Positions 1 to 64,000 of a stretch of 64,000 nucleotides of DNA are shown here, piece by piece. Made by a program: the position numbers and the translations under genes. Within the stretch, counting starts at the first letter, position 1, and each line of letters opens with the position of its first letter. This stretch comes from an uncultured Opitutia bacterium. GTDB lineage: Bacteria > Verrucomicrobiota > Verrucomicrobiia > Opitutales > UBA953. Location: the NCBI GenBank assembly GCA_945957395.1, contig CAMFKE010000003.1, positions 248,001-312,000 of the forward strand, read 5' to 3'. The notes beneath the pieces are model-generated. The model saw only the letters and a list, made by a program, of their open reading frames with translations. It did no database searches and was not told the origin of the DNA.

Positions 1-581
1 CGCTCACCGCCGGAGAGAATCCGGCGCCGCTGGGCACGGGTGACTATACGGCGCCGCATGAGCGGCTCACCTGCCGTGCGTTGCCGGCGGAGGCGCCGCC
101 CGGGGGCGTCACGCTGCACCTGCTCGCCACGCCTCGCGACACCGGCGAATGGCGCCCGCGGCCCAAGTCGCTGAACTATTTGAACTCCCTGCTGGCCGCG
201 CGCGAGCTGGCCCCGAGGCGCGAACATCCGTCCGACGAGGGGCTGCTTTTCGACGCGAGCGGGCGCGTCTGCGAAGGCGTGTTCACCAACCTCTTCTGGG
301 TGCGCGGCAAGGTCGTGTTCACCCCGCATGAGGACACCGGGCTGCTGCCCGGAGTCGGCCGCGCGCACCTGTTGCGCAACCTGCGCGCCGCCGGCATTGC
401 GGTCGAGGAGGTCGCGGTCGGTTTCGAGGAGCTCGCGCACGCCGACGCGGTGGCGACGGTGGGCAGTGTGCGCGGGGTCACGCCTGTGGCGCGCATCGTG
501 GGCGCCGGAGGTGTGCCGGTGTGGCGGGCGGACAACGCCGCGGCCGGCCTGCGCACGCTGCTGCGCGCCTGGGGCGAGTGA
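1..581 (+). CDS. Class IV aminotransferase, probably aminodeoxychorismate lyase type (5' end outside window)
   Basis: The frame is open from the window edge (first full codon at base 3), so the N-terminus is missing and 192 codons are visible. The fragment shows the PLP fold-type IV signature: KSLNYLNSLLAARE carries the likely PLP-binding lysine, and CEGVFTNLFW is the E-G-x-x-x-N-x-F loop shared by aminodeoxychorismate lyase, D-amino acid and branched-chain aminotransferases. The short lysine context resembles PabC-like enzymes, which release pyruvate from aminodeoxychorismate to make p-aminobenzoate for folate; folP lies about 23 kb downstream but is not linked. Specificity cannot be settled from a fragment. 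A strong hairpin follows the stop codon. Confidence 0.8.
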   Translation, partial: LTAGENPAPLGTGDYTAPHERLTCRALPAEAPPGGVTLHLLATPRDTGEWRPRPKSLNYLNSLLAARELAPRREHPSDEGLLFDASGRVCEGVFTNLFWVRGKVVFTPHEDTGLLPGVGRAHLLRNLRAAGIAVEEVAVGFEELAHADAVATVGSVRGVTPVARIVGAGGVPVWRADNAAAGLRTLLRAWGE

Positions 582-608
582 CGCCGCCTGCGGTGCGCCT
601 CTCAAGAC

Positions 609-641
609 AACGGCCCGCCGGAAATTCCGGCGGGCCGTTTC
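609..641. terminator. Rho-independent terminator, probably bidirectional
   Basis: A 13-base arm (AACGGCCCGCCGG) and its complement flank a 5-base loop between the convergent aminotransferase and fucosidase genes. The + strand side ends in TTTCATCTT. Confidence 0.8.
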
Positions 642-682
642 ATCTTCTGCCGCAGCACGCGCACGGGTGGCGAGTGAACGCG

Positions 683-2608
683 TTACTCGACGATGCCGAT
701 TTCGGCGAAGGAGGCGTGGTTCTTCTCGAGGGAGTGCAGGGCGGTGATGCGCAGGTGGCGGGCCTTCACGGGCGCTTCGAAGAGCACGGTCTGTTCCACG
801 GGGTTGGCGCGGATGTTGGAGAACTCGCCTTCGGCGGCCTTGGTCCAGGTCTTGCCGTCCTCGGAGGTCTCGGCGCGGAAGCGGTCGACCACGCCGTGCG
901 CGGTGCCGTCCTGGCGGGGCAGTGCGGTGAAGCCCTTCAGGGTGCGCGCCTTGCCGAGGTCGAGCGTGAGCGAGACGGGGAAGCCACTTTCGCCGGAGTT
1001 GGCGTGGGTGTTCCAGAAGGTGTCGGGGTTGCCGTCGATGGCCTTGGCGGCGTTGTTGTTGCCCGGGTGGTCGGTGGAGATCTTCCAGCCGGTGCGGTCC
1101 TGCTTGCGCAGCTTGCCCGCGAATTCCGCCTCGGGCGGCTCCGGGGCGAGGAAGACGCCGAAGTCGGAGAGGGCGGGGCAGACCGGGGATTTTGTGACGC
1201 GCAGGCGCAGCTTGGAGGCGGTGACGGCGGGGAAGCTTAGCAGGCGTCGTGCGCCCACGCAGGGCGCCTTGGCGATTTCGCGCCAGTCGCCGTTCTCGAA
1301 AATGTCGACGGCCACGCCTTCGACACGCTGGCCCAGTCGGATGTCCTCGCCGATTTGGATGAGGTTGAAGGTCTCGGGCTTGGTCAGGGTGATTTCGACG
1401 GAGGGCGTGGTGACGGCGTCGTCGGTGTACCAGGCGCTCCAGCGGTCGGCGTCCACGAGGCGATCCGGGCCGCAGTCGCGGCGGCCGCCGCGCACATTGG
1501 AGGCCGAGAAAGAGGCGCCCTTGGCGAGGTTGTTGGCGAAGGCGGCGCGGAGGAAGTCGCCGAAGGCCTTGAGCGAGGCGACATCGTTCTCGTGAAGCAG
1601 GCCGCGCTTGTCGGGCGGCAGGTTCAGGATGAGGTTGGCGCCGCGGCCGACGGACTGCAGGTAGATCTGCCAGAGTTTGGCGGGCGTCTTCACCTTGCTG
1701 TTTTCGTGCTCATGCCAGAACCAGCCGGGCCGGATGGAGACATCGCCTTCGGCGCCGCACCAGACATCGCCGTCGCGCACGCCGTGGTGGCCGACGCGTT
1801 CGCCGCGCTTGGATTTGTCGGAGGAGAGCGTGCTCCAGCAGGTTTCGCCGACATGGCCTTTTTCGGAGCCGCCCCAGCGCGCGTCGGCGTAGTGCGTGCG
1901 GCCGGCTTCGTCGTATTGGCCGCCCCAGATGGCGCAGTCCGGCTGGCGGGTGCGGATGATTTCGCGAATGGTCTTCCAGCCGTAGTACTCGTTGTAGGAA
2001 ATCTGACGGGAGCCCTTCTTGCCGCCGTAGTAGCCGTCGCCGCCGCAGGCGCCGTCGAACCACATTTCGAAGACGGGGCCGTAGTTGGAAACCAACTCGG
2101 TGATCTGGCGGTGGTAGGCCTGGACATAGCCCGGGCCGCCGAAGTCGGCGTGGTTGCGGTCCCACGGGGAGACATAGACGCCGTAGCGAAGGCCCTCGGC
2201 CTTGCAGGCGTCGGCGAACTCGCGGACCAGGTCGCCCTTGCCGGAGCGGAAGGGGGTCTTGGTGATGTTGTGCGGGGTGGACTTGGTGGGCCAGAGGCAG
2301 AGGCCGTCGTGGTGTTTGGCGGTGAAGATGAGCCCGTTCATGCCGCCGGCCTTGGTGGCGGCGACGATCTGGCGCGCGTCAAACGCGGTCGGGTTGAACT
2401 TTTGCGGGTCCTCGTCGCCGAAGCCCCACTCGCGGTTGGTGAAGGTGTTGGGGCCGAAATGGACGAAGGCGTAGAAGGGGTTCTCGTGCCACTTGAGCTG
2501 GCGTGCGGACGGGGTCGGTCCGTAGGGCGCGGGGGGGCTCGTGTCCGGGGCGGCGTGCAGCGCGGAGGCGGCGAGCAGGGTGAGCAGGAGGGGGGCGGAG
2601 GGGCGCAT
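683..2608 (-). CDS. Secreted GH29 alpha-L-fucosidase with C-terminal F5/8 type C module
   Basis: 641 residues from the ATG at 2608, chosen because it begins a clean signal peptide (MRPSAPLLLTLLAASALHAA). Residues about 35-370 are a GH29 catalytic domain: ENPFYAFVHFGPNTF near the start, TAKHHDGLCLW near residue 100, and MWFDGA with Asp185 as the probable nucleophile. GH29 enzymes remove alpha-linked L-fucose by a retaining mechanism. The C-terminal half holds sugar-binding-type beta-sandwich sequence, ending with a discoidin/F5/8 C (CBM32-like) module (GNPDTFWNTH, RHLRITAL). It is expected to be periplasmic or extracellular. It stands alone between terminators. Linkage preference is not visible. 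Confidence 0.92.
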   Translation of the reverse strand: MRPSAPLLLTLLAASALHAAPDTSPPAPYGPTPSARQLKWHENPFYAFVHFGPNTFTNREWGFGDEDPQKFNPTAFDARQIVAATKAGGMNGLIFTAKHHDGLCLWPTKSTPHNITKTPFRSGKGDLVREFADACKAEGLRYGVYVSPWDRNHADFGGPGYVQAYHRQITELVSNYGPVFEMWFDGACGGDGYYGGKKGSRQISYNEYYGWKTIREIIRTRQPDCAIWGGQYDEAGRTHYADARWGGSEKGHVGETCWSTLSSDKSKRGERVGHHGVRDGDVWCGAEGDVSIRPGWFWHEHENSKVKTPAKLWQIYLQSVGRGANLILNLPPDKRGLLHENDVASLKAFGDFLRAAFANNLAKGASFSASNVRGGRRDCGPDRLVDADRWSAWYTDDAVTTPSVEITLTKPETFNLIQIGEDIRLGQRVEGVAVDIFENGDWREIAKAPCVGARRLLSFPAVTASKLRLRVTKSPVCPALSDFGVFLAPEPPEAEFAGKLRKQDRTGWKISTDHPGNNNAAKAIDGNPDTFWNTHANSGESGFPVSLTLDLGKARTLKGFTALPRQDGTAHGVVDRFRAETSEDGKTWTKAAEGEFSNIRANPVEQTVLFEAPVKARHLRITALHSLEKNHASFAEIGIVE

Positions 2609-2669
2609 CAGTGTGGCGGATGGACCCGTCGGGCGTCCGTGAGGTTCCTCGCGAATTCCTGCGGCGCGC

Positions 2670-2718
2670 AAAAAAAACGCCGGCGCGGCCCCGCGTTTTC
2701 AGGGGAACCGGCCGGCGA
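2670..2718 (-). terminator. Rho-independent terminator of the ABC exporter operon
   Basis: Read on the minus strand, CGCCGGC pairs with GCCGGCG around an inner CCCC/GGGG stem, followed by a run of eight T (2670-2677). It lies 33 bases after the stop of the GldG-like gene and just upstream of the fucosidase start. Confidence 0.75.
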
Positions 2719-2750
2719 GGGAGACGCTGCGTTTTCGAGGTTTTGCGAAC

Positions 2751-4331
2751 TCAGGCCTTGCGGCGCCAGAAGTGCACGAGGACGCCGAGCAGGGCGACGG
2801 CGAGGGGCACGAGGGCGTAGCGGCGGGCGAGCCCGGTGAGGTCGCCGGAGGTGGCGTTGAGCTTGAACTCGGGGAGGGGGCGCGGGGGGACGTTCACGAG
2901 GTAGCTGCGGCCGATGAGCCAGTGCGCAGCGTTTACGAGGAAGTGCCGGTTGCCGCCCTTGTCGAAGCGCAGGTCGGTGCCCAGGTCGGCGGAGCCCACG
3001 ACGATGAGTCGCGAGCCCGGGATGCGCACTTCGCCCTTCACGCGCACGGCTCGTTCGGCGGCCACGCCCAGGCTGATGGGCGGTACGATGTCGCCCTTGT
3101 CGGGGTCGTACCTGAAGGGTGGTCGGCGGTAGTCGAGTTCGCCCCAGGAGCCCGTCTGCGAGGAGCCGAAGAGTTCGGACACGGACAGGGTGTCGTCGAT
3201 GGGCATGGCGGGGTCGGCGCGCACGGGGCGGAGCCGTCCGGCGTAGAGGGGCAGGCCGGATTCCTTGAGGATGAGGGTGGTCTCGTGCGGCTCCTCGGGC
3301 AGGCCGAGCACGACGAGGTCGCCGTCGGGCGACTTGGCCCTGGGGCTCGTCTCGACGACCAGGGCGTCCTGGGCGAGCACGCCCCAGTCGAGCATCATGT
3401 CCTCGAGCCCGGAGGGGGTGCCGGGTTCGAGCAGGGCGAGCAGGCGCCCGTTGCGCTCCTTCAGGTAGCGGCGGATCTTGTCCGCCTCGCGCGGGGAGAA
3501 GTCGGCGAGGGGGCCGGCGATGACGACAAGTTCGGCGTCTCCGGGGACCTCGCGAACCTGGTCAAGGTTGAGCGGGCGCACGTCGATGCGCTGGGCGCGA
3601 AGCTCGGCGATGAAGCGCGCGTCGGAGCGCAGGGGGTTGGTGGAATCCGGGGAAAGCTCGCCGTGGTTGGTGGTGTGGTAGATGACCGGGCGGCGGAAGT
3701 CGGTGACCTCGAGGATGGCGGAGAGCACGGCGCCCTCGCCGCGGAAGCCGTCGAGCTCGATCTGCCCTTTGCGGTCCTTGCGCACGCTGAAGATGTCGAG
3801 AACATCGACGGGCTTCACGCGCTCGCCGCAGCGAACGACCAGCGTGGTGCGTTCGGCCTGGAAGCGGTCTTTGAGCTTGTCGGCGAGTTCGGCCGCCAGG
3901 GTGGCGTTGCGGGTGAAGTCGGCTCGCTCGACGCGGATGGGCGTGCGCCACTCGCGGCCAGTCGAGTAGGCGAAGGCGTCGAGCAGGCTTTCCAGCTGGA
4001 GGTTGATGCTTTCCAGCATGCGGCGCTTGTCCCGCGCCGAGTCGGTGTCGCCCTGCACGGTCTTGGGCAGGGTGATGAAAATCTCCACCGGCGGCAGCGG
4101 GGCGCCCTTGGCCGCCGTGTCGGCGCGCGCGGCGATGGCGCGAAGCCTGGCGAGGGTGGACGGCGAGAGCGAGCGGGAGGCGGACGCGGTGAGGTCGCGG
4201 CGCAGCACGAACGCGGGCTGCGAGGCGAGATAGCTCAGTCCGGCCACGAGGGACATGGCCAGGAGCACCTGTGCGGTGCGGTTGAGCCCGCGCCAGAGGC
4301 GCACGATGCGGAAGTCGTCGAAACGGGACAT
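2751..4331 (-). CDS. GldG-like ABC transporter auxiliary protein
   Basis: 526 residues from the ATG at 4331. An N-terminal membrane helix (about residues 18-38) is followed by a large extracytoplasmic region and a final C-terminal helix ending HFWRRKA. This is the layout of the ABC-type uncharacterised transport system auxiliary family (ABC_transp_aux), to which GldG belongs. In Bacteroidota GldA/F/G is needed for gliding, while in other phyla equivalent modules have no assigned substrate. The gene follows the permease by 20 bases and the ATPase lies upstream, so the three probably form one complex. The reading frame stays open upstream of the chosen start through the permease gene, but that part is out of frame with the permease and lacks protein character. 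Confidence 0.82.
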   Translation of the reverse strand: MSRFDDFRIVRLWRGLNRTAQVLLAMSLVAGLSYLASQPAFVLRRDLTASASRSLSPSTLARLRAIAARADTAAKGAPLPPVEIFITLPKTVQGDTDSARDKRRMLESINLQLESLLDAFAYSTGREWRTPIRVERADFTRNATLAAELADKLKDRFQAERTTLVVRCGERVKPVDVLDIFSVRKDRKGQIELDGFRGEGAVLSAILEVTDFRRPVIYHTTNHGELSPDSTNPLRSDARFIAELRAQRIDVRPLNLDQVREVPGDAELVVIAGPLADFSPREADKIRRYLKERNGRLLALLEPGTPSGLEDMMLDWGVLAQDALVVETSPRAKSPDGDLVVLGLPEEPHETTLILKESGLPLYAGRLRPVRADPAMPIDDTLSVSELFGSSQTGSWGELDYRRPPFRYDPDKGDIVPPISLGVAAERAVRVKGEVRIPGSRLIVVGSADLGTDLRFDKGGNRHFLVNAAHWLIGRSYLVNVPPRPLPEFKLNATSGDLTGLARRYALVPLAVALLGVLVHFWRRKA

Positions 4332-4351
4332 GGCTTGGGGCGCGAAGCGGT

Positions 4352-5116
4352 TCAGGCCTTGGATTCCACGACCAGGGCGGTCACGCCCAGGGTCAGGATG
4401 GCGCCGGAGCCGAAGTGAAGGAGGGGGCGCGTGTCCACGACGCCGCGCGCGAAGTCCTCGGCGTATTTGCCGACATTGAGCAGTTCGGCGGGGGCGTAGA
4501 GCCAGCGCAGTGTCTCGTGGGTGTCGGCGAGCCAGAAGAGGCCCTTGTTGGCGGACAGGAGGGCGAGGATGATCACGAAGGAGGTGATGCCGGCGACGAG
4601 CATGCTGCGCGTGAGGGCGGAGCAAAGCAGCCCCACGCCGATGTAGAGGGGCGCGGAGGAGGCGACGAACGCCAAGCCGCCGATGAGCGAGGAGGCTCCC
4701 AGCACGCGCGGGTCTGCGGCGGCGCCGACGAGCGTGAAGTGGGTGAGGAACGGGAAAACAAGGGCGAGCGCCCACAGCCCCATGTACAGGAGGTAGGCGG
4801 CGGCGAACTTCGAGAGCGTCACGGCGTGCGGTCCCACGGGCGTGGTGAGCAGGGCGGCGAGCGTGCCCATGCGGCGTTCCTCGGCGAAGGAGCCCATGGT
4901 GAGCATGGGGATGAAGAACAGCGCCGGCACCCAGTGCAGGCGGAACAGATTCTCCGAGGGCAGCCAGTCCTGCGTGTCGGAGGCGGCGCCCCACAGCGCC
5001 ATCCAGTGGATGGAGCCCATGATCGCGAGGAAGATGGTCGCGATCACATAGGTGGCGGGGGACACCAGCTGCAGGCGCAGCTCATGGAAAAAGAGGGTGA
5101 GGAAGCGGCGGGTCAT
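4352..5116 (-). CDS. ABC-2 type transporter permease (GldF-like)
   Basis: 254 residues with about six hydrophobic helices. The N-terminus (FFHELRLQLVSPATYVIATIF) and the loop SFAEERRMGTLAALLTTPV are characteristic of ABC-2 permeases of the GldF/NosY group. It lies between the ATPase (63 bases upstream) and the GldG-like subunit (20 bases downstream). An AGGA sequence directly before the ATG can act as ribosome binding site. The transported molecule is unknown. The gap towards the ATPase holds a low-complexity tract described separately. Confidence 0.85.
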   Translation of the reverse strand: MTRRFLTLFFHELRLQLVSPATYVIATIFLAIMGSIHWMALWGAASDTQDWLPSENLFRLHWVPALFFIPMLTMGSFAEERRMGTLAALLTTPVGPHAVTLSKFAAAYLLYMGLWALALVFPFLTHFTLVGAAADPRVLGASSLIGGLAFVASSAPLYIGVGLLCSALTRSMLVAGITSFVIILALLSANKGLFWLADTHETLRWLYAPAELLNVGKYAEDFARGVVDTRPLLHFGSGAILTLGVTALVVESKA

Positions 5117-5132
5117 TCCTGGCGGAAGTTGT

Positions 5133-5154
5133 CGGTTTTCTGTTTTCGGTTTGC
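5133..5154 (-). repeat. Word-repeat tract AAACCGAAAACAGAAAACCGA (single arm)
   Basis: On the minus strand the gap between the ABC ATPase and permease genes holds AAACCGAAAACAGAAAACCGA, A-rich in a G+C-rich surrounding and made of near-repeats of ACCGAAA. The same vocabulary appears upstream of the LysR gene at 22573-22601. No matching inverted arm is seen here. Confidence 0.5.
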
Positions 5155-5179
5155 AGCGGGCGCACTCGGCCCGTGGCCG

Positions 5180-6205
5180 CTAGACGCCGATCTCGGCGCT
5201 CACGATGTCGCGGCTGCGCCGCGTGGCGGCCACGAAGATGTCCTCCAGGCTGGCGCGCTCCTCGCTCACCTCGCGCAGTCGCGCGTCGGGGATCGCGATG
5301 AGCTTCTCCAGGAGCGTGTCGCCCAGCGGGGCGCCTTCCGGAAGTTGCACGCGCAGCGTGCGAACGCCCTGCGGCGAGGGCGGGGCGACCTCGGTGACGA
5401 TCACGCCGATTTCGAATTCGCCAAGGCGGCGGGCCACCGCGGCGGCGTCCGCCGCGCACACGACGCTGAACACGCGACCGGGGAAGAACTCGCGGCGCAG
5501 GGATTCCTTGTCGCCCTGTCCGACGATGCGCCCGCCGTTGATGATGATGACGCGGTCGCACACCTGCTCGATTTCGGCGAGGATGTGCGAGGAGATGAGC
5601 ACGGCCATCTTGCCGCGCAGCGAGCGGATGAGGTCGCGGATGCCCAGGATCTGGTGCGGGTCGAGGCCGATGGTGGGCTCGTCGAGGATGACCGCGTCGG
5701 GTTCGGCCAGGAGGGCGTCGGCGATGCCCACGCGCTGGCGGAAGCCCTTCGAAAGCGTGCCGATGAGCTTGCGGCGGGCGGTGCGGGCGAGGTCGCAGGC
5801 CTCCATCACGGCCTCGACGCGTTCGCGAACGCGGGCTGGAGGCACCTCCTTGATGCGGGCGCGCCAGGTCAGGTATTCGATGACGCGAAGCTCCTCGGGA
5901 AGCGGGTTGTTCTCGGGCATGTAGCCGAGGTGGCGCTTCGCGAGGTCGGGCCGCGCGGGCACGGAGACGCCGCAGAGTCGGGCGGTGCCGCAATCCGCCG
6001 GGGTGAGGCCCGAGAGGATGCGCATCGTGGTGGACTTGCCCGCGCCGTTGGGCCCGAGGAAGCCGACGATCTCGCCGCGCTTCACGGAGAACGACACTTC
6101 CGAGACGGCCTTGAACGCGCCGAAACTCTTGCTCAGCGACACCGCCTCGATGGCGGGCGAAGGCTCGGACGCGGCGGCCTGGGGGGCGGCGGTGTTATCG
6201 CTCAT
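5180..6205 (-). CDS. ABC transporter ATP-binding protein (GldA-like)
   Basis: 341 residues. Walker A is FLGPNGAGKST (about residues 50-60), the signature segment is LSKGFRQRVGIADAL, and Walker B is AVILDEPTIGLDP, with a downstream switch histidine in LISSHIL. The C-terminal ~100 residues beyond the nucleotide-binding domain are typical of GldA/CcmA-type exporters. The ATPase would energise the permease encoded next in the operon. The start at 6205 lies 9 bases after the stop of the upstream YfgM-like gene, which supports co-transcription. Confidence 0.9.
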   Translation of the reverse strand: MSDNTAAPQAAASEPSPAIEAVSLSKSFGAFKAVSEVSFSVKRGEIVGFLGPNGAGKSTTMRILSGLTPADCGTARLCGVSVPARPDLAKRHLGYMPENNPLPEELRVIEYLTWRARIKEVPPARVRERVEAVMEACDLARTARRKLIGTLSKGFRQRVGIADALLAEPDAVILDEPTIGLDPHQILGIRDLIRSLRGKMAVLISSHILAEIEQVCDRVIIINGGRIVGQGDKESLRREFFPGRVFSVVCAADAAAVARRLGEFEIGVIVTEVAPPSPQGVRTLRVQLPEGAPLGDTLLEKLIAIPDARLREVSEERASLEDIFVAATRRSRDIVSAEIGV

Positions 6206-6214
6206 CGCGCAAAC

Positions 6215-6952
6215 CTATCGGGCGACGGGGGCGGCGGGCGCGGGGGCCTGCCTGAGCTCGGGGAAGGCGTCGATGAGCAGCGACTTGGGGCCCGACGGCA
6301 TGAGCCAGCCCGGCGAGGTGGACGCCTCGCGGTCGATGCGGTCGAGGAACGCGCGGGCGCGGTCGAACTTCTTTTCGCCGCAGGCGTGCTCGGCCTGCAG
6401 GAACAGGGCGTGCGCCTTCAGCGACGCGTCGGCGGCGGGGTCGTCGGCGATGCCGGCGAGCTGACGCAGTCCCTCGTCGGCGCGCCCGGCGCGGATTTCC
6501 GACACGGCGGCGCCGATGCGCGAGCGCGCGGCGATGGAGGCGATGCCGGGCTTGGCGGCCGCGGCGAGGAAGGTGGCGCGGCCGTAGCGGGCGGCGGCGT
6601 CGGCGAAGTCGCCCTTGGCGTACGCGGCGTCAGCGGCTTCCAGCGCGGCGAACGCGGCGAGGGGCTCGCCGATGTTGCGCTCGGCGAAGGACATGCGCGA
6701 TTCCGCCGTGGTGGCGGCGGAGTACTCGGCGCCGAGGGCTTCCGCGCGGGATGCGCGAAGCGAGCGCCAGGCGATGAAGCCCATGCCGACCGCGAAAACC
6801 ACGGCGGTCGCCGAGAGGATGAGGGTCTTGCGCCGCTCCCACAGCAGCCATGCGCGGTCGTCGAGGTCCGCCTCGGTGAAGTCGCTGTCCACGAGTACGA
6901 GGTTGCGGTCATCGTCGGCCGGGGCGGCCTTTTTGCTGGAGTTGTCGCTCAT
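6215..6952 (-). CDS. Membrane-anchored YfgM-like TPR protein
   Basis: 245 residues. A cytoplasmic acidic N-terminus of about 45 residues is followed by one hydrophobic segment (LILSATAVVFAVGMGFIAW, about residues 44-62) and an alanine-rich helical domain with TPR-like repeats (AYAKGDFADAAARYGRA; LQAEHACGEKKFDRARAFLD). This matches the tetratricopeptide-like domain found in YfgM, a periplasmic chaperone-like partner of the Sec machinery. It is the first gene of the ABC operon and is 9 bases from the ATPase gene, so it may help assemble or service the exporter. That role is inferred from position only. Confidence 0.7.
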   Translation of the reverse strand: MSDNSSKKAAPADDDRNLVLVDSDFTEADLDDRAWLLWERRKTLILSATAVVFAVGMGFIAWRSLRASRAEALGAEYSAATTAESRMSFAERNIGEPLAAFAALEAADAAYAKGDFADAAARYGRATFLAAAAKPGIASIAARSRIGAAVSEIRAGRADEGLRQLAGIADDPAADASLKAHALFLQAEHACGEKKFDRARAFLDRIDREASTSPGWLMPSGPKSLLIDAFPELRQAPAPAAPVAR

Positions 6953-7099
6953 GGGAAGAGGGTCGTAGGGGGGCGGACTCTGATAAGGGCCGCCGGCGGG
7001 GACAAGGTGAAAGACGGGGAGGGGCGCGAGGCGCCATCCGCGCGCTTGCGCTCTGGGCGCGCAGGTTCATTAGAGGCGCGCAACAACCACCCTTTCGCC

Positions 7100-9079
7100 A
7101 TGCCCGCCCGCATCCTCGCCCTCGCCGATCAGGCCAAAGCCGACGGCAAGCTCCTCGCCGACGCCCACGCCAACCTCAAGGAATGGCTCGACGCCGGCTT
7201 CCTGCCCGCCTGGGCCGTGGCTTCGCTGGCCGAACTTACCGGGCAGGGCGCGTGGGAGGAGCTCAACGACCGCTTCTTCAAGAAGCTCGCGTTCGGCACC
7301 GGCGGCATGCGTGGGCGCACCCAGGGTCGCGTGGTGACCTCCATCGAGAAGGGTGCGGTCGGCCCGCAGGGCACGCCCGAGCACGCCGCCGTGGGCTCGA
7401 ACAATCTGAACGACATCAACCTGGTGCGCGCCACGCTCGGACTGTACCGCTACACCGCGCAGTGGCTCGCCTCCGAGCAGCGCGCGGACCTGCCCACGCT
7501 CGTCATCGCCCACGACGTGCGCCACTTCTCCCGCCACTTCGCCGAGCTCGCCGCGTCCGTGTGGACCCGCGCCGGCGGTCGCGCCCTGCTCTTCGACGGC
7601 CCGCGCTCCACGCCCCAGCTCAGCTACACCGTGCGCCTGCTCAAGGCCCACGCCGGCGTGGTGATCACCGCCTCGCACAACCCGCCCCATGACAACGGCT
7701 TCAAGTGCTACTGGAACGACGGCGGACAGGTGACGCCCCCGCACGACGCCGGCGTCATCGCCGAGGTGAACGCCGTGAAACTGGCGGAAATCCCCGCCTA
7801 TCTGGAAATCAACCGCGCCGCCGCCGGCCGCGTGCCGGCCAAGGCCGAGACCGCGTACCTCGACCGCCTGATGGACGCCGTGCTGGACAAGTCCGCCTTC
7901 GCCGCGAAGCTCAAGGTGGTCTTCACCAACCTGCACGGCACCGGCGATGTGATGATCCTTCCCGCGCTCGAGCGCCTCGGCCTCGCCGCCGCCACCGTGC
8001 CCGCCCAGCTCGCGCACGACCCGCGCTTCCCGACCGTGAAGTCGCCCAACCCCGAGAACGCCGAGGCGCTCGCGCTGGGCGTGGAGCAGGCGAAGGCGAC
8101 CGGCGCCGACCTCGTGCTGGCCACCGACCCGGACAACGACCGCGTGGGCATCGCCACGCGCACCCGCGACGGCGGCTTCGAGCTGCTCACCGGCAACAAG
8201 ATCGGCACCGTGCTGGCCGAGTACCGCCTCACGCGCATGAAGGAGTCCGGCCTCATCCCCGCCGCCGGCTCCAAGAGCGTGGCGCTGGTGAAGACCTTCG
8301 TGACCACCCCGCTGCAGGACGCCATCGCCGCCGGCCACGGCGTGCGCTGCCTGAACACGCTCACCGGCTTCAAGTGGATCGCCGCCAAGCTCGCCAAGTA
8401 CCAGGCGCAGGTGGAGAAGGCCGTGTTCGAACAGCAGGGTCTGCTCATCCGCTACGACGAACTTTCCTACGCCAAGCGCGCCGAACTCCTGCAGAAGCAC
8501 GCCACCTTCTTCGCCTTCGGCGGCGAGGAGAGCTACGGCTACCTCGGTACCGACGATGTGCGCGACAAGGACGGCAACATGGCCGCCCTCATGATCGTGG
8601 AGCTCGCCGGCCACCTGAAGTCCAAGGGTCTCACCTTCGGCGAGTATCTGGATTCCATTTACGCCAAGTACGGCTTCTGCGACGAATCCCTTCTCAACCT
8701 CACCCTCGAGGGAGCCGCCGGCGCCGCGCAGATCCAGAACATCCTCAAGTCCCTGCGCTCAAACCCGCCCGCCGAGGTGGACGGCGCCAAGGTGGCCGAG
8801 TTCCTCGACTTCGGCGCCAAGGACATCCGCGACGACGACGGCGACCTCGTGCCCAAGGAGAACTTCTACTTCTTCACGCTCGCCGACGGCCGCCGCTTCG
8901 CGGTGCGCGGCTCCGGCACCGAGCCCAAGATCAAGTACTACATCTTCGCCTCCTCGCCCAAGCCCGCCGACGCCGCCGCGCTCGCGCAGGCCAAGGCCGC
9001 CGCCGCCAAGGCCATCGGCTCGCTCAAGACCTGGCTCGAGGCCGACGCGCTGCGCCGCGCAAGCGCGGCGAACGCATAA
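7100..9079 (+). CDS. Alpha-D-phosphohexomutase (phosphoglucomutase/phosphomannomutase)
   Basis: 659 residues from the ATG at 7100. All four family motifs are present: the phosphoserine loop VVITASHNPPHDNG (Ser192), the metal loop ATDPDNDRVGIA, the sugar loop FGGEESYGY, and the phosphate loop RGSGTEPKIKYYIF near the C-terminus. The length and the TGGMRGRTQGR start are typical of the longer PGM2-like branch, which interconverts hexose or pentose 1- and 6(5)-phosphates. The frame is open far upstream, but that stretch runs antisense to the ABC operon and is not protein-like, so the ATG at 7100 is preferred. Monocistronic or co-transcribed with the small lipoprotein that follows. Confidence 0.93.
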   Translation: MPARILALADQAKADGKLLADAHANLKEWLDAGFLPAWAVASLAELTGQGAWEELNDRFFKKLAFGTGGMRGRTQGRVVTSIEKGAVGPQGTPEHAAVGSNNLNDINLVRATLGLYRYTAQWLASEQRADLPTLVIAHDVRHFSRHFAELAASVWTRAGGRALLFDGPRSTPQLSYTVRLLKAHAGVVITASHNPPHDNGFKCYWNDGGQVTPPHDAGVIAEVNAVKLAEIPAYLEINRAAAGRVPAKAETAYLDRLMDAVLDKSAFAAKLKVVFTNLHGTGDVMILPALERLGLAAATVPAQLAHDPRFPTVKSPNPENAEALALGVEQAKATGADLVLATDPDNDRVGIATRTRDGGFELLTGNKIGTVLAEYRLTRMKESGLIPAAGSKSVALVKTFVTTPLQDAIAAGHGVRCLNTLTGFKWIAAKLAKYQAQVEKAVFEQQGLLIRYDELSYAKRAELLQKHATFFAFGGEESYGYLGTDDVRDKDGNMAALMIVELAGHLKSKGLTFGEYLDSIYAKYGFCDESLLNLTLEGAAGAAQIQNILKSLRSNPPAEVDGAKVAEFLDFGAKDIRDDDGDLVPKENFYFFTLADGRRFAVRGSGTEPKIKYYIFASSPKPADAAALAQAKAAAAKAIGSLKTWLEADALRRASAANA

Positions 9080-9195
9080 GGCACAAGGCAAAATGCAAAA
9101 GTAGGCCTTCACATGAATCCGCGTTCCGACATGTCCCGCGTCACCCCTGGGAGGTTCCTCTCCTTTTGCATTATGCCTTTTGCATTATGCCTTTT
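9078..9195. repeat. Inverted word-repeat element 1 (GGCAAAATGC / GCATTATGCC arms)
   Basis: The left arm 9078-9101 (ending CAAAATGCAAAAG) is complementary, with few mismatches, to the right arm 9163-9195, which is built of a 14-base word TTTTGCATTATGCC repeated about twice. The loop is about 60 bases. The element starts at the stop codon of the phosphohexomutase gene and runs into the coding start of the next gene. The same words recur at 41892-42039. Confidence 0.7.
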
Positions 9196-9388
9196 GTCCG
9201 GCTGCGCCGATGCCGACCCGGAGGAGCCCGGCATCGAGACGCCCGTGGTGACCGGCGTGGTGACCGGCGACATCAAGACGCGCCGCGAATACACCGACGC
9301 CGTGGAGGCCGCCAATAAGCGCAACGCCGAGCGCGCCGCCCAGCGCGACTGGCGCTACGCCAAGCCCGCCGTCGGTCCCGGCGAGTAG
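9113..9388 (+). CDS. Small lipoprotein whose signal peptide lies in a repeat arm
   Basis: 91 residues from ATG 9113; the in-frame ATG at 9131 would give a more usual short n-region (MSRVTPGR). The hydrophobic stretch FLSFCIMPFALCLLSGC ends in a good lipobox (LLSGC), so the mature protein would be a lipid-anchored, charged peptide of about 60 residues. No family is recognised. The hydrophobic core is encoded by the right arm of the inverted repeat at 9163-9195, so the signal peptide appears to be made from repeat sequence. No convincing Shine-Dalgarno precedes either start. A bidirectional terminator follows. It is probably real, but a chance frame in repeat DNA cannot be excluded. Confidence 0.55.
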   Translation: MNPRSDMSRVTPGRFLSFCIMPFALCLLSGCADADPEEPGIETPVVTGVVTGDIKTRREYTDAVEAANKRNAERAAQRDWRYAKPAVGPGE

Positions 9389-9411
9389 GCCGGAACGCCA
9401 ACCGGAAAACG

Positions 9412-9447
9412 AACACCCCGCGACCGTCGAGACGGCGCGGGGTGTTT
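9412..9447. terminator. Bidirectional terminator between lipoprotein and RND pump genes
   Basis: AACACCCCGCG pairs with CGCGGGGTGTT around a 14-base loop, ending in TTTTCGTC on the + strand. It separates two convergent genes. Confidence 0.8.
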
Positions 9448-9469
9448 TCGTCAGGGGCGAACGCCCGGT

Positions 9470-12400
9470 CTACTTTTTCGCGATGAGGCGGAAGTAGAGC
9501 GGCACGACCAGCACGGACAGCACCGTGGCGGCGAGCATGCCGCCGAACACGCCGATACCCATGCTGACGCGTCCGGCCGCGCCGGCTCCGCTGCCGAGCA
9601 TCAGCGGCACAACGCCGAGGATGAACGCCAGCGAGGTCATCAGGATCGGGCGGAAGCGCAGTTTGCAGGCCTCCAGCGCGGCTTCCTGGACGGACATGCC
9701 GGCGTGGAGTCGCTCGGCGGCGAACTCCACGATGAGGATGGCGTTCTTGGCGGCCAGACCCACCAGCACCAGGATGCCGATCTGGATGTAGATGTCGTTG
9801 GGCAGGCCGGTGAGCAGGCACGCAAGCATGGCGCCGAACACCCCCAGCGGCACGGCCAGCAGCACGATGAAGGGCAGTCGCAGCGATTCGTACTGCGCGC
9901 ACAGCACGAGGAACACGATGAGCATGCCGAACGCCATGATGGCGCCGGCCTGACCGCCGGCCTGGCGTTCCTGAAGCGAGGCGCCGGACCATTCGATCGC
10001 ATAACCCGCGGGCAGTTTCTTCATCTCTTCCTCGATGGCCTTCATGGCCTCGCCCGAGGAGAAGCCGGCGGAGCTGCCGCCCGTGAACATGACGGCGGGG
10101 TAGCCTTGGAAGCGCGTCACCATGTTCGGTCCGGATTTCCATTCGGAGCGCACCACGGCGGACAGCGGAAGGAGTTCGCCGTCGGCGTTTCTCACATACA
10201 TGCGCCCGATGGCGTCGGGCGTGGAACGGAACTCGGGCTCAGCCTGGATCTGGACCTTCCACACGCGGCCGAATTTGTTGAAGTCGTTCACATAGAGCGA
10301 GCCGAGCTGGGCCTGCAGGGTGGAGAACACCTCGTTCACGTTCAGTCCCATGCTTTTGATCTGATCGCGGTCCACATCGACGAACAGGTTGGGCTGCGTG
10401 TAGGAGTAGGAGATAGTCGTGCCGGTGATTTCCGGACGCGCGGACAGCGCCGCGACGAACTCCTCGGAAACCCTGGCGAGTTCCTCGGCGCCGTGGTCGG
10501 CCTGGTCCTGCAGTTGGAACTCGAAGCCGATGCGGCTGCCCAATCCGGGCACCGGGGGCGGGTTGAACGGCAGCACCATGCCGGTGGTGTCCTTGGCGAA
10601 CGCCGCGTACACGCTGCCCAGCACGGAGCGCAGGCCGGTTTCGGGCGTCTTGCGCTCCTTCCAGTCCTTGAGGATGACGAAGAGCGCGGCGGAGTTCGTG
10701 GTGTTCGTGCCGCCGGCGAGGAAGTTCATGCCGCCCATCGTGATCACATTCGCCACAGCGGGGTCTTTCAGGAAGTGCTCCTCGACCTTCTTCACAAGGG
10801 CGTCGGTGCGCTCGAGCGAGGCGCCTTCGGGCAGCATGACCTGGGTGATGACATAGCCCTGGTCCTCGGCCGGGATGAATCCGGACGGCACGCTCCTGAA
10901 CACGCCGACGGTCGCGAGCATGAGGGCCGCCGCCAGGGCGACGCTCACCCGCAGGTGCCGCAGGGAAAGCCCCACCAGCGAGGTGTAGCGCGAGGTGAAG
11001 CGTTCGAAGCCCCGGTTGAAGGCGCCGAAGAAACGCGCCAGCAGGCCGTGGGACTCGCCGTGCGAGGCGTCATGCGGCTTGAGAATCAGGCGGCACAGCG
11101 CGGGCGAGAGCGTGAGGGCGACGAAGCCGGAGATGGCCACGGAAACGGCGATGGTAAGCGCGAACTGCTGGTAGAAGCGGCCTGTGAGTCCGCCGAGGAA
11201 GGCCACGGGCACGAAGACCGCGCTCATCACGAGCACGATCGCCACCAGCGCCCCGCTGACCTCCTCCATCGCCTGGATGGTGGCGTCGCGCACATTCTTG
11301 CCGGTGGTCGCCATGATGCGCTCCACATTCTCCACCACGACGATGGCGTCATCCACCACGATGCCGATGGCCAGAACGAGGCCGAAGAGCGTGAGTGTGT
11401 TGATGGAAAAGCCCAGCAGCATGAGGCCCGCGAAGGTGCCGATGACGGACACCGGCACGGCCAGCAGCGGGATGAGCGTGGTGCGCCAGCTCTGAAGGAA
11501 GAGGAACACCACCACCACCACGAGCAGCACGGCGTCGCGCAGGGTGTGCAGCACCTCGTTGATGGACACCTCGATGAACCGGGTGGAGTCGAACGGGATG
11601 TCGCACTTGAGCCCGGCGGGGAAGTTCACCGCCGCCTGGTCGAGCGCCTCGCGCGTCGCCTTGGCCACGGAGACCGCGTTGGCGCCGTCCTGCAGGTAGG
11701 TGATGATGAGCGTGGAGGGCCGGGCTTCCTTGTCGCGGCCTGCGACGCCCAGTCGGCCGAAGAGGTCGTAGCTCTGGCTGCCCAGCTCGACCCTGCCAAC
11801 ATCGCGCAGGCGGACCATCGAGCCGTCGGGGTCGGTGTGCAGGATGATGCGCTCGAACTGTTCGGGGGAGTCGAGTCGGCCGCGGGTGGTGACGGGTACC
11901 GTGAGCTGGATGTCGGATTCTCCGGGGCGCTGGCCGATGCGGCCGGCTGCGAAGAGGCCGTTCTGTTCGGAGACGGCGCGCTGCACATCGGCCACGGTCA
12001 GGTTGCGCGCCTCGAGCTTGTCGGGGTTGAGCCAGATGCGCATCGCGTAGTCGCCTGCGCCGTAGACGGTCACATCCCCGATGCCGGGGACGCGCTTGAG
12101 GGAATCGACCAGGTTGATGGTGGCGTAGTTGGAGAGGAAGAGCTGGTCATGAGACGGGTCTTCGGAGGTGAGGACGGCCACCTGCACCATGTTGTTGCTG
12201 CGCTTGAGCACCGTGACGCCCTGCCGGCGCACCTCCTCGGGCAGCTTGGGGGCGGCCTGGTTGACGCGGTTCTGCACATCGACCTGGGCGAGGCTGAGGT
12301 CCGTGCCCACCTCGAAGGTGACGGTGGTGCGCAGGGAGCCGTCATTGCCGCAGGTGGACTGGTAGTAGAGCAGGCCGGCGACGCCGGAGAGCTGCTGCTC

Positions 12401-12598
12401 GATGGGAGCGGCGACGGTGGCGGAGACGGTCTTGGCGTCGGCGCCCGGGTAGTTGGCCGACACCGATACTGTGGGCGGCACGACCTCCGGGAACTGGGCG
12501 ACCGGCAGCAGCGCGTAGGCCGCTGCGCCGGCGATCATGATGAGCACCGACAGCACGCCGGCGAAGATCGGGCGGTCGATGAAGAATTTGCTGAACAC
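9470..12598 (-). CDS. RND multidrug efflux pump, HAE1 family (AcrB/MexB type)
   Basis: 1042 residues, the usual length for the family. The start MFSKFFIDRPIFAGVLSVL is typical of hydrophobe/amphiphile exporters, with twelve membrane helices and two large periplasmic loops. The proton-relay segment GIVVDDAIVVVENVER carries the paired aspartates. The pump takes substrates from the periplasm or inner leaflet and hands them to the outer-membrane channel using the proton gradient. It is the last gene of a three-gene operon behind the adaptor (40 bases) and the outer-membrane factor. Substrates cannot be predicted, and no dedicated repressor gene is adjacent. Confidence 0.95.
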   Translation of the reverse strand: MFSKFFIDRPIFAGVLSVLIMIAGAAAYALLPVAQFPEVVPPTVSVSANYPGADAKTVSATVAAPIEQQLSGVAGLLYYQSTCGNDGSLRTTVTFEVGTDLSLAQVDVQNRVNQAAPKLPEEVRRQGVTVLKRSNNMVQVAVLTSEDPSHDQLFLSNYATINLVDSLKRVPGIGDVTVYGAGDYAMRIWLNPDKLEARNLTVADVQRAVSEQNGLFAAGRIGQRPGESDIQLTVPVTTRGRLDSPEQFERIILHTDPDGSMVRLRDVGRVELGSQSYDLFGRLGVAGRDKEARPSTLIITYLQDGANAVSVAKATREALDQAAVNFPAGLKCDIPFDSTRFIEVSINEVLHTLRDAVLLVVVVVFLFLQSWRTTLIPLLAVPVSVIGTFAGLMLLGFSINTLTLFGLVLAIGIVVDDAIVVVENVERIMATTGKNVRDATIQAMEEVSGALVAIVLVMSAVFVPVAFLGGLTGRFYQQFALTIAVSVAISGFVALTLSPALCRLILKPHDASHGESHGLLARFFGAFNRGFERFTSRYTSLVGLSLRHLRVSVALAAALMLATVGVFRSVPSGFIPAEDQGYVITQVMLPEGASLERTDALVKKVEEHFLKDPAVANVITMGGMNFLAGGTNTTNSAALFVILKDWKERKTPETGLRSVLGSVYAAFAKDTTGMVLPFNPPPVPGLGSRIGFEFQLQDQADHGAEELARVSEEFVAALSARPEITGTTISYSYTQPNLFVDVDRDQIKSMGLNVNEVFSTLQAQLGSLYVNDFNKFGRVWKVQIQAEPEFRSTPDAIGRMYVRNADGELLPLSAVVRSEWKSGPNMVTRFQGYPAVMFTGGSSAGFSSGEAMKAIEEEMKKLPAGYAIEWSGASLQERQAGGQAGAIMAFGMLIVFLVLCAQYESLRLPFIVLLAVPLGVFGAMLACLLTGLPNDIYIQIGILVLVGLAAKNAILIVEFAAERLHAGMSVQEAALEACKLRFRPILMTSLAFILGVVPLMLGSGAGAAGRVSMGIGVFGGMLAATVLSVLVVPLYFRLIAKK

Positions 12599-12638
12599 GG
12601 CGGGGCGGGGTTCGCGTTGTAGGGGAGGCGGTGCGCGT

Positions 12639-13763
12639 TCAGCGCGCGGGCTCGTTTTCCACGGTGACCTTCATTCCCGCGCGCAGACGCTGGATGCCTT
12701 CGGTCACGACGATGTCGCCCGGCTTGAGGCCGGATTCGATGCGCCAGAGCGTGCCTACCCATTCGGCCGGGGTGATTTTGCGCGACTCCACGGTGCCGTC
12801 GGGTTTGACCACGAAGACCGAGGCGCCGTTGGCGCTTTGGATGACGGCGGCCTGCGGCACGGTGATGGCGTCCTTGCGCGTCACGCCCACGAGACTGACT
12901 CGGATGAACTGGCCGGGGTTGATTTTGCCCTCGGGGTTCGGGAATTTGGCGCGGACGAGGGCCGTGCCCGTCTGCGGGTTCACGCGCACATCGCGGAAGT
13001 CGATGCGTCCGATTTTCGGATACACGGTGCCGTCTAGAAGGGTCGCTTTCACCTCGAATTCGTCGCGCGACACGGCGGAGATTCTGCCGGCTTCGGCCTC
13101 GCGGCGGCCTCCGAGCAGTTCGGCTTCGCTCACGGAGAATTCCACCGGCATGGGGTCGAGGTCGTCCACCACGAGGATGGTGCCTGACTGGGGGGTGAGA
13201 AGGGCGCCCTTGCCGAAGGCCGCCTTGCCGGCGATGCCGGTGAAGGGGGCGCGGATCGTGGTGAAATCGAGCATGATCCGGGCGGAGTTCACCGCCGCCT
13301 CGGCGGCGGCGAGATTGGCCTTGGCGGAGAGTTGGCCTGTTCGGGCGTTCTCCAGGTCCTGTCGGGACGCTGCGCCCGCGGCGGCGAGGGGCTCGATGCG
13401 GCGCAGGTTGGACTCGGCTTGGGCGAGCATGGCCTGGGTCTGGGCGCGTCGGGCGATGGCCTCGTCGAGCTTGGCCTGGTACTCGGAGGGGTCGATGCGG
13501 AAGAGGATGTCGCCGGCCTTCACGATGCCGCCTTCGGTGAAGGGGCTTTCGAGCAGTACGCCGGTCACGCGGGGGACTACCTGCAGTTTGCTGTCGGAGG
13601 TCGAGCGGCCCACATAGGTGAAGGTGACGGGAAGGTCCGCGGGGCGGATCTCCTGCGTGCGCACGGAGGGCGGCGGCGGGGCGGGCGGGGCGGGCTTTTT
13701 GCCGCAACCGGAGAGGACGAGGCTGAGTCCGGCAAGGACGGGGAATAGCGGTCGACGGATCAT
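12639..13763 (-). CDS. RND efflux periplasmic adaptor lipoprotein (AcrA/MexA type)
   Basis: 374 residues with a lipoprotein signal (LVLSGC, Cys20) followed by a proline-rich linker. The order is that of membrane fusion proteins: barrel-sandwich half (PRVTGVLLESPFTEGG), a coiled-coil hairpin of about 90 residues (alanine/glutamine rich, about 95-185), second lipoyl half (TTIRAPFTGIAGKAAFGKG), beta-barrel and membrane-proximal domains. It bridges the pump to the outer-membrane factor. It sits in the middle of the efflux operon with 40 and 52 base gaps to its partners. Confidence 0.94.
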   Translation of the reverse strand: MIRRPLFPVLAGLSLVLSGCGKKPAPPAPPPPSVRTQEIRPADLPVTFTYVGRSTSDSKLQVVPRVTGVLLESPFTEGGIVKAGDILFRIDPSEYQAKLDEAIARRAQTQAMLAQAESNLRRIEPLAAAGAASRQDLENARTGQLSAKANLAAAEAAVNSARIMLDFTTIRAPFTGIAGKAAFGKGALLTPQSGTILVVDDLDPMPVEFSVSEAELLGGRREAEAGRISAVSRDEFEVKATLLDGTVYPKIGRIDFRDVRVNPQTGTALVRAKFPNPEGKINPGQFIRVSLVGVTRKDAITVPQAAVIQSANGASVFVVKPDGTVESRKITPAEWVGTLWRIESGLKPGDIVVTEGIQRLRAGMKVTVENEPAR

Positions 13764-13815
13764 GGTGAGAGTGTGTTGGGGAAGTGTTTGGGGGCGGGGC
13801 GCGTCCGGATGGGAA

Positions 13816-15252
13816 TCATTGCGCGGACGGCGTTTCGGGGGCGGGCTCCGTCGACGCGTAGTCGCCGCCGAGAGCCAGGTGAAGGTCGACGCGGTTGGTC
13901 AGGCGTTCGACTTCCACGGCCAGCGCCGCCAGCCGGGCGTTGAGCGTGCCGGACTGCACATTGAGCAGCGCGACCTGGTCGATGAGGCCTTCGTCGAGGC
14001 GCATATTGGCCAGCTTGAGCGCTTCCGTCTGGTCGCGGTCGGCCGCCGCGACGAGGTCGCGTCGGATTTCCAGCCGGGCGCCTTCGGTAAGCGTGGTCTC
14101 CACTTCGCGGAACGCCTGAAGGGCGGCTTTGCCGAAGAGGGCGAGCGCCTCGCGCTGTTTGGCGTCGGCGATTTCGACCTGCTCGCGGAGCCTGCCGCCG
14201 TCGAAGATGGGGCCGAGGAAGTTGGCGCCGACATTCCAGAAGAGGTCGTCGAGCGCCATGTTGCGGAAACCGTCGGCGAGGGCGCCGCCGTCGGCGGTGA
14301 TGGAAAGCCGGGGAAGTCGGGCGGCCTTGGCCGATTCCTTTTGGTCAAAGGCGGCGGCGATGCGGCGGGTGGCCGCCACGAGGTCGGGGCGTCGTTCCAG
14401 CAGCGAAGCGGGCAGGCCCGCGGGCGGCGCGGGCGGGAGGGTTGGCAGGTCCGGCAGGGCCGAAATTTCAGCCTTCGGGTAGCGGCCAAGCAGGATCTCA
14501 AGCGAGCGGGCGGCCTTCTCGCGGCCGGAGCGAGCCTGCTGGAGCCGGTCTTCGGACGAGGCGAGCGAGGAGCGTTGAAGGGCGAGGTCGAAGGCGTTCA
14601 TGGTGCCGAACTGCTTGCGCAGTTGGACCAGGGCGACCGTGCGCTTGTTGATTTCGACGAACTCGCGGGCGATGGCCTCCTGCCTGACGGCTTGGATGAG
14701 GAGGAAGTAGGCCTTGGCGACCTGGGCCACCAGCGACTGCCTGGCATAGGCGAAGTCAGCTTCCTGCGAGGCGAAGGCTTCGCGCACGGCGTCGCGGCCG
14801 GAGGCGAGGCGTCCCCACACATCCAGTTCCCAGGAAAGGGTGAGTCCGGCGCCCATCTTGTCGGTGCGCGCGGAGGAGCCGCCTTGTCCGCCGGTCGCCG
14901 CGTTGAGCGAGTAGCCCACCTGCGGCATGAGGTCGGCGCCCGCCTGTCGCGCCTCGGCCGCCGCCCGGTCCACGCGCGCCTTGCCGGCGGCCAGGTCGCG
15001 GTTGTTGGTCAGCGCCTCGGCGACGAGCGCCTCGAGCTTGGGGTCGTTGAAAGTCTTAAGCCAGCCGCCCGGGGCTTCCGAACCCGCCGTCTGCCCCGGC
15101 GCCGCATATTGACCGGGGACCTTGGTGCCTTCGGGCAGGGCGCCTGCGGTGAGCTGTTCCGCAGGAGGAGGCTCCTGGGTGATGCAACCGCCGGCCAGCA
15201 GGGCGCATAGCACGGGGGCGGCCAGGGTGGATTTTCTCTGATAAATAGTCAT
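13816..15252 (-). CDS. Outer-membrane efflux factor, NodT/OprM-type lipoprotein
   Basis: 478 residues. The N-terminus has a lipobox (LLAGGC, Cys23). Two repeats of long alpha-helical, alanine-rich sequence with conserved RPDLVAA (LLERRPDLVAATRRIAAAF) and the ending LGGDY are typical of TolC-like trimeric channels of the NodT/OprM lineage. It forms the exit duct for the RND pump. It is the first gene of the operon, with its start at 15252 soon after a terminator region, so the operon promoter should lie in 15253-15325. Confidence 0.93.
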   Translation of the reverse strand: MTIYQRKSTLAAPVLCALLAGGCITQEPPPAEQLTAGALPEGTKVPGQYAAPGQTAGSEAPGGWLKTFNDPKLEALVAEALTNNRDLAAGKARVDRAAAEARQAGADLMPQVGYSLNAATGGQGGSSARTDKMGAGLTLSWELDVWGRLASGRDAVREAFASQEADFAYARQSLVAQVAKAYFLLIQAVRQEAIAREFVEINKRTVALVQLRKQFGTMNAFDLALQRSSLASSEDRLQQARSGREKAARSLEILLGRYPKAEISALPDLPTLPPAPPAGLPASLLERRPDLVAATRRIAAAFDQKESAKAARLPRLSITADGGALADGFRNMALDDLFWNVGANFLGPIFDGGRLREQVEIADAKQREALALFGKAALQAFREVETTLTEGARLEIRRDLVAAADRDQTEALKLANMRLDEGLIDQVALLNVQSGTLNARLAALAVEVERLTNRVDLHLALGGDYASTEPAPETPSAQ

Positions 15253-15326
15253 GGGGTGAGACGCCTGAATAGGGTGTTTTTTGACGCGAATCCAGCGAAC
15301 ATTCCACCTCCACGGAGGCGCCCGTG

Positions 15327-15365
15327 TAAAAAAAGCCCCGCGCCGATGACCGGTCGCGGGGCGTT
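15327..15365 (-). terminator. Terminator of the cyclophilin gene
   Basis: On the minus strand CGCCCCGCGACCGG pairs imperfectly with the G+C-rich arm ending CGCGGGGC and is followed by a run of eight T. It ends the cyclophilin gene 25 bases after its stop. Confidence 0.8.
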
Positions 15366-15389
15366 CTGTCGGAGCCTGATGGCGCTCGC

Positions 15390-16016
15390 TTACTTGGCCT
15401 GGTCGGCCGGCACGATGGTGACGGACTTCACCTCGACGCGCTTGGTGGGGCGCGAACGCTCGCCACCGAACGAGGCGGCGCAGGGGGTGGAGGCGATCTT
15501 GGTCAGCACGTCGTCGCCCTTGATGAGCTGGCCGAAGGCGGTGTACTGGCGGTCGAGGAAGCCCGCGTCGCCGTCGCAGATGAAGAACTGGGAGCCGGCG
15601 GAGTCGGGGTGCTGGGAGCGGGCCATGGAGATGACGCCGCGGGCGTGGTGAAGGTCGTTGAACTCGGCCTTGATCTGGTAGCCCGGGCCGCCGGTGCCCC
15701 AGCGCATTTCGGCGGCGAGGTCCTTGGTGAGGGGATCGCCACCCTGGATCATGAAGCCCTTGATGATGCGGTGGAAGCAGGTGCCGTTGTAGAAGCCGTC
15801 CTTGGCGAGCTTCTTGAAGTTTTCGACGGTCTTGGGGGCCTTGTCGCTGCGGAAGGCGATGGTGATGTCACCTTCGCTGGTGGAGATGACGGCGACTTCG
15901 GTGTCCTGAGTGCTCATGGTGGTGGTGTTGGAGGGGGTTGTGGAAACGGGGCGTTCGCCGCAGCCGGCGAACAGCAGCGTGGAGGCGGCGGCGAAGACGG
16001 GGAGGAGCGAACGCAT
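15390..16016 (-). CDS. Lipoprotein cyclophilin-type peptidyl-prolyl isomerase
   Basis: 208 residues from the ATG at 16016, chosen because it gives a lipoprotein signal (MRSLLPVFAAASTLLFAGC). A short Thr/Ser-rich linker leads to a complete cyclophilin domain with FHRIIKGFMIQGGDP (the catalytic arginine is in FHR), GVISMARSQHPDSAGSQFFI and DRQYTAFGQLIKG. It catalyses proline isomerisation in extracytoplasmic protein folding, tethered to a membrane. An internal ATG (MSTQDTEVAVIS) could give a cytoplasmic form, but the lipobox makes the longer product likelier. It is divergent from thiS. Confidence 0.92.
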   Translation of the reverse strand: MRSLLPVFAAASTLLFAGCGERPVSTTPSNTTTMSTQDTEVAVISTSEGDITIAFRSDKAPKTVENFKKLAKDGFYNGTCFHRIIKGFMIQGGDPLTKDLAAEMRWGTGGPGYQIKAEFNDLHHARGVISMARSQHPDSAGSQFFICDGDAGFLDRQYTAFGQLIKGDDVLTKIASTPCAASFGGERSRPTKRVEVKSVTIVPADQAK

Positions 16017-16080
16017 GCCGGAGGGGATGCCGACGCTCCGGCGTGAGGCAAGGCTGTTCGCCGCCGCTCGGTCGCTCGTC

Positions 16081-16125
16081 GCGCATACGCCCTTGCCATG
16101 GCGCCGCATGCGCATACGCCCTGCC
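16081..16125. repeat. Short direct repeat upstream of thiS
   Basis: GCGCATACGCCC followed by (T)TGCC occurs at 16081-16097 and again at 16110-16125, 29 bases apart, in the gap between the divergent cyclophilin and thiS genes. It could be a double regulator site or a small tandem duplication. No thi-box (TPP riboswitch) is seen. Confidence 0.4.
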
Positions 16126-16132
16126 TCCTCCC

Positions 16133-16339
16133 ATGCGAATTTTCCTAAACGACGAGCCACGCGAGGTTAACGCGGGCGAGGCGACTGTCGCGGGTCTGCT
16201 GACTTGCGTCGGACTGCCCTCGCTCGACGGCGTGGCGGTCGCCGTGAACGACGGCGTCGTGCCGCGTTCCCGTTGGGCGCAGCATGCGCTCGCCGACGGC
16301 GACCGGGTGCTCGTCATTCGCGCGACCCAAGGGGGATAA
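16133..16339 (+). CDS. thiS: ThiS sulfur carrier protein
   Basis: 68 residues from the ATG at 16133. It shows the ubiquitin-like ThiS fold: MRIFLNDEPREV start, VAVAVNDGVVPRSRW in the middle and DGDRVLVIRATQGG at the end. The terminal Gly-Gly is the point of adenylation and thiocarboxylation, by which sulfur is delivered for building the thiazole ring of thiamine. The next gene, 6 bases on, encodes a ThiE/TenI protein, so the pair is one transcript. Other thiazole genes (thiG, thiH, thiF) are not in the window. Confidence 0.9.
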   Translation: MRIFLNDEPREVNAGEATVAGLLTCVGLPSLDGVAVAVNDGVVPRSRWAQHALADGDRVLVIRATQGG

Positions 16340-16345
16340 GAGACG

Positions 16346-17029
16346 ATGCCCATCCGCAAACTGTTCAACTGGATCAAATCGAAGCGCGCAGGCGCCAAGG
16401 CCGAGGGGGGCGCATCCCCCGTCGGCGGCGAGCCGCTCATCATCGTCATCACGCCCGAGGACGAGGTGCCCGGCGAGCTGCGCACGGTGAAAAAGCTTTT
16501 CGAGGCCGGCCTGCCGCGCCTGCACTTGCGCCGGCACGACTGGAGCGCGGCCGACTTCCGCGACTGGATCGGCGAGGTGCCCAAGAAGTACCGCAGCCGC
16601 ATCGTGGTCCACGGCCACCCCGAGCTGGTCGCCGAATTCGGGCTGGCGGGGCTGCACCTGCAGTCGGGCAAGGGGCGCGCGCCGCGCATGCCGGAGGGTC
16701 TTCCCCTGAGCCGTTCCTGCCACGATTACGCCGAGCTTTCCCACGGGCCGAAGGACTGCGAGTACGCCACTCTGGGGCCCGTCTTCCCGTCCATTTCCAA
16801 GCGCGGCTACGCGCCCCGTCGCACGCCCGAGGAGTTCGGAGCGATCGTGGCGTATTGGAAAACCGAGAACAAGGGGCATCCGGTCGTCGCGCTCGGCGGC
16901 ATAACTCCGGAGAACGCCCCCGTGGCGCGCCGGCTCGGTTTCGACGGCATCGCCGTGGTCGGAGCCGTGTGGGAGAGCGAGCGTCCCGTCGAGGCCTTCA
17001 AGGCCCTGCGCGCCGCCTGGCTGGGCTGA
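16346..17029 (+). CDS. ThiE/TenI-family protein (thiamine phosphate synthase or thiazole tautomerase)
   Basis: 227 residues with the TIM-barrel ThiE/TenI pattern: LPRLHLRRHDW, SRIVVHGHPELV, LSRSCHDYAEL, ATLGPVFPSISKRGY and VVALGGITPENA. The first ~30 residues (basic, then Gly/Ala) are an extra extension. The usual ThiE loop after the HLG segment is replaced by GLHLQSGKGRA, and the LHLR form with SISKRGY resembles Bacteroidota TenI-like proteins. ThiE joins pyrimidine pyrophosphate to thiazole phosphate, and TenI aromatises the thiazole tautomer; which one applies here is open. It is translated directly after thiS. Confidence 0.78.
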   Translation: MPIRKLFNWIKSKRAGAKAEGGASPVGGEPLIIVITPEDEVPGELRTVKKLFEAGLPRLHLRRHDWSAADFRDWIGEVPKKYRSRIVVHGHPELVAEFGLAGLHLQSGKGRAPRMPEGLPLSRSCHDYAELSHGPKDCEYATLGPVFPSISKRGYAPRRTPEEFGAIVAYWKTENKGHPVVALGGITPENAPVARRLGFDGIAVVGAVWESERPVEAFKALRAAWLG

Positions 17030-17054
17030 CGCGACGCGATCGCTCGGTGATAAT

Positions 17055-17085
17055 CGAAGGCCGCGGGGCGTTCCCGCGGCCTTCG
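17055..17085. terminator. Terminator between thi genes and the convergent exported protein
   Basis: GAAGGCCGCGGG pairs with CCCGCGGCCTTC around a short loop, ending CGTCTTT on the + strand. It probably serves both convergent genes. Confidence 0.75.
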
Positions 17086-17109
17086 TCTTTGGCGAGGCGG
17101 CGATCCCGC

Positions 17110-18354
17110 TCACCACTTCCAGCGCGCGCCGGCACGGGCGTGCGGGGCGACATAGTCCTTGAAGTCCATGTCGACATAGACGCCTGCATGGAGGTCGTCG
17201 GGAAGCAGCCCGCACAGCAGGGAGACGCGTGCCGGAGTGCGCAGTACCAGGTCGACTCCGAAGGTGTAGTACTCCGGCACGGCCGCGTCGTTAAGGAAGT
17301 CGGTGCGCACCGCGCGGCCCTCGATGAGCCAGTCGTCGGCGACGGGCACGGACACCTGCAGGCCGTTTTTCACGATTTGCTGGAGCACACCCGTATCCAC
17401 ATTGTCGATTTCGACCCCCTCGAAATGGCCGAATTGGTTGGCCATCTGAACGGTGCAGAAGCCGAAGTTGTAGCCGATGCGGTTGGTCACCCCGCCGCCT
17501 ACGCCAAGGCCGGCCTGGCCCATGTCGAGACTGCCCGCCAGGGCGGCGTGAGCGTGCGGGGAGATCTGCCAGAACAGGTGCGAGTCCTTCGCTTCCGAGA
17601 TGATCTGAAGGGGGATACCCGCGAGCAGGCCGAGCTCCCCGCTTTCGGCGCCCTCGATGTTCAGGTAACGAATGGGCGCCGAGATCACGAAGCCCCAGCG
17701 TTCGCCCAACCGCAGCGTGGGCGCCACCGTGTACGCTTCGCCTTTGAATCCGCCCTCGGTTTCAAAACGGCCCGCGTCCGTGAACACGCCGAAGTGGCCC
17801 GTGTCGAGCTCCTTGCCTGCGTCCAGGTCGCCCCGCTCGTCGTTCGTTTTGCCGTGTCGCAGGCCGAATTCGTCGAACGCCCGGTTGGCCATCAGGGCGG
17901 TGGAGGAGTGGGGCGTGCCGTCCGTCACCGTCACCGGCGTTTGCGCGAATATGCGCTTGGCCGCCTCGACGAAGTTGCGCCTCTCGGGAGAGGCGTTTTT
18001 CACAAAGTCCTCGATGGATGTCTGCAACTCGGCCTTCGTGGTGCCGGCGAAGGTGCGGGTGAACCCCGGCATCCGCAGCGTGGCGATGAACAGCCCGCCG
18101 GGCGCTGTGGGCACAACGATGTCGAGCACGATGGCGTCGGGCACTCCGGCGTAGTTGACCGCGATGCGCACCGAGTTGTTCGCGATGGCGGAGAAGGCGC
18201 CCCGGGCCTCCACGGAGTCTTTTTGAAGGTCGAGCAGGTTGCTGCCGTTCACCCTCAATGCGGCGGCGCCGGTCGTCGTGACGGTGAACAGTTCGGCCGC
18301 AGGGGCGGCGAGCGGCAGGATAAGCAGCGCCGTTGATAGAATCTTCAGGCTCAT
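17110..18354 (-). CDS. Exported protein of unknown function, probably outer-membrane associated
   Basis: 414 residues from the ATG at 18354, chosen because it opens a signal peptide ([20 protein letters not shown]). No family is recognised. The second half alternates short hydrophobic and polar stretches with many glycines and aromatics ([25 protein letters not shown] is split by charged turns; it ends GARWKW), which fits an outer-membrane beta-barrel or a related beta-rich protein. The N-terminal ~130 residues look like a separate domain. It stands alone, convergent with the thi genes and divergent from dnaN. Barrel assignment is tentative. Confidence 0.65.
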
Positions 18355-18485
18355 GGGTTGTTCGCTTGGCGGGGTGTGGGTGGATAACCTGCGCCCGGCC
18401 GCGTGTCTTGCGATGCCAATATGCCCGGAGCGCCCCGAAAAACGCGGTTGCCCCTGGGCCGGCGTTTGTTCCATTGGCCGCACTT

Positions 18486-19610
18486 ATGAAGTTCAAAATC
18501 AACCGTGACCACTTCGCGGCCGGCCTGGCCCAAGTCCTCGGCGTCGTCGGCGCTCGCGCGTCGATGCCCATTCTCTCCAATGTCCTCATCGAGGCGGAGG
18601 GCGACACGGTTTCCCTGACCACCACGAACCTCGACCTCGGCATCCGCTGCCGCATCAAGGCCTCCGTCACCTCCGGCGGCGCCATCACGCTGCCGGTGAA
18701 GAAGCTGGCGACCATCGTGCGCTCGCTGCCCGCCATCGACACCGTCGTGGAAATCTCCGGCCAGAACCGCGTGCGCGTCACCTCCGGCGCCTCGCAGTTC
18801 CAGATCATGGGCCTGCCCGCCGACCAGTTCCCCGGACTGCCTTCCTTCGCCGACCAGCACAGCTTCAACCTGCCCCAGGCGGAGCTGGCTTCCATGCTTA
18901 AGAAGGTCGCCTACGCCCAGTCCACGGACGAGAACCGCTTCATCCTCAACGGCGTCTACTTCAACTTCGCCGACGCCAAGCTCACGCTCGTCGCCACCGA
19001 CGGACGCCGTCTGGCCACCGCCGCCAAGGGCCTCGAGGCCGCCGCCGGCCAGGCCGGTCAGCTCATCCTGCCCGCCCGCACCGTCAATGAGCTGCAGCGC
19101 ATGCTCGGCGACACCGGCGAGGTGCGCATCGCCTTCAACGACCGCCAGGTCTCCTTCCGCGTGCAGATCGCCGACAAGGACGCCGCGCTCACCGACCAGA
19201 TCAATCTCGTCTCGAAGGTCGTCGAGGGCAACTACCCGAACTACCGCCAGGTCATCCCCAAGGAGACCGTGCACCGCGTGGAGCTGGAGCGCGAGCCTCT
19301 CCTGGAGTGCGTGCAGCGCGCCGCGCTCATGACCTCGGACAAGAACACCTCCGTGAAGCTCGCCGTGGGCGAGTCCAAGCTCGTCATCACCGCGTCCAGC
19401 TCCGAGTACGGCGAGGCGCAGGAGGAGCTGGCCATCAAGTTCGACGGTCCCGCCGTGCAGATCGCCTTCAATCCCGCCTACCTGCTCGATCCGCTCAAGG
19501 CGCTCGCCGACGATGTGGTGCAGTTCGAGTTCAAGGACGACATGTCGCCGGGCGTGATTCGCAACAAGGAGGAGTTCCTCTGCGTCGTGATGCCCCAGCG
19601 CCTCGGCTGA
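18486..19610 (+). CDS. dnaN: DNA polymerase III beta subunit (sliding clamp)
   Basis: 374 residues, the standard clamp length. Recognisable segments are the start [32 protein letters not shown] in the second domain, the hydrophobic-cleft region, and the canonical end CVVMPQRLG matching the usual VMPMR(L) tail. Two clamps form a ring that tethers the replicative polymerase to DNA. The start at 18486 is preferred over in-frame upstream codons because homology begins there. The gene is not beside dnaA, recF or gyrB: a putative exported protein lies divergently and a LysR gene follows a terminator. Confidence 0.97.
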
Positions 19611-19642
19611 TCCTGCTCCGGGTGCCTTTGTATCCGGAAAAC

Positions 19643-19675
19643 AAAACCCCCGTCGGCGGACCCGACGGGGGTTTT
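19643..19675 (+). terminator. Terminator after dnaN
   Basis: AAAACCCCCGTCGG pairs exactly with CCGACGGGGGTTTT around a 5-base loop. It lies 33 bases after the dnaN stop and can also serve the convergent LysR gene. Confidence 0.85.
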
Positions 19676-19682
19676 GCTTTCC

Positions 19683-20582
19683 TTACGCTCCGCGCCCGGC
19701 CTCCGCGTCCAGCCACTCCAGCGCCGTGCGCACGAGGGCGCTGCGCCTGCGGGCCGGCAGCATCAGGATGCGCAGCCTGCGCCGTATCGAGAACGGCGCG
19801 TTCACGCGCGCGAGGCGCCCGTCCTCGAGCTCCTCGCGCACGGCGCTGAGCGACACCCAGGCGAGCCCGAGGCCGGCGCGCACGCCGCCCTTAATCGCCT
19901 CCGTGTCGCCGAAGACGCGCGTCTGCTCCGGCTGCTCCCCGCGCCGGCCGAGTTCCTCCATCACCGTGTCGTAGGTGCCCGAGCCGCCCTCCCGCATCAG
20001 CCAGCGCCGCTTGGCCAGCGCCTTCGCGGTCACCCGCCGGCCGGCGGCGAACGGGTCGGACGGCGAGCATACCGCGACGATCTCATCGGGCAGCCATTCG
20101 CGCGTCTCCAGTCCGTGCGCGTCGACCTCGCCCTCCACGAGCCCGATGTCGACCTCGCCGCGGTGCACCAGGCGCAGCACGCCCTCGGTGTTCGCCACGC
20201 GCAGTTCGGGCTCGATGCCCGGGTGGCGCTCCAGAAGCGAGGCCAGCCGCGGCGGCAGCGTATACCCGGCGATGGTCGTGCTGCACCCCAGCGCCAGCTT
20301 GCCCGACACCTCGCCGGCCTCCTCGCGTGTCGCCGCCACGATGTCGCCGGCGGCGTCCAGCAGCGCCTCCGCCTGGGCGAGAAGCCGGCGGCCCTCGTCG
20401 TTGAGCGCCATGGAGCGCCCGGTTCGGTTGAACAGTCGCCGGCCGAGCGCGCGCTCCAGTTCGGCCAGGGCCATGCTGGCGGCGGACTGCGACACGCCCA
20501 GCCGTTTCGTGGCGTGGGTCACTCCGCCCTGTCGGGCGATGGCGCGGAAGACCTCCAGTTGTCTCAGGGTGAACGGCAGCAT
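19683..20582 (-). CDS. LysR-type regulator divergent from the YeiH exporter
   Basis: 299 residues. The N-terminal winged HTH (LRQLEVFRAIARQGGVTHA, SQSAASMALAELERALGRRLF) is followed by a periplasmic-binding-like effector domain. It is transcribed away from the YeiH-family gene with an 82-base A+T-richer gap between them. In enterobacteria the similarly placed YeiE controls yeiH, so local control is likely. The effector is unknown; sulfur compounds are a guess from the partner family. Confidence 0.9.
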   Translation of the reverse strand: MLPFTLRQLEVFRAIARQGGVTHATKRLGVSQSAASMALAELERALGRRLFNRTGRSMALNDEGRRLLAQAEALLDAAGDIVAATREEAGEVSGKLALGCSTTIAGYTLPPRLASLLERHPGIEPELRVANTEGVLRLVHRGEVDIGLVEGEVDAHGLETREWLPDEIVAVCSPSDPFAAGRRVTAKALAKRRWLMREGGSGTYDTVMEELGRRGEQPEQTRVFGDTEAIKGGVRAGLGLAWVSLSAVREELEDGRLARVNAPFSIRRRLRILMLPARRRSALVRTALEWLDAEAGRGA

Positions 20583-20664
20583 GGTCCGGTTAATAAATTA
20601 TGCTGATGGCATGTTCAACGAGCATCGATTGGATGAAATCGACCTGCGCGTGTAAACTGCGGGC
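20583..20664. promoter_or_regulatory. Divergent LysR/YeiH promoter region
   Basis: This 82-base gap is clearly richer in A+T than its surroundings. It holds the palindrome ATAAATTAT at 20593-20601 inside TTAATAAATTATGCTGATGGC. LysR proteins usually bind a T-N11-A palindrome in such divergent gaps. The exact operator cannot be fixed by eye. Confidence 0.45.
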
Positions 20665-21663
20665 ATGAAAACGCCGAGCTTCCACTTCTCCTCCCCCGGT
20701 CTCAGCCGGCCCGCCGACGCCTTCGGGTTCGCCGCCTCCGCCCTGAGGCCTGCCGGAGCCGTGGCGGCGGCGGTGCTCACCGAGTCGCCCGCCATGGGGA
20801 TGCTCGCGGGCATCCTTCTGGCGCAGGTGGCCCCCGATCGCTCCGGCGGCGTGGCCACGGCGCGGCTCTCCTCAAAGGCCATGAAGCTGGCGGTCATCGC
20901 CCTGGGCTTCGGTGTGCAGCCGGCCACGGTGCTCAGCGTGGGCGCCAAGTCGCTGCCCGTCACGCTGGGCGGGATCGTGCTGGTGATGGCGGTGGGCGTG
21001 CTGCTGGCCCGCGCCTTCGGACTCAATCGCGTGCTCGGCACGCTGATCTCCGGCGGCACGGCCATCTGCGGCGGCAGCGCCATCGCGGCCCTCGCGCCGA
21101 CGGTGGGGGCCGACCGGCGCGACACCGCCGTGTCGCTGGCGATCATCTTTCTGCTCAACGCTGTGGCGATATTCCTCTTCCCCGTGATCGGGCGCGCACT
21201 GGACCTCAGTCAGGCCCAGTTCGGGCTTTGGAGCGCCCTGGCCATCCATGACACGGCCGGCGTGGTGGGTGCGGGCGCCGCCTACGGGCAGGAGGCGCTG
21301 GCGCTGGGCACCGTGGTGAAGCTGACGCGCGCACTGTGGATACTTCCGGTTTGCCTGGTGGTCGCCCGGTTCTTCCACGGCGGAGGCCGCGCCTCCTTCC
21401 CCTGGTTCCTGCTCGGCTTTGTCGGCGCCGCCTTCGCGGGCGAAGTGCTACCCGCGTCCGCGCTCGTGTGGCTGGCCTGGGGTGGGCGCGCCCTCATGGT
21501 CGGCGCGCTGTTCCTGCTCGGCTGCGGGCTTCACCGCGACGAGCTTCGGGTCGCCGGTTTGCGCCCCATGCTGTGCGCGGTGGTGCTTTGGGCCATGGTC
21601 GGCTGGGTGTCCCTGTCCCTGATCGCCGGCGGGGTGATCGGGGTGGATGTGGCCGCGCGCTGA
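20665..21663 (+). CDS. YeiH/UPF0324-family membrane protein (putative sulfate exporter family)
   Basis: 332 residues with about ten hydrophobic helices. Characteristic segments are KLAVIALGFGV, LISGGTAICGGSAIAALAP and ALAIHDTAGVVGAGAAYG, which define the YeiH family. Its members are membrane proteins of uncertain substrate; sulfate or sulfite efflux has been proposed for some relatives. It is divergent from its likely LysR regulator. The last 133 bases are overlapped on the opposite strand by the coding end of a second LysR gene. Confidence 0.88.
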   Translation: MKTPSFHFSSPGLSRPADAFGFAASALRPAGAVAAAVLTESPAMGMLAGILLAQVAPDRSGGVATARLSSKAMKLAVIALGFGVQPATVLSVGAKSLPVTLGGIVLVMAVGVLLARAFGLNRVLGTLISGGTAICGGSAIAALAPTVGADRRDTAVSLAIIFLLNAVAIFLFPVIGRALDLSQAQFGLWSALAIHDTAGVVGAGAAYGQEALALGTVVKLTRALWILPVCLVVARFFHGGGRASFPWFLLGFVGAAFAGEVLPASALVWLAWGGRALMVGALFLLGCGLHRDELRVAGLRPMLCAVVLWAMVGWVSLSLIAGGVIGVDVAAR

Positions 21664-22559
21664 GCGCTCTGCGCGGCGGGGGCGGAGAGTGTCGCCGCAT
21701 GGGCCTCGGCGAGCCGGATGAAGTCGGCCTTCACCGGGAGTTCGTTGACCCCGGTGAGGATGCCGCCCGTCACGAGCGGGGCTCCCGGCAGGGGCAGTGA
21801 GCGCAGCCCGTCCGGGGTCGGGTGGCCGGGAAGGTCGAGCCCGAGGCCGATACCGTATCCGGATTTCACATAGCTGTGGACGAGGGACTGGGTGGCCACC
21901 TCGAGCGCGGGTTCCCAGATGCGTCCGGAGGCTTCGAGCAGGGCGCGGAAGGCCACGCAGGCGGGCTCCTGGGGAGGCAGGCACACCAGGGGCGCCGAGA
22001 TGTGGTCGGGTGCGAGGATCTCCTCGGCGGAGCGGGCCGGGTGGGCCGAGGGGACCAGAAGCACGGGTTTGGCCGTGATCATGGCGGTGAACCGAAGGTC
22101 CTTGGGGGGCTCCACGGCGGTCATGAACACCGCCACATCCAGCTCGCCCGCGCGCACGAGGTCGGTGAGCGCCTCCGGGGTGGCGTCGCGCAGGGAGATG
22201 CGCAGCGTCGGGTGCGTCTCGCGCAGGCGGTCCAGCAGGTCGGGCAGGTGTTCGCGCTGCACGAGCTCGGTGGCGCCGATGCGAAGCAGGGGGGCGGCTT
22301 TCCCTCGCAGCTCGGTCTCGATTCTTTCGAGCCCGCGGAAGAACGGTTCGATGTGGGCGGCCAGCTTCTCGCCCTCCTTGGTCAGCTTGAAAGGCCGGCG
22401 CTGGAAGAGCGTCACGCCGAGGGCGTCCTCAAGCCTCGTGATCTGCAGGCTGATGGCGGGCTGGCCGACGCCGTAAGGCATGCGTTTGGAGGCCTGCGCG
22501 ATGCCGCCGAATCGGGCGACATAGTGGAATAATTCGAGGTGATGCGGGTTGAGGGCCAT
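21531..22559 (-). CDS. LysR-type regulator with a C-terminal tail overlapping yeiH
   Basis: 342 residues from the ATG at 22559. The HTH part reads LELFHYVARFGGIAQASKR and GQPAISLQITRLEDALG; the effector-binding domain ends near residue 298. The remaining ~45 residues are Ser/Thr/Ala/Pro rich, have no domain character and are coded antisense to the 3' end of the YeiH gene (overlap 21531-21663). The likeliest explanation is loss of an ancestral stop. A word-repeat tract sits directly upstream of its start. Its target is unknown; the divergent glycerate kinase is a candidate. Confidence 0.85.
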   Translation of the reverse strand: MALNPHHLELFHYVARFGGIAQASKRMPYGVGQPAISLQITRLEDALGVTLFQRRPFKLTKEGEKLAAHIEPFFRGLERIETELRGKAAPLLRIGATELVQREHLPDLLDRLRETHPTLRISLRDATPEALTDLVRAGELDVAVFMTAVEPPKDLRFTAMITAKPVLLVPSAHPARSAEEILAPDHISAPLVCLPPQEPACVAFRALLEASGRIWEPALEVATQSLVHSYVKSGYGIGLGLDLPGHPTPDGLRSLPLPGAPLVTGGILTGVNELPVKADFIRLAEAHAATLSAPAAQSAQRAATSTPITPPAIRDRDTQPTMAQSTTAHSMGRKPATRSSSR

Positions 22560-22572
22560 GGCGGGGCGATGT

Positions 22573-22601
22573 GTTTCAAGTTTTCGGTTTTCGGTTTCAA
22601 G
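22573..22601 (-). repeat. Word-repeat tract with AACCGAAAAC units upstream of LysR
   Basis: On the minus strand this stretch reads as repeats of the word ACCGAAA flanked on both sides by CTTGAAAC-like ends. It lies 14 bases before the LysR start and shares its words with 5133-5154. It stands out as A-rich in G+C-rich DNA. Confidence 0.5.
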
Positions 22602-22700
22602 CGGGATGTGGGCGCGCGACGCGCTTCGCCCCGCGCAAAACCCGGCCGTGAGGCCTCCCTTGGCTTGTAACCCGCAGCGGCTCCGACGACGCTGCGCCGC

Positions 22701-23885
22701 GTGAAAATCCTCGTCGCTCCCGACAAGTTCAAGGAATGCCTGAGCGCCCCCGAGGCGGCCCGGCTCCTCGCCGACGCGGCGTTGGCGGCGTTCCCGGGCG
22801 CCGAGGTCTCCCTGCTGCCCATGGCTGACGGCGGCGACGGCTTCGCCGAGCTTCTCGTGGGTGTCTGCGGTGGCGATTGGGAGGAGTTGCCCGTCACCGG
22901 CCCCGCCGGGGAGGCGCGCACCGGGCGAGTGGGCTGGGTGGACGCGCGCGACATTCCTCCGGCGGCCGTCGCGATGCTCGACATCCGGGCCTACGGCCGT
23001 GTCGCCATCCTGGACGCGGCGTCGGTCTGCGGGCTCGATCTGGTGCCGCGGGAATCCCGCGACCCGCGGCGCGCGACATCGCGCGGCGTGGGCGAGCTGA
23101 TCGCGCGCGCCACGGAGCGCGGAGCGTCCGCCGTGGTGGTCGGCCTGGGCGGCGTGGCGACGAACGACCTCGGGTTGGGTGCGCTGGAGAAGCTGGGGTT
23201 GGAGCTGTCGCATCCCGTGCGCGGGCTGCTGAGGCGCTCGTTTCCCGAAGACTGGTCCAAGGATGTTCGCCTGGGCGGGCATCTGTGGCCGAATGTGCCG
23301 GATGTGCGCCTGGCGGGCGATGTGACCAACCCCGTGCTCGGGCCGTCCGGCGCCACCTACGCCTACGGCGAGCAGAAGGGCCTGGCGCCCGATTTCCTCA
23401 TCGAGACCGAGCGGCTCGCAGGCGTGATGGCCAAGAAGCTGTGCGATTTCTGCGAGCGTCCGCGCACCCTCATGGGCGAGCCCGGGTCCGGCGCGGCCGG
23501 CGGTCTGGCGTTCGGCCTGCGTTGCGCGCTCGACGCCCGCCGCGTGCCGGGCGCCGCGCTCGCAGGAGCCTGGCTTGACCTTGAAAACCGGATACGCGAG
23601 GCCGACCTCGTGGTGACGGGCGAGGGGCGCTTCGACCTCTCCTCGTTCAGCGGCAAGGCGCCCGGGCTCGTGCTCGAACTGGCGGCGAAGCACGGCAAGC
23701 CGGCCGTCGTCGTGGCGGGCCGCGTGGACGCCGCCGCTGCGGAGGCGCTCGCGAAGCGCGCCGGGCGCGCCCGCGCGTTCGCGGCGAGCACGGACGGACG
23801 ATCGCCGGAGGGGGCGCGCGAGGAGGCGGCTGCCGGCTTCGCGCTGGCGATGGAGGCGGCCCGCGACGAACTCGCGGGGCGGTGA
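22701..23885 (+). CDS. Glycerate kinase (GlxK/GarK family)
   Basis: 394 residues from a GTG at 22701. The family start KILVAPDKFKECLSAPEAA is intact, and PMADGGDGFAELL, VVVGLGGVATNDLG, GSGAAGGLAFGLR and VVTGEGRFDLSSFSGKAPG are the expected conserved loops of glycerate 2-kinases. The enzyme phosphorylates D-glycerate with ATP to 2-phosphoglycerate (some relatives give 3-phosphoglycerate). It is divergent from the LysR gene and 51 bases ahead of folP. No other glyoxylate or glycerate pathway gene is next to it, so its physiological source of glycerate is unclear. Confidence 0.93.
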   Translation: MKILVAPDKFKECLSAPEAARLLADAALAAFPGAEVSLLPMADGGDGFAELLVGVCGGDWEELPVTGPAGEARTGRVGWVDARDIPPAAVAMLDIRAYGRVAILDAASVCGLDLVPRESRDPRRATSRGVGELIARATERGASAVVVGLGGVATNDLGLGALEKLGLELSHPVRGLLRRSFPEDWSKDVRLGGHLWPNVPDVRLAGDVTNPVLGPSGATYAYGEQKGLAPDFLIETERLAGVMAKKLCDFCERPRTLMGEPGSGAAGGLAFGLRCALDARRVPGAALAGAWLDLENRIREADLVVTGEGRFDLSSFSGKAPGLVLELAAKHGKPAVVVAGRVDAAAAEALAKRAGRARAFAASTDGRSPEGAREEAAAGFALAMEAARDELAGR

Positions 23886-23936
23886 GCGGTTGAGCCTTGG
23901 CCGGCGGGCGGGTCTCGCCCAAGTTGTCGCACCGTC

Positions 23937-24833
23937 ATGAGCGTCCGCACCGTTTCCCGCCATCGTTCCCCGTTGCACTGGACAAGCCCGCACGGGCGCG
24001 CCCTGCCGCAACCGGGCGCACGCACGCTAATCATGGGCGTGCTGAATGTGACGCCCGATTCGTTTTCCGACGGCGGGCGCCACGATTCCGTGCGCGCAGC
24101 CGTGGAGCGGGCTCGCCGGCTGGTGGAGTCGGGTGCCGACATCGTGGACATCGGCGCGGAGTCCACGCGGCCGGGCGCCGTGCCGGTTTCGGCGCGAGAG
24201 GAGATGGTGCGCCTGCTGCCCGTGGTGCGCGCGGTGCGCGAGGCCTTGCCGGAGACGCCCATCTCGGTGGACACCTACAAGGCCGAGGTCGCGGGGCCCG
24301 CGATAGGCGAGGGCGCCGACATCATCAACGATGTGCACGGCGGCCGGCAGCGCGCCTGCCTGAAGGAGCTGGATTCGCCCATGTGCCGCATGGCGGCGGA
24401 GCTTCGCGCCCCGATCATCCTCATGCATAACCGCGAGCACGCGGAGTACACGGATTTCTGGACGCAGTTTTTGGGCGAGATGCACGAGTCGCTGGCCATG
24501 GCCAGGCAGGCCGGGCTGCCGCCGCATCAGGTGTGGGTCGACCCCGGTTTCGGCTTCGGCAAGAAGCCCGAGCACAACCTGGAGGTCACCCGCGGTCTGG
24601 ACCGGCTGGTGGCGCTGGGGCACCCGGTGCTGTACGGGGCGAGCAACAAGTCGACCTTGGGCAAGGTGCTCGGGCGCGAAGACCCGAACGGACGCCACGA
24701 GGGCAATGTGGCCGCCCACCTGTGGGCGGTGCAGGCCGGCGCCGCGATGGTGCGCGTGCACGAGCCCGCCAAAATCCGGGACTACCTGAAGGTCGCCGAC
24801 GCCATCCGCGCGGGGCTGGCCTGGCGCGGCTGA
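23937..24833 (+). CDS. folP: Dihydropteroate synthase
   Basis: 298 residues. All hallmark segments are visible: IMGVLNVTPDSFSDGG, ADIVDIGAESTRPGA, ISVDTYKAEVA, GADIINDV, DPGFGFGKKPEHNL, LYGASNKSTLGK and VRVHEPAKIRDYLKV. The enzyme condenses pterin pyrophosphate with p-aminobenzoate in folate synthesis and is the sulfonamide target. The usual S-R-K-S loop reads S-N-K-S. It follows the glycerate kinase by 51 bases and ends 14 bases from a convergent membrane protein gene, leaving no room for a conventional terminator. Confidence 0.96.
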   Translation: MSVRTVSRHRSPLHWTSPHGRALPQPGARTLIMGVLNVTPDSFSDGGRHDSVRAAVERARRLVESGADIVDIGAESTRPGAVPVSAREEMVRLLPVVRAVREALPETPISVDTYKAEVAGPAIGEGADIINDVHGGRQRACLKELDSPMCRMAAELRAPIILMHNREHAEYTDFWTQFLGEMHESLAMARQAGLPPHQVWVDPGFGFGKKPEHNLEVTRGLDRLVALGHPVLYGASNKSTLGKVLGREDPNGRHEGNVAAHLWAVQAGAAMVRVHEPAKIRDYLKVADAIRAGLAWRG

Positions 24834-24847
24834 GCGGCGCGCGCCGG

Positions 24848-25207
24848 TCAGCCTTTCGCGACGGCCACCAGGAACGCCGCCAGCCACAGCAGCGCGCCGA
24901 AGGCGGCGAGCGTCTGGATCACGAGAAGCCGGGCGAGCGTGACGCGCTCGTCGGCGTCGCGCTTGCGCCACGCGACGAAGGCCGCCGCGGCGCCGGCCAC
25001 GCCGAGAAGCAGCGGGGCGGAGAGGGCGACCTTGAAGTTGTTGAAGAACAGATCGGCCAGGGGGCCTGCGCAGGGGGCGCCGGCGCGCGAGAGCAGGTTC
25101 GCTATCGGCGCGTAGACGGCGACCGCGGCGGCGGCCGCGAACAGGGGGAGGGCGAGCGTGAAGAAGACGGCGAAGGCGCCGATGATGCGGGCGAGGCGGG
25201 GGTCCAT
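24848..25207 (-). CDS. Small membrane protein of unknown function
   Basis: 119 residues from the ATG at 25207; an in-frame ATG at 25228 would add seven residues. Three hydrophobic helices are apparent (about residues 8-30, 48-66, 90-112), separated by short charged loops such as AWRKRDADERVTLA. No family is recognised. It is divergent from the CBS-domain membrane protein gene and convergent with folP. Support rests on the signal-free but clearly membrane-type sequence and good codon use. Confidence 0.6.
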   Translation of the reverse strand: MDPRLARIIGAFAVFFTLALPLFAAAAAVAVYAPIANLLSRAGAPCAGPLADLFFNNFKVALSAPLLLGVAGAAAAFVAWRKRDADERVTLARLLVIQTLAAFGALLWLAAFLVAVAKG

Positions 25208-25346
25208 GGCGGGGTGGGGTGGGGCCATTGCGTGCTTCCTCGCCGGGCTTGTCGAGCCTGCGGCGCGCCGGGAGCGATAGGGGTTGAAAGCGGCCGGTGT
25301 TCCGGTGTCTTTCGCGAATGCCGCCCCGCGCGTGTGCGGCGCCCCC

Positions 25347-26474
25347 ATGACCGACTCACTTTTCTGGATAGCCTTCGCCGTGCTGCCGCTCATCGGCATC
25401 ATTCTTTCGCTTTTGCACGGCGTCGTCACTCACTCCACGCACGCCGAGACGGAGGAGCTCAAACGCCGTCATCCCTTCGCCGGCGAGGTGCTGGAGAAGT
25501 GCCGCGAGGACCGCGACAACATGCTGGCGGCCCTGGATACGCTGTTCATCGCCACGGTCGGGTTTTCCTCGGCGCTGGCGGGGTTGGCGGTGGGCTTCCG
25601 CATCACCTGCGGCGGCACCACTCCCGGCGAATGGCCGGCCTGGGTCGCCGGTCTTTCCGCGCTGGCGCTGGGCACGGTGCTTTTCTCGCTCATCACCGAC
25701 CTTATCCCGCGCAAACTCGGCGCTCACGCGCGCCTTTTCCTTCAGCCCCGGGTGGGCACGATTCTTCGGCTGGTGCGCCTGACGGGTCGCCCCGTGCGTC
25801 GTTTCGCGCGCCTTCTGGACCGGTTCGCCCCGGCGCCCGACCCGACGGTGGATGTGTCGGACGAGGAGATCCGCCAGCTGGCCAGCCGTCGTGCGCGCGA
25901 GGGCAAGCTGACCGAGGAGGAGAGCACGCTGGTTTCCAACGCCGTGAGGCTCGACGACATCCCGGTGAAGCAGATTCTCACGCCGCGCCCGGTGGTCACC
26001 TCGCTCGACGCGGCCTGGACCATCGGCGAGGTGTTCCGCCTTTTCCCCAATCTGCCGCACGGGCGTTTCCCGGTTTACGAGGGTTCGTCCGACAAGATCG
26101 TGGGCCTGGCGCGCCGGCGCGACCTGCTGAAGGCGAAGGCCGAGGACCGCGACGCGGTGCGGGTGCGCGAGCTCAAGTGCTCGGCGCACTATGTGCCGGA
26201 GAACGCCACCGTGGGCGCCGCGCTGCACGACCTGGTGCGCAACCACGAGCAGCTGGCGGTCGTGGTGGACGAGTTCGGCAACTTCTCGGGCGTCGTGACG
26301 CTGGAGGACATTTTTGAGAGCCTGCTGGGCATGGAGATTTTCGAGAAGGACGATGTGGCTGTGGACATGCGCGAGCTCGCGCATGCTCGCACGCGCCGCA
26401 ACGCCGCCTCCGGGCTGCGCCGGATGGACGCGGGGCCCGACCGGGCCGCCGGTTCCACGGAGGGCCAGGCATGA
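25347..26474 (+). CDS. CNNM/HlyC-type membrane protein with paired CBS domains
   Basis: 375 residues from the ATG at 25347. The N-terminal ~150 residues resemble DUF21 with about three membrane helices (FWIAFAVLPLIGIILSLL; LSALALGTVLFSLITDLIP). Two CBS domains follow (VKQILTPRPVVTSLDA to LVGLARRRDLL-like, and ENATVGAALHDLVRNHEQLAVVVDEFG to VTLEDIFESLLGMEI). This is the CorC/CNNM architecture linked with magnesium or cobalt efflux, but the C-terminal CorC_HlyC domain seems missing and is replaced by a basic tail. It overlaps lgt by four bases (ATGA), so the two are translationally coupled. Confidence 0.85.
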   Translation: MTDSLFWIAFAVLPLIGIILSLLHGVVTHSTHAETEELKRRHPFAGEVLEKCREDRDNMLAALDTLFIATVGFSSALAGLAVGFRITCGGTTPGEWPAWVAGLSALALGTVLFSLITDLIPRKLGAHARLFLQPRVGTILRLVRLTGRPVRRFARLLDRFAPAPDPTVDVSDEEIRQLASRRAREGKLTEEESTLVSNAVRLDDIPVKQILTPRPVVTSLDAAWTIGEVFRLFPNLPHGRFPVYEGSSDKIVGLARRRDLLKAKAEDRDAVRVRELKCSAHYVPENATVGAALHDLVRNHEQLAVVVDEFGNFSGVVTLEDIFESLLGMEIFEKDDVAVDMRELAHARTRRNAASGLRRMDAGPDRAAGSTEGQA

Positions 26475-27346
26475 GCGGGCTGCCTGCGCTGACCGACGCG
26501 CCGACGCCCGGATTCTGGGCGCACGACCTGAGCCCTTTCCTTGTGAAGTTCCCCGCCGGCTGGCCGGTGGAGGGCATCCGCTGGTACGGCCTCGCCTATG
26601 TGGCCGGCTTCATCGTCGCCGCGCTGCTGCTGCGCCTGTATTTCCGGAAGGGGCGCTCGCCGCTGGATGCGGACATGCAGGGCACGCTGATGACCGCCGG
26701 CATGCTGGGCACGGTGGTGGGCGGCCGCATCGGGTATGTGCTGGGCTACATGCTGGTGCGCGACCCGCAGGCGCTGGCGAAGGACCCGTGGGTGATTTTC
26801 AAGGTGAACCAGGGCGGCATGGCCAGCCATGGCGGCATGATCGGCATCGCGCTGGCCGTGTGGTGGTGCGCCCGCCGCTTCAAGGTGTCGTTCCTCAAGC
26901 TCGCCGACATCGTGGTGACGCTGGGGCCGCCCGGCATTCTCTTCGGTCGCATCGCCAACTTCATCAACGGCGAGCTGTGGGGGCGCGAGAGCGATGCGCC
27001 GTGGGCGGTGGTGTTCCGCTATCCCGACCTGCGCCACGCCGCGTGGCTCACGCCGCGGCATCCGTCGCAGCTGTATGCGGCGGCGCTGGAAGGGCTTTTG
27101 CTGATGGCGTGGACCCAGTGGCGTTTTTGGAAAAAGAATCCGTTGCCGGAGGGGCAGGTCGCGGGCGAATGCCTCATCGGTTACTCGCTCGTGCGCATCG
27201 TGGGCGAGTGCTGGCGCGAGCCGGACGCGGGGGTGAGCCTGGTGCTCGGCCTCAGCCGCGGGCAGTTCTATTCCCTCTTTATCGCTCTGGCCGGGGCGCT
27301 CATCGTGTGGTGGGCGCGCCGCTCCGCCTCAAGGCCGGCGCTCTGA
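26471..27346 (+). CDS. lgt: Prolipoprotein diacylglyceryl transferase
   Basis: 291 residues with about seven membrane helices. The signature GRIANFINGELWGR is intact, as are GMASHGGMIGI with its essential histidine and RHPSQLYAAALEGLLL. Lgt attaches diacylglycerol to the lipobox cysteine of prolipoproteins, so it serves the several lipoproteins encoded in this window. It starts inside the last codons of the CBS-domain gene and is followed 51 bases on by the SlyD-like gene. Confidence 0.97.
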   Translation: MSGLPALTDAPTPGFWAHDLSPFLVKFPAGWPVEGIRWYGLAYVAGFIVAALLLRLYFRKGRSPLDADMQGTLMTAGMLGTVVGGRIGYVLGYMLVRDPQALAKDPWVIFKVNQGGMASHGGMIGIALAVWWCARRFKVSFLKLADIVVTLGPPGILFGRIANFINGELWGRESDAPWAVVFRYPDLRHAAWLTPRHPSQLYAAALEGLLLMAWTQWRFWKKNPLPEGQVAGECLIGYSLVRIVGECWREPDAGVSLVLGLSRGQFYSLFIALAGALIVWWARRSASRPAL

Positions 27347-27397
27347 ACGCCGGATTTCATTTGCCCGAAAGGGCATTCCGCTCACGGTGCCCGGCGC

Positions 27398-27901
27398 ATG
27401 AAAATCGCCAACAACACCGTCGCCGCCATCGATTACACGCTCACCAACGCCAAGGGCGAGGTGATCGACTCCTCCGAGGGCATGGATCCGCTCTCCTACC
27501 TTCACGGAGCCCAGAACATCATCCCCGGCCTGGAGCGCGAGCTCGAGGGCCTGGTCGCCGGCGACGAGAAGAGCGTCGTGGTGAACCCCGAGGACGGCTA
27601 CGGCGTGCACGACGAGCGCCTCATCGTGACCGTGCCGCGCGAGCGCATCGAGGCCGAGGCCCAGGTGTCGGTCGGCATGCGTTTCCACGCTCAGACGCCC
27701 GAAGGCGTGCGCGTGATGCGCGTGGTGAAGGTGGAGGGCGACACCGTCACCTTCGACGGCAACCACGAGCTCGCCGGCGAGAAGCTGCACTTCAAGGTGA
27801 AGGTCGTGTCGGTGCGCGAAGCCAAGCCCAACGAGGTCGAACACGGCCACCCCCACTCCGAAGGCGGCTGCGGCTGCGGCACCGGTTGCGGCTGCCACTA
27901 A
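27398..27901 (+). CDS. slyD: SlyD-type FKBP peptidyl-prolyl isomerase with metal-binding tail
   Basis: 167 residues. The FKBP half-domains (DYTLTNAKGEVIDSS; YLHGAQNIIPGLERELEGL; VVNPEDGYGVHDERL) enclose an insert-in-flap domain (MRFHAQTPEGVRVMRV to GNHELAGEKLHFKVKVV), which is the SlyD architecture. The tail carries HGHPHSEGGCGCGTGCGCH, short but rich in His and Cys, as in E. coli SlyD where it binds nickel or zinc. The protein is a cytoplasmic folding factor and possible metal chaperone. Confidence 0.93.
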   Translation: MKIANNTVAAIDYTLTNAKGEVIDSSEGMDPLSYLHGAQNIIPGLERELEGLVAGDEKSVVVNPEDGYGVHDERLIVTVPRERIEAEAQVSVGMRFHAQTPEGVRVMRVVKVEGDTVTFDGNHELAGEKLHFKVKVVSVREAKPNEVEHGHPHSEGGCGCGTGCGCH

Positions 27902-27945
27902 GCCCTTCCCGCCTCCGTTCCGGGGCGCGCGCCCCGGACAAAGCA

Positions 27946-27985
27946 AAAGCCCGCCGAAAGCGCCACAGCGCCCGGCGGGCTTTCG
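27946..27985. terminator. Terminator between slyD and purF
   Basis: AAAGCCCGCCG pairs with CGGCGGGCTTT around a 13-base loop with T-rich flanks on the + strand and A-rich flanks giving T on the minus strand. It probably serves both convergent genes. Confidence 0.8.
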
Positions 27986-28022
27986 TTTGCCCGGATGTCG
28001 CGGCCGAGGGGGCGCGCGGATC

Positions 28023-29936
28023 TCAGTAGGAGCGGCCTTCGCGCTTCTCGTAGTAGTTGATGAAGGCGCGGTTGAGCGTGGCGTAGCCGCCCGGGGTGGG
28101 GTAGTCGCCGGTGAAGTACCAGTCGCCCTTGGCGGTGGGCAGCACCTTGCGCATATCCTCGACCTTCTGGAAGATCAGCACGAGTTCGCCCTTCCACTCG
28201 CCCTTGGTCGGGTAGACGAGCTCGGCGCACTTGGCGGAGATCTGCTCGTCGGTGAACAGGTCGTACAGGCGGCGGACATGGTTCTTCATCTCCGACGCGG
28301 GGCGCCCGACCTGCGCGAGGCAGTCGCGGTAGACCTCGTCGAGGACATAGCCCTTGCCGGTTTCGCGCGCGAGGGCCACGGCGGCCTGGAAGGCCAGGAA
28401 CTTGCCCATCTCGCTCATGTCGATGCCGTAGCAGTCCGGGTAGCGGATCTGCGGCGCGGTGGAGGCGATGACGATCTTCTTCGGGTTGGGACGCGAAAGG
28501 ATGCGCAGGATGGACTGGCGCAGGGTGGTGCCGCGCACGATGGAGTCGTCGATGCACACGAGCGTGTCCTTCTCGCTGACGACGCCGTAGGAGATGTCGT
28601 ACACATGCGAGGCGAGCTGCACGCGGCTTTTCTCCTGGGAGATGAAGGTGCGCAGCTTGATGTCCTTGTGCGCGATCTTCTCGGTGCGCGGCCAGTTGTC
28701 CATGATCACGCGGTCGAGCATGGCCTCGTCCACGGTGCCGGCCTTGATGGCGTCGAGCAGCTTGCGCTTCACCTGAGAGCGGCGCACCTGGCGCAGGGCG
28801 GACATGAGGCCGTAGTAGGCGATCTCGGCCGTGTTGGGGATGAAGGAGATGACGGCGTTGGCGAAATCGTTGTCGATGGCCTTGCAGATGGCCGGTGCGA
28901 GGGCGGCGCCGAGGGCCTTGCGCTCGGCGTAGATTTCCGGGTCGTTGCCGCGGGAGAAGTAGATGCGCTCGAAGGAGCAGTGGGTCTTCTCGCGCTGCTC
29001 CAGGATCTGTTCGAGCTTCCAGGAACCGTCGGCCTTCACGATGAGCGCGCCGCCGGGGGTGAGCTCCTGCACCTGGGCCTGCGTCTCGTTGAAGATGGTC
29101 ATGAGCGCCGAGCGCTCCGACGCCACGGCCACCACCTCGTCGTTGGCGATGAAGTAGCAGGGGCGGATGCCGTTGGGGTCGCGGAAGATGAAGGAGTCGC
29201 CGTTGCCGATGAGGCCGCACACGGCGTAGCCGCCGTCCCAGTGCTTGGCGGCGTTGCGCAGCACCTGGGCGACATCGAGGTCGCGCGAGATGTGGGCGGG
29301 GATGTCGCGGCCGTCCACGCCGCGGTCGCGCAGCTCATGGTAAAGGCGGTTGTGCTCCTCATCGAGCCAGAAGCCGACCTCCTCGAGGATGGACTGGGTG
29401 TCGGTGGAGAAGATGGGGTGCGCGCCGCGGTCGACGAGGCGCTCGTTGAGCTCGCGGGAGTTGGTGATGTTGAAGTTGCCGGCGAGGAGCAGGTTGCGCG
29501 TGGGCCAGATGCTGCGGCGGAAGTAGGGGTGGCAGGACGAGCTGTCGAAGTTGCCGGAGGTGCCGTAGCGCAGGTGGCCCAGGAGCACTTCGCCGCCGAA
29601 GTCGAAGTGGCGCTTCACGGTGTCGGTGTGCGCCGGGTCGATGAGGCCCTCGCGCAGCTTCTCGTTATAGTCGCGCAGCTGGCGCGAGAAGATCTGGGTG
29701 AGGCCCTGGGCGCTGATCTCGCGATCGCGGAACATGAAGGCCTCGCCGAGGGGGCGGTTGAGCTTCACGCAGCCGATGCCGGCGCCGTCCTGGCCGCGGT
29801 TGTGCTGCTTCTCCATGAGGAGGAAGAGCTGGTGGAACCCGTAGAGGGGCGTGCCGTGGCGCTGCTCGTACCAATCGAGGTTTTTGCGCAGGCGCACATA
29901 CGCGATGCCGCATTCGTGTTGGAGGGAGTCGCTCAT
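28023..29936 (-). CDS. purF: Amidophosphoribosyltransferase-like protein, long (Bacteroidota-type) form
   Basis: 637 residues, much longer than the ~500 of E. coli PurF. The Ntn glutaminase half begins HECGIAYVRL with Cys9 as the likely nucleophile after removal of eight residues, and shows EKQHNRGQDGAG and LLGHLRYGTSG. The phosphoribosyltransferase half has the PRPP loop LVCIDDSIVRGTTLRQS. The end DWYFTGDYPTPGG matches the long form known in Bacteroidota. The reaction transfers glutamine ammonia to PRPP, the first step of purine synthesis. purM, also of a Bacteroidota-like form, lies 14 kb away. It is alone and ends at a terminator. Confidence 0.88.
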   Translation of the reverse strand: MSDSLQHECGIAYVRLRKNLDWYEQRHGTPLYGFHQLFLLMEKQHNRGQDGAGIGCVKLNRPLGEAFMFRDREISAQGLTQIFSRQLRDYNEKLREGLIDPAHTDTVKRHFDFGGEVLLGHLRYGTSGNFDSSSCHPYFRRSIWPTRNLLLAGNFNITNSRELNERLVDRGAHPIFSTDTQSILEEVGFWLDEEHNRLYHELRDRGVDGRDIPAHISRDLDVAQVLRNAAKHWDGGYAVCGLIGNGDSFIFRDPNGIRPCYFIANDEVVAVASERSALMTIFNETQAQVQELTPGGALIVKADGSWKLEQILEQREKTHCSFERIYFSRGNDPEIYAERKALGAALAPAICKAIDNDFANAVISFIPNTAEIAYYGLMSALRQVRRSQVKRKLLDAIKAGTVDEAMLDRVIMDNWPRTEKIAHKDIKLRTFISQEKSRVQLASHVYDISYGVVSEKDTLVCIDDSIVRGTTLRQSILRILSRPNPKKIVIASTAPQIRYPDCYGIDMSEMGKFLAFQAAVALARETGKGYVLDEVYRDCLAQVGRPASEMKNHVRRLYDLFTDEQISAKCAELVYPTKGEWKGELVLIFQKVEDMRKVLPTAKGDWYFTGDYPTPGGYATLNRAFINYYEKREGRSY

Positions 29937-30099
29937 GGTCGGTGGGAGACGGCTTTTGTAAAGGCGTGCAAGTTGGGAGCCTCGGCGGTCGTGTCCAGCC
30001 GCGAAGCTAAAAAGGGCCCCGGGGCCTTTCCGCCGGGGAGAGCGCGGAATTGACGGGCGGGCGGGGGCGATTCATCCCACGCACCGCCTCTTTTTCCCG

Positions 30100-30447
30100 A
30101 TGACCGCCGCCGTTCTGAAAACCGCCGGGCTGCTGTGCCTCTCGAATGTCTTCATGACCTTCGCCTGGTACGGGCACCTCAAAAACCAGAAGAACGGCCC
30201 GCTGCTCGTCGCCATCCTGGCCAGCTGGGGCATCGCCTTCTTCGAGTACCTCATCATGGTGCCGGCCAATCGACTGGGCCACGGCACCGGACTCGAACTC
30301 GGGCAGCTCAAAATCCTGCAGGAGGTGGTGACGCTGCTGGTGTTCGTGCCCTTCGCGCTGTTCTACATGGGCGAGAAGTGGCGCTGGGACTACCTGTGGG
30401 CCGGCCTCTGCGTGATGGGCGCCGTCTACTTCGTGTTCCGCAAGTGA
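30100..30447 (+). CDS. DUF486 family small membrane protein
   Basis: 115 residues with four hydrophobic helices. Segments such as LSNVFMTFAWYGHLK, ILASWGIAFFEYLIMVPANR and LKILQEVVTLLVFVPFA are the pattern of DUF486, a small relative of the drug/metabolite transporter fold. Function is unknown. It is flanked by purF, divergently, and a terminator. Confidence 0.88.
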   Translation: MTAAVLKTAGLLCLSNVFMTFAWYGHLKNQKNGPLLVAILASWGIAFFEYLIMVPANRLGHGTGLELGQLKILQEVVTLLVFVPFALFYMGEKWRWDYLWAGLCVMGAVYFVFRK

Positions 30448-30473
30448 GGGCGGGCGCGCTCTTCGGCGAAAAC

Positions 30474-30503
30474 GAAACCCCGGCGTTCGGCGCCGGGGTT
30501 TTG
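30474..30503. terminator. Terminator between DUF486 gene and def
   Basis: AAACCCCGGCG and its complement enclose a TTCG tetraloop and end in TTTTG. It can serve both convergent genes. Confidence 0.85.
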
Positions 30504-30535
30504 TCGTAAGAAATCGGATACGATTGGGGTCGGGC

Positions 30536-31153
30536 TCAGGCCGGCTTCGACTCCTTGGCGGCCTTCTTGCGCGCCTTGATCTCCGCCTCCGTGTCGCGCT
30601 TGAGCTGCACCACCTTGTTGCGGATGCGCGCGAGGTCGCGCGGCTCCATGCGGTCGATGAAGAGCACGCCCTGGCAGTGGTCGTGCTCGTGCTGGAGGCA
30701 GCGGGCGAAAAGGCCGTCGCAGACGATCTCGTGGGTTGCGCCGGAGAGGTCCTGGTAGCGCATGCGCACCTTCTCCCGGCGCGCCACTTCGCCGCGCAGG
30801 CCGGGGAAGGAGAGGCAGCCCTCCTCGTAGAGCCACTCGTCGTCGGGGAGGATTTCCAGCTGGGCGTTGGCGGCGCACAGGGGCATGAAGGTGTCGAGCG
30901 GAGCGCCGGGCTTGCCGTCGAAGGACCAGGTGAAGTCGGGCGGCTCGGCGCCCTTCTCCGGGCGCAGGTCGGCCACGAAGAACTGCAGGGCGCGACCCAC
31001 CTGCTGCGCGGCCAGGCCGATGCCGCGCGCGTCGCGCATGGTCTCGAGCATGTCGGCCGAGAACCGGGCGAGCTCGGCGTCGAAGTTTTCGACGCGTTCG
31101 CCCTTGGTGCGCAGCACGGGGTCGCCGAAGTAGGAAATGGGAAGCAGGGGCAT
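30536..31153 (-). CDS. def: Peptide deformylase
   Basis: 205 residues. The three metal-site motifs are present: GIGLAAQQVG (residues 44-53), EGCLS (111-115, with Cys113 as ligand) and HEHDH (155-159). The enzyme removes the N-formyl group from new proteins. A lysine-rich C-terminal tail of about 25 residues extends past the catalytic domain. It follows the HTH-protein gene by 61 bases on the same strand. No methionyl-tRNA formyltransferase gene is adjacent, unlike in many bacteria. Confidence 0.96.
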   Translation of the reverse strand: MPLLPISYFGDPVLRTKGERVENFDAELARFSADMLETMRDARGIGLAAQQVGRALQFFVADLRPEKGAEPPDFTWSFDGKPGAPLDTFMPLCAANAQLEILPDDEWLYEEGCLSFPGLRGEVARREKVRMRYQDLSGATHEIVCDGLFARCLQHEHDHCQGVLFIDRMEPRDLARIRNKVVQLKRDTEAEIKARKKAAKESKPA

Positions 31154-31214
31154 GGGAAGCGCTCGGGGGAGGTCGGGGCCAACGGGGAAATCGTATCGCG
31201 GCGGCTGTCGAAGG

Positions 31215-31694
31215 TTATTTCGCCTTCGTCGCCTGCTTCTCCTGCAGCGCGGCGAAGTCGCCCTTCTCGCAGGCGCGGATGAAGGCTTCGGAGCGCGTGC
31301 GCAGGTCGTCCCAGGCTTCGCGCAGCTTCTCCGCCTCGTCGGGCGTGATGCGATGGTCCGAGGAGGCGTGCGCGATGTCGCCCAGGAGCAGGGCGAAGTG
31401 GCGCACCAGGGCGTTAACCGAGGCGTTGAGCTCCTCTCGCCGGGAGGCGATCTGCGGCTCGTGCACGAAGTAGCCGCCGCCGTGCTGGCAGAGCCAGTGC
31501 AGGATGTCCTCCTCGCCGGTGAGCCGGATGAGCTGCGCCGTGCGGTCCAGGGGGTTCGCCGCTCCCGAGCCGCCGCCCTCGGCGGGGGGTTCCGCCCACT
31601 TGTACAGCAGCGAAAGCGACACTCCCAGCTCGGCGGAAATCTCCTTGGGCGACTTCCGATCGAAGCATTTCTTGATGATCTCGTGCGAGTCCAT
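31215..31694 (-). CDS. HTH protein resembling phage CII-type regulators
   Basis: 159 residues from the ATG at 31694; the frame is open for 12 more codons upstream. The N-terminus SHEIIKKCFDRKSPKEISA and LGVSLSLLYKWAEPP form a probable helix-turn-helix. The middle (LDRTAQLIRLTGEEDILHWL) resembles the dimerising part of CII/CP76-like phage regulators, and the rest is helical and charged. No phage genes are nearby, so this is likely a domesticated chromosomal regulator. Its targets are unknown. It lies between the zinc transporter and def genes on the same strand. Confidence 0.68.
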   Translation of the reverse strand: MDSHEIIKKCFDRKSPKEISAELGVSLSLLYKWAEPPAEGGGSGAANPLDRTAQLIRLTGEEDILHWLCQHGGGYFVHEPQIASRREELNASVNALVRHFALLLGDIAHASSDHRITPDEAEKLREAWDDLRTRSEAFIRACEKGDFAALQEKQATKAK

Positions 31695-31758
31695 GCCGCG
31701 CAAGCTGCGGTGAGCCGCCCCGGGATTCAAGTATTCCGTTGCGCCCGCGTGGCGCCGT

Positions 31759-32613
31759 TCAGTCCTCGTCGAAGGGGCGTGGGCGGCGGCGGTCCGCCAG
31801 GGCCCGGAAGGACCAGGCGGTGAAGAAGCAGGCCGAGCACACGAGCACGATCGCGGCGCCGGAGGGAACCCCGTCGAGATGGTAGGAGAGGTAGAGCCCG
31901 GCGATGCCCGAGAACACCGCTATGCCGGCGCCCCACGCCATCACCCCGATGACGCTGCGCGCCAGCATCACGCCCGCCGCGGCCGGGGTGACGAGCAGGG
32001 CGGTCGTGAGCAACGAGCCCACGAGGCGCACGCTGGCCACCGCTCCGAGCGCCACGAGCACGAGCAGCAGGTGCCTCAGCAGCGCCGGGCGCGCCCCGCA
32101 CAGCGCGGCGTAATCCTCGTCATAGGAGGCCAGTTCGAGCTCCTTGTGGAAAAGGGCCAGGAAGGTGAGCGTCGTGGCCGTCACCCCGGCGATGACCGCG
32201 AGGTCCTGGGATGACAGCGCGAGGACATTGCCGAAGAGCAGCGCGGCGAAGTCGCGGAACGACTGGGCGCGGTGCATGAGCAGGATGCCCAGCGCGAACA
32301 TGAAGGAGAGGATGACGCCCGTGGCGGTGTCCTCGCGGATGTGCCGGCGGCTGACGATGCCGCCGACGGCCAGCGCGGTGACGACGGCCGCGCCCATGGC
32401 GCCCCAGTAGATGGAGAAGCCGGAAAGCACGGCGAAGACGACGCCGGGGAGGATGGTGTGGGAGAGCGCGCCGGAGAGTGAGGCCATGCGGCGCAGCACG
32501 ACGTAGGCGCCCAGCGCGGCGCAGTTCACCCCGGCGAGCGCCACGCCCAGGAAGGCGCGGCGCATGAAGTCGTTGTGTTCCCCGAGCAGGGGTTCGGTCA
32601 GCAGTTCGAGCAC
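31759..32613 (-). CDS. znuB: Zinc/manganese ABC transporter permease (ZnuB-type)
   Basis: 284 residues with about eight hydrophobic helices. It shows the ABC-3 family pattern: FLGVALAGVNCAALGAYVVLRRMASLSGALSHT at the start (read as two helices around RRM), LFGNVLALSS, and LVGSLLTTALLVTPAAAG. The protein forms the membrane channel for the metal delivered by the binding protein two genes upstream. It is the last of the three transporter genes, 30 bases after the ATPase. Zn is preferred over Mn because of the His-rich binding protein. Confidence 0.9.
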   Translation of the reverse strand: MLELLTEPLLGEHNDFMRRAFLGVALAGVNCAALGAYVVLRRMASLSGALSHTILPGVVFAVLSGFSIYWGAMGAAVVTALAVGGIVSRRHIREDTATGVILSFMFALGILLMHRAQSFRDFAALLFGNVLALSSQDLAVIAGVTATTLTFLALFHKELELASYDEDYAALCGARPALLRHLLLVLVALGAVASVRLVGSLLTTALLVTPAAAGVMLARSVIGVMAWGAGIAVFSGIAGLYLSYHLDGVPSGAAIVLVCSACFFTAWSFRALADRRRPRPFDED

Positions 32614-32643
32614 GGCGGGGCGGGGGGGCGGGAGGGTGGGGGC

Positions 32644-33381
32644 CTATCGGGGGCGCTTGCAGGTGCAGGCGTGGAGCGTTTCCAGTCGGCCGTCTCGCGC
32701 GGCGAGAATCAGGTCGAAACGGGCCGTGGCCTCCTGCGGCTCGTGGGTGGCCATGAGCACGGTGAGCGCGTCGGAGCCGTCGCCGAAAAGGATGCTTTCC
32801 ATGATGTCGCGGCTGGCGGCGTCCAGCCCCGTGTACGGCTCGTCCAGCAGGAGCACGCGCGCGTCCTGGCAGAGCGCCCTGGCGAGCAGCACGCGCTGCT
32901 GCTGGCCTCCGGAGAGCGCGTGGACGGGGCGCTCGGCGAGGTCCTCGAGGCGCAGTCGGGCGAGGGCCTCGCGGGCCATGTCGCGGTCGGCGGAGGAGGG
33001 GCGGCGAAACCAGCCGCAGTCGGGGAATCGTCCGGCGAGCACGAGCTTCTCGACGGAGACGGGGAAGTGCCACTCGATGGCCGCGCGTTGGGCGAGGTAC
33101 GCGAGCTCGGGTCGGCCGGGACGGGCGGGGCCGCCGAGCACGAGGGCCTCGCCGGAGGCGGCGGGCATCAGGCCGGCGAGCGTCTTGAGCAGGGTGGATT
33201 TGCCCGAGCCGTTGGCGCCGATGAGCGCCGCGCGGCAGCCTTGGGGGACGCTGAAGGCCAGGCCGGAGAGGGCGGGGCGGCGTGCGCCCGGGTGCGCCAC
33301 GGCGAGGGCGCGCGCCTCCAGTGCCGGCGCGTCGGGGGCGTGCTCCGGAAGGCGGGCGGTGTACTTGAAAAACGGAGACAC
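32644..33381 (-). CDS. znuC: Zinc/manganese ABC transporter ATP-binding protein (ZnuC-type)
   Basis: 245 residues from a GTG at 33381, 20 bases after the binding-protein gene; the open frame extends further upstream but through that gene. Walker A is LIGANGSGKSTLLK, the signature is LSGGQQQRVLLARAL and Walker B is RVLLLDEPYTGLD, with the switch histidine in LMATHEPQEA. YLAQRAAIEWHFPVSVEKLV is typical of metal-type (ABC-3) ATPases. The C-terminus ends in a short Cys/His segment (HACTCKRPR). Confidence 0.92.
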   Translation of the reverse strand: MSPFFKYTARLPEHAPDAPALEARALAVAHPGARRPALSGLAFSVPQGCRAALIGANGSGKSTLLKTLAGLMPAASGEALVLGGPARPGRPELAYLAQRAAIEWHFPVSVEKLVLAGRFPDCGWFRRPSSADRDMAREALARLRLEDLAERPVHALSGGQQQRVLLARALCQDARVLLLDEPYTGLDAASRDIMESILFGDGSDALTVLMATHEPQEATARFDLILAARDGRLETLHACTCKRPR

Positions 33382-33401
33382 GGCGGTGGCGATTCCGGCG
33401 T

Positions 33402-34322
33402 TTATCGGGAGGAGAGGGCGGCGGCGATGCGGCGGGCGTTTTCTCGCATCATGCCCTCGTAGGAGGCCGCGGGTGTGCCGGGTTTGTCGAGAGCGTCGGT
33501 GTAGAGTTTCACCGGAGGCGGCAGGCCGGCCTCTCTCGCCAGCGTTTCCAGCAGGTCGGCGGACATGGTGTTGTCGGCGAAGACGGCGGGCACCTTGGAG
33601 GCCCGGATGTCGGCGGCGATGCGGGCCATGGTCTTGGCGGACGGATCGGCGGCCTCGCTGGAGGAGCTTTGCAGGAGGGTGCCGGCCACGACAAAGCGGA
33701 ACCGTTTGGCGAAGTGCGACAGGTTGTTGTGCTGGGAGAACAGCTTGCGGCGCTCGTCCGGGATGCCCGCGAGTTCCTTTTCGATGTCGTCGGCCAGGGT
33801 CTTCATGCGTTGCGCATAGGCCTCGCCCGCGGCGCGATGCGCCTCGGCGTTGGCGGGGTCGATGGCGGCGAGCCGTTCCGCGAGGGCCCGGCCCATTTTG
33901 GCGACATTGGCGGGGTCGGACCAGATGTGGGCGTCCGATCCGTGGGCGCCGCAGGGGCAGCCCGCGCCATGGTTGTGCCTGTGCCGGGTGGTCGTGGTTT
34001 CGGGGATGAGGCCTTTGCCGAGGTAGAGCACGGGGCGTTTCAGCGCGCCCGCCTTTTCCAGGTCGGCCACCCAGCCTTCGAGCTGGGGGTGGATGGCCAC
34101 AACCAAGTCCGCCTCCGCCAGGGCGCGCACCTGCGCCGGGGTGGTCTGCATGGCGTGGAAGTCGGCGTTGGGCGGTGTGAGCGAGCGCACCCTGACGCGC
34201 TCGCCGCCCACGCCGGAGGCGATGTCGCCGGGGATGGTGAAGGTGGCGGTCACGCCGAGGCTTCCCGCGAAGGCGGCGGCGCAGGAGAGCAGGGAGAAAA
34301 GAATGGGGGCGATGCGGGCCAT
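33402..34322 (-). CDS. znuA: Zinc ABC transporter substrate-binding protein (ZnuA-type)
   Basis: 306 residues from the ATG at 34322, which gives a clean signal peptide (MARIAPILFSLLSCAAAFAG); an ATG at 34340 is also possible. It has the cluster-9 pattern of metal-binding proteins: NADFHAMQTTPAQVRAL, a flexible loop RHRHNHGAGCPCGAHGSDAH, HIWSDPANVAKMG and FADNTMSADLLETLAREAG. The His-rich loop points to zinc. It is the first gene of znuACB. A possible Fur/Zur-type operator lies about 50 bases upstream. Confidence 0.92.
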   Translation of the reverse strand: MARIAPILFSLLSCAAAFAGSLGVTATFTIPGDIASGVGGERVRVRSLTPPNADFHAMQTTPAQVRALAEADLVVAIHPQLEGWVADLEKAGALKRPVLYLGKGLIPETTTTRHRHNHGAGCPCGAHGSDAHIWSDPANVAKMGRALAERLAAIDPANAEAHRAAGEAYAQRMKTLADDIEKELAGIPDERRKLFSQHNNLSHFAKRFRFVVAGTLLQSSSSEAADPSAKTMARIAADIRASKVPAVFADNTMSADLLETLAREAGLPPPVKLYTDALDKPGTPAASYEGMMRENARRIAAALSSR

Positions 34323-34370
34323 GGGAGGGGGGGCGTCCATGTAAAAAACGAGGGGCGCCGGAGGGGTTGT

Positions 34371-34391
34371 TAATGAAACATCCTTGCATTA
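34371..34391 (-). promoter_or_regulatory. Candidate Zur/Fur-family operator over the znu promoter
   Basis: On the minus strand TAATGCAAGGATGTTTCATTA is an imperfect 21-base palindrome, with arms TAATGCAA and its near-complement. TAATG/CATTA are the outer words of classic Fur-family boxes. It lies within a plausible promoter for znuA (TTGCCC, 17 bases, ATTAAC), as expected for repression by Zur when zinc is plentiful. Only one such site was seen and the match is partial. Confidence 0.4.
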
Positions 34392-34498
34392 GGGCAAGCG
34401 TGGTTTTGGGGGTGTCCCGTCACGCAACCGGCTTTTTTATTGCAAGGGCCTCGCGTGGCGTTACCTCCCCGCAGTCACCCCAACCCCCGTCTCTCCCC

Positions 34499-35314
34499 AT
34501 GAAAATTTACCCGATTCTTGGCGCGGTCGCCGTTTCGTGCCTCTCGCTCACTCCCCAACTTGGTCACGCCCAAAGCGCGCCCGCCGGCGAGCAGGCCCGC
34601 ATGACCAAGCCGCTCGTCATTGTCAGCCGCCAGCTCGACGGAAAGTCGGTCAAGGGCGGCAACGGCAACTGGCACCGTCTGGAAGTCGAAGTGAAGGCGC
34701 TTCCTGACGGCATCAAGGCCGCCCTCCTCGCTCAGCAGGTGCCGGCCAAGTACGCCGGAGACTCCGTGAAGTGGGTGAACAATGTGAAGGTCAGCGTGGT
34801 GGCCGGCTTCAAGCCCAGCGGCTCCGACCTGAGCAAGCCGAAGGTTTATCAGGAGGTGCTCAAACTCAAGGAGCGCGCCACGGACGCCGCCGCCTTCGCC
34901 GCGGCCAAGGATGTCAACAACCCCGACAACTGGCGTTACTACAAGGCCTCCACCGTGGTCGCCACCCTCGAGGCCAACAAGCCCCGCAGCGTATTCTTCT
35001 ACATCCCCGGCGACATCGTCGAGCGCGACGGCATCACCAACCCGCGCCCCGATGCGGCCTATGTGACGCTGGAGGTCGACGGCCAGGAGGTTCCCGTGCT
35101 GGACGAGAAGGGCGCGCCCTTCACCGGCAGCAACGCCGTGCTCATCGCGGGCTCCAAGCCCGACGCCGCCAAGCTGGCCAAGCTTAAGGAAGTGGCCGAG
35201 CGCGCGGTGCGCGACACCGAGGGCGTGATGCGTCCTCAGAACCTCATCACCAACTTCATCGACGCCGACTGGAAGGCCTCCCCCGACTTCGTCCGCGAGG
35301 AGGCCGCGAAGTAA
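34499..35314 (+). CDS. Exported protein in the position of Amuc_1102 (pilus-associated locus)
   Basis: 271 residues from the ATG at 34499, which opens a signal peptide (MKIYPILGAVAVSCLSLTPQLGHAQ). The mature part is beta-rich with repeated segments such as KPLVIVSRQLDGKSV, VEVKALPDGIKAALLAQQ and SVFFYIPGDIVERDG. It is the first gene of a five-gene block whose order and gene types match Amuc_1102-1098 of Akkermansia, where Amuc_1102 is described as having an immunoglobulin-like fold. The match here is judged from position, size and export signal, not from an alignment. Role: unknown, probably envelope part of the pilus/secretin system. Confidence 0.7.
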   Translation: MKIYPILGAVAVSCLSLTPQLGHAQSAPAGEQARMTKPLVIVSRQLDGKSVKGGNGNWHRLEVEVKALPDGIKAALLAQQVPAKYAGDSVKWVNNVKVSVVAGFKPSGSDLSKPKVYQEVLKLKERATDAAAFAAAKDVNNPDNWRYYKASTVVATLEANKPRSVFFYIPGDIVERDGITNPRPDAAYVTLEVDGQEVPVLDEKGAPFTGSNAVLIAGSKPDAAKLAKLKEVAERAVRDTEGVMRPQNLITNFIDADWKASPDFVREEAAK

Positions 35315-35335
35315 AAAGCCTCCGCACGCAACCGC

Positions 35336-37012
35336 ATGAGCAGTCCCAAATCCATCATCGTCAACTGCGGCGCCACCCAGGTGGGCGTCTCCGTCTTCAC
35401 CAACAACGCCGGCCGGCTCACCCTGGAGCGCCTCGTCATCGAGGACCTCGACTACGACTACGCCGGCGAGGACGCCTGGCTCGGTGCGCTTTCCGTCGCC
35501 CTGGGCCGCATCGTGCGCGGGCTGAAGATTTCCGGCCCCGCGTCGGTCGTCGTGCCCGGCTACCAGCTGCTCACCAAGAGCATCCGCGTGCCGCAGGTCG
35601 AGCGGGCCAAGCAGGCCCAGATCATCGGTTTCGAGGCCCAGAACCAGATCCCGTTCCCGCTGAACGAGGTGGTCTGGGACAGCCAGATCATCGCCACCGA
35701 CGGCGTCGAGGCCGAGGTCATGCTCTTCGCCCTCAAGCAGGACGCCGCCGCGCGCATCGCCGGTGTCGTCTCCGCCTCCGGGCTCACCCCGTCGGTCCTC
35801 GAGGCCTCCACGCTCCTTGATTACCAGGCCTGGCGCGCCGCGAACCCGGCCGACACGGACGAGGTGCTCATCGTCAACATCGGCGCGCGCACCACGAACA
35901 TGACCTTCGTGAACGCCGCCGGCTTCAGTGTGCACAATGTGAACGTGGGCGGCAACCTGCTCACCCAGTCCATCTCGGACACGCTCGCCCTTCCGTTCGC
36001 CAAGGCCGAGGCCATCAAGGTGGCTCACTTCTCCGGCGCCCGCGCTCTGGCCGACAGCGACCCGCACGCGGCTGCGCTCAAGCAGACCGCGCTGGCCTTC
36101 ATGCGCCGCATCAGCCAGGAGGTCACCAAGCGCATCGTCATCTACAAGCGCCAGAATCAGAACAGCCAGCCCAAGCGCATCATCCTTACCGGCCGCGGCT
36201 CGCTGCTGCCCGGCCTGTCCGAGCTGCTTTGCGAGACCCAGCGCATCAGCGTCGACTACTTCGACCCCTTCGCCGCCTTCAACGCCTCCTCCGCCGTCGA
36301 TGCCGCCTACCTGGAGGGCTGCCGCGTCAGTCTTTCGGAAATCGTGGGCGAGGCGTCCCGCGCCACACTGCCCGGCGCCGTCGGCGTGAACCTGCTGCCG
36401 GCCGCGCTGGAGAGCCAGATGGCGTTCAACCGCCAGAAGCCCCTTCTGCTCGCCGCCGGCGCCTTGCTGGCGTTCGCCCCCTGGCCGCTTTGGCACCACT
36501 TCAACGCCGCCGCCGCCTCCGCCAAATCCGAGGTGCGCGCCGCCGACGCGCGTTATGTCGAACTGACCGGCCACCGCAAGGCCATCGAGGACGCCAAGTC
36601 CGAGGCCGAGCAGGTCGCCTCCCGAGTAAGCTCCCTCAACGACGCCGCCCGCGCCCGCGACAGCTGGCGCGAGTTCCTCGCCGATCTCCAATCGCGCGTG
36701 GCAGGCGTGCCGGATGTTTGGATTGAAGATCTTCGCTTCTCCCGCGTGCCCGCCGCCGTCGCCGAGGGCGCGCCCCCCGCCGACTCCTGCCGCGTCACCG
36801 TGCAGTTCTGCGCCCTTATCAAGGAGGTGTCGCCTGACGGAGCCTTCAACGGCGCCGCCGTCCAGGCGAAGCGTCGTCAGCTGCTCAGCGCCCTGGAAGG
36901 TTCCCCGTTTGTGGAGAAGATTCCCGGTGACGCCGAAAAGAGCGACCTGAAGAAGGCGAACCTCCCGCGCATCACCCTCACCCTGGTCATCAAGGACCAA
37001 AAGCCCCTCTGA
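35336..37012 (+). CDS. PilM-like actin-fold protein fused to a PilN-like membrane domain (Amuc_1101-like)
   Basis: 558 residues. Residues 1-340 look like PilM: SIIVNCGATQVGVSVF, VPGYQLLTKSIRVPQ, LIVNIGARTTNMTFV (the actin-type phosphate loop), NVNVGGNLLTQSISDTL and RIILTGRGSLLPGL. A membrane helix (PLLLAAGALLAFAPWPLWHHF is cut here at about residue 388) is followed by a coiled coil and a PilN-like alpha/beta part. In type IV pilus machines PilM is a cytoplasmic ring protein and PilN is its separate membrane partner; here both seem to be one chain. It overlaps no neighbour but is 2 bases from the next start. Confidence 0.85.
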   Translation: MSSPKSIIVNCGATQVGVSVFTNNAGRLTLERLVIEDLDYDYAGEDAWLGALSVALGRIVRGLKISGPASVVVPGYQLLTKSIRVPQVERAKQAQIIGFEAQNQIPFPLNEVVWDSQIIATDGVEAEVMLFALKQDAAARIAGVVSASGLTPSVLEASTLLDYQAWRAANPADTDEVLIVNIGARTTNMTFVNAAGFSVHNVNVGGNLLTQSISDTLALPFAKAEAIKVAHFSGARALADSDPHAAALKQTALAFMRRISQEVTKRIVIYKRQNQNSQPKRIILTGRGSLLPGLSELLCETQRISVDYFDPFAAFNASSAVDAAYLEGCRVSLSEIVGEASRATLPGAVGVNLLPAALESQMAFNRQKPLLLAAGALLAFAPWPLWHHFNAAAASAKSEVRAADARYVELTGHRKAIEDAKSEAEQVASRVSSLNDAARARDSWREFLADLQSRVAGVPDVWIEDLRFSRVPAAVAEGAPPADSCRVTVQFCALIKEVSPDGAFNGAAVQAKRRQLLSALEGSPFVEKIPGDAEKSDLKKANLPRITLTLVIKDQKPL

Positions 37013-37014
37013 GC

Positions 37015-38028
37015 ATGGAAGCCAAGAAATCCCCCGCCCTGCTGGCGACCCTGGCGGTCTTCGGCCTCGTCGCCCTCGCCGGCGCAGGCTTCACCGTTTT
37101 CGCTTACCTCGACTACTCCGACGCCTCCGTCAAGCTGGCCGCCGCCGACAAGAAGGTCGCCTCGCTGCTCAAGTCCGAGGTCGCGCTGACCCGTGACAAT
37201 GTCGACGCGGCGCAGTCCAACCTGCGCGCGCTGAAGGCGGCCGAGGCCGCCTTGCGCCTTGACCTCTCCGGTGACGGTGCCGGAAGTTTCGACGACAAGT
37301 ACACCGGCGCTCCCGGCGACCTTGGCGCGGTTATCAAGGACTCCGTGGAAGGCTGGCGCACCGTTTGCCGCAAGTCCGGCGTGCGCATCGCCGTGCCCAA
37401 GCCCGACGACTTCGCCTTCGGTTACTCGCGCTACTTCCAGACCGGCGGCACGCCGCCCTCCAAGTTCACCGCGCAGATTCATCGCCAGACCCGCGTGACC
37501 GATTTCCTCGTGAAGTCGCTGCTGCTCGCCAAGGCCTCCGACGACCTGCGCCTGGTCTCCGTCGCCCGCGAGCCCGTCGAGGTTTCCGGAGGCGTCCGTG
37601 GCGGCAACTTCGCCCCCGACGAGGTGGACCCGTCCTCTCGCCGCGATTCGGTGCTGCGCCGCGAAGGCCTCCTGCGCAGCGAGTTCTTCAGCGTCAAATT
37701 CGTCGCCCGCACCGATGTGCTGCGCCGTTTCGTCAACATCGTGACCGCCTCCGGTCGCTCCCTCGCGGTGCGCGGCGTCGAGGTCTCCCAGGCGACGCCT
37801 GAGCAGTTGGCCAACCCCGGGGCCCCGGGCGCGCCCGGCTCCGCCGTCGCGCTGCCCGCCGATCTCTTCGGCGCCCCCGCTCCCGCCCCCGGGGCTGCTG
37901 CCGCCGAGGTCAAGCCCGATGCGCCGGTCGTGAACGACACGCCCTCGCTGTTCACGGTCACGCTTGAGTATATCGAGCCGGTGGCTCCCGCCCCCGCCGT
38001 CGAGTCCGCCGAAAACGCCAACAAGTAA
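37015..38028 (+). CDS. Amuc_1100-like membrane protein (PilO-like position)
   Basis: 337 residues. One N-terminal membrane helix (LLATLAVFGLVALAGAGF, about residues 9-28) is followed by a coiled-coil stretch to about residue 85 and an alpha/beta periplasmic part, then an Ala/Pro-rich linker near residue 290. Size, topology and position between the PilM-type and the Amuc_1099-type genes match Amuc_1100, the Akkermansia protein known for TLR2 signalling and tied to pilus assembly. In pilus terms it occupies the PilO slot. Sequence-level identity to Amuc_1100 was not measured. It starts 2 bases after the previous stop, so it is surely co-translated. Confidence 0.75.
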   Translation: MEAKKSPALLATLAVFGLVALAGAGFTVFAYLDYSDASVKLAAADKKVASLLKSEVALTRDNVDAAQSNLRALKAAEAALRLDLSGDGAGSFDDKYTGAPGDLGAVIKDSVEGWRTVCRKSGVRIAVPKPDDFAFGYSRYFQTGGTPPSKFTAQIHRQTRVTDFLVKSLLLAKASDDLRLVSVAREPVEVSGGVRGGNFAPDEVDPSSRRDSVLRREGLLRSEFFSVKFVARTDVLRRFVNIVTASGRSLAVRGVEVSQATPEQLANPGAPGAPGSAVALPADLFGAPAPAPGAAAAEVKPDAPVVNDTPSLFTVTLEYIEPVAPAPAVESAENANK

Positions 38029-38043
38029 GCCCACCATAGCCCC

Positions 38044-38871
38044 ATGAGCCAGAACACCGCTCGACTCGCGCTTGGCGTGGCGTTCCTCGCCTGCGCCGGA
38101 ACAGTCGCCTTCAACCTCCTGCGCGCCGATGCCGCGCGCGTCACCGCCGCCACCGCCGGCACCTCCCCTTCGGGTTCGGCCTACCCCGCCATCGTCGTGC
38201 CCAAGGTGCCCGGACCCGCCCCCGAGTGGGTGCGCCCCGTGGCCGCCGAAGGCGACGCCTGGCGTTACGACCTGTTCACCCCGGTTGAGGTCCGTTGGGA
38301 TTCCAAGGCCTCCGCCTACATGCCCAAGGGCGAAGTCGCCCCGGTCGAGGCCCCCTTCGGCCTTCGCCTCCTCGCGCTGAAGCACCCCGTGTATCGCTAC
38401 ACCTCCGGCGGCTACCTCAGCATGCCCAATCCGGCCGACTCCATCGTCATGCTGCGCGACACCGTCGCCGGCACCGTGCTGCGCGGCAAAATCGGCCAGA
38501 CGCTGGGCGCCGAGGGCTCCAAGGTCACCCTGCTCGCCTGGGACGACAAGGCCAAGTCCGTCAAGCTCAAGGACCTCGCGCTCAACCGCGAACTCATCGT
38601 CACCGCCAAGCCCCTGGCCTTCACCGACAAGGTCATCGCCACCTTCTCCTCCGGCGACTCCGACGCCGTCGTTTGGACCGCCTCCGCAGTGGGTGAAAAA
38701 TTTGAGAACGAGGCCGGCTCTTATGTCATCAAAGGCATTGACTTCGAGGCCCAATCGGTGACGGTCGAAAAGACTTCGACCCCCGACCCCGTGAAAAACA
38801 AGCGTAAAACCACGGAGGAAACGCTCAGCCCGCTTGCCCTCGCGGCCCCCGTTTCCGGCCCCGCCCAATGA
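38044..38871 (+). CDS. Amuc_1099-like anchored protein (PilP-like position)
   Basis: 275 residues with an N-terminal hydrophobic helix (about residues 8-25) and a mostly beta extracytoplasmic region. DAWRYDLFTPVEVRW and LRGKIGQTLGAEGSKVTLLAWDD are distinctive. It ends in a disordered, lysine/threonine-rich tail. It lies between the Amuc_1100-like gene and the secretin, the place held in other type IV pilus operons by PilP, which links the inner-membrane complex to the secretin. No family was recognised from sequence alone. Confidence 0.7.
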   Translation: MSQNTARLALGVAFLACAGTVAFNLLRADAARVTAATAGTSPSGSAYPAIVVPKVPGPAPEWVRPVAAEGDAWRYDLFTPVEVRWDSKASAYMPKGEVAPVEAPFGLRLLALKHPVYRYTSGGYLSMPNPADSIVMLRDTVAGTVLRGKIGQTLGAEGSKVTLLAWDDKAKSVKLKDLALNRELIVTAKPLAFTDKVIATFSSGDSDAVVWTASAVGEKFENEAGSYVIKGIDFEAQSVTVEKTSTPDPVKNKRKTTEETLSPLALAAPVSGPAQ

Positions 38872-38924
38872 GTTTTTCGCCCTTTTCCTTTAACACCCCA
38901 CATACCTCCCCATCGGTCACCCGC

Positions 38925-41828
38925 ATGAACAAGCAGCAGCGTCTTAAACAGTGGATTGCCGCGCTGGCCCTCGCCGGCTTCCTCGCCCCCGTCTCCGCCT
39001 CCGCCCAGGATGACGCACAATCCCGCGCCAAGGCCGTCTCCCTGACCGCCGAGGCCATCACCGCCCGCGAAGGCGGCGACCTCCTCACGGAGAAGGCCAA
39101 GCTTGAGGAAATCCTCAAGCTCGACGCCGAAAACGCCGACGCCAAGACCCGTCTGGACGAGGTGAACAAGGCCCTGCTCGCCAAGTCCGAAGCGCCCGCC
39201 GGCCCCCTTTCCCCCCTCGACCGCGCCGCCCGGGAAAACCTTAACCTCTTCCGCGAGGTCGAGTCCGCCAAGCTGGACGCCCAGGACGCCGCCGCCCGCG
39301 GCGAATACGAGGCCGCCCTTTCCCTCCTCGACGAGGCCGGCGCCGCCCTGCCCGCCAACACCGCCGGCCAGGCCCTGAAGGATTCCATCACCCAGCTGCG
39401 CCAGCAGATTCTCGCCGACCGCGACTCCGGTGCCGCCGGCGTGAAGGGTGTCACCGGCGCCGCCGTCGCCGACAGCCTGCGCGTCAACAAGGAGCGCGTC
39501 AGCGAAGCCCGTCGTCTCATTTCCGAAGCCTCCTCGCTCACCTCCGACGGCCGCTTCGACGACGCCGGCGCCGCGCTTTCCAAGGCCGAGGCCACGCTGC
39601 CCAACAACAGCACCGCCGACACCGCCCGCGTGGAGCTCAAGAAGGCCAAGTCCAAGCTCTACACCGCCCGCTACTCCGCCGCCGTCGACAAGCGCGACAT
39701 GAAGTCCGCCGAGAAGGCCGTGGATGAGTTCGAACAGCTCAACGGCAAGGACGACAAGCGTTCCGTTTCCCTGCGCGCCGACCTCGTTTCCAAGCTGGGC
39801 GACCCCCACTACAAGTCGATCAACGAGGTGAGCCCCGACTTCGCCGCCCGCGAAAAGAAGGCCAACGACCTGCTCGCCAAGGGCCGCGCCCAGTACCTCT
39901 ACGGCGACTACCTCGGCGCTCTCGAGACCTACAAGGAAGTCCTCCAGTACCAGCCGTACAACACCGAGGCCAAGTCCTTCTCCATCAAGATCCGCGAGAC
40001 CCTCCACGAGAAGTCCGGCAGCTACAACGGCACCGTCACCAAGACCAAGCTCCTGGAGAGCGTCGATGTGGGCTGGTCCATGCCGGAAGCCTTCAACAAG
40101 GATGTCCGCTCCGGCGGCGCCGAGGTCGCCGAGGATCCCGTGGTGGCGCGCATGCGCAAGATCACCATCCCCACGATCTCCCTGCCGGACATGAAGCTCT
40201 CCGTGGTCGTCGCGACCCTGGCCGAGTACTCCATGGCCTACGACAAGGATCAGAAGGGCATCAACTTCAACCTGATCGACCCGGAGAAGAAGGACCCCAC
40301 CGTGTCCCTCACCCTGCGCGACATGCCCCTCTCCGGCGTGCTCGACCAGGTCCTGCGCTCCGTCAATTACTCCTACACCGTCAACAACGGTGTCGTCGAA
40401 ATCCGCCCCGATACCGGCAACGCCGAAATCGAGACCGAGTTCTTCCCGCTCTCCCAGGGTGCCGTCACCCGCATGACCGGCGCCGGCGCCAAGCCCGCTG
40501 ACACCGCCAACCCCTTCGGCGGCGGCGGCGACGCCGGCACGGGGGGCCGTCCCGAAGTGGAAGGCCTCAAGAAGTACTTCCGCGGCATCGGCATCGAGTT
40601 CAACGAGACCACCGGCACCGGTTTGAACTTCGACGGTCAGCAGCTGATCGTCACCCACAACCGCCGTGTCCTCGAGCGCGTTCGCAACACCCTGCGCCGC
40701 TACTCCGACACCAAGCAGATCTCCATCGAGTCCAAGTTCATCGAAGTCAATCAAGGCAACCTGAACGAAATCGCCGCCAACTGGCTGCTGACCAATCGCG
40801 ATGGCGGAAAGGACCAGATCAACGGCGCCACGGGCAATCGTTCCCTGGCCAGCGCCTTCACCAAGACTTCGGGTGGCAACCCGGGTAACATTACCCGCGT
40901 CACCAACCCCGTCTTCGATGTTAACGGCAACCAGATTGGCGGTGGCGAACAGCTTCCGGATGTGAACATCCCGAACAATTCGCCCGTCATCCCCGGCACG
41001 CCCAACTACGGCACGACGACCACCCCGTTCACTGGCAACTTCTCCAGCACCATCGGCATCGGCGGTTACAATGCGCAGCTGTTCATCACAGCGCTTGAGC
41101 AGACGACGGGTTCCGACCTTATGGCAGCTCCGAGCGTGACCGTGAAGGATAGCCAGCAGGCCACCATCAAGATTGTTCAGCTCCTGCGTTACCCGACCTC
41201 CTACTCGGCCATCCAGTCGCAGGTCGCCAACAACGGTAACAATAATAACAACAACAACGGCGGCGGCGGCGGCGGCTCCGTGGCCATCACGGCCGGTACC
41301 CCGCAGGACTTCGAAGTCCAGGAAGTCGGTATCTCGCTGGCCGTCACCCCGACCGTGCAGGCCGACGGTGAGTCCATCGAACTCGACCTCGAGCCCAAGA
41401 TCACCGAGTTCGAAGGCTTCGTGGAATACGGCGGCACCTCCGTGGCCGTCATCAGCAACACCACCGTCACCGTGCCTTCCGGCTTCTACCAGCCCATCTT
41501 CTCGGTGCGCGAAGTGAAGACCAAGGTCACCGTGTACGACGGCGCCACCGTGGTGCTCGGTGGTTTGATCCGCGAAGAGGTCAAGACCGTGCACGACAAG
41601 GTGCCCGTGCTCGGCGACATCCCGGTGCTCGGCAAGCTGTTCCGCTCGGACGGCAAGACCGCGAACAAGAAGAACCTGATGATCTTCGTGACCGCCAACC
41701 AGATCTCGCCCACCGGTTCCCAGCTCAAGGGCACCGTCGGCAATGTCCGCGCCGGCACGACCTTCCAGAACCCCACCCTGTCCTCGCCCTCCGGTTCGCA
41801 GTACCGCGCTCCGATCGAGGCCAAGTAA
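38925..41828 (+). CDS. Pilus/type II-like secretin with TPR N-terminus (Amuc_1098/PilQ-like)
   Basis: 967 residues from the ATG at 38925, chosen for its signal peptide (MNKQQRLKQWIAALALAGFLAP); an ATG at 38868 overlapping the previous stop would add 19 residues. An alanine-rich TPR-like region (to about residue 340) precedes secretin N-domains (ITIPTISLPDMKLSVVV; RRVLERVRNTLRRYSDTKQ) and the C-terminal secretin domain, with EVGISLAVTPTVQADG and the signature VPVLGDIPVLGKLFRSD. A run of Asn and Gly codons (41228-41278) lies in a loop. It forms the outer-membrane ring of the pilus or secretion system and ends the operon. Confidence 0.92.
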   Translation: MNKQQRLKQWIAALALAGFLAPVSASAQDDAQSRAKAVSLTAEAITAREGGDLLTEKAKLEEILKLDAENADAKTRLDEVNKALLAKSEAPAGPLSPLDRAARENLNLFREVESAKLDAQDAAARGEYEAALSLLDEAGAALPANTAGQALKDSITQLRQQILADRDSGAAGVKGVTGAAVADSLRVNKERVSEARRLISEASSLTSDGRFDDAGAALSKAEATLPNNSTADTARVELKKAKSKLYTARYSAAVDKRDMKSAEKAVDEFEQLNGKDDKRSVSLRADLVSKLGDPHYKSINEVSPDFAAREKKANDLLAKGRAQYLYGDYLGALETYKEVLQYQPYNTEAKSFSIKIRETLHEKSGSYNGTVTKTKLLESVDVGWSMPEAFNKDVRSGGAEVAEDPVVARMRKITIPTISLPDMKLSVVVATLAEYSMAYDKDQKGINFNLIDPEKKDPTVSLTLRDMPLSGVLDQVLRSVNYSYTVNNGVVEIRPDTGNAEIETEFFPLSQGAVTRMTGAGAKPADTANPFGGGGDAGTGGRPEVEGLKKYFRGIGIEFNETTGTGLNFDGQQLIVTHNRRVLERVRNTLRRYSDTKQISIESKFIEVNQGNLNEIAANWLLTNRDGGKDQINGATGNRSLASAFTKTSGGNPGNITRVTNPVFDVNGNQIGGGEQLPDVNIPNNSPVIPGTPNYGTTTTPFTGNFSSTIGIGGYNAQLFITALEQTTGSDLMAAPSVTVKDSQQATIKIVQLLRYPTSYSAIQSQVANNGNNNNNNNGGGGGGSVAITAGTPQDFEVQEVGISLAVTPTVQADGESIELDLEPKITEFEGFVEYGGTSVAVISNTTVTVPSGFYQPIFSVREVKTKVTVYDGATVVLGGLIREEVKTVHDKVPVLGDIPVLGKLFRSDGKTANKKNLMIFVTANQISPTGSQLKGTVGNVRAGTTFQNPTLSSPSGSQYRAPIEAK
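41228..41278 (+). repeat. AAC/AAT then GGC triplet run inside the secretin gene
   Basis: The sequence runs AACAACGGTAACAATAATAAC and on into AAC and then GGC triplets, encoding about nine Asn and six Gly. Triplet slippage would keep the frame, so loop length could vary between strains. Confidence 0.7.
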
Positions 41829-41850
41829 GGCTCTCGCAGGTTTCTTCGCC

Positions 41851-41890
41851 AAAAAGGCGGGACCGGATTCACCTCCGGCCCGCCTTTTTT
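41851..41890 (+). terminator. Terminator of the pilus/secretin operon
   Basis: AAAGGCGGGACCGG pairs with CCGGCCCGCCTTT around an 8-base loop, followed by seven T. It is 23 bases after the secretin stop. Confidence 0.85.
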
Positions 41891-41891
41891 T

Positions 41892-42039
41892 GCGGAAAGG
41901 CAAAAGGCCGAATGCGGAAGGCAAAAGTGGCCTTGCTGCGCTCGGAGCGTACCGGCCGATTTTGAGAAAGGACTTCCGGCGTGCTGGCCAAGCCCGGCCC
42001 CACTTCTGCATTGTGCCTTTTGCATTCTGCATTGGCCTT
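41892..42039. repeat. Inverted word-repeat element 2
   Basis: The left arm 41892-41930 (words GCGGAAAGGC, AATGCGGAAGGC, AAAAGTGG) is partly complementary to the right arm 42000-42039 (CCACTTCTGCATT, GTGCCTTTTGCATT, CTGCATTGG). The loop is about 70 bases. The right arm uses the same words as element 1 at 9163-9195 and ends 7 bases before the exonuclease start codon. Confidence 0.6.
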
Positions 42040-42046
42040 CCTCCTC

Positions 42047-42919
42047 ATGAAGTGGCTCCTCCTCGACGGGTTCAATCTCACCTTCCGCGCCTTTTACGCG
42101 CTGCCCGAGCTCACCCGGCCCGACGGCTTCCCTACCGGCGCCCTGCACGGTTGGAGCAGGCTTCAGCGCAGTCTGGTCGAGCGTGAAAAGCCCGACCGCG
42201 TCGTGGCCTTTTTCGACCTCGAAGGGTCCACGCGCCACCTGGAGCTTCATCCCGAGTACAAGGCGAACCGGGCCGAGACGCCCGAGCCGCTCAAGCGCCA
42301 GATTCCCGAGGTGAAACGCCTCGCCGGCCTTCTCGGGGCTCGCGTGATTGAGCGCTCCGGTATCGAGGCCGACGACCTCATCGCTTCCTTCGCCGCCCGC
42401 CGCGCCGCCTCCGGCGACGAGGTTCTCATCGTGTCCGCCGACAAGGACTTCGGGCAGTGCGTGGGCGGGCGAGTCGCGCAGCTGGCGCCGACGAACAACC
42501 CGAAGGACCCTTGGGTGCGTTTGGATTCCGCCGGCATCGAGGCGAAGTTCGGCGTACCGCCCGCGCATGTGGCCGATTACCTCGCGCTCATGGGGGACAG
42601 CGTGGACAACATCCCCGGCATCAAGGGCGTCGGGCCCAAGACCGCCGCGAAATGGATTTCCGAATACGGCGACATCGAGGGCGTGCTCGCCGCCGCCCCG
42701 CGCATCGAGCCGGTGCGCTTCCGCGAGGTGCTCGCGAGCTCGGCCGACCTGCTGCGCAAGAACCGCACGCTCGTCACCTTCCGCACCGACTACCCGACCG
42801 ACGAGGCCGAACGCCCCGCCGACTTCGACTTCGCCGGTCTCAGCGCCTTCTACGAGGCCATGGGCATGCAGGCCGCCCGCAAGGACCTCGAAAAGCGCCG
42901 CCAGACGGAGCTGTTCTGA
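42047..42919 (+). CDS. Stand-alone 5'-3' exonuclease (DNA polymerase I N-terminal type)
   Basis: 290 residues from the ATG at 42047. WLLLDGFNLTFRAFYALPELTRPDG starts the PIN-like fold (cut here in two at FRAF), with acidic metal ligands in VVAFFDLEGSTRH, SGIEADDLIASFA and VSADKDFGQ, and the helix-hairpin-helix GDSVDNIPGIKGVGPKTAAKW. This is the flap-endonuclease/5'-exonuclease domain that in most bacteria is fused to PolA. Alone it may remove RNA primers or flaps. The upstream repeat arm gives an apparent extension of the frame that is rejected. Confidence 0.93.
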   Translation: MKWLLLDGFNLTFRAFYALPELTRPDGFPTGALHGWSRLQRSLVEREKPDRVVAFFDLEGSTRHLELHPEYKANRAETPEPLKRQIPEVKRLAGLLGARVIERSGIEADDLIASFAARRAASGDEVLIVSADKDFGQCVGGRVAQLAPTNNPKDPWVRLDSAGIEAKFGVPPAHVADYLALMGDSVDNIPGIKGVGPKTAAKWISEYGDIEGVLAAAPRIEPVRFREVLASSADLLRKNRTLVTFRTDYPTDEAERPADFDFAGLSAFYEAMGMQAARKDLEKRRQTELF

Positions 42920-43009
42920 AAAGGAGCGCGCGAGGCGCGGCGGCTGTGAATAACCCGTGGCCGCTTTGGCTTCCGGTCGGGGGCCGGCGGGGTTTTCTCG
43001 CGCCTCAAC

Positions 43010-43486
43010 ATGGCCAAAGTCGACATCGAACTCGTGAAGATGGTGCTCACCCGCAACGAAGTGGAAACCCGCCTCGTCGCCGGCATCATCCAGGAACTCC
43101 AACAGGAACAGGCTGCCGAGGTTGACGAGGAGAAGGAGAAGCCCGTCAAGAAGCAGTGGGTGGTCGTCGTGTACGACCCCGAGGGCGAACTCGAAGGCAA
43201 GGAGTTCACCGGCTCCGTCGTGCAGATCCCCGAGGACGAATCCGTCTACACCGCCGTGGAGCGTCTGCACCGCGCCGGCTACGAGTTCAACACGACCAAG
43301 AAGGGGCGCCGCATGCCGGTGAAGACCGTGGGCGAGGTGTGCGAGCATGTGCCCGCGCGCATCGCCAAGGAGCAGAAGATCTGGATCAAACACAAGGAGC
43401 CCTGCTTCCTCCTGCCCACCGACGGTCTCCTGCCCACCGAGCAGACCGGCCAGCGCATCGACAAGCGCAAGAAGGACGACCGCTAA
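43010..43486 (+). CDS. Conserved-looking protein of unknown function
   Basis: 158 residues, soluble, highly charged and without signal or membrane segment. The N-terminal ~45 residues are helical (EVETRLVAGIIQELQQEQAA, then an acidic lysine/glutamate patch). The middle alternates beta-like segments (QWVVVVYDPEGELEGKEF; VVQIPEDESVYTAVERLHRAGYEFN) and the end is basic (TGQRIDKRKKDDR). No family is recognised. Codon use matches the neighbours. It lies between the exonuclease gene (90 bases upstream) and repeat element 3. Confidence 0.7.
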   Translation: MAKVDIELVKMVLTRNEVETRLVAGIIQELQQEQAAEVDEEKEKPVKKQWVVVVYDPEGELEGKEFTGSVVQIPEDESVYTAVERLHRAGYEFNTTKKGRRMPVKTVGEVCEHVPARIAKEQKIWIKHKEPCFLLPTDGLLPTEQTGQRIDKRKKDDR

Positions 43487-43496
43487 GGCGGCCTAT

Positions 43497-43669
43497 GTGG
43501 CGAAGCGCGAAGCGTGGAGCGTAAAGGGACGGCCTGCGGCCGCGTTTGGCCGGTGCCTTGAATGAGGTTCCTCCGAGCGGCGCCGGGCATCGGCCCTTCA
43601 CGCTCCACGCTTTACGCTTTCCTGCCTTTCCTTCTTCGCGCTTCTCCCTTCGCTCTTCGCACTTTTCCC
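43497..43669. repeat. Inverted word-repeat element 3 upstream of purM
   Basis: The left arm 43497-43528 (GCGAAGCGCGAAGCGTGGAG and GCGTAAAGGG) is complementary with few mismatches to the right arm 43594-43620 (CCCTTCACGCTCCACGC, TTTACGCTTT). The right arm continues as related pyrimidine-rich words (CTTCTTCGCGCTTCTCCC, TTCGCTCTTCGCAC) up to the base before the purM ATG. The loop is about 65 bases. Confidence 0.7.
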
Positions 43670-44872
43670 ATGTCCTCCTCCACTCCCGACTCCGGACGCT
43701 ACGCCGCTCGCGGCGTTTCCGCCTCCAAGGGCGAAGTCCACGCCGTCGTCGACAAGCTCGACCGCGGCCTCTTCCCGCTCGCCTTCTGCAAGATCACCGA
43801 GGACTTCCTCACGGGCAATCCGGAGCTGTGCAACGTCACGCACTCCGACGGCTCCGGCACCAAGTCCCTCCTGGCCTACCTGTGGTGGAAGGAGACCGGC
43901 GACGCCTCCGCCTTCCGCGGCATCGCGCAGGACAGCATCGTGATGAACATCGACGACCTGCTGTGCGTCGGCGCCACGGGCCGCATCCTCCTTTCCTCCA
44001 CCGTCAACCGCAACGCGCGCAACATCCCCGGCGAGGTGCTCGCGCACCTCATCCAAGGCACCGAGGACTTCCTGCAAACCCTGCGCGACTTCGGCTTCGA
44101 CATCCGCTCCGGCGGCGGCGAGACGGCCGATGTGGGCGACCTCACGAAGACCCTCACCGTCGACTCCACCGCCACCGCCGTGATGCGTCGCGACGCCGTG
44201 GTGGACGCCGCGAAGATCCGCCCGGGTCTGTCCATCGTGGGCATCGCCTCCGGCGGCTTCTGCGCCTACGAGCAGGGCGAGAACTCCGGCATCGGCTCCA
44301 ACGGCCTCACCTCGGCCCGCCACGAGCTGCTCTCCAAGCACTACGCCGAAAAGTATCCGGAAACTTACGACAGCAACACGCCCTTCGACCTCGTCTACTG
44401 CGGCGGCTACAGGATGCAGGATCCGCTTCCCGGCTCCACGCTCTCCGTCGGCAGGGCGCTGATGTCGCCCACGCGCACCTACGCCCCGTTCGTGCTGCGC
44501 CTGCTGCGCGAGCTCGGCGTCTCCCGCGTGCCCGGCCTCATCCACTGCTCCGGCGGCGCGATGACCAAGTGCAAGCGCTTCGGCACCAAGGTGCACTTCA
44601 TCAAGGACAACCTCTTCCCCGCGCCGCCGGTGTTCGCCGCCATCGCCAAGGCCTCCGGCACCGACGCGCACGAGATGCACAAGGTGTACAACATGGGCCA
44701 GCGCCTCGAGGTGTATGTCGAGCCCAAGGATGTGCCCGCCGTGCTCGCCATCGCCGGTTCGCTCAAGCTCGAGGCCCGCGTGATCGGCCGCACCGAGGCT
44801 TCCGCGCAGCCCGACGGCGCCAACCACGTCACCGTGGTGACCGCCGCCGGCGAGGTACTCGAATACCGTTGA
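43670..44872 (+). CDS. purM: Phosphoribosylformylglycinamidine cyclo-ligase, divergent long form
   Basis: 400 residues from the ATG at 43670; the frame is open upstream through repeat DNA, which is not protein-like. Family segments are [53 protein letters not shown] and [17 protein letters not shown]. It belongs to the PurM/PurL-like ATP-binding superfamily and makes aminoimidazole ribotide from formylglycinamidine ribotide. The form resembles that of Bacteroidota (as does PurF at 28-30 kb) more than E. coli PurM. It is separated by 80 bases from the next gene. Confidence 0.88.
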
Positions 44873-44902
44873 GCCATTTTCCGCCAGGTTCATTTCAGAT
44901 AC

Positions 44903-44943
44903 CAGGCCGTTCGCTTTGACCAAGGCGGACGGCCTTCTAACAT
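44903..44943 (+). promoter_or_regulatory. Possible hairpin and promoter before the SGNH hydrolase
   Basis: AGGCCGT at 44904 pairs with ACGGCCT near 44929 in an imperfect hairpin that could end purM. Overlapping it, TTGACC (44916-44921), 16 bases and TAACAT (44938-44943) make a good sigma-70-type promoter only 9 bases before the ATG at 44953, which implies a leaderless or very short-leader message. Confidence 0.4.
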
Positions 44944-44952
44944 CCCCTCCGT

Positions 44953-45768
44953 ATGACTCACCGCATTCCTTTCCTTCTGCTTTCCGCCTTCGCCCTCGTC
45001 TCCTCCTTCGCGCCGCTGCACGCGGCGCCGGCCAAGGCGAAGGCCGGCCCCGTGGCCGCTTCCGACGCCATTCCGGACGAGCGCCGTCGCAAGTGGTGGA
45101 TGCCCCGCCACGAGGCGATCATCGCGCGCAACGCCGCCGAGAAGCCCGACATCATCCTGGTGGGCGACTCCATCACGCACTGGTGGGGCGGCCTTCCCGC
45201 CGACGGCTCCAAGAACACCGGCGCCGCCGTGTTCGACTACTACTTCGGCGACCGCAAGGTGACCAACCTCGGCTACGCCTCCGATCGCACCTACCATGTG
45301 ATCTGGCGCCTCAAGAACGGCGAGCTCGACGGCATTTCGCCCAAGGTCGCCGTCGTCATGATCGGCACGAACAACCACCCGACGCCCGGCCACACGCCCG
45401 AGGACACCGCCGGCGCGGTGAAGGACATCTGCGCGCTGATCCGCAAGAGCTCGCCCAACACCAAGATCCTGCTGCTCGCCGTGTTCCCCCGCGACAACCA
45501 GAAGAAGGCCGATTACATCGCCTTCCCGGGCCTGGTGAACAAGCACCTCGCGAAGCTCGACGGCAAGGACGGCATCACCTACCTCGATCTCAGCGACAAG
45601 CTCGGCAATCCCGACGGCACCACGCGCGCCGGCCTCTTCTACGACAGGATTCACCCGACCGCCGAAGGCTACAAGGTTTGGGGCGAGGCCATGGAGCCCA
45701 CGCTCGCCAAGCTGCTCGGCACCCAGCCCAAGCCGCCCATGCCCGACGCCCCCAAGAAGGGCAAGTAA
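44953..45768 (+). CDS. Exported SGNH/GDSL hydrolase (PAF-acetylhydrolase-like)
   Basis: 271 residues with a signal peptide (MTHRIPFLLLSAFALVSSFAP) ending near residue 25. The SGNH blocks are present: ILVGDSITHWW (nucleophile Ser), TNLGYASDRTYHVIWRL (Gly), VVMIGTNNHPT (Asn) and FYDRIHPTAEGYKVW (Asp and His). The arrangement is that of the PAF-AH IB gamma-like group often found in polysaccharide-degrading bacteria, where members deacetylate sugars. The substrate is not visible. It stands alone with its own terminator. Confidence 0.9.
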   Translation: MTHRIPFLLLSAFALVSSFAPLHAAPAKAKAGPVAASDAIPDERRRKWWMPRHEAIIARNAAEKPDIILVGDSITHWWGGLPADGSKNTGAAVFDYYFGDRKVTNLGYASDRTYHVIWRLKNGELDGISPKVAVVMIGTNNHPTPGHTPEDTAGAVKDICALIRKSSPNTKILLLAVFPRDNQKKADYIAFPGLVNKHLAKLDGKDGITYLDLSDKLGNPDGTTRAGLFYDRIHPTAEGYKVWGEAMEPTLAKLLGTQPKPPMPDAPKKGK

Positions 45769-45803
45769 GGCCGGTTCTTCCCGGGCTCTGTGTCCGGGAA
45801 ATA

Positions 45804-45838
45804 AAAGCCCCTCCGGTCGTGCCGGAGGGGCTTTTTTT
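45804..45838. terminator. Terminator between SGNH hydrolase and kdsA
   Basis: AAAGCCCCTCCGG pairs with CCGGAGGGGCTTT around a 6-base loop and continues in T. It can serve both convergent genes. Confidence 0.88.
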
Positions 45839-45856
45839 GCCGATCAACCGCGCGGC

Positions 45857-46660
45857 TTAGCGCACGGCGCGCCAAACGCGCAGGCACTGCTCGATGAGCC
45901 CTTCGAACTCGCCCAGCGGGATCTGGCTGGGGCCGTCCGAGATGGCCTCGGCGGGGTTCGGGTGCGTCTCCATGAACAGGCCGGAGGCGCCGGCGGCGAG
46001 GGCCGCCTTGGCCAGCATGGGCACGAACTCGCGCTTGCCGCCCGAGGAGCCGTCGGCGGCTCCGGGCAGCTGCACGGCGTGCGTGGCGTCCATGACGGTG
46101 GGCGTGCCGTTGGCGGCCATGATGGGGAAGGAGCGCATGTCCACGACCAGGTTCTGGTAGCCGAAGGTGGTGCCGCGTTCGCACTGCCAGATCTCGCCGG
46201 CGCCGGAGTCGCGCAGCTTCTGCACCACATGCTTCATTTCGAAGGGCGACAGGAACTGGCCCTTCTTCACGTTCACGCAGCGGCCGGTGCTGCCGGCGGC
46301 CACGAGCAGGTCGGTCTGGCGGCACAGGAACGCGGGGATCTGCAGCACATCGCACACCTTGGCGACCGGCGCGCACTGCTCGGGCGCGTGCACATCGGTG
46401 ATGCAGGGGAAGCCGAATTCCTTCTTGATCGCCGCATGGATCTCCAGGCCAGCCTCGAGGCCGGGGCCGCGCTTGCCGCCGCCGGAGGTGCGGTTGGCTT
46501 TGTCGAAGGAGCCCTTGAAGACGATGTTGAGGTCCTTGTGCTTGTCGCGCAGGCGAGCCATTTCCACGGCGACCGTGCGGGCGACGGTCATGTTTTCGAG
46601 CGAGCAGGGGCCCGCGATGAGCAGGAGACGGGACGGGTCGTAGATCATGAGGTCGCGCAT
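45857..46660 (-). CDS. kdsA: 3-deoxy-8-phosphooctulonate synthase
   Basis: 267 residues from the ATG at 46660; an ATG at 46648 would drop four residues. Family segments are [72 protein letters not shown] and [20 protein letters not shown]. KdsA joins arabinose 5-phosphate and phosphoenolpyruvate to make Kdo-8-phosphate, the first step to the inner core of lipopolysaccharide. Its presence supports a cell with an LPS-type outer membrane. It is divergent from the tRNA-Glu gene. Confidence 0.95.
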
Positions 46661-46752
46661 CAAGCCGGCTGTCCTCTCCCTAGGAAAGCGGAAACCGGCT
46701 CGCTCCCTCGACGACGCCCGTCGATTTTTTTGAAAACTTTGGGAAAAAGCTC

Positions 46753-46781
46753 TTGACGAAAACGAAGGAGCCGGCACAACA
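46753..46781 (+). promoter_or_regulatory. Possible tRNA-Glu promoter
   Basis: TTGACG at 46753-46758 is a good -35 element about 50 bases before the tRNA. The -10 region 17 bases on (ACAACA) is weak. Confidence 0.3.
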
Positions 46782-46802
46782 GCCGATGTTCGAAAGAACA
46801 AG

Positions 46803-46880
46803 GCCCTCGTCGTCTAGCCCGGTCTAGGACACGTCGCTTTCACTGATGTAACCGGGGTTCGAATCCCCGCGAGGGCGCCA
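46803..46880 (+). tRNA. tRNA-Glu, anticodon TTC
   Basis: The acceptor stem GCCCTCG pairs with CGAGGGC, and GCCA follows in the genomic sequence (discriminator G plus encoded CCA). The D arm has GTCT/AGGAC, the anticodon arm is CGTCG-CTTTCAC-TGATG (two G-U pairs) with TTC as anticodon, and the T arm is CGGGG-TTCGAAT-CCCCG. The length is 78 bases. It lies in the gap between kdsA and the coiled-coil lipoprotein gene. Confidence 0.96.
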
Positions 46881-46884
46881 CTTT

Positions 46885-46912
46885 AAAGCCGCAGGTAACA
46901 CCTGCGGCTTTT
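46885..46912 (+). terminator. Terminator after tRNA-Glu
   Basis: AAAGCCGCAGGT pairs with ACCTGCGGCTTT around a 4-base loop and ends in T. It starts 4 bases after the tRNA. Confidence 0.88.
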
Positions 46913-46949
46913 CTGTTTTCGCCTCTGACCGCCCGTGCGCCTCGGGGCA

Positions 46950-46992
46950 AAAAGAAACCCCCGCGCCGGAGTGGGCCGGGCGGGGGGGCTTT
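46950..46992 (-). terminator. Probable terminator of the coiled-coil lipoprotein gene
   Basis: On the minus strand a G+C-rich imperfect hairpin (GCCCCCCGCCCGGC against GCCGGCGCGGGGG-like arm) ends in TTTCTTTTT, 25 bases after the lipoprotein stop. Confidence 0.6.
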
Positions 46993-47016
46993 GGTCGCGG
47001 AAGAGGTGGGGGCGGC

Positions 47017-47811
47017 TCAGAAGCCGAAACCCTTGAGCGTCTGAGTGGCCTTGTTCACCGAATCCACCGCGCCGGCGAGCTTGCCGCTGTAAGAGCCCAT
47101 CAGGTTTGTGAGCATCTCCTTTTGCGAGTCGGTGAACTTGGCGTTGGACGCCATGTTCTTGAGGTTGCTCACGATGGCGCCCGTGTCCTTGGCCTTGATG
47201 GCCTCGATCGTCTGCTTCACCGCGCCGCCCGAAGCGGGGTCGTTGGCGTCGAAGTTGCGGCCCAGCACGAGCACGCCGAGGTTGCTCTGCACTTCCTTCA
47301 CCAGCGCCATCTGTTCCTCGCTGGGCTTGAGCGCCACGATCTTGTTGAGCGCCGAGGTCGACTCGGTGTCGTTGCCGGAGGTCACGCCGGTGATGAGCTT
47401 GTTCAGCTCGGCCTTCACCGGCTCGGTGACTCCGGGGTTGTTAAGCAGGTTCTTGGCGGATTCCACGGCCTTGGTGGACAGGGCGGCCAGTTCGGCCTGC
47501 GCCTTGGCGGCGGCGTCGGCCACGGCGGCCTTCGCCTGCTCCTCGGCCTGCTTGGCCGCGTCGGCGGCCTGTTGCTTCGCCTGTTCGGCGGCTTCCAGCG
47601 CCTGCTGCTTGGCTTGCTCGGCGGCGGCGGTGGCCTGGGCGGTCACATCGGCGACGACCTGCTTGGCCTGGTCTTTCACGCCGGGCGTCGCGGGCTGTTC
47701 GGCGGCAGGCGGCGTCGCGGGGGTGCTTGCGGGCTGTTCGTCCTTCTTTTTGCCGCATCCGGAGAGGGCGACGGCGGATACAAGGAGCAGCGGGAGGATG
47801 GCTTTGTTCAT
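47017..47811 (-). CDS. Lipoprotein with long alanine/glutamine coiled coil
   Basis: 264 residues from the ATG at 47811. The lipobox is clear (MNKAILPLLLVSAVALSGC, Cys19), followed by a lysine patch and a Pro/Thr linker. Residues about 50-130 are a nearly uninterrupted helix of repeated units such as AEQAKQQALEAAEQAKQQA, with Ala, Gln, Glu and Lys only, like TolA or Lpp-type stalks. The last ~130 residues form a second helical domain (NLKNMASNAKFTDSQKEML). No family is recognised. It is probably an envelope spacer or scaffold. It is divergent from putA. Confidence 0.75.
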   Translation of the reverse strand: MNKAILPLLLVSAVALSGCGKKKDEQPASTPATPPAAEQPATPGVKDQAKQVVADVTAQATAAAEQAKQQALEAAEQAKQQAADAAKQAEEQAKAAVADAAAKAQAELAALSTKAVESAKNLLNNPGVTEPVKAELNKLITGVTSGNDTESTSALNKIVALKPSEEQMALVKEVQSNLGVLVLGRNFDANDPASGGAVKQTIEAIKAKDTGAIVSNLKNMASNAKFTDSQKEMLTNLMGSYSGKLAGAVDSVNKATQTLKGFGF

Positions 47812-48046
47812 AGCGGGATTGGAATGAAAGGCGCCCACATTGGTCCGGGCGGCCGTGCAAGGCAATAGGCGAGCGCACGCTTCGCATCCGCCTCGCGGCG
47901 ACCGCGTCGGCTCCCTCCCGCGACCCCGGTCCGCTCTCTCTCCCCCCGGTCCGGAAATCCCGGTCGTTTTTTTCAAATCACCGCCTACGCCGTGGCGCTC
48001 CGCCCCAGCGGCGGCACGCACTTCAAACCCGTTTTACGCGTCCATC

Positions 48047-51000
48047 ATGCCCACCAACACCGCCATCACCGGCCTGCTTTCCTCGGTCAAAGGCAAGCCC
48101 GTCGTTCACGCCGAACTCGCCAAGCGCGCCGTCGAGCTCGCCGGCGAACTGCTGAAGGAAGCCAACGCCCGCCGCACGCCCGCCGACAAGCGTCAGGGCG
48201 AAAAAATGTCGCGCATGATGGAGGACCCGCAGGGCAAGGCCTTCACCGTCGCCCTCGCCGACCGCGCCTTCCGCTCCTCCAACCCCGCGGTGGTCACCGA
48301 GCAGCTGCGCCACCTGCTGAAGGGCTACGGCATGCCGAAGTACCTCTTCCCGTCCGAGAAGTTCCTGATGGGCCTCGGCGCCTTCGGCTCCCACTTCACC
48401 CCGGGCCTCGTCGCCGACCAGGTCACCAAGACCCTCCGCGAGGAATCCGCCTCCGTCATCCTTCCCGGCGAGACCGCCGAGCTCACCAAGCATGTGCGCA
48501 AGCGCAAGCAGGACGGCATCCGCCTGAACCTCAACAAGCTCGGCGAGGCCATCCTCGGCGAGGAGGAGGCCGCCCACCGCTTCAAGCTCAACCTCGAGCT
48601 GCTCTCCTCCGAGAACGCCGACTACATCTCGGTCAAAATCTCCTCCGTCTTCTCCCGCTGCAACGCCATCTCCTTCGAGTGGACCGTCGGCGAGATCCAG
48701 AAGCGCCTGCGCGAGTTCTACCGCGTCGCCATGAAGAACCCCGTCACCCTCGCCGACGGCTCCAAGCGCGCCAAGTTCGTGAACCTCGACATGGAGGAAT
48801 ACCGCGACCTGGAGATGACCATCGCCGCCTTCACGCGCACGCTCGACGAACCCGAGTTCAAGAGCCTGCGCGCCGGCATCGTGCTCCAGGCCTACCTGCC
48901 CGACGCCCGCGGCGCCCTCGTCTTCCTCACGGAATGGGCCAAGAAGCGCGTGGCCGCCGGCGGAGCCCCCATCAAGGTGCGCATCGTCAAGGGCGCCAAC
49001 CTCGCCATGGAGACCGCCGAGGCCGCCATCAAGGATTGGGAAGTCGCCCCCTACGTGACCAAGGCCGATGTCGACGCCAACTACAAGGGCTGCGTCCAGT
49101 ACGCGCTCACCAAGGAGAACACCGCCGCCGTGCACATCGGCGTGGCCTCCCACAACCTCTTTGACGTCGCCTACGCCCTTCTCCTTCGCTCCGCCTACGG
49201 CCTCGAAGGCCAGGTCGAAATCGAGATGCTCGAAGGCATGGCCAACCATCAGGCCGGCGCCGTGCGCGACGCCGCCGACGGCCTCCTCCTCTACGCCCCC
49301 GTGGTGACCAAGGACGACTTCCAGTCCGCCATCGCCTACCTCGTGCGCCGCCTCGACGAAAACACCGCCGAGGAAAACTTCCTGCACGACCTCTTCGGTC
49401 TCGAGGTCGGCTCCGCCGCCTGGAAGAAGCAGGAGAAGATGTTCCTGGCCGCCGTCTCCAACGCCGGCACCGTATCCACCGAACCCCGACGCAAGCAGAA
49501 CCGCGCCACCGAAAAGTGGTCCGCCGACAAGTTCGCCGGCAAGTTCCACAACTCCCCCGACACCGACTGGGTGCTGCGCGCCAACCGCGAGTGGGTCGAG
49601 GCCAAGATCGCCGCCCTCAAGAACGGCCCCGCCCCGCAGTTCGGCCTGCGCATCGCCGGCGAGGAGATCACCTCCAACTTCGACGGCAAGGGCGCCGACC
49701 CCTCCCGCCCCGGCGTCGCCGCCTACACCTACACCGTCGCCGACGAAACCCTCGTCGAGCGCGCCATCGCCTCCGCCCACGAGGCTCAGAAGGCCTGGGG
49801 CGCCCGTCCCGCCTCCGAGCGCCGCGCCATTCTCCTGAATGTCGCCGCCGAACTCGAGAAGGCCCGCGGCGAGCTCATCGCCGTCGCCATCCTCGACGGC
49901 GGCAAGACCGCCTACGAGGCCGATGTCGAGATCTCCGAAGCCATCGACTTCGCCAACTACTACGCGCGCGCCTTCGACGGCAAGGACACCTACGCCGGCG
50001 CCACCGGCACGCCCCTGGGCCTCATCACCGTCACCCCGCCCTGGAACTTCCCCATCGCCATCCCGGCCGGCGGCGTGCTCGCCGCCCTCGCCGCCGGATG
50101 CTCGGTCATCCTCAAGCCCGCCCGCGACTCCGTCTACTGCGGCCGCCGCATGATGGAGGCCCTCTGGGCCGCCGGCGTGCCCTCCGAGGTCGCCCAGTTC
50201 GTCGTCACCCGCTCCTCCGCGCAGGGCAAGGCCCTGGTGGTCGACCCGCGCGTGGCCGGCGTGGTGCTCACCGGCGCCACCGACACCGCCGACATGTTCC
50301 TCGGCTGGAAGCCCGAGCTGCGCCTCTTCGCCGAAACCGGCGGCAAGAACGCCATCATCATCACCGCCAACGCCGACCGCGACCAGGCCATCAAGGACCT
50401 CGTGAAGTCCTCCTTCGGCCACGCCGGCCAGAAGTGCTCCGCCGCCTCGCTCGCCATCCTCGAGGCCGAGGTCTACGACGACCCCACCTTCCGCAAGCAG
50501 CTCAAGGACGCCGCCGCCTCGCTCATCGTGGGCTCCGGCTGGGATCTGCAGACCGAGATGCCCACCGTCATCCACGCTCCGGACGAGACCCTCAAGCGCG
50601 GCCTCACCACGCTCGACAAGGGCGAGGAGTGGCTGCTCGAGCCCCGCAACCTCGACAACAACCCCTGCCTGTGGACCCCGGGCATCAAGCTCGGCGTCAC
50701 CAACGACTCCTGGTACCGCAAGACCGAGAACTTCGGACCCGTGCTCGGCCTCGTCCGCGCCGAGAACCTCGAGGACGCCATCCGCATCCAGAACGACTCC
50801 TTCTACGGCCTCACCGGCGGCATCCACACGCTCGACGAGCGCGAAATCGCCATCTGGAAGGAGCGCGTCGAAGTGGGTAACGCCTATGTGAACCGCCCCA
50901 TCACCGGCGCCATCGTGAACCGCCAGCCCTTCGGCGGCTGGAAGCGTTCCTGCTACGGTCCCGGCGCCAAGGCCGGCGGCCCCAACTATGTCGCCCAGTT

Positions 51001-51616
51001 CCTCAGCTGGACCCCCGACGCCAAGCACCTCCCCGCCTCCCACCTGGCGCCCGTGCCCGCGGCCTCCGTCATGGAGTCCCTCCTGAGCTTCGTCGGCGCC
51101 GCCGAGGCCCAGTCGCTGCACGCCGCCGCCTCGCACTTCGCCGAGGTGCACGCCAAGGAGTTCTCCAAGGACCACGACCCGTCCGGCATCGCCTTCGAGT
51201 CCAATGTCTTCCGCTACCGCAAGGACTCCGGCGTGCTCATCCGCTTCGGCAAGGCCGACGCCAAGATGGACATCGCCCTGGCGATCCTCGCCGCCAAGAC
51301 CGCCGGCGTGCCGGCCGTCGTGTCCGTCGAGCCCGGCGTGACCGTGCCCTCGGTGCCCGAGGTGCAGGTCGTGCCCGAGACCGAGGCCCAGCTCGCCGAA
51401 CGCCTCGCCAAGGGCGGCGTGAACGGTGTGTTCCGCACCTTCTCGTCCGTCTCCGACGCGCTGCGCCGCGCCGCCAACTCCGCCTACCTGCGCCCCGTGC
51501 CCGGCCGCGCCGTGCCCAACGGTCGCCTGGAGCTGCGCGGCCTTTACCGCGAGCAGGCCATGTCGCACTGCGTGCACCGCTACGGCACCCTCATCCCCGC
51601 CCCGCAGCACGCCTAA
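48047..51616 (+). CDS. putA: Bifunctional proline dehydrogenase / P5C dehydrogenase
   Basis: 1189 residues from the ATG at 48047; the frame is open further upstream without protein character. The first ~480 residues are the FAD proline dehydrogenase barrel (VLQAYLPDARGALVFL, RIVKGANLAMETAEA). Residues about 530-1010 are the aldehyde dehydrogenase, with TPPWNFPIAIPAGG, catalytic Glu763 in FAETGGKNA and Cys797 in GHAGQKCSAA. A ~170-residue C-terminal domain follows. PutA converts proline to glutamate with quinone and NAD. There is no N-terminal DNA-binding domain, so it is not a self-repressor of the E. coli type. It stands alone, ended by a terminator. Confidence 0.94.
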   Translation: MPTNTAITGLLSSVKGKPVVHAELAKRAVELAGELLKEANARRTPADKRQGEKMSRMMEDPQGKAFTVALADRAFRSSNPAVVTEQLRHLLKGYGMPKYLFPSEKFLMGLGAFGSHFTPGLVADQVTKTLREESASVILPGETAELTKHVRKRKQDGIRLNLNKLGEAILGEEEAAHRFKLNLELLSSENADYISVKISSVFSRCNAISFEWTVGEIQKRLREFYRVAMKNPVTLADGSKRAKFVNLDMEEYRDLEMTIAAFTRTLDEPEFKSLRAGIVLQAYLPDARGALVFLTEWAKKRVAAGGAPIKVRIVKGANLAMETAEAAIKDWEVAPYVTKADVDANYKGCVQYALTKENTAAVHIGVASHNLFDVAYALLLRSAYGLEGQVEIEMLEGMANHQAGAVRDAADGLLLYAPVVTKDDFQSAIAYLVRRLDENTAEENFLHDLFGLEVGSAAWKKQEKMFLAAVSNAGTVSTEPRRKQNRATEKWSADKFAGKFHNSPDTDWVLRANREWVEAKIAALKNGPAPQFGLRIAGEEITSNFDGKGADPSRPGVAAYTYTVADETLVERAIASAHEAQKAWGARPASERRAILLNVAAELEKARGELIAVAILDGGKTAYEADVEISEAIDFANYYARAFDGKDTYAGATGTPLGLITVTPPWNFPIAIPAGGVLAALAAGCSVILKPARDSVYCGRRMMEALWAAGVPSEVAQFVVTRSSAQGKALVVDPRVAGVVLTGATDTADMFLGWKPELRLFAETGGKNAIIITANADRDQAIKDLVKSSFGHAGQKCSAASLAILEAEVYDDPTFRKQLKDAAASLIVGSGWDLQTEMPTVIHAPDETLKRGLTTLDKGEEWLLEPRNLDNNPCLWTPGIKLGVTNDSWYRKTENFGPVLGLVRAENLEDAIRIQNDSFYGLTGGIHTLDEREIAIWKERVEVGNAYVNRPITGAIVNRQPFGGWKRSCYGPGAKAGGPNYVAQFLSWTPDAKHLPASHLAPVPAASVMESLLSFVGAAEAQSLHAAASHFAEVHAKEFSKDHDPSGIAFESNVFRYRKDSGVLIRFGKADAKMDIALAILAAKTAGVPAVVSVEPGVTVPSVPEVQVVPETEAQLAERLAKGGVNGVFRTFSSVSDALRRAANSAYLRPVPGRAVPNGRLELRGLYREQAMSHCVHRYGTLIPAPQHA

Positions 51617-51654
51617 GCGCCTCCGTGGTCGCGGGCTCTCCGTCCGCCTCCCCG

Positions 51655-51690
51655 CCAAAAAAGGCCGTCCCTCGCGGGGCGGCCTTTTTT
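51655..51690. terminator. Terminator after putA
   Basis: AAAAAAGGCCG pairs with CGGCCTTTTTT around an inner imperfect stem. It can serve both convergent genes. Confidence 0.85.
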
Positions 51691-51728
51691 ATGCCTCCGG
51701 GGCGCGGGGCGGCCCTTGGATGCGCGGC

Positions 51729-53105
51729 TCAGGGCAGGATGTCCCGGTGCGCCTCGCGGTCTTGTGCGTCGCGCACGCAGACACGGCTGACGGCGTCGCC
51801 CACGGCGTGCACGCGCCGGCCCCACTCAAGCGAATCCAGCCGCACGGTCTCCCACGGCGCGTTGCGCTCGCTGGCGCGCGCCAGCCGCTGCGTTTTCTCG
51901 TCGTGCGAGCGGTGCCAGAGGCGGCGCGGGAAGCGCGCGATGAGCGCCGAGCACTCCGCCTCGCCGCGCTCCAGCAGCGCGGCGGCGTCGGGCACGCCGA
52001 GGAGCAGCCGCAGCGCCGGGTGGTCGAGCGCGCACGAGTCCGAATCGGGCTCGGCAACGCGGGCCCAGTCGGTGGCGGCGATGAGCACCCGCGCGCCGGG
52101 CGGCGCGTTGCCCGCAAGCACGCGCCGTTGCGCCTCCCGCTTGAGGTGGCGCGCCAGCCCGGCGCCCGAGGGCGTGCCTGTGTCGATGTGCCAGAGGTGT
52201 CCCGGCGCCGGCATGGCGCGCGCGTCGTGCACGACCTCGGCCTCCTCCAGGTACTCGCGTAGGTGGCTGAAAAGGCGCAGCACCTGCGGGGGCGGCGGCC
52301 GCTCCAGGAAGGTTTCCATGGCCGCGGGCATGCGGGATGATCGCGCGGCGATCCGGCTTAGCAGCGCGTCGCGCTCACCTTCGTCATGGGAAATTGAATG
52401 CAGAAGCGGGATTTCCGGCCTGTCGCCCGCCGCGAAGACGAGCGAGGCGAGCGAGCTCACATACTTGTACGCGAAAAGGCCCAGAGGCTCCATGCCCCGG
52501 ATGCGCTCCGTCAGGTCCGCGGGCGATTCGGCGTCGGCCAGGAAATCGCACGCCCAGTCGGGCTCGGCCTTCACCGGACCCTCGTAGCGCAAGCGGGCCG
52601 GGGCGGCGCGCACCGCGCCGTCCGAGTGCCGGCGGAATCGTCCGCCGGGAATCCGCGCCCAGTCGGCGAAGTCGGCGCGGGCGGTGGGGCGCCACCCTTC
52701 GGGCGCCTGCAGCGCCTTGGGAGAGTCGACCGTCTCGCACTCGCCGAAGGTCATGTGCCAGGCCGTGCCGTCGTCCTCGACCAGCCGGTGCAGGTGCCTG
52801 CCTCGCTCGCTGCTGTGGAACCGGCGGGCCACATCGAACCCCGCCGTGGCCAGCGCGCGCTCCAACCCCGGCAGCGGGTGACCCAGCGCGAGCCCGCACA
52901 GGTTGCCCGGGTTCACGCGCACGACATCGGTGAGCAGCTCAAGCTGCGAGAGCAGCAGGGCCGAGTCGGCGTCGCCCAGGCACACCGCGCTGCGGTCCGC
53001 ATGCGGGTCCGGCGGCCCCGCCCGTTCGGCGTCCGACAGCTCGGCCTCGGCGTGAGGTTTCCCGTGTTCCTTGGAGAAGAGATGATTGAAAAGGGAGGCG
53101 CACAT
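51729..53105 (-). CDS. Protein of unknown function, 458 residues
   Basis: No signal peptide and no membrane helix are seen, and no family is recognised. The sequence is rich in Arg, Ala, His and Trp. Features are an acidic N-terminus, a segment PGNLCGLALGHPLPGLERALATAGFDVARRFH (shown split: ends at GLERAL then ATAGF) that resembles an alpha/beta turn, and a C-terminal half with several His/Asp patches (GHLWHIDTGTPSG; LWHRSHDEKTQRL). Composition and third-position G+C fit the neighbours and support a real gene. Opposite-strand frames here are arginine-rich and not credible. It is transcribed toward putA from a 160-base gap after the GH2 gene. Confidence 0.62.
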   Translation of the reverse strand: MCASLFNHLFSKEHGKPHAEAELSDAERAGPPDPHADRSAVCLGDADSALLLSQLELLTDVVRVNPGNLCGLALGHPLPGLERALATAGFDVARRFHSSERGRHLHRLVEDDGTAWHMTFGECETVDSPKALQAPEGWRPTARADFADWARIPGGRFRRHSDGAVRAAPARLRYEGPVKAEPDWACDFLADAESPADLTERIRGMEPLGLFAYKYVSSLASLVFAAGDRPEIPLLHSISHDEGERDALLSRIAARSSRMPAAMETFLERPPPPQVLRLFSHLREYLEEAEVVHDARAMPAPGHLWHIDTGTPSGAGLARHLKREAQRRVLAGNAPPGARVLIAATDWARVAEPDSDSCALDHPALRLLLGVPDAAALLERGEAECSALIARFPRRLWHRSHDEKTQRLARASERNAPWETVRLDSLEWGRRVHAVGDAVSRVCVRDAQDREAHRDILP

Positions 53106-53218
53106 CGTGGTCGGATCGGGGCGGCGTGCCGGCGCAAGGGCGGGTGATATTTCCCGCCGACCCTCGAATCAACGCGGCGTGTGCGAGCGGCTCGTGAAAG
53201 ACCGCCCCGTGCGCCGAT

Positions 53219-53252
53219 GAAAAAGCCCGCCCGGTGTGACCGGGCGGGCTTG
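53219..53252 (-). terminator. Terminator of the GH2 gene
   Basis: On the minus strand GCCCGCCCGGT pairs with ACCGGGCGGGC around a 4-base loop followed by TTTTT, 17 bases past the stop. Confidence 0.85.
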
Positions 53253-53268
53253 TGCGGGACGGGATAGC

Positions 53269-56200
53269 TCACTTGGCGTTGAGCGTCACGGCGGCGGGTT
53301 CGAGGCCCTCGGCGGTGGCGACAACCCGGATTCTCCCGGGCTCGCCGCGCTTCGGGCGCACGATGGCCAGCGCGAGTCCGTTGAACGCCTTGCGCTCGGC
53401 GCCCTGGAACGACTCGAAGCTCGTCGGGTCGCCGTTGTCGGTGGCCACGAGCTCGGCGGGGCCTTCGACCTTGAAGGTCACCTTGTCGGAGGCGCGCGGC
53501 GCGAGGGTGCCCGTCTTGTCGAGCACGCGCAGCGTGAGGAAGGCCAGGTCCTTGCCGTCGGCCTTGAGCTCGGCGCGGTCCGCGGCGAGCGCGAGCTTCG
53601 CGGGGTCTCCGGCGGTGCGCTGCGAAGCCTCGGCCCACTTGGCGCCCTTGCGGTAGGCGACGAGCTTGAGCTCGCCCGGGGCGTACTGCACATCGTCCCA
53701 GCGCAGGCGGTGGTCGGTCGCGCCGCGCTTCTTGCGGCCCAGCGACTTGCCGTTGAGGAACAGCTCGGCCTCGTCGCCGGAGGTGTAGGCGTGGACCGGC
53801 ACATTCTGGCCGACGCGCTCGGGCCAGGTCCAGTGGGGGAGCAGGTGCGCCACGGGGAGCTCGGGGCGCCAGCGGGCCTGGTAGAGGTAGTAGCGGTCCT
53901 TGGGGAACCCGGCCAGGTCGATGATGCCGAAGTACGAGCTGCGCGAGGGCGACTTGTCGCCCATCTTGGCGATGCGCTCCAGGTGCGCCTGCTTCTCCGC
54001 CTCCGTGTGGAAGTTGGTCAGCGTGGACTTGTCGCTGTTGTACGGCGTGGGCTCGCCCAGGTAGTCGAAGCCGGTCCACACGAACTCGCCCGCCACGGCG
54101 GGCCCCGTCTTGTCGAGGTGGTTGAACTCGTGGTCGGGGCGGTAGGCCCAGCCGGGCGCGTAGAGGTCGTAGGAGCTGACCTGGTAGTTGAAGAAGCCCT
54201 TCGATTTCTCGTCGGACACCGGGAAGAAGTACTCGCCGCGCGAGCTCACGCACGAGGAGGTCTCGGAGCCGATGACGGGCTTTCCGGGGTTCTTCTTCAT
54301 GAACTCCGCATAGAGGTGCGGCTTGTAGTTGTATCCGAAGACATCGACGGCGTTCTGCACGCCGTTGAAGCCCGCGTTGGGCTGGTCGCAACCGATGCCC
54401 ACCGGGCGCGTGGCGTCCTCGCGCCGGATGATGTCGCGCAGCGCGGCGGCGGTCTTCGGGCCCTCCTTGGCGTTGCCCGATTCCGGGATCTCGTTGCCGA
54501 TGCTCCAGAGCACGACGCTCGGGTGGTTGCGGTCGCGCCGGATGAAGTCGGCGAGGTCGCGCTCGTGCCATTCGTCGAAGTGGCGCGAGTAGTCGTTGGA
54601 CTTCTTGGCGTGGCGCCAGCAGTCGAAGGCCTCGTCCATGACGACGAAGCCCATGCGGTCGCACAGGTCGAGCAGTTCGGGCGTGGGCGGGTTGTGCGAG
54701 GTGCGGATGGCGTTGCAGCCCATGGCCCCGAGTATCTCCAGCTGCCGGCGCAGGGCGCGCGTGTTCACGGCCGCTCCGAGCGCGCCGAGGTCATGGTGCT
54801 GGCACACACCCTTGAGTTCGAGTCGTTTTCCGTTGAGCAGGAAGCCCTTGTCGGCGTCGAAGGCCGCGGTGCGCACGCCGAAGGTGGTGTCGAGCGTGTC
54901 GACCGGCTTTCCCGCCAGGCGCACCGTGGTGCGCGCGGCGTACAGGAAGGGCGACTCGGGGCTCCACGCCGCGGGCGTCGCGATCTGCGCGACCAGCGCG
55001 ACGGGCGTCCTCTCGGCGCCGGCGGGTAGGTTGATTTTGGATACGACGGGGGCGCCGACCGGGCGCGGCGCTTCGGCGCCGCCCACCCCGAGGGCGAACA
55101 GCCGCGTCTCGACCACCGCTTCCACGGGGCGCTCTCCGGGGTTTTCCAGTTCCGCGAGGACCTTGACCTGCGCGGCGGCGGAGGAGATCTCCGGCGTGCT
55201 CACGAACACCCCTTCCGGCGCGAGGCGCACGGCGTTCGTGGCGACCAGGCGCACATGGCGGTAGATGCCGGCGCCGGGGTACCAGCGCGAGGACTCGGGC
55301 GGGTTGTCGAGCCGCACCGCGACCGTGTTCTCGGCGCCGACCTTGAGGTGCCTGGTGAGCTCGACCTGGAAGGAGGCGTAGCCGTACGGGCGCTCGCCGA
55401 CCTTCACGCCGTTGATCCACACCTGCGCGTGCGACATGGCGCCGTCGAACTCCAGGAACACCCGCTTGCCGACGAGCGCGGCGGGGGCCTTGAAGCTCTT
55501 GCGGTACCAGCCGATGCCGATCCACGGCAACCGCCCGGTCTCACCGGGCACCTCGAAGGTGAACGGGCCCTCGACCGCCCAGTCGTGAGGCAGGTCGAGC
55601 TTGCGCCACGACCTGTCGTCAAAGTTCGCGGCGTCGGGCGAAGGGTCGGCGGAGGCGAGTCGCTCGCGCCGCAAGGGCTTGCCCGCCGCGTCGGTGAAGG
55701 CGACCTCGCGCACGCTGGCCCAACGGCCGCCGGGCAGCCCGGTGGTGCGCACGCGCACATGTCGGTGCGTGCCGGCGACCTTCACGGCCTTGCCGGATTC
55801 GCCGGGGGCGTCGGCGAGTTTTTTCCAGGACTTGCCGTCGGACGAGCCCTCGATCGCCGCCGTGTATCCGGATTTCTCTTCCCAGGTGACGGCGACGGAG
55901 CCGAGCGCGACGGGCTTGCCGAAATCAAACGCCAGCCATTGGTTCGCCGAGGCGTTCGACGCGCACCAGCGGGTGCCGGCGGCGCCGTCGAGCGCGTTGC
56001 CGGCGGGGTTGTGTCCCTCTTCGGAGGAGGCCGAGGAGGTGATGGTCCACGCCTCGCCGCCGGGCTCGCGCACGACGCCGGATCCGGGGATGCGGCCGAA
56101 GCGGGCGAAGCGCCAGCCCTCGTCGAAGGATTCCACGAGGCGCGCCTTATCGCCGAGTCCGAGGTCCGCGAGTTCGGGTGCTGCCGCGGGCGCCCAGCGA

Positions 56201-56274
56201 TCGGGGGCGGGCGCGGCGATGAGCGGGGCGCAGGCCAGGGCGGCCGGAATGATCAGGAGTCGGTGCAGAGGCAT
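53269..56274 (-). CDS. Secreted GH2 glycosidase (beta-galactosidase type) with F5/8 C module
   Basis: 1001 residues with a signal peptide (MPLHRLLIIPAALACAPLIA). An F5/8 type C (discoidin) module occupies about residues 75-195 (GAAGTRWCASNASANQWLAFDFG). The GH2 sandwich domain (LDLPHDWAVEGPF, GGIGWYR-like IGIGWYRKSF), immunoglobulin-like domain and TIM barrel follow. The acid/base is Glu595 in SIGNEIPE and the nucleophile is Glu671 in IGSETSS; TSHNPPTPELLDLCDRMG is also diagnostic. C-terminal DUF4982-like beta domains finish the chain. Beta-galactosidase is the likeliest activity, but relatives include beta-glucuronidase and beta-mannosidase. It is followed on the same strand, upstream, by the GH123-like gene. 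Confidence 0.92.
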   Translation of the reverse strand: MPLHRLLIIPAALACAPLIAAPAPDRWAPAAAPELADLGLGDKARLVESFDEGWRFARFGRIPGSGVVREPGGEAWTITSSASSEEGHNPAGNALDGAAGTRWCASNASANQWLAFDFGKPVALGSVAVTWEEKSGYTAAIEGSSDGKSWKKLADAPGESGKAVKVAGTHRHVRVRTTGLPGGRWASVREVAFTDAAGKPLRRERLASADPSPDAANFDDRSWRKLDLPHDWAVEGPFTFEVPGETGRLPWIGIGWYRKSFKAPAALVGKRVFLEFDGAMSHAQVWINGVKVGERPYGYASFQVELTRHLKVGAENTVAVRLDNPPESSRWYPGAGIYRHVRLVATNAVRLAPEGVFVSTPEISSAAAQVKVLAELENPGERPVEAVVETRLFALGVGGAEAPRPVGAPVVSKINLPAGAERTPVALVAQIATPAAWSPESPFLYAARTTVRLAGKPVDTLDTTFGVRTAAFDADKGFLLNGKRLELKGVCQHHDLGALGAAVNTRALRRQLEILGAMGCNAIRTSHNPPTPELLDLCDRMGFVVMDEAFDCWRHAKKSNDYSRHFDEWHERDLADFIRRDRNHPSVVLWSIGNEIPESGNAKEGPKTAAALRDIIRREDATRPVGIGCDQPNAGFNGVQNAVDVFGYNYKPHLYAEFMKKNPGKPVIGSETSSCVSSRGEYFFPVSDEKSKGFFNYQVSSYDLYAPGWAYRPDHEFNHLDKTGPAVAGEFVWTGFDYLGEPTPYNSDKSTLTNFHTEAEKQAHLERIAKMGDKSPSRSSYFGIIDLAGFPKDRYYLYQARWRPELPVAHLLPHWTWPERVGQNVPVHAYTSGDEAELFLNGKSLGRKKRGATDHRLRWDDVQYAPGELKLVAYRKGAKWAEASQRTAGDPAKLALAADRAELKADGKDLAFLTLRVLDKTGTLAPRASDKVTFKVEGPAELVATDNGDPTSFESFQGAERKAFNGLALAIVRPKRGEPGRIRVVATAEGLEPAAVTLNAK

Positions 56275-56320
56275 GGTGGAGGGGTGCCGGTGAGCGTGGT
56301 GGTGGCGGAAATCATGGCGA

Positions 56321-56355
56321 GAAAAGGCCGCCCGGTGGTCTCCGGACGGCCTTGC
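56321..56355 (-). terminator. Terminator of the GH123-like gene
   Basis: On the minus strand AAGGCCGTCCGG pairs with CCGGGCGGCCTT around a short loop and ends in TTTT. This implies that the GH2 gene downstream has its own promoter. Confidence 0.8.
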
Positions 56356-56366
56356 GGGGGCGCAGC

Positions 56367-58526
56367 TCAGGGTTTGAGCACCGCGGCGGCTTCGTCGATG
56401 GCGTCGGTGGCGGCTTTCACATCGCCGGCGTGCACGCCGGATTTTCCGCCGCGCGGCCAGGAGAAGTCCTTCAGCGCCTCGTCGACCTTGGACATGGCGG
56501 CCTTGGCGGCAGGGGTCGGGTTCTTGAGGGCGGCTTCGCGCAACAGTCGCACTTTCTCGAAGTCCTCGAGGCCGTCGCGGAGGCGCTCGAAGCGGATGGA
56601 GCTGCGGTTGCCCGGGTACACCAGGAAGCAGTCGCCGGAGGGCCAGGAGGTGAAGTCGGTGGAGTCGAGCGGGTTCTCGACCCAGGAGTTATAGGCCCAG
56701 CGGAGGAAGCCGTCGTATCCGCGCGCGGCGGCGAAGAGGCCGAGCCACTCGGATTCGGCGGGCGGTGAGAAGGTGAAGCTGTTGGGAACCATCGGTCCGC
56801 AGCAGACATAGAAGGTCGTGCGCCTGCCTTCGCTGCGGCGCGCCTCGAGCAGGGCCTCGTTGAATTCGCCGGTGGTCATGATGACCGGCGAGACATCGTC
56901 GATCTGCGCGTTGAGGTCGCTGCGGTGGTTGATGGCGGAGGCGACCTTCAGCTCCGGCGCGTGCTTGGCGAGAAGCGCGAGCGTGGGGCGCAGGAGGTGG
57001 TCGGGGCGCTCGTCGATGCCGACGCGGGTCTTTTCAAGCCAGCCCTTGGCGCGGAGGTGCGCGGTGAAGTCCTTCAGGAAGGCGGCCCAATGCTTCTCGT
57101 ATTCGGGCGTGCCGGGCTTGAGTTCAAGGGTGTCGTGAACGCCGCGGGCCTCGTCGAGGTAGGCGAATTTCAGCGACCACGGGATCATGGTGTAGCAGTG
57201 GATGCGGGCGTTTTCGAATCCGCATTCCTTCTGCATGAACTCCACCCAGCGGTCGAAGACCGAGTAGTCGTAGCGCCACGAGCCGTCGGCCCTGCGTCGC
57301 CACTCGATCATGCCGCGGAAGCGGTCGTAGGTCTGGCCGGCCCAGGCCTCGTCGATGAGCGTGCAGGTGATGGTCTTCTGCCCGGCGTCGGCGAGGCGGC
57401 TCATGAGCGGTTTCATCAGCGCGAAGTGCTCGGCGGACCACATGGGCACATCGTGGTAGCGCGCCACGGCGTCGGGGTGCTGCCAGAGGTCGAAGTGCAC
57501 CTTCCAGTCGCGGGGCTCGGGGAGCGTGGCGGGCAGCACCTCGGTCATCACCGGCACCTTGGTCGTGCCGGAGGCGGAGCGCACGAGAATCTCGCCGACA
57601 TAACGGCCGGGCGCGGCGTCGCGCGGCACATTCACGGCGACCCACACGGGGCGGTTCGTGCCCGGGGCAAGGTCCAGCGTGGTCTCCGTATCCAGAATGT
57701 CGGAAACGACTTTGCCTTGGGCGCGCACGAAACGCACGAAGTTGAGGCTGACGGGCAGCGTCCTGCCGCCGGAGCCGCGCAGTCCCGCGCAGGCGACGGA
57801 GGTCTCGGGTTGGGCGGCCGGGGCGGCGAGCACGAGCTGGCCGTTGGCGCGCTCGCCGCGCCAGGCGCGCAGGGCGAGGCCCTTGGCGGCGGGGGCTGCG
57901 CTCACGGCGCCGGTGGGCGGGTAGCGTTCGTCGGTCGAGCCGACCAGGGCGACCATCGCCTTGTCGGGGAGTTTTGCATACGCCTCCATCTCCACGATGT
58001 GGGCGCCGTTGGCGGCTCCCTTGGAGTTGCCGGTGACCGTTACGCGCAGGTGGCGCGCCTCGCGCGGGGCGAAAGTGAAGAGGAACCCGTCCTCGGGGGC
58101 GGTGATGGAGTTCGCCGTGTGGTCGGCGAGCGTGAACCAGGATGCGCCGTCGAGGGAGCCCTCGACCTTGAACTGGTACACGCGACCGTCGGAGCGGTAG
58201 GGCTTCACGCGCACGGCGGAGAGGTTTTTGCGCGCGCCGAGGTCGGCGGCGATCCAGGCGGGAAGTCCTTCGCAGGCCCAGTGGTCGTTCTCGTCGTCGT
58301 TGCCGTTGACGGCGCGCGCGGGCGTCTTGTCGGACCAGTGGCCGGAGGCGCTCACCTTGGCGTTTAGCAGGAGGTTCTCGGCGCCCGTGGCGCCCGCGTT
58401 CTTCGGAAACGGCGGCTCGTAGGGGGCCTTTCGGGCGGGGCCGGCGTGGGCGACGGCGGCCAGGGAGATGCCGATGGCGGACAGTATGTGCGCCCCGGCA
58501 AGGGCGCGGCGGGGTAGGTGGGGCAT
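56367..58526 (-). CDS. Secreted DUF4091/GH123-like glycosidase with F5/8 C module
   Basis: 719 residues with a signal peptide (IGISLAAVAHA before residue 30). Residues about 45-190 are an F5/8 type C module (NAKVSASGHWSDKTPARAVNG; RHLRVTVTGNSKG). A beta-rich linker domain leads to the catalytic (beta/alpha)8 part with VHFDLWQHPDAVARYHDVP and the pair Asp505-Glu506 in VGIDERPDH, matching the Asp-Glu catalytic pair of GH123 beta-N-acetylgalactosaminidases. GFLRWAYNSWVENPL and DGLEDFEKVRLL are DUF4091 hallmarks. GalNAc release is inferred from the family. It probably acts with the GH2 and GH29 enzymes on host-type glycans. Confidence 0.88.
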   Translation of the reverse strand: MPHLPRRALAGAHILSAIGISLAAVAHAGPARKAPYEPPFPKNAGATGAENLLLNAKVSASGHWSDKTPARAVNGNDDENDHWACEGLPAWIAADLGARKNLSAVRVKPYRSDGRVYQFKVEGSLDGASWFTLADHTANSITAPEDGFLFTFAPREARHLRVTVTGNSKGAANGAHIVEMEAYAKLPDKAMVALVGSTDERYPPTGAVSAAPAAKGLALRAWRGERANGQLVLAAPAAQPETSVACAGLRGSGGRTLPVSLNFVRFVRAQGKVVSDILDTETTLDLAPGTNRPVWVAVNVPRDAAPGRYVGEILVRSASGTTKVPVMTEVLPATLPEPRDWKVHFDLWQHPDAVARYHDVPMWSAEHFALMKPLMSRLADAGQKTITCTLIDEAWAGQTYDRFRGMIEWRRRADGSWRYDYSVFDRWVEFMQKECGFENARIHCYTMIPWSLKFAYLDEARGVHDTLELKPGTPEYEKHWAAFLKDFTAHLRAKGWLEKTRVGIDERPDHLLRPTLALLAKHAPELKVASAINHRSDLNAQIDDVSPVIMTTGEFNEALLEARRSEGRRTTFYVCCGPMVPNSFTFSPPAESEWLGLFAAARGYDGFLRWAYNSWVENPLDSTDFTSWPSGDCFLVYPGNRSSIRFERLRDGLEDFEKVRLLREAALKNPTPAAKAAMSKVDEALKDFSWPRGGKSGVHAGDVKAATDAIDEAAAVLKP

Positions 58527-58643
58527 GGTCGGAGAGGGGGTGTTCTTCCGACCAGACCGGCTTGAGCCGGTTGCGGTTCCGTCTGCGGCGAATTTGCCCG
58601 GGAATGAGTCGTTTGGGCGCGCGAGCGTTCGCGCGCGCGGGCC

Positions 58644-59600
58644 TCACCTGGAGGCGGGCTTGAGGCCCGGTTCGTTCGTCTGAAGCAGGTCGAGCAGCTT
58701 GCGTCGGGTCGCGTCGAGCGCGGGCGTGGCGGAGGCGGCGATGAGCTTGCGCGCCTCGGCTGCTCGGCCCAGCAGGATGAGCCATTTGGCGCGGTGCAGC
58801 GAAATCACTTCCTTCTCGGCGTCCGATTTGGCGTCGCGGGCGATGGCGTCCCATTCGGCGAGAGCGGCCTTGGCGTCCGGTTTGGCGACCTCGTGGTGGG
58901 CTTCGGCGGCGCGCCAACGGAAGCCGGCCTCGGCGGGCTTGAGGCGTGCGGCGGCGGCGAAGTGGGCGAGCATGAGCGTGTCGCGCTCCGCGCGGGAGAG
59001 GGTGTTGTTTTGGATGAGCGATTCGCCGGCGATGGAGAGGAATTCGGCGAGGTCGTAGTGGTATCGAGGCTCCTGCGGGGCGATCTCGGCGGCGCGGCGC
59101 AGCAGCGGCAGGGCTTCGGCGAAATCGCCGTTTTCGGCGAGGTGGGCGCCCATCTGGTGCTTGGCGACGGCGAGGTTTGGCGAGTTGCGGTCGGCGCGCA
59201 GGAAGGCCTTGAAGGCGAGGTCGCGCTCGCCCACGGCGCGCAGGAACTTGCCGTAAAGGAGGAGGGCCTCGGTGTCGTCGGGGTTGTCGCGCAGGAGCCG
59301 CTCGTATCGGGTGAGCAGTTCGCGCACGCGGCGCTCCTTGTCGGCCTGGGGGATCGCGGTCTCGCGCGACTCCTCGGCCTTCGCGAAGGCGTCCAGGAGC
59401 GTTTTGCCGTCGGCGACGAGTTCGCGCAGCTCGTTGGCGCGGCCCTGCTCGGCGGGCGTGAGGGAGGCGTCGGGGGAGGGCGCGTTTCCGGTCGCGGGTT
59501 GAGGCTCCGAGGCCGCGGCCGGAATGCCGGCGGCGAGGGTCAGGAAGCAAATGAGGTGGCGCACCGACGGTCGTGCGCGGGGATATTTCGCCGTTTGCAT
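58644..59600 (-). CDS. Exported TPR protein
   Basis: 318 residues from the ATG at 59600, which gives a signal-like stretch (HLICFLTLAAGIPAAAS). Several TPR units follow: EALLLYGKFLRAVGERDLAFKAF, NLAVAKHQMGAHLAENGDFAEAL (each read as helix pairs) and PRYHYDLAEFLSIAGE. TPRs mediate protein contacts; no partner is evident. A longer frame would overlap the FmdB gene and is rejected. It lies 10 bases after the FmdB-type gene and is likely co-transcribed with it. Confidence 0.8.
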   Translation of the reverse strand: MQTAKYPRARPSVRHLICFLTLAAGIPAAASEPQPATGNAPSPDASLTPAEQGRANELRELVADGKTLLDAFAKAEESRETAIPQADKERRVRELLTRYERLLRDNPDDTEALLLYGKFLRAVGERDLAFKAFLRADRNSPNLAVAKHQMGAHLAENGDFAEALPLLRRAAEIAPQEPRYHYDLAEFLSIAGESLIQNNTLSRAERDTLMLAHFAAAARLKPAEAGFRWRAAEAHHEVAKPDAKAALAEWDAIARDAKSDAEKEVISLHRAKWLILLGRAAEARKLIAASATPALDATRRKLLDLLQTNEPGLKPASR

Positions 59601-59610
59601 CGCAGGGGCC

Positions 59611-59826
59611 TCAGTGGGAGCCGCAGCCGCCGGAGTTTTTTCCGCAGGGGCAGCAGGGGCCGGTGTGCACATGGTCGGCCTTCAGTCCTTTCGCCGCGAA
59701 TGTCGAAAACTCCTTGGAGAGCCGTCGGCCGCCGCAATGCGGGCACACGGGCGTGTCCGAGGCGGACTTCACGAGAATCTCGGCGGTTTTTCCGCAGTCG
59801 GCGCAGGTGTATTCGTAGAGGGGCAT
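59611..59826 (-). CDS. FmdB-type zinc ribbon protein
   Basis: 71 residues from the ATG at 59826. The start MPLYEYTCADCGKTAEIL and the pair CADC/CPHC form the FmdB/CxxC regulatory zinc ribbon. The tail is unusually rich in Cys, Gly and His (HVHTGPCCPCGKNSGGCGSH), giving a possible second metal site. FmdB proteins are small predicted regulators of unclear target. It is the first gene of a pair with the TPR gene and is divergent from the site-2 protease across repeat element 4. Confidence 0.88.
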   Translation of the reverse strand: MPLYEYTCADCGKTAEILVKSASDTPVCPHCGGRRLSKEFSTFAAKGLKADHVHTGPCCPCGKNSGGCGSH

Positions 59827-59838
59827 GGGGCGAGACAA

Positions 59839-59947
59839 CGTGAGAAGCGTGAATGGTGAAGTGTGAAATGGGCGGAGGCGGGTCGGTCGGGAAAAGCGCG
59901 GCCGGCCGCATTTCGCCATTCACACTTCCCCGTTCTCACTTTCGCTT
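59839..59947. repeat. Inverted word-repeat element 4 between divergent genes
   Basis: The left arm 59839-59872 (GTGAGAAGCGTGAATGGTG, AAGTGTGAAATGGG) is complementary with mismatches to the right arm 59912-59947 (CGCCATTCACACTTCC, CCGTTCTCACTTTCGCTT). The loop of about 40 bases contains GCGCGGCCGGCCGC. The arms end 12 bases and 7 bases from the two divergent start codons (59826 and 59955). Confidence 0.7.
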
Positions 59948-59954
59948 CGCGCCC

Positions 59955-60677
59955 ATGGATCCCGCGACGCTCGAAAACCTGCGCCAGGCGCTGCTGCTCT
60001 TCATCGTGCTGCTGCTGAGCATCTCCCTGCACGAATACGGGCACGCCAAGGCGGCCGACCTGCTGGGCGATCCGCTGCCGCGCGCGCAGGGGCGTGTGAC
60101 GCTCAATCCCGTGGCGCACTGGGACCTGCTGGGCACGATCATCATACCGGCGGCCATGATCCTGCTGCCGGCGCTCATGGGCTCGGCGCTTCCGTTCGCC
60201 CTGATCGGCTGGGGCAAGCCCGTCATCATCTCGCTGCCCAATCGCAAGACGCGCGTGCGTGACGACATCCTGATCACGCTGGCGGGTCCGGGCATGAACC
60301 TGCTCATCGCCGTTTTCGCCGTGGTGGCCGGCGGCCTGTTCTTCCGGTTCGCCAACGCGGGCCATGTGCCGCTGCCGGACGAGACGCTGCAGCGCATCGC
60401 CAATTTCGCGCAGCTCTCGATGTCGATGAACCTCTTCCTGCTGGCGTTCAACCTGGTGCCGCTGCCGCCGCTGGACGGTTCGCACATCCTGCGTCACGCG
60501 GCGCGCATGAAGGATGAGACCTACCATTGGCTGGCGCGCAACAGCCTGTGGATCATGCTCATCCTCATCAATATCCCCGTGGGCGGACGCAGCCTCATGG
60601 GTTGGCTGGCCACGCCCTTCCTGCTCGTTTTCGGCGTCCCCCTCGGCGTGCTTTTCGACTTCATCGCCGGGGTCTGA
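59955..60677 (+). CDS. Site-2 protease family (M50) membrane metalloprotease
   Basis: 240 residues from the ATG at 59955, with about six hydrophobic helices. The zinc motif HEYGH (about residue 25) sits in the first helix, LITLAGPGMNLLIAVFA is the conserved central helix, and PLPPLDGSHIL supplies the third ligand aspartate. There is no PDZ domain, as in the small S2P subgroup. Such proteases cut within membranes, often in signalling. No clear partner is adjacent, though an ECF sigma module lies about 0.9 kb away. Confidence 0.92.
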   Translation: MDPATLENLRQALLLFIVLLLSISLHEYGHAKAADLLGDPLPRAQGRVTLNPVAHWDLLGTIIIPAAMILLPALMGSALPFALIGWGKPVIISLPNRKTRVRDDILITLAGPGMNLLIAVFAVVAGGLFFRFANAGHVPLPDETLQRIANFAQLSMSMNLFLLAFNLVPLPPLDGSHILRHAARMKDETYHWLARNSLWIMLILINIPVGGRSLMGWLATPFLLVFGVPLGVLFDFIAGV

Positions 60678-60690
60678 GGGCGCTTTCGGC

Positions 60691-61374
60691 TCAGGCCATG
60701 TAGGGCAGGCAGGCGGCCAGGCAGCGGGCCTCCTCGTCGCTCATGGGCGACGAGGCGTTCTCGGCGTCGAACGCTTTGCGTATCTTGGCGACCAGGGCGG
60801 CTCGCGCGACGGGGTCGTTTTCGATGCGCCCGATGTCGGCCTGCTCGCGGCGCAGCACGCGCGCGGCGCATTGGGAGACGGGCTTCACGCGGGCGTATTT
60901 CACATCGTGGCTGCGCACGATCGGCACGATCGGGTGGTCGAGCAGCGGAAGGGGCAGCGTGCCGCTATTGAAGAGGAAATGAGCGAGGCCGTCGGAATCC
61001 ACCGGGCCGGCATAGCCCGGCCAGGGGGCCTTGTTGGGCGTGAAAATCGCGGCGCGCCGGTCGGCGTCGGGGTGGGCGAGCCGGAGTCGAAGCACGAGGC
61101 GCAGGAAATTTTTGCAGCCCAGGTCGTGATTTTTCGGATACGCTGTGCGGGCGAACGCCACGCCCAGCCGGGCGACCTCGGGGTCGACCGAAGGGAACCG
61201 CGCGGTGCAGTCGGCGCGCGTGTCGCGCAGGTCGATGTAGGCGCGCAGCATGTCGCGCCACCCCGCCTCCGGCTCGGCCGCCTTGGGCGCCGGCTGCTCC
61301 GGCTGCGCCGCGGGAAGGTTCGCGGGAGCGCCGGCCAGAAGGGCCGCCAGGGCGAGCGGGGCGAGTCGATTCAT
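60691..61374 (-). CDS. Exported protein of unknown function
   Basis: 227 residues from the ATG at 61374, giving a signal peptide (MNRLAPLALAALLAGAPANLP). The mature part has six cysteines, including CTARF, CKNFL, QCAARVL and CLAACLPYMA at the end, which suggests disulfides in the periplasm. A proline-rich linker precedes a mostly helical domain. No family is recognised. It is convergent with the protease gene (13 bases between stops) and divergent from the sigma factor gene, so it might be a target of it. Confidence 0.68.
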   Translation of the reverse strand: MNRLAPLALAALLAGAPANLPAAQPEQPAPKAAEPEAGWRDMLRAYIDLRDTRADCTARFPSVDPEVARLGVAFARTAYPKNHDLGCKNFLRLVLRLRLAHPDADRRAAIFTPNKAPWPGYAGPVDSDGLAHFLFNSGTLPLPLLDHPIVPIVRSHDVKYARVKPVSQCAARVLRREQADIGRIENDPVARAALVAKIRKAFDAENASSPMSDEEARCLAACLPYMA

Positions 61375-61539
61375 GGGGCGGCGAATGTTTCCGGGTATCC
61401 CCGGCCGCGCAAGCCCGGGACGGTGAATCGCGAGTGAGGAATGGCCGGTTGAAAAACCTTGGCGTGCGCGCCCGCGCGAAATGATATTCGAAGGACGACC
61501 GGACGGCGGTGTTTCGCTTTGTCCGGCCCCCACTGCGCG

Positions 61540-62064
61540 ATGACCGATCCAGCCCCGAAGACTCCTCACGCCGACGAGACCGCCGACTGGCGCAACTGGA
61601 TCGCCGAACACGGGCCGCGTCTGCTGCTGTGCGCGCGCCAGTACACACGCACCCCGGCGGACGCCGAGGACGCCCTGCAGGAGGCCCTTGTGCGCTACTG
61701 GCGGCACCAGCGGCATCTGCCGGGTGACCGCAACGCCCTTATCCTGACCTCGCTGCGGCGGGCGGCGGTGGACCGTGCGCGCAGCGAGAGTCGCCGGACC
61801 AACCGCGAGCAGGCGGTGCTGGTGCTGGAGGGCGACCCGGTGGAATGGTTCGACCCCGAGCCGGCGGAACGGGAGCGGGCGGTGGAGGCGGCGCTGAAGC
61901 GGCTGCCTCCGGAGCAGCGCGAGGTCGTGGTGCTCAAAATATGGGGCGAGCTCACCTTTGATGAAATCGGCAGGCAGCTGGAGATTTCGCCCAACACGGC
62001 GGCGTCGCGTTACCGCTACGCGCTGCTGGCTCTGAAAAAACATCTCGCCGAACATGCGATTTGA
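61540..62064 (+). CDS. ECF-type RNA polymerase sigma factor
   Basis: 174 residues from the ATG at 61540. Region 2 reads LLLCARQYTRTPADAEDALQEALVRYW (split at TPAD), and region 4 reads RLPPEQREVVVLKIWGELTFDEIGRQL followed by NTAASRYRYALLALKKHL (each split in the text), which are the standard sigma-70 family segments. It directs RNA polymerase to a small set of promoters. The next gene, 45 bases on, encodes a membrane-anchored protein that is the likely anti-sigma partner, and a PDZ protein follows. Confidence 0.9.
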   Translation: MTDPAPKTPHADETADWRNWIAEHGPRLLLCARQYTRTPADAEDALQEALVRYWRHQRHLPGDRNALILTSLRRAAVDRARSESRRTNREQAVLVLEGDPVEWFDPEPAERERAVEAALKRLPPEQREVVVLKIWGELTFDEIGRQLEISPNTAASRYRYALLALKKHLAEHAI

Positions 62065-62109
62065 GCGATCGGCGACGCTTACACCTCCGGACCTCCCCGC
62101 CTTTTTGCC

Positions 62110-62646
62110 ATGAAACCGCACGATCACGACGCCGGCGACGACCTCTCCGGTCTCGAATCCGAACTCCGTTCGCTCCGGCCGCGTTCCGCCTCGGAAGGCT
62201 TCGCGGAGCGCGTGGCGTTGGAGGCGAGGCTGCGTTCGCTCAGTCCCCGTGCCCCCTCCGAAGGGTTCGCCGAGCGGGTCGTCGCGGCGGGCGCTGTAAG
62301 CGGGCGTTCGCGTCTGTTTCGTTTCCCCGGTGCGCTCGCCCCGTTGGCGGCGGCCGCGGCGCTGGCCGTGGCTTTCGCCCCCGCGCTGCAGCGGAATCGG
62401 CACGCCGCGCCCGCCACGGTGGCGGAGCCGGTGGCGGTCGCCTCGGCGGCGACCTATGCGGGGTTGCCCGAGGAGGCCTTGCACCTGCCTGTCATCAACC
62501 TGCCTGACGGCAGCGCCTATCGACCGGTGCTGCGCCCAAGGCTGCGCGCTTCCGGCGCGTTTCGTGCGATGCCCGTTGGCGTCGTCATGCCGGTGGGTCA
62601 TCCGGTGAGCGCCGGCGTGGATTACGAGCCTGTGGTGTTCGAGTGA
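62110..62646 (+). CDS. Membrane-anchored anti-sigma-like protein with duplicated cytoplasmic motif
   Basis: 178 residues. The N-terminal part contains the segment LRSLRPRSASEGFAERVA and, 26 residues later, LRSLSPRAPSEGFAERVV, a clear tandem duplication. One hydrophobic segment (ALAPLAAAAALAVAFAPAL, about residues 74-93) separates this from a proline-rich outer part ending YEPVVFE. The layout (short cytoplasmic region, one helix, periplasmic tail, directly after an ECF sigma gene) fits an anti-sigma factor. No known anti-sigma domain such as zf-HC2 is recognised, so the role is inferred from context. Confidence 0.65.
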   Translation: MKPHDHDAGDDLSGLESELRSLRPRSASEGFAERVALEARLRSLSPRAPSEGFAERVVAAGAVSGRSRLFRFPGALAPLAAAAALAVAFAPALQRNRHAAPATVAEPVAVASAATYAGLPEEALHLPVINLPDGSAYRPVLRPRLRASGAFRAMPVGVVMPVGHPVSAGVDYEPVVFE

Positions 62647-62769
62647 GGCGGCCCGGCGGGGTGTCGGGGGAACACATCCGGATAAATGGCAGACAAAGGG
62701 CGGGGTGTCCGGCGCTTGCACGGTGAAAGGCCGGCCGGAAATCGGGCGGCCGAAACAGGACTCACCGTC

Positions 62770-63618
62770 ATGAAACGCCGCATCGCCGCACTGCTTCTCG
62801 CCATCACCGTCGCCACTCCGGCCGCGCTGCTCGCGTCCGGTCAAGACGCGGCGGACGCCCCCGTCCGGACCGCCGAGCGCCTCCGCGCGCCGCTCTTCAT
62901 GGGGGTGGAACTCATTCCCGTGGACGGGCCCACGCGGTCGCTGTTCAAGCTTCCCTCGACCGGCGGCCTGCTGGTGATCGGGGTCGCCCCCGGTTCGCCG
63001 GCCGACGGCAAGCTCGGGCAGGGCGACATTCTGCTGAAGCTGGACGACCAGGTTTTGGTGAATCGTGAACAGGTGCGCGCCTTGGTGCGCTCGCGCAAGG
63101 CCTCCGACACCGTGGTGCTCGGCGTCTCGCGCGGCGGTCGCCCGCTCACCGTGGAAATCCGGCTCGCCGAGGTTCCCGCCGGGCTACGTCCGCGCGGCGA
63201 GCATGGCACGGACCCGGCGCGTCACGAAGAGCTTCTGCGGGGCCTCACGGACCGCACGCGCCGCATGCTCGGGCAGAGCGGCCTGGGAGAGTCGCTGTTG
63301 GACGAGGCCGCGCGCGATGTGTCCGTGACCGTCGAAGCCGGCGGCGCCCCCGAATTCGGGATCGTGACCACCCGCACCTATTCGCGCCCTGAGGGTCGCG
63401 TGACGCTCGTCACCCGCGGTGGCAAAACGACCGTCACGGTCAAGGGCGCCGACGGCAAGGTGCTGGCGGACGGTGAGCTGTCCGACGAGACGCGCGCCAA
63501 GATGCCGGAATGGGCGAAGTCGCTTCTCGAAAACCGCACGGAGTCGGCGCCGAAGGGCGCGGTCAAGCCGGCGGCGCCGGTGGCCAAGGCGGCTCGCGGC
63601 GTGAGCGGGGCCGCCTGA
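62770..63618 (+). CDS. Exported PDZ-domain protein
   Basis: 282 residues from the ATG at 62770, which opens a signal peptide (RRIAALLLAITVATPAALLAS). A PDZ domain covers about residues 50-140 (FMGVELIPVDG; GLLVIGVAPGSPADGKLGQGDILLKLDDQ, cut at GSPAD; VRALVRSRKASDTVVLGVSR). The C-terminal half is charged, with a beta-like patch (GRVTLVTRGGKTTVTVKGADG). There is no protease domain. As last gene of the sigma module it may sense envelope peptides and act on the anti-sigma-like protein; this is inference. Confidence 0.8.
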   Translation: MKRRIAALLLAITVATPAALLASGQDAADAPVRTAERLRAPLFMGVELIPVDGPTRSLFKLPSTGGLLVIGVAPGSPADGKLGQGDILLKLDDQVLVNREQVRALVRSRKASDTVVLGVSRGGRPLTVEIRLAEVPAGLRPRGEHGTDPARHEELLRGLTDRTRRMLGQSGLGESLLDEAARDVSVTVEAGGAPEFGIVTTRTYSRPEGRVTLVTRGGKTTVTVKGADGKVLADGELSDETRAKMPEWAKSLLENRTESAPKGAVKPAAPVAKAARGVSGAA

Positions 63619-63641
63619 GGCTGCCGTAGTTTTTTCTTTCA

Positions 63642-63698
63642 GCGGGGTCGCGAACCCGGGGTGGAGTAGGGGTGCTTCGCCGTGGTTCGCGACCCCGC
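63642..63698. repeat. Perfect 15-base inverted repeat between PDZ and DUF2059 genes
   Basis: GCGGGGTCGCGAACC (63642-63656) and its exact complement (63684-63698) flank a 27-base loop. It sits between two convergent genes and may act as terminator, but neither side has a clear T run directly after the stem. Confidence 0.6.
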
Positions 63699-63730
63699 CT
63701 TCCATTTAAACGGACGGTCGTGCCGTCCGC

Positions 63731-64000
63731 TCACTTGGCGGGAGCCGGCTGCTGCGGTTGCTGCTGGGCGGCCTGCCGGATGCGCAGGTCCAGTTCGTAC
63801 AGAGTGCTCTGGATGCGCGGGCGGATGGTCTCCATGCGCGCGCCGGTGATCGCGCCGATGGAGGCGCCGAGCTTCTCGCTGTTCTCGACGTAGGCCTTGC
63901 CGACTTTCGAGCCGAAGAAGGCCACGAGCTCCTTGAGCTCCGCCTCCGAGTAGGCGTCGGCGTGCGCATTCACGATGTCGCCCTGCAGCGACTTCCAGTC
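63731..64000 (-). CDS. DUF2059 family protein, C-terminal part (5' end outside window)
   Basis: The frame is open to the window edge, so about 89 C-terminal residues are visible. The segment AELKELVAFFGSKVGKAYVEN is the core of DUF2059, found in small exported proteins of unknown function. The end is glutamine/proline rich (QQQPQQPAPAK). An internal GTG near 63973 could be read as a start, but the family pattern continues upstream of it (WKSLQGDIVNAHADAYS), so the gene is treated as truncated by the window. Confidence 0.8.
   Translation of the reverse strand, partial: DWKSLQGDIVNAHADAYSEAELKELVAFFGSKVGKAYVENSEKLGASIGAITGARMETIRPRIQSTLYELDLRIRQAAQQQPQQPAPAK

Follow-up and report, generated by a model that had tools for sequence, protein, structure and literature searches.

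The five genes at positions 34499-41828 of the window (the whole 64,000-nucleotide stretch analysed here, from an uncultured Opitutia bacterium) form an operon that is genuinely, if distantly, related to the five-gene operon behind the pilus-like machine of Akkermansia. Very probably its products make up the core that spans the envelope in the organism's type IVa pilus machine. All five genes lie on the + strand, one after another, with intergenic spacing of 21, 2, 15 and -4 bp. Each of the five ORFs has detectable relatives at the same position in many genomes. Because of their matches to solved proteins and their folds, the genes are read in order as exported protein, PilM-PilN, PilO, PilP and PilQ:

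34499-35314, + strand: gene 1, Amuc_1102-type exported protein, 271 aa (profile-profile match, Sec-like signal peptide)
35336-37012, + strand: gene 2, PilM-PilN fusion, Amuc_1101-type, 558 aa (NF045709, TIGR01175, PDB PilM/PilN matches)
37015-38028, + strand: gene 3, PilO/GspM-type inner-membrane protein, Amuc_1100-type, 337 aa (NF038287, AF2 fold)
38044-38871, + strand: gene 4, PilP/GspC-type membrane-anchored protein, Amuc_1099-type, 275 aa (profile-profile match, AF2 fold)
38868-41828, + strand: gene 5, PilQ-type secretin, Amuc_1098-type, 986 aa (NF042912, GspD/PilQ models, Pfam Secretin)

In type IVa pili such as those of Myxococcus and Pseudomonas, PilM-N, PilO and PilP connect the motor with the secretin. 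PilB pushes the pilus through PilQ and PilT, the retraction ATPase, withdraws it. The operon has the same parts in the same order as the PilM-PilN-PilO-PilP-PilQ systems of Pseudomonas, Myxococcus and Thermus. Unlike those systems, it fuses PilM and PilN in one gene, starts with an Amuc_1102-type exported gene, has a secretin with a TPR-like N-terminal part, and has its motor genes elsewhere.

Gene 2 contains a PilM actin-like domain at about residues 1-350, followed by a membrane helix and a PilN-like part. It matches the TIGR01175 pilM model (E 6e-29), and among PDB sequences its family profile finds solved PilM at E 2e-67 and, on the C-terminal part, solved PilN at E 5e-11. Gene 5 matches Pfam Secretin at E 8e-36, STN and TPR_19 more weakly, and both the GspD and PilQ models; its N-terminal region is TPR-like. 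Translation of gene 5 may begin at 38868, where an ATG overlaps the preceding stop, or at 38925 (MNKQQRL..., directly at the signal peptide). Judged by sequence, the PilM, PilN and PilQ of a type IVa alignment complex and secretin are present. The A. muciniphila secretin was localised to the outer membrane by immunogold (PMC4960237).

The gene 3 product has an N-terminal membrane helix, a coiled coil and a ferredoxin-like C-terminal region. An AF2 model, built with relatives from sampled loci, has a mean pLDDT of 82. Comparison with the Amuc_1100 structure had been proposed as a check of the original prediction, and solved Amuc_1100 (6lad) is indeed the best match in the PDB (Z 18.5, rmsd 2.1 over 159 residues). 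PilO 2rjz follows (Z 9.5, rmsd 2.3 over 92), with PulM 8a9x (Z 6.4, rmsd 2.8 over 76) and XcpY both below PilO. The model thus has a PilO fold with an N-terminal membrane helix.

The gene 4 product is predicted to consist of an N-terminal helix, a PilP/GspC-HR-like beta domain (about residues 114-197, nt 38383-38634) and a second small beta domain. Its sequence profile found no PDB relative, and a Foldseek search with its AF2 model (pLDDT 83) found no match at E 0.001. Upon realignment of the model the top six rows were all PilP, GspC or GspB with Z 6.6-7.7, namely LspC, GspB, and PilP of Myxococcus, Pseudomonas and Neisseria (two entries, one with PilQ); the next row, unrelated, had Z 3.6. 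This suggests that gene 4 carries the PilP beta domain, over about 70 residues and with a Z of 7.7 that is below stand-alone level and has no accompanying sequence match. A D.[DN].DG calcium-loop-like motif is present in 23/23 PilP-like proteins from outside the window's order and 0/16 from within it. The Akkermansia PilP-like protein has such a D.D.DG (EF-hand-like) loop, whereas the product of gene 4 lacks it. Amuc_1099 has been called uncharacterised (PMC13174399), and the passages on Amuc_1099 that were consulted do not name it as PilP. It now gains a PilP-type role assignment.

The genome (2.79 Mb in 14 contigs, 96% complete) has a single PilM locus, which is this operon; a second match is weak and partial and is probably FtsA. 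Contig C9 carries a pilB-pilT-pilB-pilC cluster that encodes PilB, PilT, a second PilB-type ATPase and PilC. Its PilT scores 446 bits against a curated cut-off of 319. PilB, PilT and PilC, the remaining parts of a type IVa pilus machine considered here, are present in the genome. Seven matches to the secretion-ATPase family, four secretins and 19 prepilin-like N-termini were counted. Relatives of PilB, PilT, PilC and GspG were searched for within about 9 kb of the operon at E 1e-5, and none was found in the 39 sampled loci or the loci from named organisms, while controls were recovered. Separation of motor and operon is the rule in the phylum among the loci examined. The original prediction of a machine with no adjacent pilin, ATPase or PilC genes was correct as to adjacency, but the same genome has the C9 cluster and the prepilin-like proteins.

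We propose the following arrangement. The PilM-PilN fusion would provide the cytoplasmic ring and its inner-membrane anchor, and the Amuc_1100-type protein would be PilO, pairing with the PilN part. As PilP, the Amuc_1099-type protein would connect this platform with the secretin's periplasmic end, and the pilus would pass through the channel formed by the Amuc_1098-type protein as PilQ. Gene 1 would contribute an exported non-pilin accessory, which probably decorates the machine in its periplasmic or outer part. PilB, PilT and PilC, encoded elsewhere, would drive extension and retraction. The motor and pilin genes are not adjacent. Pairing of the C9 motor with the operon is suggested by co-occurrence and exclusion, and we infer that the two assemble and produce a pilus. 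By analogy with Akkermansia MUL2, such a pilus may be used in attachment and glycan capture (PMC13174399, PMC12418764). The earlier reading of the locus as a Verrucomicrobiota pilus/secretin machine is supported, with pilus formation itself the conditional part.

Co-occurrence was examined across the phylum. PilT is present in 276/288 genomes and is absent from 8/35 genomes without PilMN, the Amuc_1101-like fusion, compared with 4/253 genomes with it (Fisher 8e-6, a value uncorrected for kinship and not to be taken at face value). Eight of the 12 genomes without PilT also lack PilMN and the other 4 retain PilB. The co-occurrence of PilMN and PilT carries little statistical weight, because nearly all Verrucomicrobiota have PilT, and two families that have neither gene account for much of it.

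The operon could instead encode a type II-like (GspL-M-C-D) platform for secretion or import, one that mainly moves proteins or glycans and does not make a pilus. GspL of the GspL-GspM-GspC-GspD platform is likewise a fusion, so that PilM-PilN has the GspL arrangement, and the operon products share folds with this platform; PulM, XcpY, LspC and GspB are among the structural matches, beside PilO and PilP. The Akkermansia locus has also been termed a mucin utilisation locus and likened to a secretion system (PMC13174399). However, the best sequence matches are pilus proteins, with gene 2 closest to the PilM and PilN of pilus machines, and PilT accompanies the operon. Unlike type II loci, the operon has no GspE, GspF or pseudopilin (GspG) relatives nearby, either in the window or in any of the 39 sampled and the named loci. 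The genome has a separate T2SS-like set of GspD, GspE, GspF and GspG on contig C10. Of its three further secretins, two were classified; both are GspD-like, and one of them lies inside the C10 cluster. These results make a type II-like platform unlikely and favor the type IVa pilus core.

Amuc_1102 has been called similar to an archaeal pilin (PMC13174399). If gene 1 encoded the pilus subunit, the operon would be self-contained except for the motor. A prepilin cleavage motif with a hydrophobic helix was found in 0/78 members of the gene 1 family, compared with 12/12 prepilin-like proteins of the same genome used as a control. A start resembling a Sec signal peptide cleaved by signal peptidase I was found in 74/78 members, using a rough pattern. 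Furthermore, gene 1 is missing from beside the operon in several lineages: no homologue was found there in loci of the Limisphaerales/Pedosphaera type, and in one genome (L070 and L071) the homologue lies about 1.2 Mb from the operon. Since the prepilin signal is absent, gene 1 probably encodes an exported accessory protein and not a pilin, and we regard a pilin role as very improbable. A phylum profile of gene 1 finds PDB 7DSZ at E 6e-43, although this profile includes Akkermansia rows and is not independent; the profile made from the window's order finds Amuc_1102 second in the list at E 0.24. The fold of gene 1 is presumably that of this solved relative, 7DSZ.

The relationship to Akkermansia was examined gene by gene. 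The reference was the Akkermansia locus L081, whose 1102 protein is about 90% identical to 7DSZ by eye. Order and strand in the window match those of L081 and sizes are approximately alike, which bears out the predicted colinearity with Amuc_1102-1101-1100-1099-1098. Gene 2 matches NF045709 (Amuc_1101_fam) at E 1.2e-87 with 295 bits against an equivalog cut-off of 650. Gene 3 matches NF038287 (Amuc_1100_fam) at E 2e-11 with 44 bits against 180, and gene 5 matches NF042912 (Amuc_1098_fam) at E 7e-119 with 398 bits against 750. Genes 2, 3 and 5 are, on these sequence models, homologous to Amuc_1101, Amuc_1100 and Amuc_1098 but fall under the NCBIfam equivalog cut-offs, hence they are not classed as equivalogs. 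Curated models gave no match for genes 1 and 4. BLAST against the Akkermansia genome was significant for genes 2 (1e-45) and 5 (9e-70) only; genes 1, 3 and 4 had no significant pairwise match to its proteins, and single-sequence searches of the same three genes against PDB sequences found nothing.

Relatives were therefore sought with profiles. They were gathered around Amuc_1100-like matches in many families of the phylum, the profiles were iterated, and gene order was then read. For profile-profile comparison, alignments restricted to the window's order were compared with alignments restricted to Akkermansia and Verrucomicrobiales in order to avoid circularity. Gene 1 matched the Verrucomicrobiales 1102 profile with 98.0% probability (E 3e-13, 172 columns) and gene 4 matched the 1099 profile with 98.1% (E 1e-13, 248 columns), while unrelated pairs used as controls gave 0.5% and 3%. 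Genes 1 and 4 are the most divergent of the five, and it is profile-profile comparison of their sequences that demonstrates homology. Unrelated best matches would have spoken against the original prediction; between curated models and profile-profile comparison, all five products proved related to the named Amuc proteins. The operon resembles Amuc_1102-1098/MUL2 of A. muciniphila (PMC5332112, PMC4960237, PMC13174399) in order, strand, approximate sizes and all five homologies, at about 20-30% identity between products.

The operon is a conserved feature of the phylum, found almost throughout the Verrucomicrobiota, and is not special to Akkermansia or to the window. Amuc_1100-like genes occur in 223/288 sampled phylum genomes and PilMN in 253/288, almost always as a single copy. 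Among 14 well-known control genomes, 2 (Thermus and Deinobacterium) match Amuc_1101_fam with scores below its cut-off, which a plain PilM would be expected to do. Core order and strand are kept in 38/38 sampled loci that have all four core genes, 32 of them with gene 1. Core order is also kept in 55/55 four-gene loci on contigs from named organisms, 36 of them with gene 1. The named loci include Cerasicoccus, Geminisphaera, Opitutaceae, Prosthecobacter and Akkermansiaceae, as well as Chthoniobacteraceae, Limisphaerales, Pedosphaera and Kiritimatiellae. Because the PilMN tree follows taxonomy, the operon looks vertically inherited; the window's order forms one clade (100/100), and the window is placed with members of its own family. 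Chance likeness, in which a generic secretin operon holds small genes unrelated to Amuc_1099-1102, would agree with the pairwise BLAST results for genes 1, 3 and 4 but is refuted by the profile-profile matches with their negative controls, the folds and the order conserved in every complete locus.

The original prediction held that the locus has little functional description outside Akkermansia, but it has in fact been described there. The locus, named MUL2, has been reported across the Akkermansiaceae and the order Verrucomicrobiales (PMC13174399), and its secretin was noted in other Verrucomicrobia (PMC4960237). The gain here is modest: an assignment of components, above all of PilP, together with a broader and apparently ancestral distribution. 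This distribution includes the window's order (Opitutales by nearest named relatives) and the Kiritimatiellae and exceeds that of the published survey. The Akkermansia 'pili' operon is a deep and nearly universal Verrucomicrobiota feature, not a gut adaptation.

With these assignments Amuc_1100, much studied as a pilus protein of the surface that acts on the host, occupies the position of PilO, which is relevant to claims of its exposure at the cell surface. Amuc_1100 was reported outside cells by immunofluorescence (PMC5332112). This conflicts with a PilO role, because PilO is predicted to be an inner-membrane protein. Amuc_1100 could represent an ancestral, single-copy, phylum-wide family of inner-membrane PilO, with the Amuc_1102-type protein as a new, phylum-specific ring or cap component of a T4P machine for attachment and periplasmic glycan uptake throughout the Verrucomicrobiota, but we advance this combined proposal only tentatively and think it rather doubtful as a whole.

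Scans of the operon for promoters and terminators gave no signal above chance. Its flanking genes differ from those of Amuc_1102-1098/MUL2. In the Akkermansiaceae the locus is flanked by dephospho-CoA kinase, rho and 3-dehydroquinate dehydratase (PMC13174399), none of which was seen among the ORFs read beside the operon in the window. From ORF translations, the genes upstream, on the opposite strand, encode an ABC transporter, apparently of the zinc-uptake type; on the downstream side the translations indicate a 5'-3' exonuclease-like gene and one that resembles purM.

The window's own genome (G000) carries a pilB-pilT-pilB-pilC cluster on contig C9, in which PilT is bracketed by two PilB-type ATPases; no alignment-complex genes were recognised adjoining it. 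A further, solitary PilB-type ATPase is located on contig C5. It is adjoined by a response-regulator-like gene, and no further pilus genes were recognised beside it.

Contig C9 (locus L028, 4231-10213): pilB-pilT-pilB-pilC cluster
Contig C5, about 208456-209616 (locus L033, 8925-10769): solitary PilB-type ATPase

PilT was not found at E 1e-70 in three sampled genomes (G116, G204 and G207), all of which possess both the operon and PilB. They possibly form pili that lack the usual retraction ATPase.

The PilP-type protein, encoded here by the fourth gene of the operon (38044-38871), was examined for the calcium-loop-like motif D.[DN].DG. 23/23 Verrucomicrobiota outside the window's order possess this motif, and 0/16 inside the order, 38044-38871 included, do so.

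Two or three tandem secretin genes close the operon in some lineages:

Locus L086, 11209-17067: tandem secretins at operon end
Locus L087, 11157-16207: tandem secretins at operon end
Locus L099, 77-7671: tandem secretins at operon end

In genome G172 (L070, L071), ~1.2 Mb lies between the four-gene core operon and the Amuc_1102-type gene. On two public MAG contigs labelled Akkermansia muciniphila (L137, L173), the operon has four genes and resembles that of Limisphaerales, suggesting that these labels are wrong.

Follow-up and report, generated by a model that had tools for sequence, protein, structure and literature searches.

A distant Amuc_1100 homologue in a pilus-type operon of an uncultured Opitutia bacterium

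Within the window (the whole stretch of DNA that was analysed, 64,000 nucleotides from an uncultured Opitutia bacterium), the gene at 37015-38028 on the forward strand encodes a 337-aa protein that is confirmed here as a true but very distant homologue of Amuc_1100 of Akkermansia muciniphila. It lies in an operon that reads as pilMN-pilO-(pilP)-pilQ, and its product is very probably the PilO-type inner-membrane component of the alignment complex of a type IV pilus, in a form that occurs throughout the phylum. The phylum-wide family of pilus assembly proteins to which it belongs is already known; within it, the protein is a distant and ordinary member, neither rare nor surprising in itself.

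Results

The ORF opens with ATG, and its coding status is backed by homologues in 46 of the 57 relatives searched (its own genome included), the best non-self homologue matching at E 6e-41 with 37% identity. In the AF2 model (mean pLDDT 81.7, pTM 0.68), a first helix (residues 7-53) starts with the single predicted membrane segment (residues ~7-31; 37033-37107, +), which is the only hydrophobic segment of the protein (KD19 maximum 2.2 at residue 8); the remainder of this helix and a further one (residues 60-85) make up a stretch of long helices (residues ~32-85; 37108-37269, +) that presumably forms a coiled coil. An alpha/beta core follows (residues 100-259; 37312-37791, +), with G136, Y137 (F elsewhere), Y140, R185, and F229 conserved across 82 aligned sequences. 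Between the last two strands lies a disordered Pro/Ala-rich insert (residues 260-310; 37792-37944, +; pLDDT <50 over most of 270-300), and the final beta strand comprises residues 311-322 (37945-37980, +). Because the sole Cys is residue 118, and a lipobox cysteine is absent, the protein is not a lipoprotein.

The earlier note had called this gene a candidate Amuc_1100 homologue, to be checked by profile-profile alignment and by structure superposition, and both bear the proposal out. When a profile of 27 homologues was aligned by hhalign with a ten-sequence profile of Amuc_1100 and its relatives, the match ran end to end over 315 columns (probability 99.6, E 1.9e-24), i.e., homology to the wider Amuc_1100 superfamily extends over the whole length. 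The NCBIfam equivalog model Amuc_1100_fam (NF038287) matched the protein itself at 43.9 bits (E 2e-11, profile positions 8-295 of 326), short of the curated cut-off of 180 bits, and independently matched 23 of the 27 aligned homologues. Identity to solved Amuc_1100 is 14.8% over 291 aligned positions. The relationship was settled only by the ten-relative profile, as searches with single sequences were too weak: phmmer with the 337-aa sequence against the PDB gave chance-level matches only and missed Amuc_1100, and BLASTP against a divergent Akkermansia homologue found almost nothing (E 0.04). The 27-homologue profile likewise missed Amuc_1100 in the PDB (best rows stomatin, E 0.08), and hhalign against the single divergent Akkermansia homologue reached a probability of 83.7. 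No Pfam family was at cut-off for the protein, PilO models included, and the latter matched neither it nor any of the 27 homologues at E up to 1. T2SSM/GspM models did not match the protein either; one of the 27 homologues hit GspM_XpsM (E 0.005).

With the predicted model as query, the top ten Foldseek hits, which are all of those at E<=0.001, were Amuc_1100 chains (E 2.2e-7 to 1.2e-5), followed by PilO (3jc8, 2rjz, 5uvr). On realignment, the model was nearest to Amuc_1100 (6lad, 6kny, 6laf; VIA Z 17.6 for 6lad_D, with 2.4 A over 161 residues and 12% identity) and then to PilO (Z 8.9 for 2rjz_B, with 2.4 A over 92 residues; Z 7.1 for 5uvr), while PulM (8a9x) scored Z 5.3 and unrelated rows up to 6.3. 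By these scores, the predicted model has the fold of Amuc_1100 and, more broadly, a PilO-like fold with one N-terminal membrane helix. The topology described above, its coiled coil being presumed, agrees with the likeness to Amuc_1100 that had been claimed, and so does the length class: a protein that is identical to solved Amuc_1100 over 287 aligned residues (L065, genome G166) has 317 aa. Genome G166 shares the class of the window genome and belongs to another order, which is the sense in which the lineage is, as proposed, a different one.

The gene is the third of five same-strand ORFs (34499-35314, 35336-37012, 37015-38028, 38044-38871, and 38868-41828), with 21, 2, and 15 bases between successive members and then an overlap of 4 bases, in the order found in Akkermansia (1102-position, 1101, 1100, 1099-position, and 1098). 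Three of the five are named by NCBIfam models (the Amuc_1101, Amuc_1100, and Amuc_1098 families), each below its curated cut-off. The place of the gene is that of Amuc_1100: an Amuc_1101-family ORF (NF045709, E 1.2e-87) ends 2 bases upstream, the ORF in the Amuc_1099 position begins 15 bases downstream, and a PilQ-type secretin of the Amuc_1098 family (38868-41828, +; NF042912, E 6.7e-119; PF00263 Secretin, E 8e-36) comes next, two genes downstream. The two remaining ORFs are assigned mostly by order. For that in the Amuc_1102 position (34499-35314, +), homologues were found in 9 of the 34 loci searched, and it gave no direct match with Amuc_1102 of Akkermansia, leaving direct homology between the two unsupported. 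The ORF in the Amuc_1099 position (38044-38871, +) is possibly a PilP/GspC-like component; the model NF042425 (Amuc_1099_fam) did not match the protein itself and weakly matched 3 of its 24 homologues (best E 0.002), and the idea of Amuc_1099 as PilP found no supporting profile or PDB match.

Outside the operon, a 5'-3' exonuclease gene (41981-42919) follows the secretin, and a similar-looking ORF follows the secretin in a subdivision-3 locus (L033, 9232-10113). Upstream on the opposite strand lies a gene for a ZnuA-type zinc-binding protein (33402-34340, -; PF01297, E 7e-68), with ORFs resembling ABC transporter parts beyond it on the same strand.

The Amuc_1101-type protein (35336-37012, +) is 558 aa long, against 348 positions in the pilM model, and combines a PilM domain (residues 12-330; PF11104 PilM_2, E 5e-24) with what appears to be a PilN/GspL-like part (residues 364-558) after it. 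Similar lengths (545-628 aa) were found in 32 of 34 loci, the ORF of the other two being 481 aa long in one and truncated to 251 aa by the contig end in the other. The model of the last 195 residues of the window's protein (pLDDT 90.4) has a ferredoxin-like domain as well as a membrane helix and one very long helix; nearest to it were PilO (Z 9.8), PulL (9.4 and 8.6), XcpY (8.6), and EpsL (7.9). In GspL, an actin-like part is linked to a periplasmic domain anchored in the membrane, and we read the Amuc_1101-type protein as PilM fused to PilN in a GspL-like architecture. As ferredoxin-like domains are common (a ribosomal S6 permutant reaches Z 8.8 against the same model), the modelled fold alone is no proof of PilN, and the assignment leans on architecture and order. 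No prior mention of this fusion reading was found in the open-licence literature, and a search for PilMN with the names of the phylum gave no paper containing PilMN among the open-licence matches listed. The reading would give Amuc_1101 a second, testable function.

On the choice between a pilus and type II secretion, the genome as a whole gave seven T2SSE, ten T2SSF-domain, and four secretin matches. Neighbouring genes on one contig (C9) encode three T2SSE ATPases, of which two contain MshEN domains and the third, of 368 aa, lacks one, together with a T2SSF protein; they are likely PilB-PilT-PilB-PilC, names that we infer. Two further contigs (C10 and C4) each carry T2SSE, T2SSF, secretin, and N-methyl ORFs along with L- and M-like ORFs of their own (PilN, E 2e-4 and 2e-5; T2SSM, E 2e-5 and 0.003), all but one of these matches being below curated cut-offs; the T2SSM-matching ORFs encode 193 and 196 aa. 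With their own secretin and T2SSM/PilN-matching ORFs, these two clusters do not need the 337-aa protein, which makes the operon in the window a third set that fits the pilus motors best. The T2SS-like cluster on C4 is split into two halves ~11 kb apart.

In a phylum-wide sample of 383 genomes, 306 (~80%) had Amuc_1100-family matches (E<=0.001), 43 of them over the curated cut-off. In a planctomycete-centred control, 5 of 147 genomes matched, all at E 7.9e-5 or weaker, and among 14 well-known genomes only that of B. subtilis did; a few percent of the 306 may thus be background, and the family is still widespread in the phylum. No earlier phylum-wide count was found in the open-licence literature. 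We examined 34 loci, i.e., 32 from genomes matching the family, picked for spread over families, plus an Akkermansia contig (L032) and a subdivision-3 contig (L033). In all 34, the slot lies between an Amuc_1101-like ORF and a secretin; 32 of these loci had been chosen for an Amuc_1100-family match. Profile searches found the 1100 ORF in 30 of the 34 (all E<1e-5) and the 1099 ORF in 13; in the four loci where the 1100 ORF was missed (L115, L133, L134, and L137), the slot holds an ORF of 309-318 aa. L032 has the five-gene order of the window, and L033 has its 1101, 1100, 1099, and secretin slots in the window's order. In two loci (L131:10150-12501 and L143:10393-12501), a second secretin-matching ORF directly follows the first. 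Divergent Akkermansia homologues (L137:5068-5994 and L032:3145-4065) occupy the right slot and are only 22-25% identical to A. muciniphila Amuc_1100. One published comparison reports A. glycaniphila as being without Amuc_1100 (PMC6828834), an absence that may reflect a problem of sensitivity.

Conservation was assessed on the 82 aligned sequences, made up of 11 core Akkermansia rows and 71 outside core Akkermansia. Among the 71, N62 is present in 68, G136 in 63, Y140 in 63, R185 in 66, and F229 in 61; core Akkermansia retains G136, Y140, R185, and F229. All 82 have an insert of 34-93 residues ahead of the last strand, mostly rich in Pro, Ala, Gly, and Ser (median half of residues). Four positions, N62, R237, V305, and E318 in the window, are S, L, Y, and N in the 11 core Akkermansia rows, and in 13 rows from three other genera of Akkermansia's family N62 and D/E318 are each found in 13 and R237 and V305 each in 12. 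A naive test took the 20 columns that 65% of the other rows conserve; deviations numbered 8-11 in the Akkermansia rows (core, L032, and L137) and 5 in the window. When 38 clusters at 40% identity were weighted equally and each left out in turn, core Akkermansia deviated at 0.43 of columns, ranking sixth of 38, and the window at 0.44. The notion that Akkermansia Amuc_1100 has lost unusually many machine-conserved residues is thus unsupported as stated, since this test did not show Akkermansia to be an outlier; with Akkermansia level with the window, positions 62, 237, 305, and 318 are leads rather than evidence of selection for a host role. For an Amuc_1100 mutation, Y289A, no paper was found in the open-licence literature, and no argument here draws on it.

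Discussion

Much of the setting of this protein is already published: the Amuc_1100 family has been described, linked to type IV pili, and reported as syntenic within Verrucomicrobiales, and NCBIfam models exist. Amuc_1098-1102 is a known pilus-like cluster (PMC5332112), amuc_1099-1102 synteny has been described across Akkermansiaceae and Verrucomicrobiales (PMC13174399), PilQ (Amuc_1098) has been placed in the outer membrane and noted in other Verrucomicrobia too (PMC4960237), and a review states that Amuc_1100 is structurally similar to proteins of type IV pili and of type II secretion (PMC13119276). In the open-licence literature, a mention of Amuc_1100 together with an Opitut- name was found in one general review only.

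The reading as a PilO-type subunit draws on the homology to Amuc_1100, on a model whose fold is PilO-like, on the conservation of the operon, and on the separate PilB/PilT/PilC-type genes in the genome; the Amuc_1100_fam score far under its cut-off and the lack of a Pfam match count against it. The N-terminal helix would anchor the protein in the inner membrane, and in the periplasm its coiled coil and alpha/beta core would form a pair with the Amuc_1101-type protein's PilN-like half. Together with the protein in the Amuc_1099 position, it could then connect the secretin (PilQ) with the motors and with the PilM half in the cytoplasm, and Amuc_1100 itself would be the Akkermansia version of the same inner-membrane part. 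On balance, we lean towards a broader view as well, namely that Verrucomicrobiota build type IV pili with an alignment complex of their own, in which PilM and PilN form one fused, GspL-like protein and PilO is larger through both an additional alpha/beta half and a long Pro/Ala-rich insert that is disordered. Amuc_1100 would then be the inner-membrane PilO of that complex and its host activity incidental, for which pilus-only relatives such as the 337-aa protein could provide the proof.

One could argue that the match reflects a generic fold, a long helix plus a ferredoxin-like domain, without common descent from Amuc_1100. Identity is indeed only ~15%, with BLASTP to the divergent Akkermansia homologue near nothing and Amuc_1100 missed by the single-sequence PDB search; however, a profile match running from end to end at E 1.9e-24, a Z of 17.6 that far exceeds those of unrelated rows, and an operon slot identical to that of Amuc_1100 make such a coincidence hardly credible. 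That the protein is instead the GspM-like component of type II secretion machinery, in an operon that secretes proteins and builds no pilus, is a more serious proposition, as PilO and GspM have a fold in common (PulM scores Z 5.3), one homologue matches GspM_XpsM, and the PilM-PilN fusion resembles GspL. We nevertheless consider it unlikely because PilO outranks PulM in the structure comparison, two other clusters in the genome link T2SSE and T2SSF to a secretin and contain N-methyl ORFs as well as T2SSM-matching ORFs of their own (193 and 196 aa), and an ATPase of the PilT pattern is present.

Amuc_1100 is, in turn, often described as a surface or outer-membrane immunomodulator, and it has been reported to activate TLR2 and, by immunofluorescence, to sit outside cells (PMC5332112), a location that conflicts with an inner-membrane protein. 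For the 337-aa protein, a main role in host contact is nonetheless very improbable when considering that the gene recurs in most of the genomes sampled, that in every locus examined it sits between pilus assembly genes, and that the product has a PilO-like fold and no lipobox cysteine. A pilus operon found across most of the phylum argues for an ordinary inner-membrane pilus part, the PilO-type subunit, rather than a special host-acting protein.

No result of the present analysis supports a host effect of the 337-aa protein; it is still usable as a comparator for Amuc_1100. The earlier suggestion was that such a distant relative helps to ask which parts serve the pilus and which the host effect; sequence comparison alone does not separate the two sets of residues. 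Homologues of ~15% identity and the same fold are natural controls for whether TLR2 signalling stems from Akkermansia-specific features, from the fold, or from contaminants. The native job of Amuc_1100, a candidate therapeutic protein, is rarely discussed, and a phylum-wide homologue in a pilus operon argues that this job is pilus assembly.

Among the closest known systems is the MUL2 locus (amuc_1099-1102; PMC13174399), whose gene set and order are as in the window; its text names Verrucomicrobiales, Chthoniobacterales, and Methylacidiphilales, the window's taxonomic order being different from Akkermansia's, and in its passages on the locus Amuc_1101 is called PilM and the PilN part goes unmentioned. 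Amuc_1100 (6kny, 6lad, 6laf; NF038287) and the 337-aa protein resemble each other in fold and length, occupy the same operon slot, and each have one membrane segment at the N-terminus and a Pro/Ala-rich insert ahead of the final strand, but they share only ~15% identity and the latter falls below the family cut-off. The second-best structural match is PilO of Pseudomonas aeruginosa (2rjz, 5uvr), along with the type IVa pilus machine model 3jc8 (Z 7-9). PilO has the same place between PilM/PilN functions and the secretin; it differs in that fewer residues align (92 for 2rjz_B), no PilO model matches in sequence, and the window operon is without a separate PilN gene. Finally, GspL (PulL, XcpY, EpsL) is like the Amuc_1101-type protein in combining an actin-like part with a membrane-anchored periplasmic domain, but the likeness to GspL and GspM has its limit in that the genome of the window has separate T2SS-type clusters with L- and M-like ORFs of their own.
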